Source: Hyphomicrobium sp. (lineage in GTDB: Bacteria > Pseudomonadota > Alphaproteobacteria > Rhizobiales > Hyphomicrobiaceae). Taken from it: a stretch of DNA of 42,099 bases. Numbering within the stretch: the stretch's first letter is position 1; each line of letters starts with the position of its first letter. Below are positions 1 to 42,099 of this stretch, in pieces. Location of the stretch: the NCBI GenBank assembly GCA_030148725.1, contig JASBSU010000018.1:1-42099 (forward strand), written 5' to 3'. Made by a program: the position numbers and the translations under genes. Under the pieces are notes generated by a model that was not told the DNA's origin, made no database searches, and worked only from the letters and a program-made list of their open reading frames with translations.

Positions 1-73
1 GCATCGGCACCGCGCGCGTTTCGACCAGCCACGCCGTGATGCCGCCGGGGCTGGTGATGATCTTGATGTTCAT
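1..73 (-). CDS. M16 family peptidase, N-terminus only (runs off left edge)
   Basis: The first 24 residues are visible, starting MNIKIITSPGGITAWLVETR, which is the opening beta-strand pattern of the non-catalytic partner of alphaproteobacterial M16 (insulinase/pitrilysin-type) peptidase pairs. The ATG at 73-71 overlaps the TGA of the upstream M16 fragment in an ATGA arrangement, typical of these two-gene M16 operons where one subunit carries HxxEH and the other completes the chamber. The rest of the gene lies outside the window, so the family call rests on the short N-terminus and the neighbour. Confidence 0.6.
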   Translation of the reverse strand, partial: MNIKIITSPGGITAWLVETRAVPM

Positions 74-762
74 GGCGTGCCTGCGTTGACGGGAGCGTGC
101 ATGGGGATGGGCGTGGCGCTGGCGCGCTCGGGCAGCAGCCAGCCGGTCACCGAGCGGCGCGCATCGAGATACGTCTCGGCGGCGGCTTGGATGTCGGCCG
201 CGGTGACCGCGGCGATGGCGTCCGGCCAGCGCTCCACCCTCTCGATGCTGAGGCCGACCGACAGTGCGCGGCCGTAGCGGTTGGCGAGCTTGTCCTGCTC
301 GTCGCTCTCGAAGATGTAGCGTACCCGCGCCGCCTTCTTGGCGCGGGCAAGTTCCATATCGCTGACACCATTGCGGCGCACATCCTCCAGCACCCGGTCT
401 ATGCCGTGCTCGACGCTGTCGAGGTCGCCGTGCGGTGCCACCGCCTGCAGAGTGATGAGACCGGAGTCGAAGCCGCTGCCCCAGTAGCCGCCGCCGACGC
501 TCGATGCGACCTTGTCATCCAGCACCAGCTTGCGGACCAGGCGGCCCGTCGCGCCATCGCCGACGATCGCCATGAGGAGTTCCAGCGCTTCGGCACCTGA
601 GGAACCTCTGACTGCCCGCGGCGAGCGCATCGGCATGCGCGGGGCACGACTGATCCAACCGTCGAGGTCGTTCTCCGATCCCGAGCTAGTCTCAACGAAC
701 AGGGCATGCCCTGGAGTCGGCGACCGCGGTGATGTAACTATGCGCCGGTTGCGGGGGAGCAC
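70..762 (-). pseudogene. C-terminal fragment of M16 zinc peptidase (catalytic half missing)
   Basis: From about residue 55 the 230-residue frame reads like the second half of an M16 peptidase: GAEALELLMAIVGDGATGRL followed by VRKLVLDDKVASSV, an SGFDSGLITLQAV strand and a SDMELARAKKAARV helix, then the usual C-terminal helix before the partner gene. Full-length family members have about 430-460 residues with an HxxEH zinc site in the first 100; that half is absent. The first 50 residues do not resemble the family. The nominal start lies 2 bases from the start of a divergent gene, leaving little room for a promoter. I read this as a 5'-deleted remnant, or a gene whose start was replaced. A frameshift or sequencing error upstream cannot be excluded, but no HxxEH was found in the neighbouring frames. 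Confidence 0.6.
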
Positions 763-764
763 CG

Positions 765-1022
765 ATGCCTGTCACCTTGACTACGTTGCTAGACTTGGGT
801 GCGCTATTCAGCGCGCTCGCCGCGGCCCTTTATTGGTGGCGCGCCAGCCGTGTCAGCCTGCGCCGACTCTCGAAAGCTGAGCAGTTCGACCACCACGATT
901 TCAACCGGCTGATCGTTTCATTCAATCGCGCTCAGATTCTGAGCGGTCGCGCCGCGCTCGCGACGGCGCTCTCGGCCCTCTTCATTGCGGCGCGGCTTTT
1001 GAGCAGTCTTTTCGGGTTCTGA
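765..1022 (+). CDS. Small membrane protein of unknown function (85 aa)
   Basis: An 85-residue protein with a good Shine-Dalgarno (GGGGGAG about 5 bases before the ATG). Two hydrophobic segments are visible, roughly residues 5-26 (LLDLGALFSALAAALYWW) and 63-83 (ALATALSALFIAARLLSSLF), separated by a basic, polar loop containing DHHDFNRL. It is probably an inner-membrane hairpin protein. I do not recognise the family. It is divergent from the truncated M16 fragment and may have arrived with the event that removed that gene's 5' half. The reading frame, RBS and hydrophobic pattern make it likely to be real. Confidence 0.6.
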   Translation: MPVTLTTLLDLGALFSALAAALYWWRASRVSLRRLSKAEQFDHHDFNRLIVSFNRAQILSGRAALATALSALFIAARLLSSLFGF

Positions 1023-1137
1023 AGTCGGACGTGCTCGGACTAATTGAGTGTCACAGCAGGCTTCGGACCATTGAAGTTGCGGGATGACTTGCAGCCCGAA
1101 TTCCGTCGCCCAGTTGCTGCGCGGCCCGTGTGAAAAC

Positions 1138-1214
1138 TGGCGATCCCGGCAGGATTTGAACCTGCGACCCTCTGCTTAGAAGGCAGATGCTCTATCCAAC
1201 TGAGCTACGGGACC
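1138..1214 (-). tRNA. tRNA-Arg (anticodon TCT)
   Basis: Read on the minus strand, the 77-base cloverleaf has an acceptor GGTCCCG pairing with CGGGATC, a D arm GCTC/GAGC, an anticodon stem TCTGC/GCAGA around the loop CTTCTAA (anticodon TCT), a T arm GCAGG-TTCAAAT-CCTGC, discriminator G and an encoded CCA. It reads AGA codons. A TATTTTATAG stretch about 15-25 bases upstream may be the -10 region. tRNA 3' ends are common integration sites, but no integrase and no second copy of the 3' end were seen in this window. Confidence 0.96.
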
Positions 1215-1406
1215 GTGCGAAGCACTCTATAAAATACGCGGGGCAGTGGTGCCAGCCCGGCATTTTTGGCCGGCGGGCGTGTTGGTAGCATGAACGTAGC
1301 TCGAAAACAGTTGCTGGGACCCCAATGCGGCCGTCCCCTTGACAAGAGACCGTATCGCTCGCACGGCTGCGGCGGAATCCGGTGGGTCGAGGGCGGCAAG
1401 CTGCCG

Positions 1407-2432
1407 ATGCGCATACTTTTTATCAATAAGACGCGGACGGGCAGCTTTCGGGCGTTCGATGCTCACGACATCGAGGGCATGCGGGGCGGTGAGAGGACCA
1501 TGATGTACCTCGCCGAAGCGCTCGGCCGGCGAGGCCATGAGGTCGTTGTCGCCTGTGCCGGGATATCGGAGACGGTGGCGCTGGAGGGTTTCTCTGTCGC
1601 GGGACCGGAGGTAGCGTTGGCGCGAGACTATGACGTCGCCATCAGCAACAACTACGCCGCTGCATTCGACAGTATCACTGCGCCCGTGAAGATCGTCTGG
1701 ACGCACAATCCCGGGTTTTCGCGGTCGCATATCGTGGCGGACTATCTGGCGAAGCTCCGCCATCGGCCGAACCTCGTCCACCTGTCCCGCTATACTCTTG
1801 CGCGCTCTTGGCTGTTGCCGCGCTCAGGGCAGACGATCATCCGGCACGGCATGCCGTCGGCGCTCCTCGCCGCGCGTCAGGAGCGGCAAGAAGCGCCACC
1901 GCCGGTCGCCGTCTTTTCGTCGTACGCTGGACGGAACCTGCGCAAGGTCATCCAGGCGTGGCGCGATGTCGTCAATCCGCGCGTGCCTGAGGCGCGCCTG
2001 CTCGTCACGTCGGAAGCGCAGCCGAAACATCTCGACGGGCTTACGCCGCAGGAGCTTGCGGCGATCAACATCGAGGTCATCGGCACACTCCCGTGGACGG
2101 AGTTGATGGTGCTGCTGCGGAGCGCGCGCGTTTTCGTGGCGCCGGGCCACTGGCAAGAAACGTTCAACCTGCTGACGGTCGAAGCCGCGGCGTGCGGCGT
2201 TCCGACCGTGACTATGGGGATCGGGGCGCTGCGCGAACGCGTGCTGCACGACGAAACGGGTTGGACGGCCGGATCGGTCCGCGAGATGGGCGAGGCACTC
2301 GCGCGCGTTCTGACCGACGATGCGCTCTGGTACAAGTACCACCGCGCCTGTTTGCAGCATCCCGACATCGTGAGCTGGGAAGAGCGAGCCGCCGAGTGGG
2401 AGCGGCACATGCTGGCACTATGCGAGAGCTAA
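1407..2432 (+). CDS. Glycosyltransferase, GT4 family
   Basis: A 341-residue GT-B fold glycosyltransferase. The N-terminus starts MRILFINKTRTGSF and has the glycine-rich GGERTMMYLAEAL stretch that follows the first strand in GT4 enzymes. The C-terminal donor-binding half carries ETFNLLTVEAAACGVPTV, the EX7E-type motif, then the GWTAG loop. The ATG at 1407 is preferred over an in-frame start at 1266: it gives the standard N-terminal beta strand, while the extra 47 residues are low-complexity and basic. It probably transfers a sugar from an NDP-sugar to a surface polysaccharide or lipid acceptor in the cytoplasm. It is convergent with the HtrL-like and GT25 genes, suggesting a small LPS or exopolysaccharide patch. 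Acceptor and sugar cannot be told. Confidence 0.85.
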   Translation: MRILFINKTRTGSFRAFDAHDIEGMRGGERTMMYLAEALGRRGHEVVVACAGISETVALEGFSVAGPEVALARDYDVAISNNYAAAFDSITAPVKIVWTHNPGFSRSHIVADYLAKLRHRPNLVHLSRYTLARSWLLPRSGQTIIRHGMPSALLAARQERQEAPPPVAVFSSYAGRNLRKVIQAWRDVVNPRVPEARLLVTSEAQPKHLDGLTPQELAAINIEVIGTLPWTELMVLLRSARVFVAPGHWQETFNLLTVEAAACGVPTVTMGIGALRERVLHDETGWTAGSVREMGEALARVLTDDALWYKYHRACLQHPDIVSWEERAAEWERHMLALCES

Positions 2433-2456
2433 CGTAACCGCATCGACTGAGCTGCG

Positions 2457-3344
2457 TTAGAGACCGATGCGCCAACGCGCAATGGCGCGTGCGAGCTTGT
2501 ACGTCGCAGCGTCCCAAACCGGCAGCGTATGCGTCCGCGGCTGGACGCCGTCGAGGCCGTTGAGGATGTTGTGGATGTGGTTGAACTTCGACAGCCCGCG
2601 CGGTGCGATCGAGAGATAGAACAGCTCCGGTTGCCGGGCGACGCACATGTCTATGACGAGTTGGTCGTCGGTCGTCAGGTCCATGGCCAGCAGTTCTTCG
2701 TAGGACTGCCGCGCGAGCGAGCAGAACGCTGCGAGCTTGTCGGCGGGGATGATCATCAGGCTGCCGGCAACCTGCTCCTTGAAGGTAGTGACATGCCGGA
2801 TCAGCATCTCCGCGTCGCCGGCGATCAAACGGTTCTCCGGGCTCGCGCTTAGGACGATCTGGTCACGCGGCAGCGGCGCGAAGGTTCGCGGTGCTGGCAG
2901 ATAAGGGCGTTTCTGCGTGCGCTTGCCGAGGCCGAAGTCGGCCCAGACATAATGAGTGAACTTGCCGTCCGTCTGCGCGGCGGCACGCTCGAGCGCATCC
3001 CACTTCATCATCATGAGCACGTTGTACTCGGGGATGTACTGCTCGATGTGATTGCGGCGTTCGTCGGCGGAAAAGAGCGACTGGAACGCTTCCGATTCCA
3101 TAACACTGCGCGTCGGGGCGAGATATTTGTAGGCCGGCAGACTGGAAAACGGGGCGGCGTCGAAGTAGTCGACCTGGTTCTCGACGGTCGCGCGCAGATC
3201 TTCGTCGGCGAGGATGTATCGCGGGGCCGGGAGAAGGGCGAGATAGCCGAAGAAGGCGTCAGCGTAGGTGGCGTTGGACCGCTGCAGATGCGTCCAGTTT
3301 CCGCGACCGATGTCGTAATAGGCGCTGACGAGGAGTGCGTGCAA
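2457..3344 (-). CDS. HtrL/YibB-like protein (putative glycosyltransferase-related)
   Basis: A 295-residue protein that opens with LLVSAYYDIGRGNWTHLQRS and continues with an aromatic-rich Y-x-x-x-F-x-x-L pattern, the signature of the HtrL/YibB family found beside LPS core genes in enterobacteria. Further family-like features are the NVLMMMKWDALERA helix, the HYVWADFGLG block with the central W-x-D, and the DDQLVIDMCVARQPELF segment near residues 220-240. Biochemical activity in the family is poorly defined; some members are classed with glycosyltransferases. The start codon is TTG with AAGG about 10 bases upstream. It lies 11 bases downstream of the GT25 gene on the same strand, so the two are probably co-transcribed and act on the same surface glycan. 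Confidence 0.75.
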   Translation of the reverse strand: MHALLVSAYYDIGRGNWTHLQRSNATYADAFFGYLALLPAPRYILADEDLRATVENQVDYFDAAPFSSLPAYKYLAPTRSVMESEAFQSLFSADERRNHIEQYIPEYNVLMMMKWDALERAAAQTDGKFTHYVWADFGLGKRTQKRPYLPAPRTFAPLPRDQIVLSASPENRLIAGDAEMLIRHVTTFKEQVAGSLMIIPADKLAAFCSLARQSYEELLAMDLTTDDQLVIDMCVARQPELFYLSIAPRGLSKFNHIHNILNGLDGVQPRTHTLPVWDAATYKLARAIARWRIGL

Positions 3345-3355
3345 GGCCCGGCGCC

Positions 3356-4279
3356 TTACGTTTGGCTTCCGGCCAAGGTCGCACTCTTAGTGCCGAAGCC
3401 GCGCTGATGCAGTCCGAGCATGCGGGTCAGGCGATTGCGCGCATTGCGGGTCGCGCACATGGCCCACGCGGCAGGCCCAAGCTTCCGCAGGTTGAAGAGA
3501 ACGCCGCTCGGCGTGTGGAGCGGATTACCGGTCCAGCAGTGGCGCGAGGGGATCGGGAAGCCGCGGCGGAGCCGCGAGTGGTTGCCGAGCATGTGGATCG
3601 AGGACTCGAAATAGTCCTCGGGGCGAATGATGCACGGGGTGACGCCGTAGATCTCCAGGCCGAACTGCCAGGGCTGGCGGAAATCGGTGTCGATCGGCCA
3701 GTAACGCTTCGACGGCTTCAGGAACTTGCGGGCGCCGGATTGGCTGACCAGATATCCCGTCGTCGTTTCGGGAACGCGCGAATAGCGGACGATGCGACGG
3801 CCACCCTCGATGTTCGCGATGATCTTGACGGCGCGATTGCTGTCTTTGCACAGGTGAATGAGGTCCCAGCCGCTCGGCACCGTACGCAGAACCTCTTGAA
3901 CGATCTTTGCAGTGTCGACGGGGACAATCGCGTCGTCCTCGAGGATCAGCGCATGGCTGAGGTTGCGCTCGAAGACGCGCTCCATGGCAACGAGGTGACT
4001 GGCGTAGCAGCCAACCTCGCCGGCCTTCAGCTTCGAGTGGAGCGTTTCGCCGTCGAAGAAGTAGCCGCGAAGGTGGGCGGGGACGTCATATCCATTGATG
4101 CCAGCGACACGCTCTGCAGCAAGGCCGGCGTTCTCAATGAAAGAAGAGATGGACTCGCGCCGCGCAACGTCGCAATCGCGGTTGAGATAGAATGTGGTGA
4201 TGGAGTTGGATTGGGTCGCGGCCTCAGGCGTGGCCGTGGCAACTGACGCGGCGCGACTGTGCGACTGACACAACACCAA
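3356..4279 (-). CDS. Glycosyltransferase family 25 (LPS biosynthesis type)
   Basis: A 307-residue GT25 enzyme. After a weak N-terminal extension, the first strand SITTFYLNRDCDVARRE is followed by the family hallmark GEVGCYASHLVAMERV (about residues 87-102) and the acidic LILEDDAIVP motif (about 111-120) expected to coordinate the metal and sugar nucleotide. The C-terminal half has TTGYLVSQSGARKFL and PIDTDFRQPW, also typical. The proposed TTG at 4279 has GGGGGA 7 bases upstream; no ATG exists before the conserved core. It is the first gene of a minus-strand pair with the HtrL-like gene. In known systems GT25 enzymes add galactose or glucose to lipooligosaccharide; the sugar here is unknown. 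A decayed GT25 C-terminus lies just upstream on the other strand. Confidence 0.85.
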   Translation of the reverse strand: MVLCQSHSRAASVATATPEAATQSNSITTFYLNRDCDVARRESISSFIENAGLAAERVAGINGYDVPAHLRGYFFDGETLHSKLKAGEVGCYASHLVAMERVFERNLSHALILEDDAIVPVDTAKIVQEVLRTVPSGWDLIHLCKDSNRAVKIIANIEGGRRIVRYSRVPETTTGYLVSQSGARKFLKPSKRYWPIDTDFRQPWQFGLEIYGVTPCIIRPEDYFESSIHMLGNHSRLRRGFPIPSRHCWTGNPLHTPSGVLFNLRKLGPAAWAMCATRNARNRLTRMLGLHQRGFGTKSATLAGSQT

Positions 4280-4410
4280 AGCTAATTCCCCCGACCCGGA
4301 ACGCGATACCCGTCCTTTGCTCTATCACCTGTATAAGATGGTGACGAGGGCGATTCTACGGCGTGGATATAAGATCTCTCAGTTCGTTCTGTGCATAAAG
4401 CCGGCTTGCG

Positions 4411-4665
4411 GTGGATAGCTGCAACTGGGCACTAGTGCGCCGAGCCAGTCAGCCCTACGCCTTTTTGGGTATCTGCAGATTGGCCTGGGAGGGGTCTGGT
4501 CCAATGAGATTTGGAGCCCATTTTTCAATGTTTTTTACGCCGCGCGCCATGCTTTGGAACATCAAGACGCTCGGTTTCAAGTGCTGGCTAAAATGCCTCC
4601 TGCTGAATGCGCGCGCCTCGGCGGGGGATGCCTGGAGCGCCACAATCGGAGCGAGCCGAGCATAA
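4411..4665 (+). pseudogene. Probable remnant of a second GT25 C-terminus
   Basis: Within this frame, codons from 4537 to about 4617 read TPRAMLWNIKTLGFKCWLKC and then LLLNARA. They align without gaps to the C-terminal stretch of the intact GT25 (TPSGVLFNLRKLGPAAWAMC, then ATRNARN), with 11 of 27 identities and several conservative changes. The rest of the frame, including the nominal GTG start, shows no similarity and no GT25 catalytic motifs. I infer a leftover end of a duplicated or exchanged glycosyltransferase pointing in the opposite direction. The rest of 4280-4723 holds nothing else I can support. Confidence 0.45.
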
Positions 4666-4723
4666 CTCGCTCAACCTCGGCGAGAGTGCCTCGGCGCTTC
4701 CGGTCGGCGAACCGCTCGCTGGT

Positions 4724-4897
4724 TCAGCGCTCGTCTTTGTAGGGCTGCTCGCCCTCAACGTAGGGGCGCACCTTTCGCCACAGGCGGTGGTAGTCGTTGG
4801 CCAGCTGGCGCTGCTCGTCCACGTCGTCGGCTAGGCGTGAGGCTTCACGCAGCCGATCCATTTCCGCCAGTGCCTTTTCGACTTCAGATTTCGTCAT
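4724..4897 (-). CDS. Small conserved-looking hypothetical protein (57 aa)
   Basis: A 57-residue, highly charged, probably all-helical soluble protein: MTKSEVEKALAEMDRLREAS, then a DEQRQLANDYHRLWRKVRPY helix and a short acidic tail. The ATG at 4897 is chosen because the protein becomes regular there; the frame extends upstream to 5005 but that part is irregular and Cys/Arg-rich. A GCGAGG sequence 7-8 bases before the ATG can serve as RBS. No function is suggested. The heptad-like spacing could support a coiled coil. Confidence 0.55.
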   Translation of the reverse strand: MTKSEVEKALAEMDRLREASRLADDVDEQRQLANDYHRLWRKVRPYVEGEQPYKDER

Positions 4898-5479
4898 GCG
4901 ATGGCCTCGCGCTGGCTTGGCATTTGGATGTTCGGTGCTTTCTGATCGGACGACGTCTTGGGGTGCCTGCCGGCATGCACACCCAGGAACGCGTCTGGCT
5001 CCCATGCGTTTCCACGAACGCTAAGCTTTGGCCGCGTGCCGGAGAGGAGACCAGATGCCAATTTTCTTTCTGCCGTATCTCTATTCCCAGTTAATGCTCG
5101 CAAGCATGACGAGCGTATGGCTCGGCGTCCCGCCACTCGCGCAGGCGGGCGAACAATGACCCGCTCTCAGGGACCGAAGACCGACGCAAGAGGGAAGAGC
5201 TGGGTTCCCGGGCAAAAAGGGCAGGGCGGGGAAGGGCTCAGCAATGGGTATGGCGGTAGCGGAGGCGACGGTACCGGCAGTTCGGGGCCGGACGACGGGC
5301 GGACGCCTCGGCCGCGTGATCCTGACCACCGTCCGTCCGATCGCGCGCGACGACCTTAGGCCAGCATAGGGCCCGTTCGAGGGGAATACGCTCCCGGCCG
5401 AGCCTCGCGAGGGTTGTTTCGCATTGTCGTGCGGCTTAAACAAAGCGGCCCCGCAACGATGATCGCACGGTGACGCCGC
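4898..5479. other. Region without a supportable gene
   Basis: About 580 bases between the small helical protein and the tautomerase. A plus-strand frame ending at 5359 could encode a glycine/proline/arginine-rich 68-residue tail from an ATG at 5155, but its composition is what GC-rich noncoding DNA gives and it has no recognisable domain. The tautomerase promoter must lie in or near this stretch; no clear sigma-70 boxes were found. Confidence 0.5.
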
Positions 5480-5869
5480 ATGCCGCTCCTCTATTTCAAC
5501 GTTCTCGAAGGCCGCTCCGACGCCGAACTGAAGACGATGCTCGACGCAGCGCATCGCGCCATGCTCGCAGCCTTCAAGGTTCCCGAGCGCGACCGTTATC
5601 AGCTCGTCACCGAACGTAAGCCCTCGCGTATGATCGTCGAGGACACGGGGCTGGGCTTTGATCGCAGCGACAAGGTCGTCGTGGTGCAGATGGTCAGCCG
5701 GCCGCGCGGTGCGGAGGCGAAGAAGACGTTCTATCGGTTGCTGGTCGAGGAACTCGAGAAGAGCTGCGGCATCGAGCCCCGGGATGTGATGATCTCGGTC
5801 ATCGAGAATACCGACGAGGACTGGTCGTTCGGCCTAGGTCGCGCGCAGTTCCTAGAGGGCGATCTCTAG
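5480..5869 (+). CDS. Tautomerase superfamily protein
   Basis: A 129-residue protein beginning M-P-L-L-Y-F, so that after Met removal Pro1 can be the catalytic amino-terminal proline of the 4-oxalocrotonate tautomerase/MSAD superfamily. Length and pattern (beta strand, helix of about 20 residues, PERDRYQLVTERKP, a second VVVVQMVSRPR strand, then a long helix and the VMISVIENTDEDWSFGLGRAQF end) match the double-length Tautomerase_2 type. The usual role is keto-enol tautomerisation or hydrolytic dehalogenation of small acids, often in aromatic degradation. The substrate is not indicated by context. It is convergent with the TetR gene, with a short perfect hairpin overlapping its stop codon. Confidence 0.85.
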   Translation: MPLLYFNVLEGRSDAELKTMLDAAHRAMLAAFKVPERDRYQLVTERKPSRMIVEDTGLGFDRSDKVVVVQMVSRPRGAEAKKTFYRLLVEELEKSCGIEPRDVMISVIENTDEDWSFGLGRAQFLEGDL

Positions 5870-5875
5870 ATCGCC
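5858..5875. terminator. Hairpin between convergent tautomerase and tetR genes
   Basis: Perfect 8-base arms GGCGATCT and AGATCGCC separated by CT, overlapping the tautomerase stop codon and lying 10 bases from the TetR stop. The position suggests a shared terminator or stabilising 3' hairpin. There is no T-run, so rho-independent termination is doubtful. Confidence 0.35.
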
Positions 5876-5885
5876 GCGCCGTTTC

Positions 5886-6497
5886 TCAAATGATCGTTGA
5901 CGACGGTGGGGCGTGCTCGGCGAGCATCGAGCGCAGCATCTTGACGACGCGCTGGGCCGGTCCGTTGGAGCAGCACTGGAGCGAAATGCGCGCTCCCTCG
6001 AATAGCAGGAAGACTTCGTCGGCGAGCTGTTCGGGCTCGGCATAGCCAGCGTCGCGGAACATCGTCACCAGGCGCTCACGCTTGCGGGTCTTGTAGGCGT
6101 CGATGATTTGGCGTGCCGGGTGCCCGATCTCGCGCAACTCGACGGCTGCATTCGCGATCGCGCAACCCCTGTCGCTGCCATCGGTCAGGATCTGTTCGAC
6201 GAAAACGATCCAGCCTTCCAGCTGAGCGCGCGGATCATTTGGGTGCTCTTCCGCCAGCTTCTCCCAGACCTCATCACCCTCTCGGGCCAGCTCCGTCAGA
6301 TAGGCCGCGATCAACTCATCCTTGGAACCGAAGTGCCGGTAGAGGGTCATCTTGTTGGTCGCCGCCGCTTCAGCGATTGCGTCTACGCCGACTGCCCGGA
6401 TGCCATGGCGATAGAAAAGCTTGCGCGCGGCGCTGAGGATGCGGTCGCGCGGTGGCGGCTGAGGAATATCTGTCGGGCGGTTAATGGTGCCAGTCAT
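5886..6497 (-). CDS. TetR/AcrR family transcriptional repressor
   Basis: A 203-residue regulator. Its N-terminal helix-turn-helix is classic TetR: RDRILSAARKLFYRHGIRAV, then VDAIAEAAATNKMTLYRHFG with the K-x-x-L-Y-x-H-F-x-S-K-x-x-L recognition signature (about residues 18-63). The C-terminal ligand domain includes RGCAIANAAVEL, seen in a subfamily near redox and efflux genes. The ATG at 6497 is preferred to 6560 because the longer frame reads through the operator repeats. It is divergent from the azoreductase-RND operon; two copies of GTTACCGGTCAGTA in the intergenic region are its likely binding sites, so it probably represses both itself and the pump until an electrophile or drug binds. Confidence 0.9.
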   Translation of the reverse strand: MTGTINRPTDIPQPPPRDRILSAARKLFYRHGIRAVGVDAIAEAAATNKMTLYRHFGSKDELIAAYLTELAREGDEVWEKLAEEHPNDPRAQLEGWIVFVEQILTDGSDRGCAIANAAVELREIGHPARQIIDAYKTRKRERLVTMFRDAGYAEPEQLADEVFLLFEGARISLQCCSNGPAQRVVKMLRSMLAEHAPPSSTII

Positions 6498-6503
6498 GGT
6501 CTC

Positions 6504-6533
6504 TTGACATGGGGTGTTACCGGTCAGTATACC
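6504..6533 (+). promoter_or_regulatory. Sigma-70-like promoter of the azoreductase/RND operon
   Basis: TTGACA at 6504-6509 and TATACC at 6528-6533 with an 18-base spacer form a strong sigma-70-type promoter pointing towards the flavoprotein gene at 6616. The first operator-like repeat lies in the spacer and touches the -10 box, as expected for repression by steric exclusion. The minus strand offers TATACT over the same bases as a possible -10 for the TetR gene. Confidence 0.65.
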
Positions 6534-6558
6534 AGATCCGGAGTTACCGGTCAGTAAC
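6516..6558. promoter_or_regulatory. Two-copy operator for the TetR regulator
   Basis: GTTACCGGTCAGTA occurs at 6516-6529 and again within GTTACCGGTCAGTAAC at 6543-6558, a repeat period of 27 bases. Each copy is an imperfect dyad (GTTAC facing GTAAC, or GTATAC in copy 1). The copies flank the expected start of transcription, one in the -35/-10 spacer and one over +1. This is the arrangement of TetR-type operators between divergent genes. Confidence 0.7.
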
Positions 6559-6615
6559 ATAGGTGGAGGGGGCTGTCAGGCCCTTTGTTTCGCACCGCAC
6601 AATGCGAGCAGTCTC

Positions 6616-7290
6616 ATGGATGCAGGTCATATCGTTGAAGATCGTTCGGCGGCTAATAGCAACGGCACCAATATTCTGTTCCTGACGAGCAGCCCGCGGC
6701 GGGATACGTCGTACTCCAATCTCGTCGGTATGCGCGTGCTGCGCGAGTTGCGGCAAGTCTACCCTGGCGCAACCGTCACGATTCGTGACCTCGCTCGCAA
6801 CCCTCTTCCCCATATCGACGACGATTTCGTCACGGCCACGAGGTCGATTGCCGGGCCGCGCTCGGAACGCCAGAGGGCTCAGGTCGAGCGGTCGGACGAT
6901 CTCATCGATGAGCTGGTTGGCTCTGAAGTGGTCGTCATCGCGGCTTCGATGATCAATTTCGGGATTCCTTCGACGCTCAAGGCATGGTTCGATCACATCG
7001 TCCGCCCCGGCCGCACGTTCGACTATTCCGGCGGCGGATCGCAGGGACTTCTGCGGGGTCGCCGGGCCATTCTCGTTCTGGCTCGCGGCGGCATCTATTC
7101 GGCCGGGCCTCTGCGGTCGTTCGAGCACGATGAAAGCTACCTTCGCTCGGTGTTGGAGTTCATCGGTATTACCGATGTGCAGACAATCCTGATCGAGGGC
7201 ATGGGGCTCGGTCCCGATTTTGCAGAGCGGGCAGTGGATGCGGCCATGCGGCGAGCGGGCGCGGTCGCGGGTGTGCTGGCTCCGGCCTGA
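6616..7290 (+). CDS. FMN-dependent NADH-azoreductase-like flavoprotein
   Basis: A 224-residue flavodoxin-fold oxidoreductase. NILFLTSSPRRDTSYSNLVG is the phosphate-binding loop for FMN. The diagnostic azoreductase block is ASMINFGIPSTLKAWFDHIV followed by RPGRTFDYSG, and LARGGIYSAGP supplies the third flavin loop. The family reduces azo compounds and quinones with NAD(P)H by a two-electron ping-pong mechanism in the cytoplasm. The ATG at 6616 is chosen because the upstream in-frame segment overlaps the promoter and operators. It is the first gene of an operon with the RND adaptor (73-base gap), so it likely detoxifies the same quinone-like or electrophilic compounds that are exported. Confidence 0.85.
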   Translation: MDAGHIVEDRSAANSNGTNILFLTSSPRRDTSYSNLVGMRVLRELRQVYPGATVTIRDLARNPLPHIDDDFVTATRSIAGPRSERQRAQVERSDDLIDELVGSEVVVIAASMINFGIPSTLKAWFDHIVRPGRTFDYSGGGSQGLLRGRRAILVLARGGIYSAGPLRSFEHDESYLRSVLEFIGITDVQTILIEGMGLGPDFAERAVDAAMRRAGAVAGVLAPA

Positions 7291-7363
7291 CGCGTCGCCG
7301 ATACAAGCATACGATAAGCCGGGAGCGCGCCCTTGTGCTCCCATAGCCTTTTGAACGGACACG

Positions 7364-8560
7364 ATGACCACATTCTCATTCTCCCGCGGGGCTGCCGCGT
7401 TGGCATTGATCCTTGTCACGGCCCTTGCCGGATGCGGGGATGCTCAAAAAGGCCAGCAAGCTGCCGCGCCTCCTGCGCCGCAGGTCACCGTCGCGAAGCC
7501 TGAGCAGAAGCTCGTCACCGATCACGATGAGTATGTCGGGCGCTTCATCGCGCTGGACTTCGTCGAGATCCGGGCGCGTGTGTCCGGCTATCTCGAAAAG
7601 ATCCATTTTCAGGACGGGCAGATCGTCAAAGAAGGCGATCCGCTGTTCACGATCGATCCGCGGCCGTTTCAGGCGACGCTCGAGCAGGCAAAGTCGGCCC
7701 TCGAGCAGGCGAAGGCCAACCTCGCGTACGCTGAGAGCGATTTGAAGCGTGGCGAGAGCCTGCGGACCGGCACGACCATCACGCAGCAGGCGCTCGATCA
7801 GCGCCTACAGGCTTCGCGCGTAGCGTCCGCGGGCGTTGCCTCGCAGGAGGCAGCGGTGCAGCAGGCGGAACTCGATCTCAGTTTTACCGAGCTCAAGGCG
7901 CCTATCTCCGGTCGCATCGGCGATCGGCGCGTTTCGGTCGGCAACCTCGTCTCCGGCGGCTCGTCGGGCAGCTCCACACTGCTTGCAACGATCGCCTCTA
8001 TCGATCCAATCCGCTTCGAGTTCACGATGGATGAGGCGTCCTACCTGCGCTACCTGCGCATGGCGGGTGCGTCGGCATCGAGCGCTGCCGACCGTGGCAT
8101 GACCCTGCCGGTGCGGCTCAAACTCATCGATGAGAAAGATTACACGCACGAAGGGCGCATCGATTTCGTCGACAACGCGATCGACCGCTCGTCAGGGACC
8201 ATCCGCGGCCGGGCGCTGTTCACCAATTCCGACAGCCGTCTGACGCCGGGAATGTTCGGTCGCATCCAAATCGCGACGTCGACACCAACGGCGGCACTGC
8301 TCGTTCCGGATGCGGCTATTGCGACCGAGCAGGTGCGCAAGTTCGTTTATGTGGTCAATGCTGAGAACGTCGCGACGCCGAAATACGTCACGCCGGGACA
8401 GCTGATCGGAAACCTGCGCGTCGTCGAAGGGCTAGACCCCGGCGACCAGGTGATCGTCAACGGGCTGATGCGCGTCCGGCCGGGTCTCAAAGTGGCGCCG
8501 CAGGAAGCCGCGCCGACGACCGGCAGCACGCCCAGCACATCCTCCATCCGCACCAACTAG
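7364..8560 (+). CDS. RND efflux periplasmic adaptor lipoprotein (MexE/AcrA type)
   Basis: A 398-residue membrane fusion protein. The signal ends in the lipobox LAGC (Cys24), so it should be lipid-anchored facing the periplasm. The barrel-sandwich/lipoyl halves are visible as EIRARVSGYLEKIHFQDGQI with VKEGDPLFTIDPRPF, and later LDLSFTELKAPISGRIGDRR. Between them lies the alpha-helical hairpin, with repeated LEQAKSALEQAKANL heptads and ITQQALDQRL. The beta-barrel domain and LVPDAAIATEQVRKFVYVV membrane-proximal part follow. It ends 11 bases before the permease gene and is clearly its partner. The outer-membrane channel (TolC/OprM family) is not encoded nearby. Confidence 0.95.
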   Translation: MTTFSFSRGAAALALILVTALAGCGDAQKGQQAAAPPAPQVTVAKPEQKLVTDHDEYVGRFIALDFVEIRARVSGYLEKIHFQDGQIVKEGDPLFTIDPRPFQATLEQAKSALEQAKANLAYAESDLKRGESLRTGTTITQQALDQRLQASRVASAGVASQEAAVQQAELDLSFTELKAPISGRIGDRRVSVGNLVSGGSSGSSTLLATIASIDPIRFEFTMDEASYLRYLRMAGASASSAADRGMTLPVRLKLIDEKDYTHEGRIDFVDNAIDRSSGTIRGRALFTNSDSRLTPGMFGRIQIATSTPTAALLVPDAAIATEQVRKFVYVVNAENVATPKYVTPGQLIGNLRVVEGLDPGDQVIVNGLMRVRPGLKVAPQEAAPTTGSTPSTSSIRTN

Positions 8561-8571
8561 AGCAGGACGCA

Positions 8572-11500
8572 ATGCGGCTTTCGCATTTCTTCATCGACCG
8601 GCCGATCTTTGCCAGCGTCATCTCGGTGGTGTTCATCATCCTGGGCGCGGTGGCCGTATTCCGGCTGCCGATTGCTCAGTATCCCGAGATCGCGCCGCCG
8701 GTCGTGAACGTCACGGGGCAGTACCCGGGCGCCAGCGCGGAGGTCGTGGCTTCAACGGTCGTGGCGCCGCTGGAGCAGCAGATCAACGGCGTCGAGCACA
8801 TGCTCTACATCTCGTCGAACTCGACGGTGGATGGGCGCTTCACGATCTCGGTGACGTTCGATCTGGGCACCAATCTCGATACGGCGCAGGTGCAGGTGCA
8901 GAACCGCGTGGCGATCGCGCAGCCGCGCCTACCCGCCGACGTGCGCAACATCGGCGTGACGGTGGCGAAGGCATCGCCCGACCTGATGATGGTCGTGCAT
9001 CTTTATTCGCCGGACCAGACGCGCGACACGCTGTTCATTTCGAACTACGCGAGCGTCAACGTCGTCGACGTGCTGAGCCGTATCGAGGGCGTGGGCTCGA
9101 TTACCGTGTTCGGCAGCCGCGATTACTCTATGCGCGTGTGGCTCGATCCCGATCGTCTGCAGTCGCTCGGGCTTACCGCGAACGATGTCACAACCGCCTT
9201 GCAGCGCCAGAACGTGCAGGTTGCGGCGGGTATTCTCAATCAGCCACCTGTAGAGCAGCCAGGGGCCTTCCAGGTTTCGGTTCAGACACTCGGGCGGCTC
9301 GCGGATCCCGATCAGTTCGGCGAGATCGTCGTCAAGCAAAGCAACGACGCGGTGGTGCGGCTCAAGGATGTGGCGCGGGTGGAGCTGGCGGCGCTCGATT
9401 ACGGCGTGATTTCATACCTTGATAAAAGTCCGGCCGTGGCGCTGGGCATATTCCAGCTGCCTGGATCGAACGCGATCGATACGGCGGCGAAAATCAAGGA
9501 GAAGATGGCGGAGCTCTCGAAGGGCTTCCCGGCTGGTCTCAAGTACGACATCGTCTACAACCCGACGGAGTTCATCCAGCAGTCGGTCGATGCCGTCGTG
9601 CATACGATCCTCGAAGCCGTGGTGCTCGTCGTGCTGGTCGTCATTCTGTTCCTGCAGACGTGGCGAGCGGCGATCATTCCCATCGTCGCCATCCCGGTGT
9701 CGCTCATCGGCACTTTCTTCCTGATGGCGACGTTCGGATTCTCGCTGAACAACCTGTCGCTGTTCGGTCTCGTGCTGGCCATCGGCATCGTGGTCGACGA
9801 CGCCATCGTCGTGGTCGAGAATGTCGAGCGCAACATGGCTGACGGGCTAAGTCCGCGCGAAGCAGCGTATCGGACGATGGAGGAAGTCGGCTCGGCGCTG
9901 ATCGCCATTGCGCTGGTGCTCAGCGCGGTGTTCGTCCCGACGGCGTTCATCACAGGCATCTCTGGGCAGTTCTACCGGCAGTTCGCGCTGACGATCGCCG
10001 GCGCTACGGTGATCTCGCTCATCGTTTCGCTGACGCTGTCGCCGGCGCTCTGCGCCATGCTGCTCAAGCCGCATTCGGAGAGCCATAGCGCCGCTTGGTA
10101 CATGTGGCCCCTCAATGCGTTCTTCCGGGCCTTCAACTGGTCGTTCGACAAGATGTCGCTCGGCTATGGCTGGATGGTCAGCAAGCTGGTGCGGCTGGCC
10201 GTCGTGATGCTGGTCCTCTATGCCGGCATCATCGTGTTCGGCATGAACGAATTCAGAAAGACGCCGATCGGCTTCATTCCGGCGGTCGACGGTGGCTACC
10301 TCATCACCGTTACACAGCTGCCGCCGGCTTCGTCGCTGGCGCGCACGGACGCCGTCAACAAGCGGCTCGTGGAGATGGCCCTCGACACACCCGGCGTTGC
10401 GCATGCGGTGAACTTCGTCGGCTTTTCCGGTGCCACCCGTACCAACGCGCCGAATGCGGGTGCGATCTTCGTGACCCTGAAGCCGTTTGAGGAGCGGGCG
10501 AAGGATCCCAACCAGTCGGCCCAGGCGATCCAGAAGGCCTTGCTGGCGAAGTTCTCGACGGTCCAGGACGCCATGGTGCTGGTCGTGGCGCCGCCTCCGG
10601 TGCGCGGCATCGGCAGCGCCGGCGGCTTCCGCATGATGATTCAGGATCGCGGGGGGAACGGGTCTGCGGCGTTGCAGCAGGCGACGATGGCGATGATGGT
10701 GAAAGCCAACCAGACGCCCGGACTGCAGCAGGTCTTCACGCTGTTCGAGAACTCGACACCGCAGCTCTACCTCGACATCGATCGCGTCAAGGCGCAGATG
10801 CTGGGGATCAACATCACGGACGTGTTCACGGCACTGCAGACGTATCTTGGATCGGCATACGTCAACGACTTCAACCTGCTCGGGCGCACGTTCCGTGTGA
10901 CGGCGCAGGCCGACAGTCCATATCGCGTCGACGTGAAGGACGTGCTGAAGATCCGCGTGCGCAACTCGTCCGGCGATACGGTGCCGCTCGGCAGCTTCAC
11001 GACGGTCCACAACATCTCGGCGCCGGCGCGCGTGCCTCGCTACAACCTCTATCCGGCGGCTGAGCTCGATGGCTCGGCAGCGCCCGGCTATTCGCAGGGG
11101 CAGGCCATCGACATGATGCAGCAGATCGCTGCAGAGGTGCTGCCGCAGGGCTTTGGCTACGAATGGACGGAGCTGGCGTTCCAGCAGATCCGCGCTGGCA
11201 ACACTGCCGTGTTCGCCTTCGCGCTGGGCGTGGTGTTCGTGTTCCTCGTTCTGGCGGCGCAGTTCGAGAGCCTGACATTGCCTCTGGCGGTGATCCTCAT
11301 CGTGCCGATGAGCCTCATTGCGTCGATCAGCGGCGTCATTCTGCGCGGCATGGATAACAACATCCTCACGCAGGTGGGCTTCATCGTGCTCATAGGCTTG
11401 GCGGCCAAGAACGCGATTCTGATCGTCGAGTTCGCAGCGCAGCTCGAGGAGTCCGGAAAATCGAAGTTCGAAGCCGCGACCGAGGCTGCCCGACTGCGCA

Positions 11501-11751
11501 TGCGGCCGATCCTCATGACGTCGCTGGCGTTCATTCTCGGCGTCGTGCCGCTGGTATGGGCCATCGGCGCAGGCGCAGAGCTGCGTCAGGCGCTCGGGAC
11601 GGCAGTGTTTGCGGGCATGATCGGTGTCACGTTCTTCGGCCTCATCTTCACGCCGGTATTCTATGTCGTCTGCCGCTGGCTGGGTGATGTGTTCACCCGG
11701 CGCCGCGCAGCGCCAGTCGATGCGCCAGGACATGCGCACCCGGCCGAGTAA
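8572..11751 (+). CDS. RND efflux permease, HAE1 family (MexF/AcrB type)
   Basis: A 1059-residue inner-membrane pump of normal length. It starts [20 protein letters not shown] (TM1), has the porter-domain signature [11 protein letters not shown], and in TM4 the paired proton-relay aspartates D409-D410 in [15 protein letters not shown]. The second-half repeat shows the matching [14 protein letters not shown] helix. Two large periplasmic loops of about 300 residues each give the docking and porter domains. It exports hydrophobic drugs, quinones or solvents using the proton gradient, with the adaptor encoded directly upstream. Control by the divergent TetR protein is inferred from the operators. 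Substrates cannot be read from sequence, but linkage to an azoreductase resembles MexEF-type detoxification loci. Confidence 0.96.
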
Positions 11752-11847
11752 ACGGCCGGGATCGAGATGCGCACAAGGCTCACAGGCAGTGCGCATCCAA
11801 AATGTTTTGTCGTCGGACGGGATCCGAACGACGCCGCGAGACGTTCC

Positions 11848-11869
11848 CGATTAGGCTCGGGCCTAATCG
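11848..11869. promoter_or_regulatory. Perfect inverted repeat upstream of the molybdenum hydroxylase operon
   Basis: CGATTAGGC and GCCTAATCG form 9-base perfect arms around TCGG, 38 bases before the 2Fe-2S subunit start. No T-run follows, so it is more likely an operator or mRNA leader hairpin than a terminator for the RND operon, though the latter is possible. Confidence 0.4.
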
Positions 11870-11906
11870 TCTGCACCCAGCCAACTCCGTTTTAGCGAGG
11901 CGCCAG

Positions 11907-12365
11907 ATGATCAAGCTGACAGTCAACGGAAATGCGGTGGAATTCGACGGCGATCCGTCGATGCCATTGCTTTGGTTTCTGCGCGACGAGCGCGGGCTCA
12001 CGGGCACGAAATTCGGGTGCGGCGTCGCGCAGTGCGGGGCCTGTACCGTGCATGTGAATGGCGAGCCGCGGCGGTCGTGCGTTTCGCCGATGAGCGCTCT
12101 CGAAGGAGGGGATGTCGTGACCATCGAAGGCGCGACCGGCAAGGAGGTCGACGCCGTGCGCGCGGCCTGGGTGTCACTAGACGTGCCGCAGTGCGGGTAC
12201 TGCCAGTCGGGGCAGATCATGTCGGCGGTCGGCTTGCTCGGCGCGAACCCCAAGCCGAGCGATGAGGACATCGATCTTGCGATGACGGGCAACGTCTGTC
12301 GTTGCTGTACCTATCACCGTATTCGCGCCGCGATCCATGACGCGGCCGGCCGACTGGAGGGCTGA
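11907..12365 (+). CDS. iorA: (2Fe-2S) subunit of isoquinoline 1-oxidoreductase-type hydroxylase
   Basis: A 152-residue electron-transfer subunit of a molybdenum hydroxylase (IorA/CoxS type). The N-terminal plant-ferredoxin cluster uses C38, C43, C46 and C58 ([15 protein letters not shown]). The C-terminal helical domain binds the second cluster with C96-x2-C99 ([10 protein letters not shown]) and C131-x-C133 ([15 protein letters not shown]). The commonest family text has glycine where the third cysteine of CRCC lies, so an extra Cys sits beside the cluster. ATG 11907 has GAGG 7 bases upstream; a longer frame from 11802 is rejected. Electrons pass from the molybdenum subunit encoded 4 bases downstream through these clusters, probably to the cytochrome c of the operon. 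There is no FAD subunit, as in Ior enzymes. The substrate is unknown. Confidence 0.9.
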
Positions 12366-12369
12366 GCCA

Positions 12370-14532
12370 ATGAACGTTCCTGTCTCAGCCAATCGTCGTC
12401 AGTTCCTGCAGGGCACGTCCGCTCTCGGTCTGGTCGTCGGCTTTCATTTCTCGGGCGTCGGACGCGCGCTTGCCGCTGAACCGGCAGGCGAGTTCGTCCC
12501 CAACGCGTTCATCCGCATTGCACCGGACAACACGGTCACGGTGATCTGCAAGCACATCGAGTTCGGGCAGGGTCCGTACACAGGCGTTGCGACGATACTC
12601 GCAGACGAGCTCGATGCGGATTGGGCGCAGATGCGGGTGGAGTCGGCACCGGCCGAAGTGAAGAAATACGCTAACAGCGCTTTCGGTGTCCAGGGCACCG
12701 GCGGCTCGACCGCTATGGCGAACTCGTGGGATCAGCTGCGCACCGCGGGTGCGGAGGCACGGGCGCGGATCATAGCGGCCGCGGCGAAGAAGTGGGGCGT
12801 CGATGCCTCGACGATCACTATTGAAAAGGGTGTCGTCAAAGGTTCAGGCGGGTCGGCAACCTTCGGAGAGCTTGCTGAACTCGCGCAGCAGACGGAAGTC
12901 GCCGGGCCGTTCAAGCCGAAGGAGCCCGACGCCTGGAAGCTGATCGGCGCTGCCAAACTGCCGAAAGTCGACACGCTGGAGAAGACCAACGGCACGGCGA
13001 TGTATACCATCGACGTGAAGATGCCGGACATGCTGACCTGCGTGATCGAACGGCCGTCGCGCTTCAAGGCGAAGGTGAAATCGTTCGACGGCTCGGCGGC
13101 GCTGGCGGTGCCGGGCGTCAAAGAGGTGTTCGCCGTGCCACAGGGCGTCGCCGTGCTCGCGACCGGTTATTGGGCGGCGCGAAAGGGTCGCGAAGCGCTG
13201 AAGGTCGAATGGGACGAGGCCGGCACGGAAACGCGCGGCAGCGAGCAGATCATCAAGGATTACCTCGCGCTCGCCGGGAAGCAGGGTGTCGTCGCGCGCA
13301 ACGACGGTGATGCCGACGCAGCGCTCGGCAGCGGCGCGAAGGTCATCGAGGCAACATACGTCTTTCCGTATCTGGCGCACGCGCCGATGGAGCCGAACAA
13401 CTGCGTGATCTACCGCACCGAAGGTGGTGGCGTGGAGATGGCCTATGGTTGCCAGATGCCGACGGTCGATCAGCAAGTTGCGGCGGGCGTGCTGGGGTTG
13501 AAGCCCGAGCAGGTGACGATCAAGACTCTGCTGGCCGGTGGCAGCTTCGGGCGACGTGCCACGCCGGCCGGCGATATGGCGGCCGAGGCGGCGCACGTTA
13601 TGAAAGCGGCCAAACACCAGGGACCGATCAAGGTCGTGTGGACGCGCGAAGACGACATCAAGGGCGGCTTCTATCGCCCTATTTTCGTGCACAAGCTGCG
13701 CGGTGCCGTCGACAAGGACGGCAAAATTACCGCTTGGGATCAGGTGATCGTCGGGCAGTCCTTCATGAAGGGATCGCCGTTCGAAGAAGGCATGATCAAG
13801 AACGGTGTCGACCAGACGATGGTCGAGGGTGCATCGACGCTGCCATATCAGATCCCCAACTTGCGCGTTTCGGCGCACATGGCGGATGTGGGTGTGCCTA
13901 CGCTGTGGTGGCGGTCTGTCGGCTCCACGCATACGGCGTTTTCGACTGAGACGTTCCTCGATCAGCTCGCCGAGCAGGCCGGTGTCGATCCGCTGGAAAT
14001 CCGGCGCAAGCTGCTGACCAAGCATCCGCGTCATCTGGGCGTGCTCGAACTGGCGGCGGAGAAAGCGGGCTGGGGCACACCGCTGGCCAAGGGACGTGCC
14101 CGCGGCATCGCGGTGCATGAATCCTTCCACTCGTTCGTGGCGCATGTCGTCGAAGTGTCGGCGGGCGAGGATGGCTTGCCGAAAGTCGAGCGAGTGGTCG
14201 TCGCGGCTGACTGCGGCATCGCCATCAATCCGGACGTGATCAAGGCGCAGCTCGAAGGCGGCATGGGCTTTGGGCTCTCGGCGGCGCTCTTTGCGTCGGT
14301 CGATCTCGAAGATGGCCGCGTCGTGCAGTCGAACTTCCACGACTACCGCGTGCTGCGCATCAACGAGATGCCGGATGTCGAAGTGCACATCGTGGCATCG
14401 AAGGAAAAGCCGACGGGCATCGGGGAGCCGGGCACGCCGCCTATTGCGCCAGCGATAGCCAATGCCTGGTCGAAGCTCACGGGGCAGCACGTCTTCACGC
14501 TGCCGTTCTCACACGCAGCAGCGAAAGCGTAA
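12370..14532 (+). CDS. iorB: Molybdopterin-binding large subunit, IorB-type (Tat-exported)
   Basis: A 720-residue large subunit. Residues 9-30 form a Tat signal ([20 protein letters not shown]) ending near ALAAEP, so the enzyme is folded with cofactor in the cytoplasm and exported. Cofactor-binding stretches of the xanthine dehydrogenase superfamily follow: [51 protein letters not shown], and the catalytic [17 protein letters not shown] near the C-terminus with active-site Glu686. The organisation, two ald_xan_dh2-like halves and no FAD domain, fits isoquinoline 1-oxidoreductase and related membrane or periplasmic aldehyde and N-heterocycle dehydrogenases. It sits in an operon with the 2Fe-2S subunit, a dihaem cytochrome c, XdhC and a MocA-like enzyme. 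The physiological substrate may be an aldehyde rather than isoquinoline. Confidence 0.92.
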
Positions 14533-14542
14533 GGAGGCGATG

Positions 14543-15154
14543 ATGCAGAAGTGGCCCATCCTCATCGCCGGTGCCCTGGCGATCGTTGCTGTCGGCGCTG
14601 CGGTCTCGGCAAAACAGCCTGATCCTGGCGCGACGCTGAAGTCGGTGCAGTCGTTCGCGTCCATCCCGGACGAGAAGCAGCGCTCGCTGGCGCTGTTCCA
14701 GGAAGCGGGCAAGGTCATCACGCATCCACGGTGCATGAACTGCCATCCTGTCGGTGACCGTCCATTCCAAGGCGACGACCGCCATCCGCACATGCCGATG
14801 GTCGTGCGCGGTGTCGATAACTTCGGTGCCATCGGTATGCGCTGCACGACATGCCACGGCCCTTCGAATTTCGATCCGGCGGGCGTGCCGGGGCATCCCG
14901 AATGGCACGTCGCGCCGGTGGAGATGGGATGGGTCGGCAAGCCGCTGGGAGAAATCTGCGAGCAGATCAAGGATCCCAAACGGAACGGCGGGAAGTCGCT
15001 TGAAGAGCTTGTTCATCATATGGCGGAAGACTCGCTGGTCGGCTGGGGGTGGAACCCAGGCGTCGGACGCGAACCGGCTCCCGGGACGCAGAAGGAGTTC
15101 GGCGAGCTGATCCGTGCCTGGGTCGACAGCGGGGCCGTTTGTCCTGCAACCTGA
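14543..15154 (+). CDS. Dihaem cytochrome c of the molybdenum hydroxylase operon
   Basis: A 203-residue exported protein with an N-terminal signal ([18 protein letters not shown]) and two haem c sites, CMNCH at residues 64-68 and CTTCH at 101-105. AAGGAGG at 14531-14537 is an ideal Shine-Dalgarno; of the two adjacent ATGs, the second (14543) has the better 5-base spacing, although 14540 is possible. The protein is the likely periplasmic electron acceptor of the IorAB-like enzyme, passing electrons to the respiratory chain. The conserved-looking GRDP-like region [20 protein letters not shown] between the haems and the trailing helical part are seen in similar operon-linked cytochromes. The axial ligands beyond the two haem histidines are not certain. 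Confidence 0.85.
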
Positions 15155-15180
15155 TGTTCGAGCCGCCGCGAGGTGCGTCG

Positions 15181-16194
15181 ATGAACGTTCGAGTTGAGCC
15201 TGTGGCGCACGGCGGTCGCGATGCGTGGACGACGGCGCGTCGCTGGCTGATCGAGCATGGGCAGGCTGCGCTGGCGACGGTCGTATCGACGTGGGGTTCG
15301 GCGCCCGTGCCGCCTGGCGGACAACTCGTGGTCGGGCCTGGTGATCGCTTCGAAGGCTCGGTCTCCGGGGGGTGCGTCGAGGTCGACGTCCTCACGGAGG
15401 CAGCCGACGTCATGCAGTCGGGTACGCCGAAGCTGCTCGAATACGGAGTCAGCGATGAGATGGCCTGGCAAGCGGGGCTTGCCTGCGGCGGTCAGGTGAA
15501 GATCCTCGTCGAACCGCTGACGGGCGCGGATCTGCCGCTGCTCGATATGGTATTGGATGCGGGAGCCCACCGACGCAGCATTCTCGTTGTGACGCACGTC
15601 TCGGATGGCGAGCGGCGTGTGTATGCGGCCGGCGAGCCATGTCCAGATTTTCTTGCGCCGTTCTTCGCGTCCGGGACGACGGGGTTGCTCGACACGCCAG
15701 AGGGCGCGGTCGTCGTGCAAGCGCTGCTGCCGCCGCTGCGTATCGTGGTTGCGGGAGCGACGCATATCGGGCAGGTCTTTGCAGAGATGGCTCGCCTTGT
15801 CGGATATAGCGTGGTGGTTGCCGATCCGCGCCCGATGTTTGCCAGCGCTGAGCGCTTCAACGGCGCAGTTGCACTGGCGGAGTTGTCTGACGTTTCATTC
15901 GACGCGCTGGGTCTTGATGAACGTACGGCGCTCGTTGCCCTGACCCATGCGGCGCATATCGATGACGAAGCGCTCGCCGCGGCGCTGCGCTCGCCGTGCG
16001 CGTACATCGGGGCGCTCGGATCGCGCGCGACGAATGCGAAGCGGCTGGAGCGGTTGAGAGCAGCCGGTTTCAGCGACGATGATTTGAAGCGCATCCATGC
16101 TCCGATCGGGCTGAACATCGGCGCCAAAGGACCGGCTGAAATCGCCGTTTCCATTCTCGCTGAGATCATCAAAGTGACGCGCGGTGCAAACTAG
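15181..16194 (+). CDS. XdhC-family molybdenum enzyme maturation factor
   Basis: A 337-residue XdhC/CoxI protein. The N-terminal domain contains ALATVVSTWGSAPVPPGGQL and the signature GSVSGGCVEVDV. The C-terminal Rossmann domain starts RIVVAGATHIGQVFAEMARL and has ADPRPMF, then the YIGALGSRATNAKR and IGLNIGAKGPAEIAVSILAEI blocks typical of the family. XdhC proteins bind the molybdenum cofactor, promote its sulfuration and insert it into the large subunit before folding. For an exported IorB-type subunit this happens in the cytoplasm before Tat transport. Start ATG 15181 follows the cytochrome gene by 26 bases; the longer in-frame start at 15049 overlaps that gene and is rejected. It overlaps the next gene by 11 bases. 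Confidence 0.92.
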   Translation: MNVRVEPVAHGGRDAWTTARRWLIEHGQAALATVVSTWGSAPVPPGGQLVVGPGDRFEGSVSGGCVEVDVLTEAADVMQSGTPKLLEYGVSDEMAWQAGLACGGQVKILVEPLTGADLPLLDMVLDAGAHRRSILVVTHVSDGERRVYAAGEPCPDFLAPFFASGTTGLLDTPEGAVVVQALLPPLRIVVAGATHIGQVFAEMARLVGYSVVVADPRPMFASAERFNGAVALAELSDVSFDALGLDERTALVALTHAAHIDDEALAAALRSPCAYIGALGSRATNAKRLERLRAAGFSDDDLKRIHAPIGLNIGAKGPAEIAVSILAEIIKVTRGAN

Positions 16195-16804
16195 GCGAAG
16201 CATCGGAGCGGTGGTGCTGGCCGCTGGTGCCTCGCGCCGGTTCGGCGACGACAACAAGCTGCTGGCGCTGGTCGAAGGGCGGGCGATGATCACACGGGTG
16301 CTCGATGCGCTCGATAGCGCCGGGGTCGCGCAGGTGGTCGTCGTGACGGGTTGGGACAGAGCGGCGGTATCTCGCGCGCTGCAGCGCCGCGACCTGCTTC
16401 TCGTTCATAATCCGGCGTGGGAGGCCGGCATGGGCGGCTCGATCGTCAAAGGCGTTGCAGCGCTCGACGCGGAGATTGAGGCGACGCTGATTGTGCCGGG
16501 GGACATTCCGCTGCTCACGGCCGGTGTGGTGCGCGCCCTGATCGATGCCTACGAGAAGGATGGCGGCTCTCGCGTCGTTTATCCCGCCACACCCTCCGGC
16601 GGGCAGCGTAATCCCGTGTTATGGCCGCGACAGTATTTTTCCGCTCTGCAGGCATTGCCGGCAGCGGAGGGTGCTAAGGCTCTGCTCAACGGATTGCCTG
16701 ACGACGCACGCCGCGCTGTGCAGCTGGACGATGAGTTCGCTTTCGCGGACGTCGATACGCAGAGTGAACTCGCAGCTTTGCGCCTGACGCGGCCGCCCGA
16801 ATAG
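16184..16804 (+). CDS. MocA/MobA-like molybdenum cofactor nucleotidyltransferase
   Basis: A 206-residue nucleotidyltransferase. The N-terminal AVVLAAGASRRFGDDNKLLA is the NTP-binding LAAGxSxRxG-N-K-L signature of MocA (CTP:molybdopterin cytidylyltransferase) enzymes; LIVPGDIPLLTAGVV carries the metal-binding aspartate and FADVDTQSELAAL the C-terminal conserved aspartates. It would make the cytidylated cofactor used by xanthine-oxidase-family enzymes such as the IorB-like subunit. The start is GTG at 16184, overlapping the XdhC stop by 11 bases, which suggests translational coupling. It is the last gene of the operon, ending 3 bases from the convergent metC. Confidence 0.88.
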   Translation: MQTRRSIGAVVLAAGASRRFGDDNKLLALVEGRAMITRVLDALDSAGVAQVVVVTGWDRAAVSRALQRRDLLLVHNPAWEAGMGGSIVKGVAALDAEIEATLIVPGDIPLLTAGVVRALIDAYEKDGGSRVVYPATPSGGQRNPVLWPRQYFSALQALPAAEGAKALLNGLPDDARRAVQLDDEFAFADVDTQSELAALRLTRPPE

Positions 16805-16807
16805 CGC

Positions 16808-18001
16808 TCACTCGGTGGACGTGAGCCGCTGCAGTCCGGCTTCGAGCTCGGCGCGCAGGTCGTCGACATCCTCCAGACCGATGTGCAGGCGCAGCGTCGG
16901 TCCCTCCGGCTCCCATTTTGTTGCCGTACGGTAGCTGCGCGCGTCGAACGGGATCACGAGGCTTTCGTATCCGCCCCACGAGAAGCCCATCCCGAACAGT
17001 TTGAGGCCATCCAGCATGGCGGCGACGGCCTTCTGGCTCGCCGGCTTCAGGACGACGCCGAACAACCCACTGGCGCCGAGGAAGTCGCGCTTCCAGATCG
17101 CGTGCTGTGGATGGCTGGGTAGTCCGGGATGCAGCACCCGCGACACTTCCGGTCGTCCTTCCAACCAGCGCGCGATTTCGAGAGCCGAGCGCTGATGTTG
17201 AGCGAGGCGCGTTGCGAGCGTGCGCAGGCCGCGCATGCCGAGGTAGGTTTCCTCCGACCCCGGGCAGACGCCGAGCAGGTCTTTCGATTGGGCGATATAT
17301 TTGGCGGCGCGCGCGTTCGACGTGATGGCGCCGAGCATCGCATCCGCGTGACCGACGATGTACTTGGTTGCCGCCTGGATCGAGACGTCGACACCGTGCT
17401 CGAACGGTTTGAAGTAGAGCGGGCTCGCCCAGGTGTTGTCCATGATCAGCCAGATGTCACGCTCGGCGGCGACGCGTGCGATGGCGGGGATGTCCTGGAC
17501 CTCGAACGTCTGCGAGCCGGGGCTCTCGGTGAAAATGATCTTGGTGTTCGGACGGATCAGCTCGGCGATGCCGGCGCCGATCAGCGGATCGTAATAGGTC
17601 GTCTCGACGCCGAGCTTCGACAGCATGTAGTCGCAGAATTTGCGCGTCGGCTGGTAGACATTGTCGACCATCAGGATGTGGTCGCCGGACTTCACGAACG
17701 CGAGGATCGCCGTGCTGACCGCTTGATAGCCGGAGGCGGTGAGCGCGCAGGCGGCACCTCCCTCCACATCGGCGATGGCTTCCTCGAGCGCTTGGACGGT
17801 CGGGGTGGAGGTACGCCCGTAGGTGTAGGGCTGGGCGCGGTTCCATAGCTTGTCGGCCGTCTTGAAGAGGACAGTTGAGCCGCGGTAGACGGGCGGGTTC
17901 ACGAAGCCGAAGTTGTCGTGCGGCGAGCGGCCCGAATGGACGACCTTGGTCGCCGGCGCGTCGGGTCGGGATGATTTCGGTTTTTTGCCGGAATCGGACA
18001 T
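16808..18001 (-). CDS. metC: Cystathionine beta-lyase
   Basis: A 397-residue PLP enzyme of the Cys/Met metabolism family. YTYGRTSTPTVQALEEAIAD is the substrate/PLP phosphate segment, ALTASGYQAVSTAI holds the phosphate-binding loop, WLIMDNTWASPLYFKP carries the PLP-contacting aspartate and SIQAATKYIVGHADAM the Schiff-base lysine (Lys213). The C-terminal SWGGYESLVIPF and LRLHIGLEDVDDL are typical of MetC rather than of cystathionine gamma-synthase. It cleaves cystathionine to homocysteine, pyruvate and ammonia in methionine synthesis. The ATG at 18001 has GGAGGAA upstream; the longer frame to 18124 is rejected. It is divergent from the amino-acid binding protein gene; the 171-base gap must hold both promoters. 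Confidence 0.92.
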   Translation of the reverse strand: MSDSGKKPKSSRPDAPATKVVHSGRSPHDNFGFVNPPVYRGSTVLFKTADKLWNRAQPYTYGRTSTPTVQALEEAIADVEGGAACALTASGYQAVSTAILAFVKSGDHILMVDNVYQPTRKFCDYMLSKLGVETTYYDPLIGAGIAELIRPNTKIIFTESPGSQTFEVQDIPAIARVAAERDIWLIMDNTWASPLYFKPFEHGVDVSIQAATKYIVGHADAMLGAITSNARAAKYIAQSKDLLGVCPGSEETYLGMRGLRTLATRLAQHQRSALEIARWLEGRPEVSRVLHPGLPSHPQHAIWKRDFLGASGLFGVVLKPASQKAVAAMLDGLKLFGMGFSWGGYESLVIPFDARSYRTATKWEPEGPTLRLHIGLEDVDDLRAELEAGLQRLTSTE

Positions 18002-18172
18002 AGGCGGTTCCTCCGCGCCGTGGTGTCGGCCCGTGTGGCGCAAGTCGTGGCCCCGGTCAAGGTCTTGACCCCGTCGCGGTTCCGCGGGATTGAGCGAGCT
18101 CAGCGATCGCCTGCCGCGCTGCACACTGTCCCTTGCTTATGGCCCGCAGCCGCACCACACTGAAGCGACATC

Positions 18173-19216
18173 ATGCGCATGCTCCAGCAACTCTGCCGCC
18201 TGTCTCTGGCCGTACTCGGATTTGGCACCTCGATGGGGTTTGCCGGCCCAACGCATGCCGCCGACACCGCGGTTCTCGATGCGATCCGGGCCCGCGGGTA
18301 CATCTCGTGCGGAATCGGGGAGCCGCAGCCGGGATTTTCCAACGTCGGCGCAAACGGTGGGCGGTCGGGTCTCGACGTGGAATTCTGCGGGGCGCTCGCT
18401 GCGGCCGTATTCGGGAACAAGGAAGCCGTCAAATACTGGCCTTTGAGCGCCAACGACCGTTTCAAGGCGTTGCAGGCCGGCGATGTCGATGTGCTGGCGC
18501 GCGGTGCCACCTGGACACTCAGCCGGGATACGGAGCTCGGAGCGCGGTTCACGGGCGTCCTGTTTTATGACGGCCAGGGCTTTCTCACCCGGCGCGGCAA
18601 TGCTGTGGCGAGCGTTCTGGAGCTTTCCGGCGCCTCGGTTTGCGCGCTGCCCGGCGCCATGGGCGAACAGGGCGTCGCCAATTTCTTCGGCACGCAGCGA
18701 ATGCGCTTCCAGATCATCTCCAAGGATAGCTGGGACGACCTCGTCAAAACGTATGAGGCGGGGAACTGCACGGTTCTGACGGGCGATGTCTCGCTGCTGG
18801 CGGAAGCGCGCAGCAAGCTCAAGGTGCCGGGGGACCACATCATTCTCCCCGAACTCATTACCAAGGAGCCGCTGGGCCCCGCCGTGCGCCAGGACGATCC
18901 GCAATGGTTTGCGGTGGTCCGCTGGACGCTGATGGCACTCATCGAGGCCGAGGAGCTGGGGCTGACGAGCGCCAATGTAGATGCGCAGCGGGCCGCCACC
19001 GATCCTGGCATCAGGCGGTTCCTGGGGCTCGAGGCGAACCTCGGTCAGGCGCTCGGGCTGCCGCGCGACTGGGCCTATCAGGTGGTGAAGAACGTCGGAA
19101 ACTACGGCGAAATCTTCGACCGTTCGCTGGGTACGAAGTCCGACCTGAAGCTCTCGCGCGGTCTCAATAATTCGTGGACCAAGGGCGGTCTCATGTATTC
19201 GATGCCGTTCCGCTGA
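18173..19216 (+). CDS. Amino-acid ABC transporter periplasmic binding protein (AapJ-like), orphan
   Basis: A 347-residue exported binding protein with signal peptide ending near THAADT. Mature-protein landmarks match the general L-amino-acid binding proteins AapJ/BztA: VLDAIRARGYISCGIGEPQP, then GFSNVGANGGRSGLDVEFC, DVDVLARGATWTLSRDTELG, DGQGFLTRR, and the C-terminal RDWAYQVVKNVGNYGEIFDR. It would capture amino acids in the periplasm for an AapQMP-type permease, but no permease or ATPase gene follows. The next gene encodes an unrelated membrane-anchored protein 10 bases downstream. It may serve a transporter encoded elsewhere or act as a sensor. The start could also be the ATG two codons later. 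Confidence 0.9.
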   Translation: MRMLQQLCRLSLAVLGFGTSMGFAGPTHAADTAVLDAIRARGYISCGIGEPQPGFSNVGANGGRSGLDVEFCGALAAAVFGNKEAVKYWPLSANDRFKALQAGDVDVLARGATWTLSRDTELGARFTGVLFYDGQGFLTRRGNAVASVLELSGASVCALPGAMGEQGVANFFGTQRMRFQIISKDSWDDLVKTYEAGNCTVLTGDVSLLAEARSKLKVPGDHIILPELITKEPLGPAVRQDDPQWFAVVRWTLMALIEAEELGLTSANVDAQRAATDPGIRRFLGLEANLGQALGLPRDWAYQVVKNVGNYGEIFDRSLGTKSDLKLSRGLNNSWTKGGLMYSMPFR

Positions 19217-19226
19217 GGCGCTGAAC

Positions 19227-19811
19227 ATGTCGCCACAAGCAGCGCTGCCGGTCGATGTGCAGCTGGTGCTGATTACCGCCTCCGTAATCGCGTTGCTGGC
19301 GACATTGATCGGGCTGGTCATTCGCAGCCGGGCAAGGCGTCGGCGGCAAAGCGTGCTCGCGGCCGCTCTGCCCTTGACCACAGAACCGCAGGCGCAGGCG
19401 CCAGAGCCGGCGCCGGTTCAGCACGCAGAAGCGGCTGCTATTGATGCGGGCGCTCTCCGGGCGGCGGTCAAGGAGGCGGAAGCCGAGGGCAATTCACAAC
19501 GGCTGCCGGGGCTCTATTTCTCGCTGGCGCAGATGCACATCGGCGAAGGCGATACCAGGGCTGCTGGTGACATGCTGCGCCAGAGCATCCGAGCCGCAAC
19601 GACCGCTGGGACCAAGGACACCCACGCCAAGGCCCGCGTTGCTCTCGGCGATCTTTCGCAGGCGTCAGGCGATCCGGTCACGGCATGCGAGCATTGGCAG
19701 ATCGCGCGCAAGCTCTTTCACGAGATCGGCCAGAAGGTGGAGTTCGATGCTGTCGATGCGCGCATGCTGCGCAACGGCTGTCCGAGCGACTGGGTGCTGA
19801 CCGACTTCTAG
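19227..19811 (+). CDS. Membrane-anchored protein with TPR-like helices, function unknown
   Basis: A 194-residue protein with a single N-terminal transmembrane helix (about residues 12-34, LVLITASVIALLATLIGLVI) followed by a basic cluster RSRARRRRQ, a proline/alanine linker and a helical domain from about 75. That domain contains RLPGLYFSLAQMHIGEGDTR, then AAGDMLRQSIRAA and AKARVALGDLSQASGDPVTA, followed by CEHWQIARKLF; these paired helices have TPR-like spacing (A/G/W at repeat positions). The positive-inside rule puts the TPR part in the cytoplasm. It follows the binding-protein gene by 10 bases with a GAGG RBS and is probably co-transcribed. No specific role is evident; a scaffold is likely. 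Confidence 0.75.
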   Translation: MSPQAALPVDVQLVLITASVIALLATLIGLVIRSRARRRRQSVLAAALPLTTEPQAQAPEPAPVQHAEAAAIDAGALRAAVKEAEAEGNSQRLPGLYFSLAQMHIGEGDTRAAGDMLRQSIRAATTAGTKDTHAKARVALGDLSQASGDPVTACEHWQIARKLFHEIGQKVEFDAVDARMLRNGCPSDWVLTDF

Positions 19812-19843
19812 TGTGCGTTGACGCATGACGCGCTGCGTCGAAG

Positions 19844-20863
19844 CTACTGCATCAGGACTTCGACCTGTGCCACGTCGCCATTGGCGAGTGTGAAGTCGCG
19901 TTTGAAGACGCCCGTTGCGGATTTGGCCGTTACCGAATATGTGCCGGGCGCGAGAATGTGTGTCGGAAGCGCGCCGACGCTCTGCATGACGACCTGGCCT
20001 TCCGGTGTCTGGACGGTCCATTGCGTGTCGGGAAGGGCCTCGCCGCCAACGCGGGTCACGAGCTTGAACGTGACGCGGGCAGCCGAGTGCGTAATCGTTG
20101 CCTCGGTGAGCTTTCCGGCCTCGACGGTCACGTCGGCTTCGACCTTGGCGTTGCCGCCGCCGTAGCGCGAGACGATGCGGTAGATGCCGGCGTTGAGGCG
20201 GTTGATGACGTTCGGCTTGGCGCCGGCCAGCACGCGCACGCGGTTATCGGATTGATCGCGCTCGCTCGAGAGAATGTCGTAGGCGACGGAATTGGCAGGT
20301 GGCTCGATGCCATCGACGAGCGCCTTCACGCGCAGTCCTCCGGCATTGAGGACGAACTTCTCGCTGGTCGCCGCGCCGGGGTTCACGACAATCTTGCGCG
20401 TGATGTCGGCGCGGCCGAACGCAGCGTTGACGAGATATTCCCCGGGCTCGAGCGCAATCGTGGGGCTCGCCTCGCGCTTGGTCATCAGCAGGTGTGCCGG
20501 CTCGCGCGGGTCGCGTTTTGCGGCATAGATGCGCCAGACGAGACCTTGGTCGATGCGCTGTCCGTCGACGGTGAGCAGCGCCACGAGCTGGACCTGACCG
20601 CCTGTCGAGCCGGTGACTTCGGCACCACCCGCGCGCGGGACGACCGTGGTGTTGGCGGGGAGTGTCGGGCCTGGCACCGGCTCGGAGGGCGTGAAGCGCC
20701 CGGTGTCGGGCGGAAAAGCGCCGCGAAGCTGCGCATTGCCGTCCTGATCCATAGCCTGGGCCCGGACGGGGCCGCTCGGAGCCAGAAGGACGATTGCGGT
20801 CGCAACGGCAACGAATGCCGAAGCCAGCAGCTTGGTCAGCGGTGTTGAGTTGGGTGTCGCCAT
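19844..20863 (-). CDS. Exported protein with three beta-repeat PG-x-Y motifs
   Basis: A 339-residue secreted protein with an N-terminal signal (LLASAFVAVATAIVLLAPSG, ending near VRAQA), a proline-rich linker and then beta-rich repeats. Three copies of a motif can be seen: LEPGEYLVNAAFG, LNAGIYRIVSRYGG and LAPGTYSVTAKSATG. Each is followed by a strand ending in a conserved-looking hydrophobic phrase, as in small carboxypeptidase-regulatory-like or PEGA-type beta-sandwiches. The same motif occurs five times in the VWA protein encoded 96 bases upstream on the same strand, so the two are probably paralogous in their C-terminal parts and co-expressed in the periplasm. I do not recognise a named family. 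The role may be envelope binding or assembly. Confidence 0.75.
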   Translation of the reverse strand: MATPNSTPLTKLLASAFVAVATAIVLLAPSGPVRAQAMDQDGNAQLRGAFPPDTGRFTPSEPVPGPTLPANTTVVPRAGGAEVTGSTGGQVQLVALLTVDGQRIDQGLVWRIYAAKRDPREPAHLLMTKREASPTIALEPGEYLVNAAFGRADITRKIVVNPGAATSEKFVLNAGGLRVKALVDGIEPPANSVAYDILSSERDQSDNRVRVLAGAKPNVINRLNAGIYRIVSRYGGGNAKVEADVTVEAGKLTEATITHSAARVTFKLVTRVGGEALPDTQWTVQTPEGQVVMQSVGALPTHILAPGTYSVTAKSATGVFKRDFTLANGDVAQVEVLMQ

Positions 20864-20959
20864 TTCCGTCGGCAGTCCTACGGCTGACGCGTGGTTGGCT
20901 CGATCAACTGGTGATGAGCTTGGTCGAAATATGGCCGGTGCCGGTTGGACATCACCCGC

Positions 20960-22930
20960 TCACGGGGTCGCAAAGTCGAATGTACGGTGTTCGTTGGCTT
21001 TGATCTCGATGGTATTGCGCACAGGTTCGCCGCTGCTTTCGGCTGTCACGATGTAGCGACCCGGCGAGAGGATTGCCGTCGGTTGGGCCTGACTGGACCG
21101 CAGGACAACCCGCTGCTTTTCGTCACGGATTTCCCAGTATGTGCCGTTGCTGATGCCAGAGGTTCCGGCGCGTTTGAGCGTGACGCTTCCGCCTTCCAAC
21201 GGCAGGGTGACCTTCTGGGCCTGGCCGGCGGCAAGGTTGATCTCCGTCGCGGCTAAGAGGTTGCCGGTTCCGAGAGCTGCCTCGAGACGATAGCGCCCGG
21301 CCGAGAGATCGATCTCGGGATCCTTCTTCGTGGTTCGCAGCACCTCATGGGGCTCCGCGCCGAGACGTACGACACGGAATATCACCGGGTGCTCCGCCGT
21401 GGTGGGCTGTCCACCCAGTGTGGCTGCCAGCCTGATGTGGGCCATCGAAAAGGGCAACGCGCGCGTAACCGTATCGCCGGCGCCCATCGCGATCTGCTCG
21501 CGGACTTCCGACGTCGGCGTGCGCGCGGTGATGTAGTAGGTGCCGGCCGGCAGGGTGAAGCTCGGATTGGGAGCCGCCGAGCGTGCGATCTCACGGCGCC
21601 CCTGGGGCGCATCCGGATCGTCTCGGTAGAGGATGAACGTCACGCCTTCAGCGACTTGATCTCCGGGCGCTGCCGGCGTGCCGCGCAGAGCACGAAGCTC
21701 CAGGGTGCCTGCAGCGAGCACGGAATCGAAGCTGGTCCCCGTCGCCGGCGCGATGGTGATCTTGCTCTCCTGGCGGGCCATGCCGTTCCTGGCGCTGACG
21801 ACATAATCGCCGGCCGGCAGCACGATCTCCGGGTTGCCATCTCGGCCGACCCAAACCGGGGCTGCACCGGCCTCGGCGGCCGCGGTCCTTACCGCGAACT
21901 CCGGGCTTGCGAGTAGTGCGCCGCCGTTGGTTGCGCGGGCCTGCATCTTGAGGACGCCGCCGTTGAGGTCCATCCGGACGTCCGTTGCCTTATCGGCCGG
22001 GACATCGGTCGACTGGCGCGCCGTGGCGAGGCCGAGGGATGCTTCGATGTCGTAGCGCCCCGGCTCCAGCTTCTCGTAGAGCGCCGATGCGCGCGTGTCG
22101 CGGATGACCGCGCCGTCGCTCGCCTTGGTGATGCGCCAATGGATCGGGGTATCGAGCGTGGCGCTGGATGCGCCGAGCCCGGCTGATAGGTAGAGGCCGG
22201 GAGGTGCGCCTTCCGCCGGCTTTTCCGCGGGGGCTGCTGCCTGCGGTGCGGGTGCCTCGTGCGCTCCGGTCTGCAAATTCGCAATGCTCACGGCCTGCGC
22301 GAGCGCGGAGTTGAGACCGGCGGCGTCCTGTGCGTCCCAGAGCTTCCCGCCTGTCATTCTGGCGATGCAACTTATGTGAGCGATCTTCGCTTTGTCGAAG
22401 CCGAGGGCGATCGTGTGCACGACGAGGTTGGGGCTCGCCGCCATGATATCGTTCAGCGCGGTGCAGACGTTCTGTCCGCAGTTGTCGATGTCGTCCGCGA
22501 TCAGGATGACGCTCGACGGTGTGGCCCCGGCAATGGCGGTCGCCGATTCCCTGAGGGCGAGGACCAGCGGGCCCTTGCCGACGGCATTCAGCCGCTCGAC
22601 GGGTACGGAGAGGCGCTCAGGGCCGTTGTCGCCCGGTGGAACGATCACCTCGGCGTCGCCGCAGTTGCCACGGCGACGATGGCCGAATGAGGCGAGACCG
22701 ATGCGGGCTTCGCTCTTGAGGCTCGGCAGCAACGATTGAAGCGCGTCGCGCACCAGATCCAGTTTGGAGCGCTTCTCGGCGCCGAGGTTGCCCCACATCG
22801 AGCCCGAGCCGTCGACAACGATGACGGAGGTCGGCGGCGCTTCCTGCGCGCTGGCCCGCTCGGTGAGCGGGAAGGCGCCGAGGGCGAACGCTGCGGCTGC
22901 GAGCGACAGGAATTGCGAGGTGCGAGGCAT
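20960..22930 (-). CDS. Exported von Willebrand A domain protein with five beta-repeats
   Basis: A 656-residue protein. After a signal peptide ending near ASAQEA, residues 36-200 form a VWA domain with the MIDAS motif D40-G-S42-G-S44 (VVDGSGSMWGN) and a downstream ILIADDIDNC aspartate; the GNCGDAEVIVP and CGQNVCTALN cysteines could form disulfides. A linker rich in alanine and proline leads to a C-terminal half made of beta repeats, marked by LEPGRYDIEASLG, LPAGDYVVSARNG, LPAGTYYITARTP, LSAGRYRLEAALG and LSPGRYIVTAESSG. The ATG at 22930 is chosen because a signal peptide starts there; an in-frame start at 23212 would add a basic, unstructured 94-residue tail. It is followed by the related beta-repeat gene. 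It probably binds a metal-dependent ligand at the cell surface; the ligand is unknown. Confidence 0.85.
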   Translation of the reverse strand: MPRTSQFLSLAAAAFALGAFPLTERASAQEAPPTSVIVVDGSGSMWGNLGAEKRSKLDLVRDALQSLLPSLKSEARIGLASFGHRRRGNCGDAEVIVPPGDNGPERLSVPVERLNAVGKGPLVLALRESATAIAGATPSSVILIADDIDNCGQNVCTALNDIMAASPNLVVHTIALGFDKAKIAHISCIARMTGGKLWDAQDAAGLNSALAQAVSIANLQTGAHEAPAPQAAAPAEKPAEGAPPGLYLSAGLGASSATLDTPIHWRITKASDGAVIRDTRASALYEKLEPGRYDIEASLGLATARQSTDVPADKATDVRMDLNGGVLKMQARATNGGALLASPEFAVRTAAAEAGAAPVWVGRDGNPEIVLPAGDYVVSARNGMARQESKITIAPATGTSFDSVLAAGTLELRALRGTPAAPGDQVAEGVTFILYRDDPDAPQGRREIARSAAPNPSFTLPAGTYYITARTPTSEVREQIAMGAGDTVTRALPFSMAHIRLAATLGGQPTTAEHPVIFRVVRLGAEPHEVLRTTKKDPEIDLSAGRYRLEAALGTGNLLAATEINLAAGQAQKVTLPLEGGSVTLKRAGTSGISNGTYWEIRDEKQRVVLRSSQAQPTAILSPGRYIVTAESSGEPVRNTIEIKANEHRTFDFATP

Positions 22931-23105
22931 CGTCGCCGGGGTCCCTTCTTCCGGCCAGCGGGGGCCGTGGATTCGGGCCGAAGATAGCCCATCCAAAGCC
23001 CAAGCGGTACCGGTCGCCGCGCCGCTGGGTGGAGCCCATCCGGCTGCCCTCCTGCGGCGAATTTGGCTTGGCATTGCCCGCTCCAAGCCGCTAGGAGTGC
23101 GGCCC

Positions 23106-23681
23106 ATGGACAACGCCATCATCGATTTCCTCTCTCGCCGCCGCTCGGTGAAGCCTGGCCGGCTGATCGCTCCGGGCCCGAGTGCCGCCGAGCTCGAGAC
23201 GATCCTGACCATCGCGTCACGGGTGCCGGATCACAAGAAGCTCGCGCCGTGGCGCTTCATCGTCATCGAGGGCCCTGCGCAGGCTAAGCTCGGAGAGATG
23301 ATCGCCGAAGCTTGCATCGCTGCCGAGAAGGAGCCGCCGTCGCATGTGCGGTTGGAGACCGAACGTGGCCGCCTGGCACGCGCACCGATGGTCATTGCGG
23401 TGATCTCGCGGGTGACGGCGCATCGGAGCGCCCCGGAGTGGGAGCAGGTCCTGTCGGCCGGCGCGGCTTCCTTCAATCTTTGCCTGGCGGCCAATGCGCT
23501 GGGATATGGCACGTCGTGGCTGACGGAGTGGATCGCCTACAACAAGTCGGTCGGGGAGGCGCTGGGCCTCGCTGAGAATGAGCGTGTCGCCGGGTTCGTC
23601 TACATCGGCACGCCGGCCGAGCGGCCCGAGGAGCGCGAACGTCCGGCTCTATCGGATATCGTGACGCGCTGGGGCGAATAG
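23106..23681 (+). CDS. Nitroreductase family protein (YdjA-like)
   Basis: A 191-residue FMN-dependent oxidoreductase. The N-terminal SRRRSVKPGRLIAPGP carries the R-R-S FMN phosphate contacts and the ASRVPDHKKLAPWRFIVIEG segment the second FMN contact seen in the short YdjA/TdsD nitroreductases. AGAASFNLCLAANALGYGTS with WLTEWIAY provides the helix and loop over the flavin. The family transfers hydride from NAD(P)H to nitro compounds or other small oxidants. AGGAG at 23093-23097 supports the ATG at 23106; the frame runs upstream to 22764 but overlaps the divergent VWA gene. The length fits the YdjA subgroup (about 180-190 residues). The physiological substrate is unknown. Confidence 0.88.
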   Translation: MDNAIIDFLSRRRSVKPGRLIAPGPSAAELETILTIASRVPDHKKLAPWRFIVIEGPAQAKLGEMIAEACIAAEKEPPSHVRLETERGRLARAPMVIAVISRVTAHRSAPEWEQVLSAGAASFNLCLAANALGYGTSWLTEWIAYNKSVGEALGLAENERVAGFVYIGTPAERPEERERPALSDIVTRWGE

Positions 23682-23802
23682 CGCACCTTACTGTCCCGAA
23701 GCGGCGCGGGCATTAACACGATCTTCATGGATTGGCGCTTAGCCTTTCTTGGTACGGGCGTAGTGCCGCGTATCTTGCCCGTGGCTGCGAAACCGGCACG
23801 CC

Positions 23803-24507
23803 ATGAGCTCTCTGTTCGACATACCCGCCCAGCTCGCCATGCTGCTCTCGCTCGCAGCTGCGAGCGGCACACATGCGCCGGTTCGTCCGGCACCACGACA
23901 CGTCACGCCTGCAGCTGCCGTCGTGATCGAGCCGCTGGATGGGCCGTTGATGTATGGCGAGCGCTCCTGGCTGCAAGCGCTGCGAGACAATCCGCGCGCG
24001 TCCGGTGGCTACGCCTCGCGGGTGTTCGTCACGTCGAGCGGGCGCTTCTACGTGCCGACGGCCAGCGACAGGGCGAGCGTTCTCAAGGCTAGAAACGATG
24101 CGGCGCTCGTAAAACGGGTTGCGCAGGCTGCGGCCGAGCGGAACGCGGCTGTGTTGCGTGAGGTCCTGGGAACGCCGCCGTCGGCGGTCGATCTCTATAC
24201 CGCGCATCTGTTAGGCGTGTCGGGAGCGGTCAGCCTGCTCAAGGCTGTGAATGCAACGCCAGGCCTGCAGCTGGAGGATGGCTTTCCGGCGCTCGCCGAA
24301 AGTCTCGCCGAGCTCGGGGTCGACGCGTCCGGCATGTCGGTCGGTGAATTCTATCGGCGCCTCGGCAGCAAGCTGCACGAGCCGCCACGGCTTATAGCGA
24401 TAGGTCTCAAGCCGACGGTCGACGATGAGCGCGCTCACGGCGGAGGCGCCGCCTACACATGGGTCGCGAAGGTCGACGTTGCCGAGGCCGAAGACGCTCC
24501 TCAGTAG
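23803..24507 (+). CDS. Exported protein resembling the C-terminal part of SLT-type transglycosylase proteins
   Basis: A 234-residue protein with a hydrophobic N-terminus ([19 protein letters not shown]), probably a signal or anchor. A segment from about residue 125, [20 protein letters not shown] with [14 protein letters not shown] and SVGEFYRRL, resembles the domain that follows lysozyme-like SLT repeats in alphaproteobacterial transglycosylase proteins (DLYxAHFLG, then phrases on A-x-x-L and the G-E-V-Y/F end). No SLT catalytic glutamate (E-S-x-x) region can be seen, so it is probably non-catalytic. The similarity is from memory and partial. The gene ends inside the convergent nadK stop region (7-base overlap). 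It may assist peptidoglycan processing in the periplasm. Confidence 0.55.
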
Positions 24508-25283
24508 CGGAATTGTTCGGCCAGCACGCGTTCATCGAGGCTGTGGTCGGGGTCGAACATCATGAAGAGCTCGATGTTGCGCGCCTTTTCGATCTCGACG
24601 CGGGTGACGCCGCGTGTCTCGAAGTGATCGGCGACGGCGCTCACCGGGCGCTTCTCGGCTTCCAGCACCTCGATGGTGATATGGACCTTGTTGGGGAGCA
24701 GCGCACCGCGCCAGCGTCGGGGGCGAAAGGGGCTTATGGGCGTCAGCGCCAGCAGCGGCGCATTGATCGGCAGGATCGGCCCGTGCGCGGAGAGGTTGTA
24801 GGCGGTCGAGCCGGCGGGCGTGGCGACCAGCACGCCGTCGCAGATCAACTCCTCCATGCGTACCGTGTCGTCCACGAGGATGCGCAGCTTGGCCGCCTGA
24901 TAGCGCTCGCGGAACAGCGACACCTCGTTTATGGCGAGCGCCTTATGGGCTTTTCCGGCCTTGTCGTAGGCGATCATCGAGAGAGGATGTACGCGGCTTA
25001 TGTCTGCTTCGGCGAGACGTTCGAGCAGATCCTCCTCCTTGTAATCGTTCATGAGGAAGCCGACCGACCCACGGTTCATGCCGTAGATGGGGATGCCTTC
25101 ATTTATGAAGCGGTGGAGCGTCTGCAACATATGGCCGTCACCGCCCAGCGATACGATGGCGTCGGCGTCGGCCGGATCGGCATCGCCGTAGATGGACGCC
25201 AGCCGGTCGCGGGCCGCGATCGCCTCGGGCATTTCACTTGCCACGAAGGCAATCTTCTCCAATCTGGTTTTTGACTTTGCCAT
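24501..25283 (-). CDS. nadK: NAD kinase
   Basis: A 260-residue NAD kinase of the short, alphaproteobacterial type. [20 protein letters not shown] contains the GGDG motif for NAD phosphorylation and [17 protein letters not shown] the conserved NxGxxGFL loop. Further marks are [10 protein letters not shown] (conserved N-E), [20 protein letters not shown] and the [19 protein letters not shown] segment. It makes NADP from NAD and ATP. The start ATG at 25283 follows from the alignment-like beginning [16 protein letters not shown]; the longer frame to 25457 overlaps cutA on the other strand. It is divergent from cutA with a 41-base gap that must hold both promoters and RBS. Confidence 0.94.
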
Positions 25284-25324
25284 TGTCTCAGCGGCAAGAG
25301 GGAGGGGCGTGGAGGCTCGCTCAA

Positions 25325-25666
25325 GTGCAGGAAAACGACAAGCCCGTTTTGATCTATTCGACATTTCCCTCTGCGGAAGCCGCGGAGGCCGTGGGACGGG
25401 TTCTGGTCGAGCGCCAGCTTGCCGCCTGCGTGAACATCCTGCCCGGCATGACGTCAATTTATCGTTGGGAGGGCGCCATCGCCCGTGACAGCGAGGCCGT
25501 GATGATCATCAAGACGCGCAAATCGCTATCGGAACGGGTGACGGCCGAGGTCGGAGCGATGCACCCCTATTCGAACCCGGCGCTCGTGGAGATCGCGATC
25601 AACGGCGGATCACAAGCCTATGTCGACTGGCTCATGGGCGAGACGCGCCCAACTCGTGAGAGCTAG
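25325..25666 (+). CDS. cutA: Divalent cation tolerance protein CutA
   Basis: A 113-residue CutA1 protein. The core is complete: [20 protein letters not shown], the [20 protein letters not shown] phrase with conserved Cys and [22 protein letters not shown] and the [21 protein letters not shown] end. CutA forms very stable trimers with a PII-like ferredoxin fold; its link to copper tolerance is described but its molecular role is unsettled. No ATG is available near the conserved N-terminus. GTG at 25325 with GGAGG 9 bases upstream is the only start that fits, giving [11 protein letters not shown]. Confidence 0.93.
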
Positions 25667-25672
25667 TCGGGC

Positions 25673-26626
25673 TCAATATACGCCGCCGAGGCTCAGCATA
25701 AGATTATAGCGTGGTGTTCCAGGGGACGCACGCCGGTGCGAGCTAGCGGTCTTCTTGCTTGGGCGGGGTTTGGGCGCCGCGGCCGGCGCGGATGGCGGCA
25801 GGGCCGAATTCGCGCTGCTCGGGTCGTAAGCGGCGCTGGCCATACCCTGATCGCCTGACGGCTGGCTCCCTGGAATGAGAGGCTCGCGCGTCATCGGCGC
25901 GAAGTCTTTCGGACCGCCAATAGACATGCGGCCGGGCAACTGCTCGTTGGTCACGACGCTGGTTGGGACCGGCGTAAAGAGCCTGGTCGCCTGTTGGTTC
26001 TGCGCTTCTGCCGGTTTCCACGGGAGAACTTCAGGCGCTGCCGGCGCGGCTGCGACCGCCTCATCAGAAGCGCCACAGGAACGTCCGTTGTGCGACTTCA
26101 GGAGCGACAGCAGGAGGTAATCCGGGCTGTCGACTGGCAACGCTGAGTTCGAGCGCGTCGTAAACTGCCGCATCGCATCACGCGTGCTGTTATTCCAGGC
26201 GCCGTTGGCGCGACCCCAATAACAGCCGACCCGCTTCAGCTGCTGCTGGATGTCGACGACCAGCTTGTAACGACTGTCGGCGTCGGTCGGCTGCAGCGCG
26301 CCGGCAGCGGCAACGTTGGTCTGCCAGTCTGCGATGGGCTCGATTTTCGGCGCCGGCGAAGTTGCCTGAGGCTCAGCCGTCGGGGCTTTGGCAACCTGCA
26401 TGCGATGGTCGCCGTGCGCCAGTGAGACGCCGGGTGCAAAGCTTGCGAGGCGGGAGGATGCGTGCGCAGGAGCAGCCGCGGGCGCCTGCAGGGACGCCGC
26501 AAACCGCTGAGCGATGGCGCGCTTGGCCTCCTCGAGTGTCGTTCCGCGATCAACGGGGGCCGGGAGATAGACGAAAAGGCCGACGCCTATGCCGGCCAGA
26601 AGTACGAAGCCACCGAGGCTACGCAT
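25673..26626 (-). CDS. Membrane-anchored envelope protein with peptidoglycan-binding-like motif
   Basis: A 317-residue protein with an N-terminal transmembrane anchor (residues 4-22, LGGFVLLAGIGVGLFVYLP) and a long alanine/proline-rich extracytoplasmic tail. The only structured-looking part is about residues 120-185: YKLVVDIQQQLKRVGCYWGR, ANGAWNNSTRDAMRQFTTRS and LLSLLKSHNGRSCG, which follows the peptidoglycan-binding-domain (PG_binding_1) pattern with a Cys pair (CYWG and SC) that may form a disulfide. The C-terminus is basic and disordered (KKTASSHRRASPG). It probably binds cell wall in the periplasm. No closer family is recognised. It is convergent with cutA, 6 bases apart. Confidence 0.7.
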   Translation of the reverse strand: MRSLGGFVLLAGIGVGLFVYLPAPVDRGTTLEEAKRAIAQRFAASLQAPAAAPAHASSRLASFAPGVSLAHGDHRMQVAKAPTAEPQATSPAPKIEPIADWQTNVAAAGALQPTDADSRYKLVVDIQQQLKRVGCYWGRANGAWNNSTRDAMRQFTTRSNSALPVDSPDYLLLSLLKSHNGRSCGASDEAVAAAPAAPEVLPWKPAEAQNQQATRLFTPVPTSVVTNEQLPGRMSIGGPKDFAPMTREPLIPGSQPSGDQGMASAAYDPSSANSALPPSAPAAAPKPRPSKKTASSHRRASPGTPRYNLMLSLGGVY

Positions 26627-27361
26627 GACGTCAACTCCTCACACACATTCAGCCAGCACCGTTGCTCAGGGCCAGAACGCGCGACAGCCTTAATCAGTTC
26701 TCTCGCAGGAGCGTAAGTAGAAGCGGTGACAATGAGCTTAAGAGTCGCCCATAAAAACGTTTGTTGGCTATGCTCTTCCGTATCTTAACCAAAATAAGTC
26801 CGCCCACGTGCTTGTGCAACAGCAAGCTTTGCGCGGTTTGAGAATTTAATGTGCGGGTCCTGTGCACATCCTGGGGGCCCCTGGGGGTAAGTCTCGTTCA
26901 CTTTGTGGGCGCGCTGTGGACAGCGGAAAGGCAGCTTGCGGTGCGGAATTGAGGCCGGATTCCGGCGTCCAAAGCTACCCGGCTGATTCTCTTAACAATT
27001 CATTCCGAATCGCGTAGCAAAGGCAACTGAGGGGCAGTGCTGCGTCTGTAAACTTGTCGCCTCGCCCGATTGGGGAAAGTTGCGCACAGCGGAGTCCAGC
27101 GGCGACTTCCAGCCTGTGTACGACCCACGAGGGGAGGCTCCAGCTCTCGGCACTTTCATTGCGCGTGCGTTCGCCGGTTTGCCGGATGCCATTGGGGATG
27201 GCGCCGGAGCTCAACGGACCGAACGAGCCAGCACGCGGGACTGACGGTGCCCTTTATCGCGTAAGAGACGGAGAGTTTTTGCCCGGCCCTCGGCAAAGGC
27301 AAGTCAAGCGTCGGCAACGTAGAGCGTCGACAGCCGGCGATCATAATTCATGAGGGCAAAC
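26627..27361. other. Long intergenic stretch with no supportable gene
   Basis: About 735 bases between two divergent genes. It contains several short open frames on both strands, none with a protein-like composition, RBS and length together. Bases 26700-26860 are noticeably AT-richer than the surroundings and probably hold the promoter of the minus-strand envelope gene. A CCTGGGGGCCCCTGGGGG block near 26870 is the most obvious local symmetry. A short RNA gene cannot be excluded. Confidence 0.5.
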
Positions 27362-28624
27362 ATGAGACATGCTCTAGGCGTGTTGGGGGTTCTGGCGGCC
27401 GGCGTGCTACTCGCCGTTTCGGCTGCGATGAACTGGCGGTTTGGCGTCAGCCTCGGAAGGACCGAGTTCGACGGCCAGATCTACGGCGCAGCCAGCGCGG
27501 CTGCGGATTGCATGAAGGCGCTTGTGCCTTTCTTCTTCTTCGCCGCTTTAAGAAACAGAATGTGGTCGCAGGCAGCAGCCTCGGCCGTCGTCTGGGTTGT
27601 GGTCACGGCATACTCCCTGACCTCCGCCCTCGGTCACGCTGCACTGAACAGGCTCGATACAGCCGGTCAGCGCACCGCGACTTCGGAATCCTACAAGGAT
27701 CATCGCGCCGATCTGGCTCGGGCTCAGGAGCAATTGTCCTGGATCCCGCAGCACCGTCCTGCTCAGGCGGTTCAGTCGGACCTCGATGCCCAGAAGGACG
27801 ACAAGCAGTGGGCCAACACCGAGCAGTGCTCGAAGGTCACTGGTCCAAAATCGCGTGGCTTCTGCCAGAAGTATCACGCTCTGTCGGCCGAGCTCGCCTC
27901 TGCGCAACAAACCGTTGCGCTTGAAGCTCGCATCTCCGACATCAAGGCCAAGTTGGCCGTTTCTACCGCTAACCACGCTGTAACGAGTGAGGGCGATCCG
28001 CAGGCTGCGGTGCTCGCCAAGCTTGCTGCGTTGGTTATCCCGTCCGTCAAGGTCGAGGACGTGCAGACCGCACTTACGGTCTTTGTTGCACTGTTGCTCG
28101 AAGTTGGATCGGGCTTTGGTATGTATATCGCGTTCAGTCAGTGGCGCCTCTATGATCGCCACACGCCGACCGCACCTCAGATGATGGTTCCGGTCAGCAC
28201 CGCTGCGGCAGCGGTGGCGGCTCCCAAGGCCGTTGCGATAGCAAAGCCGCGTTCCGGCGCGAACGACAACAGGTCGGTAACCGAAACGAAGGTTCCGGCC
28301 GAAGCCAAGATCGTCGCATCGCCGGCTCCTCAGAGACTGATGGCTCCCGAGACAGACGTGGAGCGCTTCTACAAAGAGAGGATCGAAACTCAAGACGGAT
28401 CAAGCTTGACTGCAACTTCGCTGTACGAGGACTACTGTGCATGGTGTGAAGATCAGCAGAAAGAGCCGCTCGCATTGCCGACATTCGGTCGGGAGTTCGG
28501 TGAGCTCGGAGTCCAGAAGGCACGGATAGCAGGAAGGGTGCGGTATATCGGCATTGCGCTGAAGTCCGCAGACGGTCTTGAGGAGGATAAGAAGCCGCCG
28601 GTCTTCGCAGAGAAGGCCGCCTAG
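27362..28624 (+). CDS. Four-helix membrane protein with coiled coil and primase-type winged-helix C-terminus
   Basis: A 420-residue protein of unknown function. Visible parts in order: TM1 (residues 3-23), a loop with NWRFGVSLGRTEFDG, TM2 (51-64, with FFFFAAL), TM3 (70-92, VVWVVVTAYSLTSAL), a long helical region rich in K/E/Q (about 105-190, with ESYKDHRADLARAQEQL and QQTVALEARISDIKAKL) that looks like a coiled coil, TM4 (224-248, TVFVALLLEVGSGFGMYI), a disordered A/P/K linker, and a C-terminal domain (332-391) reading SLYEDYCAWCEDQQKEPLAL followed by FGREFGEL and GRVRYIGIAL. That domain resembles the winged helix at the end of P4/D5 phage primases (LYxAYxxWCxxxGxxPLS, then FGxxL and GxxYxGIxL). 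The second ATG (27362) has GAGGG upstream and is preferred to 27350. Two terminators follow it. Confidence 0.8.
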   Translation: MRHALGVLGVLAAGVLLAVSAAMNWRFGVSLGRTEFDGQIYGAASAAADCMKALVPFFFFAALRNRMWSQAAASAVVWVVVTAYSLTSALGHAALNRLDTAGQRTATSESYKDHRADLARAQEQLSWIPQHRPAQAVQSDLDAQKDDKQWANTEQCSKVTGPKSRGFCQKYHALSAELASAQQTVALEARISDIKAKLAVSTANHAVTSEGDPQAAVLAKLAALVIPSVKVEDVQTALTVFVALLLEVGSGFGMYIAFSQWRLYDRHTPTAPQMMVPVSTAAAAVAAPKAVAIAKPRSGANDNRSVTETKVPAEAKIVASPAPQRLMAPETDVERFYKERIETQDGSSLTATSLYEDYCAWCEDQQKEPLALPTFGREFGELGVQKARIAGRVRYIGIALKSADGLEEDKKPPVFAEKAA

Positions 28625-28640
28625 AGATAGGCTTCAAACG

Positions 28641-28662
28641 AAAGGCCGCGGAAGCGGCCTTT
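28641..28662 (+). terminator. Hairpin downstream of the membrane/winged-helix gene
   Basis: Perfect 9-base arms AAAGGCCGC and GCGGCCTTT with GGAA loop, 17 bases after the stop codon. The tail CTCATTTCC is only partly T-rich. It is probably a terminator stem, backed up by a second one 18 bases further on. Confidence 0.7.
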
Positions 28663-28680
28663 CTCATTTCCGGGATGTTG

Positions 28681-28711
28681 AAAGGCGGCCGTCAGGCCGC
28701 CTTTTCTTTTT
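28681..28711 (+). terminator. Second, stronger intrinsic terminator, overlapping the 3' end of ptrB
   Basis: Perfect 10-base arms AAAGGCGGCC (28681-28690) and GGCCGCCTTT (28695-28704) around GTCA, followed on the plus strand by TCTTTTT. It therefore terminates plus-strand transcripts and includes the last codons and stop of the minus-strand oligopeptidase gene (codons for KEKAA). On the minus strand the same stem lacks a T-run. Confidence 0.8.
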
Positions 28712-30827
28712 GTCGGGCTGGGGTTGCGGCGAGACCGGCAATCTTCAGCGCGAAAGCATAGTCGGCCGCCATCTCGCGCAGCTGCTCATAGCGCCCCGAA
28801 GCGCCGCCGTGGCCGGCATCCATATTGATCTTCAGCAGGACGAGATTGTCAGACGTGTTGCGCTCACGCAGGCGCGCGATCCACTTGGCCGGCTCCCAGT
28901 ATGTGACGCGCGGATCGGTCAGGCCGCCGTACGCAAAGATGTGCGGGTAGGGCTTGGCGTCGACGTTCTCGTACGGACTGTAGCCGTGGATGATCGCGAA
29001 CTCGTCGCGGCTTTCGATGGGATTGCCCCACTCGGGCCACTCCGGCGGCGTCAGCGGCAGATCCTTGTCCAGCATGGTGTTGAGGACGTCGACGAAGGGC
29101 ACGTCGGCGATGATGCCGAGGAAGAGATCGGGCGCCATGTTGGCGACAACGCCCATGAGCATTCCGCCAGCAGATCCGCCATTGGCAACGATACGGCCGC
29201 GTTGCGTCAGCCCCTGCGCGGCGAGGTATTCGCCGGCGTCGATGAAGTCGGTGAACGTGTGGACCTTATGGGTGAGCTTGCCGTCGGTGTACCAGCGGTA
29301 GCCCTTGTCCTTGCCGCCGCGGATGTGCGCGATCGCGTAGATGAACCCGCGATCGACGAGCGACAGGCGGGTGGTCGAAAACGATGCCGGAATCGAGATG
29401 CCGTAAGCGCCATAGCCGTAAAGCAGTACAGGGGCTGAGCCGTCGAGCGACGTGTCCTTGTGGTAGAGGATCGACACGGGCACCGTCTCGCCGTCACGCG
29501 CTGGCGCGTAGAGGCGGCGTGTGACGTAGTCAGCGGGATTGTGACCGCTCGGGACCTGCTGGCGCTTGCGCAGCGTGCGCTCGCGCGTCTCCATGTCGTA
29601 GTCGTAGGTTTCCGTCGGCGTCGTCATCGACGAATAGACGAAGCGCAGCGTCGTCGTGTCGAACTCGTAGCCTGGCTGGATGCCGAGCGAGTAGGCTTCC
29701 TCGGGGAACTCGATCGTGTGTTCCGCGCCGTCAGAGAGACGACGGATCACAATGCGCGGCAGGCCGTTCTCGCGCTCGAGGCGCACCATGTGATCGCGGT
29801 AGAGCACCGTATCGAGGATGAGACATCCCGGGCGGTGCGGAATGATCTCGCGCCAGTTCCCCATACCAGGAGATGCGACCGGCGCTTCGACGATACGGAA
29901 ATCCTCAGAGTTCTCGGAGTTGGTCGTGATGATGAGCTTGCCGCCGTGATGCTCCACGGAATACTCGTGGCCGACCTTGCGAGGCTCAACCAGGACTGGC
30001 GCTGTGAACGGCGCGTCGGCATCGATGAGGCGCACTTCGCTGGTGCTGTGGTCATGCGCGTCGATGAGCACGTACTTGGCGGACTGGGTGCCGGAGATCG
30101 CGACGTAAAGACCGATGTCGTTCTCGGCGTAAACGAGCTGATCGTCTTCGACGGGCGTGCCGACGACGTGTCGATAGACCTGCAGCGGGCGATGGTGATC
30201 GTCGAGGCGCACATAGAACAGCGTCTTGCTGTCGTTCGCCCAGACGACGCCGCCGCGCGTATCGGGAATGCAATCGGCAAGGTCCTGTCCGGTGGCCGCA
30301 TCGCGCAGCCGGATCGTATAGAGTTCGGAGCCCTTGTCGTCGCTCGCGTAGGCCAGCAAGCTATGGTCAGGGCTGTGCTGGAAACTTCCGAGATCCCAAT
30401 ACGGTTTGCCTTCGGCTTCGAGGTTGCCGTCCAACAGGACGACCTCGCCGCCGCCGTCGCGGGCGCGGCGATAGACGACCGGATATTGGCCGCCTGATAC
30501 GTAGCCGGTGTAATAGGCGTACGGTCCATCGGGCGAGGGGACGGAGCTGTCGTCCTCCTTCAGACGCGCGCGCATCTCGGTATAAAGTTCTTCCTGAAGC
30601 TGACGGGTCTCGGCGAGCTGGGCGTCGCAGTAGGCGTTCTCGGCTTCGAGGTAGCTACGGATCTCAGTATCGAGCACGCCAGGGTCGCGCATCACGTCTT
30701 GCCAGTTGTCGGCCTTGAGCCAGGCGTAGTCGTCGATGAGTTCGACGCCGTGCCAGGATGTGACTTTCGGGCGGCGCGCGGCGCGCGGCGGCTTCACGTA
30801 GGCATGACGATCGGAGGGGCCGTGCAT
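28692..30827 (-). CDS. ptrB: Oligopeptidase B (S9A prolyl oligopeptidase family)
   Basis: A 711-residue serine peptidase of usual length. The N-terminal beta-propeller starts after the conserved DDYAWLKADNWQ phrase (DxYxWL) and contains the GQYPVVYRR and YYTGYVSGG strands. The C-terminal alpha/beta-hydrolase domain has the nucleophile in GRIVANGGSAGGMLMGV, the aspartate in YGGLTDPRVTYWEPAKW and the histidine in NMDAGHGGASGRYEQ. FIYAIAHIRGGKDKGYRWYT and the EWGNPIESRDEF segment are typical of oligopeptidase B, which cleaves peptides after Arg/Lys in the cytosol or periplasm. ATG 30827 with GGAG 7 bases upstream is preferred to GTG 30839, whose own RBS region is poor. It ends inside the terminator of the convergent gene. 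Confidence 0.95.
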   Translation of the reverse strand: MHGPSDRHAYVKPPRAARRPKVTSWHGVELIDDYAWLKADNWQDVMRDPGVLDTEIRSYLEAENAYCDAQLAETRQLQEELYTEMRARLKEDDSSVPSPDGPYAYYTGYVSGGQYPVVYRRARDGGGEVVLLDGNLEAEGKPYWDLGSFQHSPDHSLLAYASDDKGSELYTIRLRDAATGQDLADCIPDTRGGVVWANDSKTLFYVRLDDHHRPLQVYRHVVGTPVEDDQLVYAENDIGLYVAISGTQSAKYVLIDAHDHSTSEVRLIDADAPFTAPVLVEPRKVGHEYSVEHHGGKLIITTNSENSEDFRIVEAPVASPGMGNWREIIPHRPGCLILDTVLYRDHMVRLERENGLPRIVIRRLSDGAEHTIEFPEEAYSLGIQPGYEFDTTTLRFVYSSMTTPTETYDYDMETRERTLRKRQQVPSGHNPADYVTRRLYAPARDGETVPVSILYHKDTSLDGSAPVLLYGYGAYGISIPASFSTTRLSLVDRGFIYAIAHIRGGKDKGYRWYTDGKLTHKVHTFTDFIDAGEYLAAQGLTQRGRIVANGGSAGGMLMGVVANMAPDLFLGIIADVPFVDVLNTMLDKDLPLTPPEWPEWGNPIESRDEFAIIHGYSPYENVDAKPYPHIFAYGGLTDPRVTYWEPAKWIARLRERNTSDNLVLLKINMDAGHGGASGRYEQLREMAADYAFALKIAGLAATPARQKEKAA

Positions 30828-31402
30828 CGTAATCTCCACGCAACTTGCGGCTCTGGGGGGAGCGGCTACGGGCTACCAGGTGCCCTGGGGCGTTCTGCGC
30901 GTCATCCAGGGGAGGGAAGTCGAGATCTCAGGATTGAGACGGCTAGGCCCTGTGGTTGTCAACTTTGAGGTCGGCCTGCCGCGGTGGCGGAAATGGGAGT
31001 TAAGTGACGCGCGACAAGTACATGGCGTGTTGCTGGAAAGTTTTCCTTATCGCCGACCGCAAGAAATATTATCCCCGCCGGATACGCATCTACAACCGCG
31101 GGTGTTGAAGTGGCGCGCATCCCAAAATGCTTGGTGTTGCAAAGAATTCTCTTCGCTCCCAGGTCGGTAGGGGGAAAGCTCCGCACGCTGCGATTGTTTG
31201 TCGAGGCTGCGGAATGCTCGGCTTTAGTTGACTTTACTTAAAGCTGGTGCTTGATCGCGCTTTCAACGCGGTTTTCCTAGCATAACGTCTAGGGCACTAA
31301 AATTGCACAAGTTTAACCTCGGTCTTTTCTAATCAGTCCGAGGTATTGGATGCGTTAGGGCCAACTACAATAACAGAGCACTAGTCACCCGGGGAGGTCG
31401 AC
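30828..31402. other. Intergenic region ahead of mucR, no supportable gene
   Basis: About 575 bases between divergent ptrB and mucR. Several short frames cross it but none has a protein-like composition. From 31200 to 31400 the DNA is AT-rich, as in promoters bound by MucR/Ros proteins, which usually control their own genes at AT-rich sites. ACCTCGG (31315-31321) and CCGAGGT (31337-31343) form a 7-base stem around a 15-base AT-rich loop in the mucR leader and may contribute to its regulation. Confidence 0.5.
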
Positions 31403-31810
31403 TTGGACGACTCGTCACGACCTGAGCTTGTTGAACTCACCGCGAAGATCGTTTCTGCTTACGTGAGCAACAACTCCGTCGGCGCAAACGACTTGCCGCA
31501 TCTCATCAGCGAAACACATGCCGCTCTCAGCCGTGCGAGCGGCGGGGTGGTGCTTGCCGACCGCGACGAACAAAAGCCCAAGGTGCCGGTCAAAAAGTCC
31601 GTGATGCCTGACTATCTTATCTGCCTCGAAGACGGGAAGAAGTTCAAATCGCTGAAGCGGCACCTGCGCACGCACTACAACCTCTCGCCGGAGGAGTATC
31701 GCGAGAAGTGGGGACTGCCGCACGACTATCCGATGGTCGCCCCGAACTATGCGCGCGCTCGTTCCGACCTCGCCAAGAAGATGGGTCTTGGGACTCGCCG
31801 CGAGAAGTAG
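31403..31810 (+). CDS. mucR: MucR/Ros family zinc-finger regulator
   Basis: A 135-residue regulator. The family hallmark is complete: [20 protein letters not shown] followed by [20 protein letters not shown]. In the finger, the first ligand is Cys (CLED); the second position is Asp instead of the Cys of Ros, and the two histidines are in KRHLRTHY. Cys-to-Asp substitution is known in some rhizobial MucR members. MucR proteins act as H-NS-like, AT-tract-binding global repressors of exopolysaccharide, motility and cell-cycle genes and repress their own gene. The N-terminal half ([20 protein letters not shown]) is the oligomerisation region. Translation starts at TTG with GGGGAGG 5-6 bases upstream. 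It is convergent with a small gene. Confidence 0.95.
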
Positions 31811-31813
31811 CCG

Positions 31814-32116
31814 TCAATCCCCTTCGACGTTCTCATGGGCGGGAGCAGTAGCTGCTCTGCGCAGATAGTCGGCTGTCTCCGCACGATAGGCGCGCAGCAG
31901 CGCGGCGTGACGGGCGAGGTCATAAGCCCAATGCCCGGCTCGGCCGCGTTGCCTTTCGATCCGCAGTGCGCGGCGCATGCGTGCGAGGAGGCGGGCGTGC
32001 TCTGCAAGATCAGCAGTCAGAAGTTCGTTCGGCCAGAGCGGGAGAAGACGGGGCAGGTCGCGCCGGCGGTCATAGTCGGCGCGTGCTTCAACTGAATTGC
32101 GCGATCGCGATTTCAT
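31814..32116 (-). CDS. Conserved-looking small arginine-rich protein, function unknown (100 aa)
   Basis: A 100-residue, strongly basic and helical protein, MKSRSRNSVEARADYDRRRD followed by LPRLLPLWPNELLTADLAEH, an ARLLARMRRALRIERQRGRAG helix and GHWAYDLARHAALLRAYRAE. The regular WPNELLTADL and GHWAYDLARH stretches look conserved and I believe similar proteins occur in related Hyphomicrobiales beside regulators, but no function is known to me. The ATG at 32116 is chosen over 32155 because conserved-looking sequence begins there. The high content of R and A with few acidic residues suggests nucleic-acid binding, which is only an inference. Confidence 0.65.
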   Translation of the reverse strand: MKSRSRNSVEARADYDRRRDLPRLLPLWPNELLTADLAEHARLLARMRRALRIERQRGRAGHWAYDLARHAALLRAYRAETADYLRRAATAPAHENVEGD

Positions 32117-32301
32117 GATGGGCGGTCCCTGGAAAGGAAGCCGCAACTTTCTCATCGCGCAAAGACGCGGGGACTAATCGAGGGCGCTTCGAGTTATCCC
32201 CCTCGTTCACCCGAGGGCTAGTTTGGTCACCGGCAAGTAGCGCTTGATGCCTATGATGCTTGCGTCAGTTGAACGCTCGGCTTGTACGGATTTCCCGCCA
32301 G

Positions 32302-32685
32302 ATGCTGCATCCAAATGTTTCCCACCACTGCGGTTCGGATCGGTCGCGGAGGACGCGTTCATGCGTCAGTCGCGAGGCTATCGAGCATGCGGTGGCACAC
32401 GTGTTCGGGATCGCGGGACGCGATCTGCGCCGTACGACGCGAGGGCGGGCGAAAGTCGCGCTGGCGCGGCAGGTGGCAATGTACCTGGCGCATGTGGGAT
32501 GCGGGCTTTCGCTGACCGAGACGGGGCGGCTTTTCGAGCGTGATCGGACGACCGTCGCGCACGCGTGCGGGGTGATCGAGGACCGGCGCGATGATCCGCT
32601 GTTCGACCGCGTTCTGGATCTTCTGGAGTGGGCGGTGCCGGCGCTGACGGTGCGCCCGCTGTTGAATTCGCATCAGGTGAGCTGA
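32302..32685 (+). CDS. DnaA C-terminal-like helix-turn-helix protein
   Basis: About 127 residues, matching domain IV of the replication initiator DnaA without the AAA+ part: VSREAIEHAVAHVFGIAGRD, RGRAKVALARQVAMYLAHVG, then LSLTETGRLFERDRTTVAHA, where the last phrase is the DnaA signature (GRxFGRDHTTVxHA). DnaA itself uses it to bind DnaA boxes (TTATCCACA-like). Stand-alone versions are common in Hyphomicrobiales. The start is uncertain: ATG 32302, TTG 32269 and TTG 32260 are all in frame and none has a clear RBS. A DUF6456 gene follows 4 bases downstream, the usual gene pair. It may compete with DnaA at boxes or regulate nearby genes; this is inference. Confidence 0.85.
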   Translation: MLHPNVSHHCGSDRSRRTRSCVSREAIEHAVAHVFGIAGRDLRRTTRGRAKVALARQVAMYLAHVGCGLSLTETGRLFERDRTTVAHACGVIEDRRDDPLFDRVLDLLEWAVPALTVRPLLNSHQVS

Positions 32686-32689
32686 AACA

Positions 32690-33268
32690 ATGAAGCAGCA
32701 ACACTACGAAGCGCCCGCCGGGCGCTCGCGGGCGCACGCGCGCAGCGAAGAAAGCCCGATCGCGTGGCTGCGCCGCCGCAAGGATCGTAACGGCGAGCCA
32801 ATGATTTCGCAGGCGCAGTTCGATGCCGGCGAGCGCCTCTCAGCCGACTTCTGGTTCGGGCAGATGACGCCGCGCACGACCACGAATTGGTCTGCCGTTT
32901 CGACAACCCCGCGCGGCCGACGTTATGGCGCTTCGCAGCGGTCGCACGCCGATATGACGGATAACGCCGTTGCTGCCGCAGAACGCGTGCGTCGCGCACT
33001 TGATGCCGTCGGGCCCGAGCTATGCGGCGTGCTGATCGACGTGTGCTGCCACATGCGAGGCCTCGAAGAGGCGGAGCGATCCGCAGGCTGGCCGCAACGA
33101 TCGGGTAAGATCGTCCTGCAACTCGCGCTGACGCGGCTCGCTCGGCACTATGGGCTAGAGCGAAGCGGTACGCCGTCGGCGGCTGCCGGGATGCGGCACT
33201 GGGGCGGCGAAGGCTATCGCCCGGTGTTCGAGGTTTCTGAGGACGAGACGCCGGATTCTAGCGCCTAA
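32690..33268 (+). CDS. DUF6456 domain protein
   Basis: A 192-residue protein whose C-terminal two-thirds fits DUF6456: the IAWLRRRKDRNGEPMISQAQ opening, FDAGERLSADFWFGQMTPRT, the GPELCGVLIDVCCHMRGLEEAE helix and SGKIVLQLALTRLARHYGL. The N-terminal 25 residues are basic and probably disordered. DUF6456 resembles a small DNA-binding regulator; no function is established that I know. It follows the DnaA-like gene by 4 bases, so the two are co-transcribed and possibly act together. Its 3' end overlaps the convergent sufE-like gene by 4 bases. Confidence 0.85.
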   Translation: MKQQHYEAPAGRSRAHARSEESPIAWLRRRKDRNGEPMISQAQFDAGERLSADFWFGQMTPRTTTNWSAVSTTPRGRRYGASQRSHADMTDNAVAAAERVRRALDAVGPELCGVLIDVCCHMRGLEEAERSAGWPQRSGKIVLQLALTRLARHYGLERSGTPSAAAGMRHWGGEGYRPVFEVSEDETPDSSA

Positions 33269-33699
33269 GCGCCGGCGTTCTGAGCGCGCATCATCGCCGC
33301 GTCTGCGCGTACGCGAGCCACCATGGACGCAAGACCATTGGAGCGCTGTGGCGTCAGATGCTCCTTGAGCCCCAGCTCAGAGAAGACCGCATCGGGGTCG
33401 ATCTGCAGCACCTCATCGATGCTGTGACTATCGTAGATGGCAAGCAGGATGGCGATCAGCCCGCGCACGATATGCGCATCACTGTCGGCAAGGATCGAGA
33501 AGGTGCTGGTGCCGTCGGTCGTCCGGGCGCTGGTGGCAAGCCACACCTGACTGGCGCAGCCGCGGACTTTGTTGGCATCCGTGCGCAGGGCTTCCGGAAA
33601 CGGCGGCAGGGCGCGGCCGAGCTCGATTAGATAGCGGTAGCGATCCTCCCAATCGTCGAGCACGGCGAAGTCGGACGTGATGTCAGCGAGCGTCGGCAC
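33265..33699 (-). CDS. sufE: SufE family cysteine desulfuration protein
   Basis: A 144-residue SufE. It opens VPTLADITSDFAVLDDWEDR, the helix that starts SufE proteins, then YRYLIELGRALPPFPEALRT and the sulfur-accepting cysteine in KVRGCASQVWLATS. The IVRGLIAILLAIYDSHSIDEVL and LTPQRSNGLASMVARVRADA segments complete the fold. SufE takes sulfur from the cysteine desulfurase SufS and stimulates Fe-S assembly. The best start is GTG 33699; the frame reaches 33753 but the extension has an atypical Cys-rich sequence. Other suf genes are not in the window. Confidence 0.92.
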   Translation of the reverse strand: MPTLADITSDFAVLDDWEDRYRYLIELGRALPPFPEALRTDANKVRGCASQVWLATSARTTDGTSTFSILADSDAHIVRGLIAILLAIYDSHSIDEVLQIDPDAVFSELGLKEHLTPQRSNGLASMVARVRADAAMMRAQNAGA

Positions 33700-33780
33700 G
33701 CATAAATCTCTTGCGTTAGATATCCAATTCGTCTGGCGGCAGCACCTATTCACATAGGTTGCGTGAATGCAAACGCGAAG

Positions 33781-33803
33781 AGCCGGCGTTGGGGGCGCCG
33801 GCT
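33781..33803 (-). terminator. Terminator-like hairpin after the DUF5330 gene
   Basis: Perfect 8-base arms AGCCGGCG and CGCCGGCT around a 7-base loop, 22 bases beyond the minus-strand DUF5330 stop. On the minus strand it is followed by CTTCGCGTTT, weakly T-rich. Position and symmetry suggest termination for the DUF5330 transcript, separating it from sufE downstream. Confidence 0.55.
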
Positions 33804-33824
33804 CCTATCGCGCGGGTAATCCGT

Positions 33825-34181
33825 TCAGATGCCGGTGCGGGCAGGCCCACGCCAGGCCGGCTCGAGATCGTCGGGGCGCAGCGTGCCACGCGGCGTCAGG
33901 TCGACGGTCGGCTCGATCAGCGAGAAGTTCGTCGCCTGTTCTTTGCCGGCACCTTTCATGGCGAGTTCGTAAGCCATCGCGGCGCCGAACTTCGCCTTCT
34001 GTACGAAGCCGTCCCAGACAACGCCGGCCTGCTCGCAGGTCGCGCCATTGCGGTCGCAGAACGTTGCCGTCCAATGAACCGCGGAAGCTGCGCGGTCATA
34101 CAGTGCTGCCTGCTGCTCGCGGTCTGTCGGCAGGACCGCAACCACGACAGCGACAAGGATGCCAATTTTCAAAATGGACAT
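33825..34181 (-). CDS. DUF5330 protein, small exported or anchored
   Basis: A 118-residue protein beginning with a hydrophobic segment ILKIGILVAVVVAVLP (signal or anchor) and continuing REQQAALYDRAASAVHWTAT, FCDRNGATCEQAGVVWDGFV and QKAKFGAAMAYELAM. The paired cysteines in FCDRNGATC and the order of these phrases are what I remember of DUF5330 proteins from Hyphomicrobiales. Function is unknown; periplasmic placement is inferred from the signal. The ATG at 34181 has GGAGAG 8 bases upstream; longer frame starts are rejected. The 244 bases between this gene and 34426 are AT-rich and hold two divergent promoters. Confidence 0.8.
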   Translation of the reverse strand: MSILKIGILVAVVVAVLPTDREQQAALYDRAASAVHWTATFCDRNGATCEQAGVVWDGFVQKAKFGAAMAYELAMKGAGKEQATNFSLIEPTVDLTPRGTLRPDDLEPAWRGPARTGI

Positions 34182-34425
34182 GGTGGTCTCTCCAACCCGG
34201 TCCTCTGTGATCAGCCTCCTTGATAGCAGACCGATCTCAACAAACTGCCTCATGCAATCGGAAAAATTGCGATCAATTGGAGGCAATTTTTACATATTCA
34301 TCGTGAGCGTCGCAGTGCGCGAACCCCGGCGTTCCGTAACGCTCCGTCAACGAGAGTTAAGACTTCGTTTACGTTCTACCTCTCATAGTGCGCGATCATG
34401 GTAAGCAGCGCGTAGGGGTTGGGTC

Positions 34426-35130
34426 ATGCTGCCGAAGCGAGTGATGGTCCCGCTGATCGCATTTTTGGTGCTCAGCGGCGGGGTCGGGGCCAATGTTTTT
34501 CTCTTTCAATCGACTGGACGCGGCGTGTTTGCCGGTCGTGGCATCGATGCCGAAGCCTGGAACATCGCTGCCATCGAAGCGGCGGAGTTCGGTGACACGG
34601 GCTCGATCGGTCACGTGCGCGGCAAGGCCGGCGACAACGGGCTAGATCTCGCCGCGCTGGCAGCGAGCACGCAGCCAGCCCCTAGCGGCGATAAGCTCGA
34701 GACGACGCGCGCCATTCAGCGCGAACTGCAAATCCGCGGATATGAGACAGGGAGTCGGGACGGTGTCGTCGGCGCGATGACGCGCGGTGCGATCATGGCC
34801 TTCGAACACGATCACGGACTTCCGCTGACGGGTGAAGCCAGCGACGATCTCCTCAAGTCAATCGTGCTCGGCGCTGCGGGCAAGCCTTCGGCGTCCCCGA
34901 AGATCGAAAGCAGCGAAGCGCGTGATGCAATCCGCAGCGTCCAGCGATCGCTCGCGAAGCTCGGCTACAAGCCAGGAAACCCAACCGGCAATCTGACCCC
35001 AGAAACGGCGCGCGCCATTCGCGCGTTCGAGGCCGATCAGGCCATGGCGGTGAGCGGGCGGATTTCAGGTCCGCTGATTGCGCGGCTGGAACGACTGGCA
35101 GGCACGGGACGCGTCGCTGCGGCACCGTGA
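34426..35130 (+). CDS. Anchored protein with two peptidoglycan-binding domains
   Basis: A 234-residue protein with an N-terminal transmembrane helix (residues 7-25, MVPLIAFLVLSGGVGANVF). Two PG_binding_1 repeats are clear: residues 92-145 (IQRELQIRGYETGSRDGVVG, then MTRGAIMAFEHDHGLPLTGE) and 165-220 (VQRSLAKLGYKPGNPTGNLT, then PETARAIRAFEADQAMAVSG). Each has the Q-x-x-L-x-x-x-G-Y, G-x-x-x/T-A-I-x-x-F-E signature. It therefore probably lies in the inner membrane with the repeats in the periplasm, binding peptidoglycan. It is followed by a DUF1491 gene after 47 bases. No catalytic domain is present. Confidence 0.88.
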   Translation: MLPKRVMVPLIAFLVLSGGVGANVFLFQSTGRGVFAGRGIDAEAWNIAAIEAAEFGDTGSIGHVRGKAGDNGLDLAALAASTQPAPSGDKLETTRAIQRELQIRGYETGSRDGVVGAMTRGAIMAFEHDHGLPLTGEASDDLLKSIVLGAAGKPSASPKIESSEARDAIRSVQRSLAKLGYKPGNPTGNLTPETARAIRAFEADQAMAVSGRISGPLIARLERLAGTGRVAAAP

Positions 35131-35177
35131 GCGCCCGGGCCGCTTGCCAGCGCGGTCGCCAGCACTAGAGTGCCCGC

Positions 35178-35531
35178 ATGCGGCTGCGAACCGAGTTCTG
35201 GGTAAAGGCTTATATTCGTCGATGTGCCGTTGAAGGTGCATCGGCGGTCGTCGTTCGCCACGGCGATGACGACGCGGGGGCGATCTTCATCAAGGTCGAT
35301 CGCCTCGATGGGTCGTGTCTGTTGTTCGGTCCGGCACCAGCCCGCCTCGATGGGGCCGAAAGCGATCGGCGATGGAACGCTTGCCTCGATCCGACCGGCG
35401 TCGATGGTGCGGCTGCAGACGCTTACCTGGAGCGCGAGGCGCGCTTTGATTCAGATCTCTGGGTGGTCGAGGTCGAAGATCGCCGCGGCCGTCACTTCCT
35501 GGATGACAGTCTCGTCACAGGGGCCGCCTAA
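35178..35531 (+). CDS. DUF1491 protein
   Basis: A 117-residue cytoplasmic protein, start MRLRTEFWVKAYIRRCAVEG, then ASAVVVRHGDDDAGAIFIKV, and SDLWVVEVEDRRGRHFLDD at the end. This order is that of DUF1491, widespread in alphaproteobacteria. No biochemical role is known to me. Neighbouring conserved genes often include peptidoglycan-binding or DUF5330-type proteins, as here, which hints at envelope context but does not prove it. The gene ends before an AT-rich patch with a possible promoter for the next gene. Confidence 0.9.
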   Translation: MRLRTEFWVKAYIRRCAVEGASAVVVRHGDDDAGAIFIKVDRLDGSCLLFGPAPARLDGAESDRRWNACLDPTGVDGAAADAYLEREARFDSDLWVVEVEDRRGRHFLDDSLVTGAA

Positions 35532-35661
35532 CCGTATTCGCCAGTTAAGGTTTTGGTAACGCCTGCATTGTCCAACTTGTACACTATGATTCGTCGGGCT
35601 CGCATCGTTGGCACTTGACGAAGCGAGCGAATCGAAGGGCAGCCATGTTGGGGGGATGCGC

Positions 35662-35850
35662 ATGGCACAGATACTCAGCTTTCGTACCCCGGAGTACCGC
35701 AGCGGCTCGGTGAGCAGCCGTGACGACGATCACTCAGCTGAAGTGATCGTGTTCCCTGGCGTTCGCTATGAGCGGTGGAGCGAAGAGAATGCCTCCGCCG
35801 TCGCGCGCAACGCGGGGCAGCGCGATGTGATCGAACTGGCGGATCAGTAA
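35662..35850 (+). CDS. Small soluble protein of unknown function (62 aa)
   Basis: A 62-residue protein, MAQILSFRTPEYRSGSVSSR followed by SAEVIVFPGVRYERWSEENA. The ATG at 35662 has a GGGGGG run 6-7 bases upstream; an in-frame ATG at 35656 is equally possible, whereas the first codons of the longer frame from 35608 show no conserved pattern. The sequence has the look of a short, conserved Hyphomicrobiales protein (ILxFxxP... VIxFPGVRYERW), but I cannot name a family. Promoter candidates lie in the AT-rich 35540-35600 stretch. Confidence 0.6.
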   Translation: MAQILSFRTPEYRSGSVSSRDDDHSAEVIVFPGVRYERWSEENASAVARNAGQRDVIELADQ

Positions 35851-35876
35851 GTCTTCGTCTTCAGCGTATTTGCGGA

Positions 35877-36455
35877 TCAGAAGGTTCGCGCCGTGCAGCG
35901 GGCGTCCTTCAGCACGGCATCGACGTGCCGCTGATAGGAGAAGCCCTTGTCGGGGCCGCGGACAATGACGATACCGCGCGTGGCAGCGACGACGGTCGGC
36001 TGCTGAGCGTCGCGGGCAATGCCGCGCGCTTCCGGCGTGACACCGAGAAAAGCATCTTCCGACGGCACGATGGCGATCTGAATGGGTGTCGGACGGGTAG
36101 GCACGGACGCTGCGGCGTAGAGGCTGTCGCCTTGCGGGTTCATCACTGTCAACGTCCAGCCGAGGTCGGGCGGCAACGTCGATGCAACCGATACCGGGCC
36201 GCCGGAGGTGTCGAAGCGGCACATCGCATACCGTGCATCAGGCGACATGAACGGCAACGGCTCGGCGCCGGGTGCCGATGCGTTGAGAATCTGCATGCGG
36301 TTGACGGGAAGCGCCGGTGCGAGCCGGCTATAAGCTGATGCAGCAGTCAGGTATGGCGCAGCAAGCGTTGCGCAGATGTGTAGGATGCCGGCTGCGACGG
36401 GCGCGGCAAGAATAAGCTGCCAGTTGGCCTTCTTCAGAACGTTCGCAATCTTCAT
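35877..36455 (-). CDS. DUF1254-type membrane protein
   Basis: A 192-residue protein with one N-terminal transmembrane helix (ANWQLILAAPVAAGILHICATLA) and a periplasmic domain. The domain has YAMCRFDTSGGPVSVASTLP, LGWTLTVMNPQGDSLYAAAS and RGIVIVRGPDKGF, the layout of the short rhizobial DUF1254 proteins that are paired with DUF1214 proteins. It overlaps the DUF1214 gene by 4 bases (ATGA), so both are translated together, and their domains would sit next to each other at the outer face of the inner membrane. Function in these small pairs is unknown. The frame reaches 36908 but overlaps the neighbour; ATG 36455 is chosen. Confidence 0.85.
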   Translation of the reverse strand: MKIANVLKKANWQLILAAPVAAGILHICATLAAPYLTAASAYSRLAPALPVNRMQILNASAPGAEPLPFMSPDARYAMCRFDTSGGPVSVASTLPPDLGWTLTVMNPQGDSLYAAASVPTRPTPIQIAIVPSEDAFLGVTPEARGIARDAQQPTVVAATRGIVIVRGPDKGFSYQRHVDAVLKDARCTARTF

Positions 36456-37120
36456 CGGCACTGCACCCGTCGAATGACCGGCAATGATTTCGGCTCCGCC
36501 TGATCCTTGCCAAGCAAATTTGAGCGCGCATCGAAGGTCGTGTACATGAGTGCGAGACGGCCGGCGCCCCCTGTCGGTAGCCAGTTGCCAGGACTGGCTT
36601 CGCGCGAGAGTGTGACGGCGAACGTTCCATCCGGGCGCAGCGCGATGGTCTGGCTCGTGAAGGCGTGCCGCTGCGTTGCATTGGAGATGAGTTCGCCGCG
36701 GTCGTTGAATACGGTGAGGCTCCACCACGTATTCGCGGTGTCGCGTCCCTCGACGACATACTCGCACGAGGAGTGCAGGCGATTGCCCTCGCTGTCGGTG
36801 TAGGCGAGGTAGGTGATTGCGATCTCGGTCGTGAGCTGGAGCGTGCCGAGCCGTGCGAAGTGGGCGCGCGTGTAGGGATCGGCGTCGAGGCGGCCGGCCG
36901 ATGTCCATCCGATCCAGGGGCCGTGCTTCTCAGTGGTCAATCCCGTGCCGACGTCGATCATGTACCAGCTCGATGCGAGACCGAGGATGAGCACGGCGCC
37001 GATAAAGGCTGCCCAATCGCCGAGGATCCCGAGGACCATCGAGATGCGCTTCTGCAACCGGTGCAGGCCGACGTGTATGGGTGTGAGAGCGCTATGGGAC
37101 AGCACGGGCAGGCGTTCCAT
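36452..37120 (-). CDS. DUF1214 membrane protein
   Basis: A 222-residue protein (194 if it starts at ATG 37039). It has one transmembrane segment (GDWAAFIGAVLILGLASSWY) and a periplasmic DUF1214 domain, recognised from PWIGWTSAGRLDADPYTRAH, LAYTDSEGNRLHSSCEYVVE and NTWWSLTVFNDRGELISNAT, ending in GRLALMYTTFDARS. The family occurs with DUF1254, whose gene overlaps by 4 bases. The upstream end overlaps the 3' end of the PBP gene by 29 bases when the long start is used; neither start has a clear RBS, so translational coupling to the PBP gene is possible. Role unknown, probably at the envelope. Confidence 0.85.
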   Translation of the reverse strand: MERLPVLSHSALTPIHVGLHRLQKRISMVLGILGDWAAFIGAVLILGLASSWYMIDVGTGLTTEKHGPWIGWTSAGRLDADPYTRAHFARLGTLQLTTEIAITYLAYTDSEGNRLHSSCEYVVEGRDTANTWWSLTVFNDRGELISNATQRHAFTSQTIALRPDGTFAVTLSREASPGNWLPTGGAGRLALMYTTFDARSNLLGKDQAEPKSLPVIRRVQCR

Positions 37121-39374
37121 CTAGCGGTGGCTGGGCGGCACCGAGCGTGGCGCGGCGCTGTTCGGTCGGGGCGATGCCCTCGGCGCGCTTTCCGGGCGTG
37201 CTGGAGGCCGGTGAGTTCGGATTGCTGCCCGTGCTGCTCGGCGAGGGCTGCGGGGGCTCGGCGATGCCGCCAGCCTTACGCAGCGCCTGCGCAGCTTTGC
37301 GCAGCGCGTCGCGGGTGTTGTCGGACATCAGGCTCGATGTGGTGCGCTGCGTATCGGGAGCGCCGGTGCCGTTCGGGTGGAGCGCTGCGATGCGCTGCTG
37401 CTCGGCGACCTGCACCGGATGGGGTTGCAGCCCGGGGATGGTGGGAATGTTCATGTCGGTGTGGATGACCGACATCACCGATTGGAAGACCGGGGAAGCA
37501 TAATGGCCGCCGGTGGTGCCCGATGACATCGGGCGATTGTCGTCGTTGCCGAGCCAGATGGCGCCGACATACTTGCCGGTGAAGCCGACGAACCAAACGT
37601 CCTTCGGGCCGGTCGAAGTGCCGGTCTTGCCGGAGACGTTGGTGAAGGGCAGCTGTGCCGGGGTGCCGGTGCCGTCGGTGACGACCTTATTCATCATCCA
37701 GTTGATGCCTTCGGCGACCTTGCGTGGCACGACCTGCGGCGCTTCGGGCTCGTCGCGGTCGCGACTGTAGACGAGGTCGCCCTTGGAGCTGACGAGGTCG
37801 AGGATCGCGTACGGCTTGGCGAGCTTGCCGCCGTTGGCGTAGGTCGCGGCGCCGCCTGCGTGCTCCAGCGGGCTGATGCCGTAGTCACCGAGCGCCATCG
37901 AGCAGGTTTTGCGGATGCCCGAGATGCCGAGACGCTGCGTCATGTCGATGACCTTGTCGCGGCCGACGGCGAACGACAGCTCGGCGGCAACGGTGTTGAG
38001 CGACTTCGCGAGCGCCATCCAGAGCGGCATGCGGCCTCCGCTGCCGTGGCTGCCGCCGTAGTTCTGGGGATGCCAGCGTCCGCAGGTGCGGGACGCGTCG
38101 CGCACGACGGTCGTCGGTGTGTAGCCGTTCTCGAGCGCGGTCGCGTAGACGTAGATCTTGAATGACGAGCCGGGCTGGCGGCGGGCGTGCGTTGCGCGGT
38201 TGAACTGGCTCTCGCCGTAATCAGGGCCGCCGGTGATCGCGCGCACCGCACCATCGGTTTCCAGCACGACGATGGCGCCGCTCGTCACGCGGTTGCCGCG
38301 ATATTTGCGCAGTGCGGCGGCGAGGGCTTCGTCGGTGGTCTTCTGGATGTTGAGGTCGATCGTGGTGCGAGCGGTGAGCACGTAGGCGCCTTTGCCGGCG
38401 GCGATGCGCTGCACCTCCTCGAAGGCCCAGTCGAGGAACCAGTCGGGGCTCGAAGGATTGCGGTTCTCGACGATTTTGGCGGGGTGAACGCGGGCCCAGT
38501 GAACCTGGCCGGCTGTATAGAAGCCGGCTTCAACGAGGTTGTTGAGCACCACGTTGGTGCGCGCGCGCGACGCCGGCAGATTGACGTGCGGGGCGTATTT
38601 GGTCGGGGCCTTGAAGAGGCCGGCGAGCATCGCCGACTCCGCGAGGTTCACCTGGCGGACCGATTTGCCGAAGTAGTATTGCGAAGCGGCCTCGGCGCCG
38701 AACGCGCCGCCGCCCATGTAGGCGCGGTCGAAGTAGAACTTCAGGATCTCGCGCTTGGAGAAGCGGCTTTCCAGCAGGAGAGCAAGAAACGCTTCTTTGA
38801 TCTTACGTTGCAGCGAGCGCTCGGACGACAGGAAGAGGTTCTTTGCCACCTGCTGGGTGATCGAGGAGCCGCCCTGTACGACGTCGCTGGCCTGCAGGTT
38901 GGTGACGAGCGCGCGCAGGGTGCCGATGACGTCGATGCCCCAGTGCTCGAAGAAGCGGCGATCCTCGGTGGCGAGCGTCGCCTTGATCAGGGACTCTGGG
39001 ATTTCGTCGAGTGGGACCGCGTCGTTGTGCAGGATACCGCGCTTGCCGATCTCGTTGCCGTTCTGATCGAGGAACTTCACGGCATACTGGCCGGTGAGGA
39101 ACTTGCCCTCGTTGAATTCGTGGAAGGCCGGGATCGCCAGGGCAAACATGACCACGAAGCCGCCCATGCCGAGCGTCAGACCCTCGGAGGCCGCCTCGTT
39201 GAGCAGGCGTTTCCAGCCGGTCAGCCGGAAGCGGGCGAAGAAGCTCGTGCCGGCGTCCCAGAAGTCGGAAAACTTCGCCCATGACTCGGCGATCGTGGAA
39301 TCGATCTTGGAGTCGAGCCCGAGCCAGTCGATGACCCGTTCGCGACGCCCGCGTCTTGAGAGCCAATCCTGCAC
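37092..39374 (-). CDS. Class A penicillin-binding protein (PBP1A family)
   Basis: A 760-residue bifunctional peptidoglycan synthase. A transmembrane anchor lies at about residues 70-87. The glycosyltransferase (GT51) domain has the catalytic Glu137 in ATEDRRFFEHWGID, then VVQGGSSITQQVAKNLFLSS and RKIKEAFLALLLESRFSKRE. The transpeptidase domain has S403-x-x-K406 (PGSSFK), S458-L-N460 (AKSLNTV) and K583-T-G (SGKTGTS). A proline/serine-rich C-terminal tail of about 70 residues is disordered. It polymerises lipid II and cross-links it in the periplasm. The start is GTG 39374, with no strong RBS. The downstream DUF1214 gene overlaps its 3' end. The N-terminal extension of about 65 residues ahead of the helix is longer than in many PBP1A proteins. 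Confidence 0.95.
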   Translation of the reverse strand: MQDWLSRRGRRERVIDWLGLDSKIDSTIAESWAKFSDFWDAGTSFFARFRLTGWKRLLNEAASEGLTLGMGGFVVMFALAIPAFHEFNEGKFLTGQYAVKFLDQNGNEIGKRGILHNDAVPLDEIPESLIKATLATEDRRFFEHWGIDVIGTLRALVTNLQASDVVQGGSSITQQVAKNLFLSSERSLQRKIKEAFLALLLESRFSKREILKFYFDRAYMGGGAFGAEAASQYYFGKSVRQVNLAESAMLAGLFKAPTKYAPHVNLPASRARTNVVLNNLVEAGFYTAGQVHWARVHPAKIVENRNPSSPDWFLDWAFEEVQRIAAGKGAYVLTARTTIDLNIQKTTDEALAAALRKYRGNRVTSGAIVVLETDGAVRAITGGPDYGESQFNRATHARRQPGSSFKIYVYATALENGYTPTTVVRDASRTCGRWHPQNYGGSHGSGGRMPLWMALAKSLNTVAAELSFAVGRDKVIDMTQRLGISGIRKTCSMALGDYGISPLEHAGGAATYANGGKLAKPYAILDLVSSKGDLVYSRDRDEPEAPQVVPRKVAEGINWMMNKVVTDGTGTPAQLPFTNVSGKTGTSTGPKDVWFVGFTGKYVGAIWLGNDDNRPMSSGTTGGHYASPVFQSVMSVIHTDMNIPTIPGLQPHPVQVAEQQRIAALHPNGTGAPDTQRTTSSLMSDNTRDALRKAAQALRKAGGIAEPPQPSPSSTGSNPNSPASSTPGKRAEGIAPTEQRRATLGAAQPPLDGTPARAVP

Positions 39375-39639
39375 GTACGTTTAGTCCCGCCCGGGTGGCC
39401 GGCTTTTCCGCGACCCACCTGGGCCCGGCGCCGATTTGATTAGAATCCTAGCTGCTTATACCTGCGCCGGGGTGGTGATGTTAAGGCGGGAGTCATGCTG
39501 GCTGGGGATTGGGCCGCCCTCGGCTTATGGCAAAATTGTCACAAGTGTCTATGGAGTACCTAGGTAGCTGGGTGGAGGGCAGTCGGGCGCGCTGACGACG
39601 TGGCCCTGCGGGGCCGGACTACTCCAGGGTGCTGGGATG

Positions 39640-39849
39640 TCAGGGGCTCGGGCGGCTTCGGGTCGCGACGAACCAGACGATAGCTGCGGCGACGGCGAGT
39701 GCCGGACCGGTCACGAACGCTCCGGTCATCGCTGCTTCGATGGGCGCGTCGTGGGTGTTCGACGTCATTGCAGCGATGAGCGCATAGCCGGCGGCTGCGC
39801 CGATGACGTAGCCGGCGACCAACACCAGAAGTCCGATCATAATGCGCAT
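39640..39849 (-). CDS. Small two-helix membrane protein (69 aa)
   Basis: A 69-residue protein with two hydrophobic helices: IMIGLLVLVAGYVIGAAAGY (residues 3-22) and FVTGPALAVAAAIVWFVATR (about 44-63). The loop between them is short and polar (SNTHDAPIE). AAAGGAGA 8 bases before ATG 39849 is a good RBS, so the start is firm; the frame extends to 39915 without support. Family and function unknown. It is separated from the PBP gene by a 265-base gap without evident genes. Confidence 0.65.
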   Translation of the reverse strand: MRIMIGLLVLVAGYVIGAAAGYALIAAMTSNTHDAPIEAAMTGAFVTGPALAVAAAIVWFVATRSRPSP

Positions 39850-40068
39850 CGGGTCGTCTCCTTTGCCGCGAGGATCGATGCCGATCGTGCGGGCCTGCGA
39901 TGGGTTGCGAAGCAATTCGATTCTTGCTCGCGCATTTACGGATCAGGCCAAGTTATCCCCAGCGTCGCGCTGCCGGGTTATGTTTTGGGTATGACGCGAA
40001 AAGTGCGACGGCGACGGGCCGGGAGCGCTGCAGCGGCATTCTCGAAAACAAAGCGGTGACTGCAGCGC

Positions 40069-40578
40069 ATGGTGGCATTCGACCCGGCGACCCTCGAGCT
40101 TATTCGGATCGACTACGAAGAGAGCACGCTGACGGTTGCCGCGATCGGGGACAAGTTCGGCGTAACGGCCCAGTACATCTCGCGCCTTGCGCGTAAACAC
40201 GGCTGGAAGCTGCGCACACAACAAAATCGGCGTGCGCCGCGCGTGAAGCCGCCGCCCAGCTATGTGGGCCGGGCGCTGATCGCGCACCGGCTGTGCGGCG
40301 TGATCAACAAGAAGATCGACCAGATGGAGAAAGACATGGAAAGCGGCGAGCTCAGCTCGGCCGACCTCGAGCGCGACGCCAAGACGATCTCTTCGATGAT
40401 TGGCGGCATGGAGAAGGTCACGCACGGTCCTGCCGAAGATAAAGTGAGCAAGCCTGATGTCGCACGATCGGCCGCCGTCGACGCAAACGTCGATGAAGTG
40501 GAGCGACTTCAGCGCGAGATTATCCAGCGCTTTGAGCGCATCGAGCAACGCCGGCAAGCTGAGCGAGGATCTGCGTGA
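40069..40578 (+). CDS. GTA small terminase-like protein (g1)
   Basis: A 169-residue protein. Residues about 20-45 form a helix-turn-helix (LTVAAIGDKFGVTAQYISRL, ARKHGWKLRT), the DNA-recognition part of a terminase small subunit; residues 75-105 (VINKKIDQMEKDMESGELSS) and the C-terminus (VERLQREIIQRFERIEQRRQ) are helical and likely oligomerise. Position directly before and overlapping the large terminase gene matches ORF g1 of Rhodobacter-type gene transfer agents. In GTAs the small subunit is thought to bind DNA with little specificity, giving random packaging. The overlap of about 122 bases with the annotated large terminase start is unusual; a later start for that gene would reduce it. Confidence 0.8.
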   Translation: MVAFDPATLELIRIDYEESTLTVAAIGDKFGVTAQYISRLARKHGWKLRTQQNRRAPRVKPPPSYVGRALIAHRLCGVINKKIDQMEKDMESGELSSADLERDAKTISSMIGGMEKVTHGPAEDKVSKPDVARSAAVDANVDEVERLQREIIQRFERIEQRRQAERGSA

Positions 40579-41848
40579 GTTCAAGCGCGACGAGCTTGAA
40601 CTGATCCTGTCGCACTGGCCGCTGTGGGCACGCGAGGACCAGCTTCCTCCTCGTTCTTCGGACAGTGACGAAGCATGGCGCGTGTGGCTGATCCTCGGCG
40701 GACGCGGCGCGGGCAAGACGCGCGCTGGCGCGGAATGGGTCGCGGCGAAGGCGATGGGCCGAACAGTGGAGACCTCAGTTCCGGCGCAGCGCATCGCGCT
40801 GGTCGGCGAAACGCTGGGCGATGTGCGGCGTGTGATGATCGAGGGCGTCTCGGGCTTGCTGTCCGTCGGAAGTGTGCGGGAGCGTCCGGTGTACGAGCCG
40901 TCGAAGGGGCAGCTCACGTTCGCTTCGGGCGCCATCGCACAGGTGTTCTCGGCGGAAGATCCCGACAGCCTGCGCGGTCCGCAGTTCGACGCGGCGTGGT
41001 GCGATGAGGTCGCCAAGTGGCGGCAGCCGGAAAGAACGTGGGACATGCTGCAATTTGCGCTGAGGCTCGGCGAGGCGCCGCAGATGGTGGCGACGACGAC
41101 GCCGCGCGCGACACCGTTTCTGAAGCGCCTGATCGCGGATAAGGGAACCGTGGTCACGCGGTCGGCGACCCACGACAACGCGGCGAACCTCGCGCCCGCC
41201 TTCATAACCGAAATTTCGCGGCGATACGCCGGCACGGCGCTCGGACGGCAGGAGCTTTACGGCGAGATCGTCGATGACACGTCAGGAGCGCTGTGGCGGC
41301 GCGACTGGATCGAGGCGCAGCGCATCTCAAGCGCTCCGCAGCTGGGAGAGATCGTGGTCGCGGTGGATCCTCCGGTAACGGCGACGGCGGAATCGGACGC
41401 GTGCGGGATCATCATCGCCGGGCGCGGAGAGGACGGGCGGGCCTACGTGCTCGCCGATCGCACGCTGCAGGGGCGCTCGCCGCAAGTGTGGGCGCGCGCG
41501 GCCATCGCAGCTTATGCAGATTATCTTGCCGACCGGGTGGTCGCCGAGGTCAACCAGGGCGGTGATCTCGTGACGGCGGTATTGCGGCAGATCGACGAGA
41601 ACGTCGCGGTGCGGCAGGTGCGTGCAACGCGTGGCAAGTGGCTGCGGGCGGAGCCGGTGGCGGCGCTCTATGCCGAAGGACGCGTGGCGCATGTCGGAAG
41701 GTTCGACGCTCTCGAGGATCAGATGTGCGTCTTCGGGGCCGATGGCCTGGCGCGCGGCCGGTCGCCGGATCGCGTCGATGCGCTGGTGTGGGCGCTGACC
41801 GACCTCATGGTCGACGGACCGAAGCGGCCGCTGGTGCGAAGGATTTGA
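40457..41848 (+). CDS. GTA large terminase (DNA-packaging ATPase/nuclease, g2)
   Basis: A 463-residue terminase large subunit. Its ATPase domain has a Walker A, GGRGAGKTRAGAEW (residues 81-94), the conserved RIALVGETLGDVRRVM and the Walker B-like AWCDEVAKW; TTTPRATPFLKRLI is the coupling C-motif. The C-terminal RNase H-like nuclease has IVVAVDPPVTATAESDACGI (first aspartate), then VVAEVNQGGDLV and SPDRVDALVWALTDL (further acidic ligands). These match the GTA terminase (RcGTA g2), which drives headful packaging of host DNA. The start is uncertain: ATG 40457 or 40493 (MKWSDF) are within the g1 gene, neither with a strong RBS. A short noncoding gap then leads to the next capsid gene. Confidence 0.94.
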   Translation: MSHDRPPSTQTSMKWSDFSARLSSALSASSNAGKLSEDLREFKRDELELILSHWPLWAREDQLPPRSSDSDEAWRVWLILGGRGAGKTRAGAEWVAAKAMGRTVETSVPAQRIALVGETLGDVRRVMIEGVSGLLSVGSVRERPVYEPSKGQLTFASGAIAQVFSAEDPDSLRGPQFDAAWCDEVAKWRQPERTWDMLQFALRLGEAPQMVATTTPRATPFLKRLIADKGTVVTRSATHDNAANLAPAFITEISRRYAGTALGRQELYGEIVDDTSGALWRRDWIEAQRISSAPQLGEIVVAVDPPVTATAESDACGIIIAGRGEDGRAYVLADRTLQGRSPQVWARAAIAAYADYLADRVVAEVNQGGDLVTAVLRQIDENVAVRQVRATRGKWLRAEPVAALYAEGRVAHVGRFDALEDQMCVFGADGLARGRSPDRVDALVWALTDLMVDGPKRPLVRRI

Positions 41849-41910
41849 TCCTTTTGTGCGACACGAATGGAGATGATGGTGTTTGACGATACCCCAAGAG
41901 CGAGCGGATG

Positions 41911-42021
41911 GCCGCGCCATTAGGCGCGGGGCGCCTTGCGCCCTGAGCGGCCCGAGGCCGCTAAGCTACGTCGAATTCTGTCAGCATCGACGATGACACG
42001 TTTTTAGAGCGCCTCGGCGCT
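41911..42021. ncRNA. Block of adjacent hairpins downstream of the GTA terminase (candidate structured RNA)
   Basis: Five stems in about 110 bases: CCGCGCC/GGCGCGG around ATTA (41912-41929), GGGCGC/GCGCCC around CTT (41929-41943), GCGGCC/GGCCGC around CGA (41947-41961), TGTCA/TGACA around 10 bases followed by CG and TTTTT (41979-42005), and AGCGCC/GGCGCT around TC (42008-42021). The fourth with its T-run resembles an intrinsic terminator. The 199 bases from 41849 to 42047 hold no gene. It may be a terminator cluster, attenuator or small RNA inside the GTA locus; high GC makes some symmetry likely by chance, so confidence is low. Confidence 0.35.
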
Positions 42022-42047
42022 TCGCCAATCAAACACAAAGGAAACGC

Positions 42048-42099
42048 ATGTCGCGCATCCTCGATGCGATCGGCCGGATTTTGCCTGCCCGCTCGCCAA
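42048..42099 (+). CDS. N-terminus of a probable GTA portal protein (runs off right edge)
   Basis: Only about 17 codons are in the window, MSRILDAIGRILPARSP. AAAGGAAA ends 4 bases before ATG 42048, a good RBS. The short hydrophobic-basic amphipathic beginning (ILDAIGRIL) resembles HK97-type portal protein starts, and portal (g3) follows the terminase in GTA clusters, so this is the likely identity. The sequence seen is too short to decide. Confidence 0.5.
   Translation, partial: MSRILDAIGRILPARSP

Follow-up and report, generated by a model that had tools for sequence, protein, structure and literature searches.

A four-helix membrane protein with a C-terminal primase-type winged helix, a core gene of the Hyphomicrobiaceae and a candidate DNA-membrane tether

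Membrane-bound winged-helix proteins are already known as a kind: in ToxR and CadC the winged helix is N-terminal, of OmpR type, and accompanied by one transmembrane segment. RFX proteins are soluble eukaryotic transcription factors, and VirC1/ParA systems bring the relaxosome or plasmid to its place. Partial likenesses to all of these, and to the P4/D5 primase-helicases, are found in a protein, here termed Q, encoded in a 42,099-nucleotide stretch of DNA from Hyphomicrobium sp. (assembly GCA_030148725.1, contig JASBSU010000018.1; this whole stretch is referred to as the window). With the P4/D5 primase-helicases (Pox_D5, PF03288; PHROG 1156, 1829 and 6088) Q has in common a C-terminal profile and fold over residues ~330-404, but it lacks their primase and helicase parts and carries the winged helix fused to four transmembrane helices and a helical loop. 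The RFX DNA-binding domains (1dp7, 8zjr) are the best solved folds for Q, at target TM-scores of 0.70-0.73, although its isolated C-terminal domain scores below the curated Pfam RFX cutoff (20.5 versus 27 bits). As in ToxR and CadC, a cytoplasmic winged helix, a transmembrane anchor and a periplasmic part are predicted in Q, whose winged helix is however C-terminal, of D5/RFX type, and combined with four transmembrane segments. Mobile paralogues of Q often lie beside a ParA-type gene, one of them with a VirC1 match, whereas core copies have no ParA neighbour and no ParB domain. The RNA leader upstream of Q recalls Caulobacter CcnA, a cell-cycle noncoding RNA lying at the origin and acting on ctrA and gcrA, which is tied to CtrA-type control in alphaproteobacteria, with 5' UTR involvement (PMC8959179); the Q leader differs in running into the RBS of Q. 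Among the matches listed from open-licence papers, none describes a protein or leader of this sort. Our preferred reading, held tentatively and at a little less than even confidence, is that Q is a membrane-anchored DNA tether that would fix a DNA site to the inner membrane.

The gene and its product are laid out as follows:

27352..27357, plus strand: RBS of Q, GAGGGC, reading GAGGGC or GGGGGC across a 28-row alignment
27362..28624, plus strand: Q, membrane-winged-helix protein of 420 residues, ATG start, orthologues with the same start
27374..27430, plus strand: TM1, residues 5-23 (hydropathy; model helix 2-30)
27494..27550, plus strand: TM2, residues 45-63 (hydropathy; model helix 35-64)
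27575..27631, plus strand: TM3, residues 72-90 (hydropathy; model helix 68-127)
27638..28057, plus strand: helical TM3-TM4 loop, residues 93-232, predicted periplasmic (model, charge, alignment)
28079..28135, plus strand: TM4, residues 240-258 (hydropathy, alignment; model helix 231-259)
28172..28339, plus strand: disordered linker, residues 271-326 (AlphaFold pLDDT <50)
28355..28561, plus strand: C-terminal D5/P4/RFX-type winged helix, residues 332-400 (profiles, AlphaFold, fold matches)
28643..28705, plus strand: two terminator-like hairpins 3' of Q, the first found by eye, the second by scan

The start at 27362 was preferred over a longer one at 27350 because orthologues open with MRHALG and the GAGGGC RBS lies just 5' of the ATG. 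Of the tandem terminators that an earlier note, made from the sequence alone, had placed behind the gene, the second (28680-28705) was reported by the terminator scan and also ends the convergent peptidase gene; the first (~28643-28659) was seen in the sequence by eye and is absent from the scan's list, and the four terminator-like matches of the scan in this region are within shuffle expectation (mean 2.4, s.d. 1.9).

The winged-helix identity of the C-terminal domain was confirmed by two routes, profile and fold. Pox_D5 (PF03288) scored 19.8 bits against whole Q, short of the 21.4-bit cutoff, and 23.0 bits against the isolated domain, while PHROG primase profiles matched residues 330-404 with E-values of 5e-9 for whole Q and 3e-10 for the domain alone. 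The three strongest of these matches fall near the profile end; a fourth, weak one (phrog_864) lies in the profile middle. Primase and superfamily 3 helicase domains were not found in Q with Pfam, PHROG or NCBIfam, only residues ~330-404 being aligned, which agrees with the earlier view of a primase-type winged helix without the catalytic and helicase parts. AlphaFold modelled residues 331-400 with a pLDDT of 92-95. A sequence search of solved structures returned RFX1 (1dp7, E 0.007), and the same RFX1-DNA complex was the top Foldseek match (E 6e-4, target TM 0.73) and the sole PDB match at E ≤0.001, followed by the RFX5 complex 8zjr (E 2.5e-3, target TM 0.70). Fold matches in BFVD include viral primase and helicase proteins. 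Among the core copies (46 rows) Y355, Y358, W361 and F375 are invariant, and R392, R394 and Y395 nearly so. Q appears to be an undescribed inner-membrane protein equipped with a type of DNA-binding domain that is elsewhere found in the primases of phages and viruses. Several uncharacterised or unnamed phage proteins in BFVD, among them A0A6J5PKE2, A0A6J5RZR7 and A0A248SJG0, gave weak fold matches over most of Q, with query TM-scores of 0.29-0.41 and rmsd of 16-37; these are too weak for homology and possibly represent a phage version of the architecture.

The membrane part belongs to no Pfam or NCBIfam family above its cutoff. The AlphaFold model, built from 46 sequences, is of moderate quality (mean pLDDT 75.7, pTM 0.44), and the packing of the membrane part in the whole-chain model is not to be trusted. 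Its helices nevertheless agree with hydropathy on four transmembrane segments in the 420-residue protein, and long helices between TM3 and TM4 reach residue 205; the four segments and a long helical region had been described before from the sequence. Two further hydropathy peaks are doubtful as transmembrane segments: 213-231 coincides with a 13-residue helix (213-225) in the model, and 275-293 is Ala-rich and disordered. Mean counts of K+R and D+E over 46 orthologues were 1.0 and 0 for the N-terminal four residues, 1.7 and 2.0 for the TM1-TM2 loop, 2.1 and 0 for the TM2-TM3 loop, 18.2 and 16.2 (near neutral) for the TM3-TM4 loop, and 2.7 and 1.5 after TM4. By the positive-inside rule, with a modest contrast, both ends of Q are predicted to be cytoplasmic and the TM3-TM4 loop periplasmic; the domain that matches primase winged helices is left on the cytoplasmic side, where the earlier note had put it. 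All 46 orthologues have Cys156 and Cys168 in this loop, and a periplasmic disulfide between them would be the natural reading. In TM4, E247, G249 and G253 are invariant in the 46-row alignment. A wider set of 28 sequences that includes paralogues retains six columns at ≥90%: R97, C156, C168, P213, E247 and G249.

Q is a core gene, vertically kept in its family. It is present in 33 of 35 sampled same-family relatives, or 34 of 36 with its own genome, at E 2e-115 or better, a few of the 34 copies being listed as two aligned pieces. It is missing from G024 (73% complete) and from G008 (78% complete), which has only a C-terminal piece, at a contig end. Matches occur in 42 of 60 genomes, own included, and order-wide in 48 of 297; six of the 48 match by the winged helix alone (G498, G505, G522, G616, G674 and G681, E 8.5e-4 to 2.9e-6), the remainder belonging to the own family and twelve further families. 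Class-wide, 12 of 385 genomes match, own included, and the listed matches of the others cover the winged-helix end, except in G429, whose match falls on a short stretch within the membrane part; at most five candidates were scored per genome, and distant relatives of the membrane part may be missed. The genome collection yielded 119 candidate stretches; 88 of them proved to be relatives, the best 80 of which were kept. The nearest named relatives are Hyphomicrobium, at up to 91% identity.

A recurring gene order surrounds these copies: NAD kinase, CutA, a divergent peptidoglycan-binding-like gene, Q, prolyl oligopeptidase and MucR. Under stricter neighbour clustering of 79 loci, many of them cut by contig ends, the divergent gene was counted in 55, NAD kinase in 41, the peptidase in 33, CutA in 24 and MucR in 14. 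The divergent neighbour is, in the window:

25673..26626, minus strand: protein with an N-terminal hydrophobic segment (seen by eye) and a peptidoglycan-binding-like region (neighbour clustering, Pfam)

It is kept in the distant relatives L100, L101 and L103. Six of ten members matched PG_binding_1 or PG_binding_2 at E ≤0.01; the match exceeds the curated cutoff in three (L055, L100, L103) and stays below it in the window copy.

The earlier note had suggested a mobile or island-borne cargo gene and had named an anti-phage component among the possible roles of a DNA-membrane linker. That Q is island or prophage cargo, for instance a defence or superinfection-exclusion protein, is now highly improbable. 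Mobile elements do carry paralogues with this membrane part, and the phage proteins of unknown function mentioned above weakly fold-match most of Q, but this is a core gene with conserved neighbours, and its synteny and near-universal presence in the family contradict such an origin. No homologue of Q was found among 72,556 plasmid records at E 1e-5, and 50,697 phage records gave only three weak matches (E 0.02-0.04), all to primase/helicase genes and confined to the C-terminal part of Q. With the L115 paralogue as query, relatives of the membrane part were likewise not found in plasmids or phages, nor with the L129 paralogue in plasmids, and a scan of viral contigs with A1 confirmed 0 of 29 pattern matches. 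A defence role was rejected, no PADLOC family matching Q at E ≤0.1; two of six paralogues gave weak matches to long helical proteins (JetC E 0.0025, DndD E 0.025). On whether homologues lie in islands the answer is divided, orthologues having conserved chromosomal neighbours and distant paralogues lying on mobile elements.

The 735-bp gap 5' of Q, described earlier as noncoding DNA isolating the gene, is real, but it is conserved rather than empty and holds a promoter-like element and a structured leader. The element is:

26984..27012, plus strand: promoter-like element TGATTC-TCTTAACA-N-CGAATCG, two GANTC sites 22 bp apart with TTAAC between

It lies ~380 bp upstream of Q, reads TGATTCTCTTAACA...CGAATCG in the window, and its pattern has no second copy in the genome. 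Among 77 upstream regions of full 700-bp length (L099 left out), the 50-bp bin at 351-400 bp ahead of the start codon has a GANTC count of 101, each other bin 2-27; for TTAAC on either strand the count is 56 there and 2-17 in the others. Within a 120-bp stretch from 79 upstream regions, one short stretch being left out, GANTC was found in 70, a pair 15-36 bp apart in 43 and TTAAC in 46; the pair test gave 0 on a control stretch inside the leader. Spacings of 22 bp (26 times) and 34-35 bp (10 times) recur. An extended GANTC motif, YGAKTCK, is given in one study, which reports no such extended preference among B. subvibrioides targets (PMC7987155). The window's TGATTCT fits this motif, as does CGAATCG on the other strand, and the TGATTCC of many relatives does not. 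From GANTC and TTAAC at a fixed place, we infer a candidate promoter of GcrA/CcrM or CtrA type. Because no sigma-70 consensus promoter was found between 26600 and 28760, the transcription start of Q was placed from conservation only.

The shared, conserved promoter region and the divergent wall-type partner favour regulation, and here a second reading of Q arises, possible but to be held with some doubt: Q would be a one-component membrane regulator resembling ToxR and CadC, whose periplasmic, disulfide-bearing loop senses the envelope, perhaps via the divergent peptidoglycan-binding-like protein, and whose cytoplasmic winged helix controls transcription, its targets including the shared intergenic region. 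The divergent pairing with a cell-wall-type protein in 55 of 79 loci, the invariant Cys pair and the strongly conserved intergenic element with its inverted GATTC/GAATC pair argue for it, and membrane-bound winged-helix regulators exist, as ToxR and CadC show (PMC5430869, PMC6733452, PMC8517210). Yet the winged helix of Q is not of OmpR/PhoB type, PF00486 giving no match at E ≤10 (Pfam), and the D5/P4 type is a feature of replication proteins, even if RFX is a transcription factor. Mobile paralogues beside ParA, relaxase and coupling proteins would moreover be unusual company for a sensor. A divergent partner sharing the intergenic region would suit a transcription regulator equally well and to that extent counts against the preferred DNA tether; the two roles are not mutually exclusive.

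Between the element and the RBS lies a leader of ~350 nt, conserved among close relatives (six sequences):

27013..27361, plus strand: conserved structured leader, presumed 5' UTR of Q (conservation; no Rfam match)
27084..27119, plus strand: leader hairpin 1, invariant AGCGG(C) loop (covariation: inner stem supported, outer stem weakly)
27175..27221, plus strand: leader hairpin 2, loop with GGGG, unpaired GCTCA (covariation, structure model)

We presume it to be the 5' UTR of Q rather than a separate RNA, because conservation runs into the RBS and no terminator was seen before it. None of 4227 Rfam models matched 26600-27500 at E ≤5. A 6S RNA was rejected, that of this genome having been found elsewhere, as was a coding region: of the 240 reading frames of 80 leaders, only 12 run without a stop from end to end.

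The AGCGGC of hairpin 1 was found 215-300 nt before the start in 62 of the 80 leaders, which come from 79 loci plus the window itself; 61 rows were aligned after L088, in which the wrong AGCGGC had been taken, was dropped. Pairing was seen in 61.6% of cells versus 49.6% in shuffles (0 of 500 as high), with 106 cells changed on both sides versus 45 and a covariation of 0.359 versus 0.161; the number of pairs with a change on both sides was not above shuffles (118 of 500), and the hairpin slid by two columns still paired in 52.9%. The outer helix as written pairs in 42% of cells and the inner in 77.9%; in a gap-free count of the inner six pairs, 278 of 366 cells were paired, where shuffles reached at most 227. 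Its arms in relatives often resemble, perhaps by chance, inverted DnaA-box-like words, e.g. TTTCCACA and TGTGCATAA in L043.

Hairpin 2 has the stronger support. Its GGGG anchor is present in 54 of 80 leaders, of which 47 were aligned; the rows dropped as mis-anchored or redundant (L054, L057, L059, L065, L076, L092, L107) raise the percentage paired, which in the 47 selected rows was 84.3% of cells versus 68.4% in shuffles. Changes on both sides occurred in 12 of 12 pairs (111 cells versus 37), and covariation was 0.569 versus 0.285 (0 of 500 as high; slid partners ≤0.177), in a shuffle test inflated by relatedness and on a structure derived from the same alignment. The model built on it found one copy in its own genome (150 of 1009 first-look candidates scored). 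Across 60 genomes, own included and many of them also suppliers of the model, 22 had a match at E ≤0.01 (23 matches under stricter filters), in 20 of these 106-152 bp upstream of that genome's Q by coordinates; in the other two the match lay at a contig end (G008) or two weak matches lay elsewhere (G033). Over 80 sources, the model was not seen upstream of paralogues and was missing from some core leaders.

Distant paralogues share the membrane part of Q at ~22-39% identity, one of them, with a weak winged helix, on contig 52 of its own genome (L112:6996-8324). A weak ParA-like match lies ~2.7 kb from this copy. Thirty-seven paralogue loci were fetched, a subset of the places found in the genome search that includes L123, an orthologue, and L164, which holds no family member by phmmer. 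In these loci phmmer detected ParA in 14, a coupling protein in 11, a relaxase in 9 and a resolvase in 5, versus 0 of 80 orthologue loci for each, in a comparison where the queries came from the same paralogue loci, some matches thus arising by construction, and where flank lengths differ. In nine loci (L121, L125, L127, L129, L130, L171, L174, L178, L181) ParA lies ~85-300 bp from the Q paralogue. Pfam confirmed these classes where loci were sampled: both L115 and L129 have a coupling protein and a relaxase, and L125, L127 and L129 a ParA/MipZ-type ATPase, VirC1 being also among the L127 matches. In L129 (1067-8806) coupling protein, relaxase-helicase, Q paralogue and ParA adjoin in one compact stretch.

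Judged with a profile built from orthologues, the winged helix gave a clear match (33-58 bits) in L113, L117, L121, L122 and L127, a weak one in L112, L129 and others, and no meaningful match in L118, L124, L125, L126, L128 and L131; the L128 paralogue has other helix-turn-helix matches, all below their cutoffs. Since the domain is absent or divergent in some mobile paralogues, the membrane part appears to be constant and the DNA-binding end variable. In a tree of the membrane part, core copies cluster when compared with shuffled labels, yet core and mobile copies are not cleanly separated (2 changes): L123, first placed with the mobile set, groups with orthologues, and L126, L128 and L130 join the core side on long branches, L127 and L130 being too divergent for sure placement.

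These paralogues give indirect backing to the idea of a DNA-membrane linker, as the earlier note had proposed. We favour the tether on indirect evidence, as both the company of the mobile paralogues and the domain type point to DNA handling. In such a mechanism, the winged helix would bind a specific DNA site and the flexible linker would let the bound site lie at the membrane. The TM3-TM4 loop would pair into a coiled coil, perhaps contacting the divergently encoded peptidoglycan-binding-like protein, and be braced by a Cys156/Cys168 disulfide in the periplasm. On mobile elements the tether would help ParA, or a relaxase and coupling protein, to place element DNA at the membrane; core Q would have been domesticated to act on the chromosome, its expression driven by a cell-cycle-type (GANTC/TTAAC) promoter and controlled through the structured leader. 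DNA binding, tethering and the function of the leader are all inferred.

Several observations weigh against the tether. Core-copy flanks hold no ParA, relaxase or coupling protein, and the mobile function may therefore not carry over. The hemE gene is a usual neighbour of oriC; in two closed genomes Q has no fixed place relative to it, at ~1.43 Mb in one (3.65 Mb) and ~0.68 Mb in the other (~4.0 Mb), and on these two an origin or terminus gene was rejected. And since some mobile paralogues have no detectable winged helix, DNA binding would not be the constant part of the family. Several mobile paralogues retain the membrane part although this domain has been lost, has diverged or has been replaced, a pattern that suits another reading that we consider unlikely: a membrane scaffold whose winged helix is a protein-protein module without DNA binding, its partner being a coupling protein or ParA in mobile elements and an unknown envelope complex for the core copy. 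Protein-binding winged helices are known, but core copies keep the domain strictly across 46 rows, and the solved structure nearest to it is a complex with DNA.

The DNA tether can be extended into a wider proposal, which we consider rather doubtful as a whole: Q would found a new class of membrane DNA anchor, combining a primase-type winged helix with a four-TM, disulfide-braced stalk. Mobile elements in this lineage would use it, together with ParA, relaxase or coupling protein, to position their DNA at the membrane, and Hyphomicrobiaceae and sister families would have domesticated it as a core chromosomal gene under a cell-cycle promoter and a previously unrecognised structured leader RNA. 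Hyphomicrobium buds at the tip of a hypha, and a chromosome has to pass along a narrow tube. For the attachment of DNA to the envelope in this genus Q is a direct and testable candidate, being a core, lineage-specific membrane protein with a DNA-binding domain of replication type and a promoter of cell-cycle type. The mobile paralogues offer a second system in which to study the same membrane part with ParA and transfer machinery, and the leader adds a new covarying RNA element.

Two further observations concern the surroundings of Q. In the window, 32260-33265 encodes a small protein comprising little beyond a DnaA C-terminal helix-turn-helix domain (PF08299), then a DUF6456 protein. At L044 (4870-6258, minus strand) and 13 other loci, a protein which by its N-terminus we take to be TadG-type and pilus-assembly-like recurs downstream of Q, 1.3-5.6 kb after the Q start.
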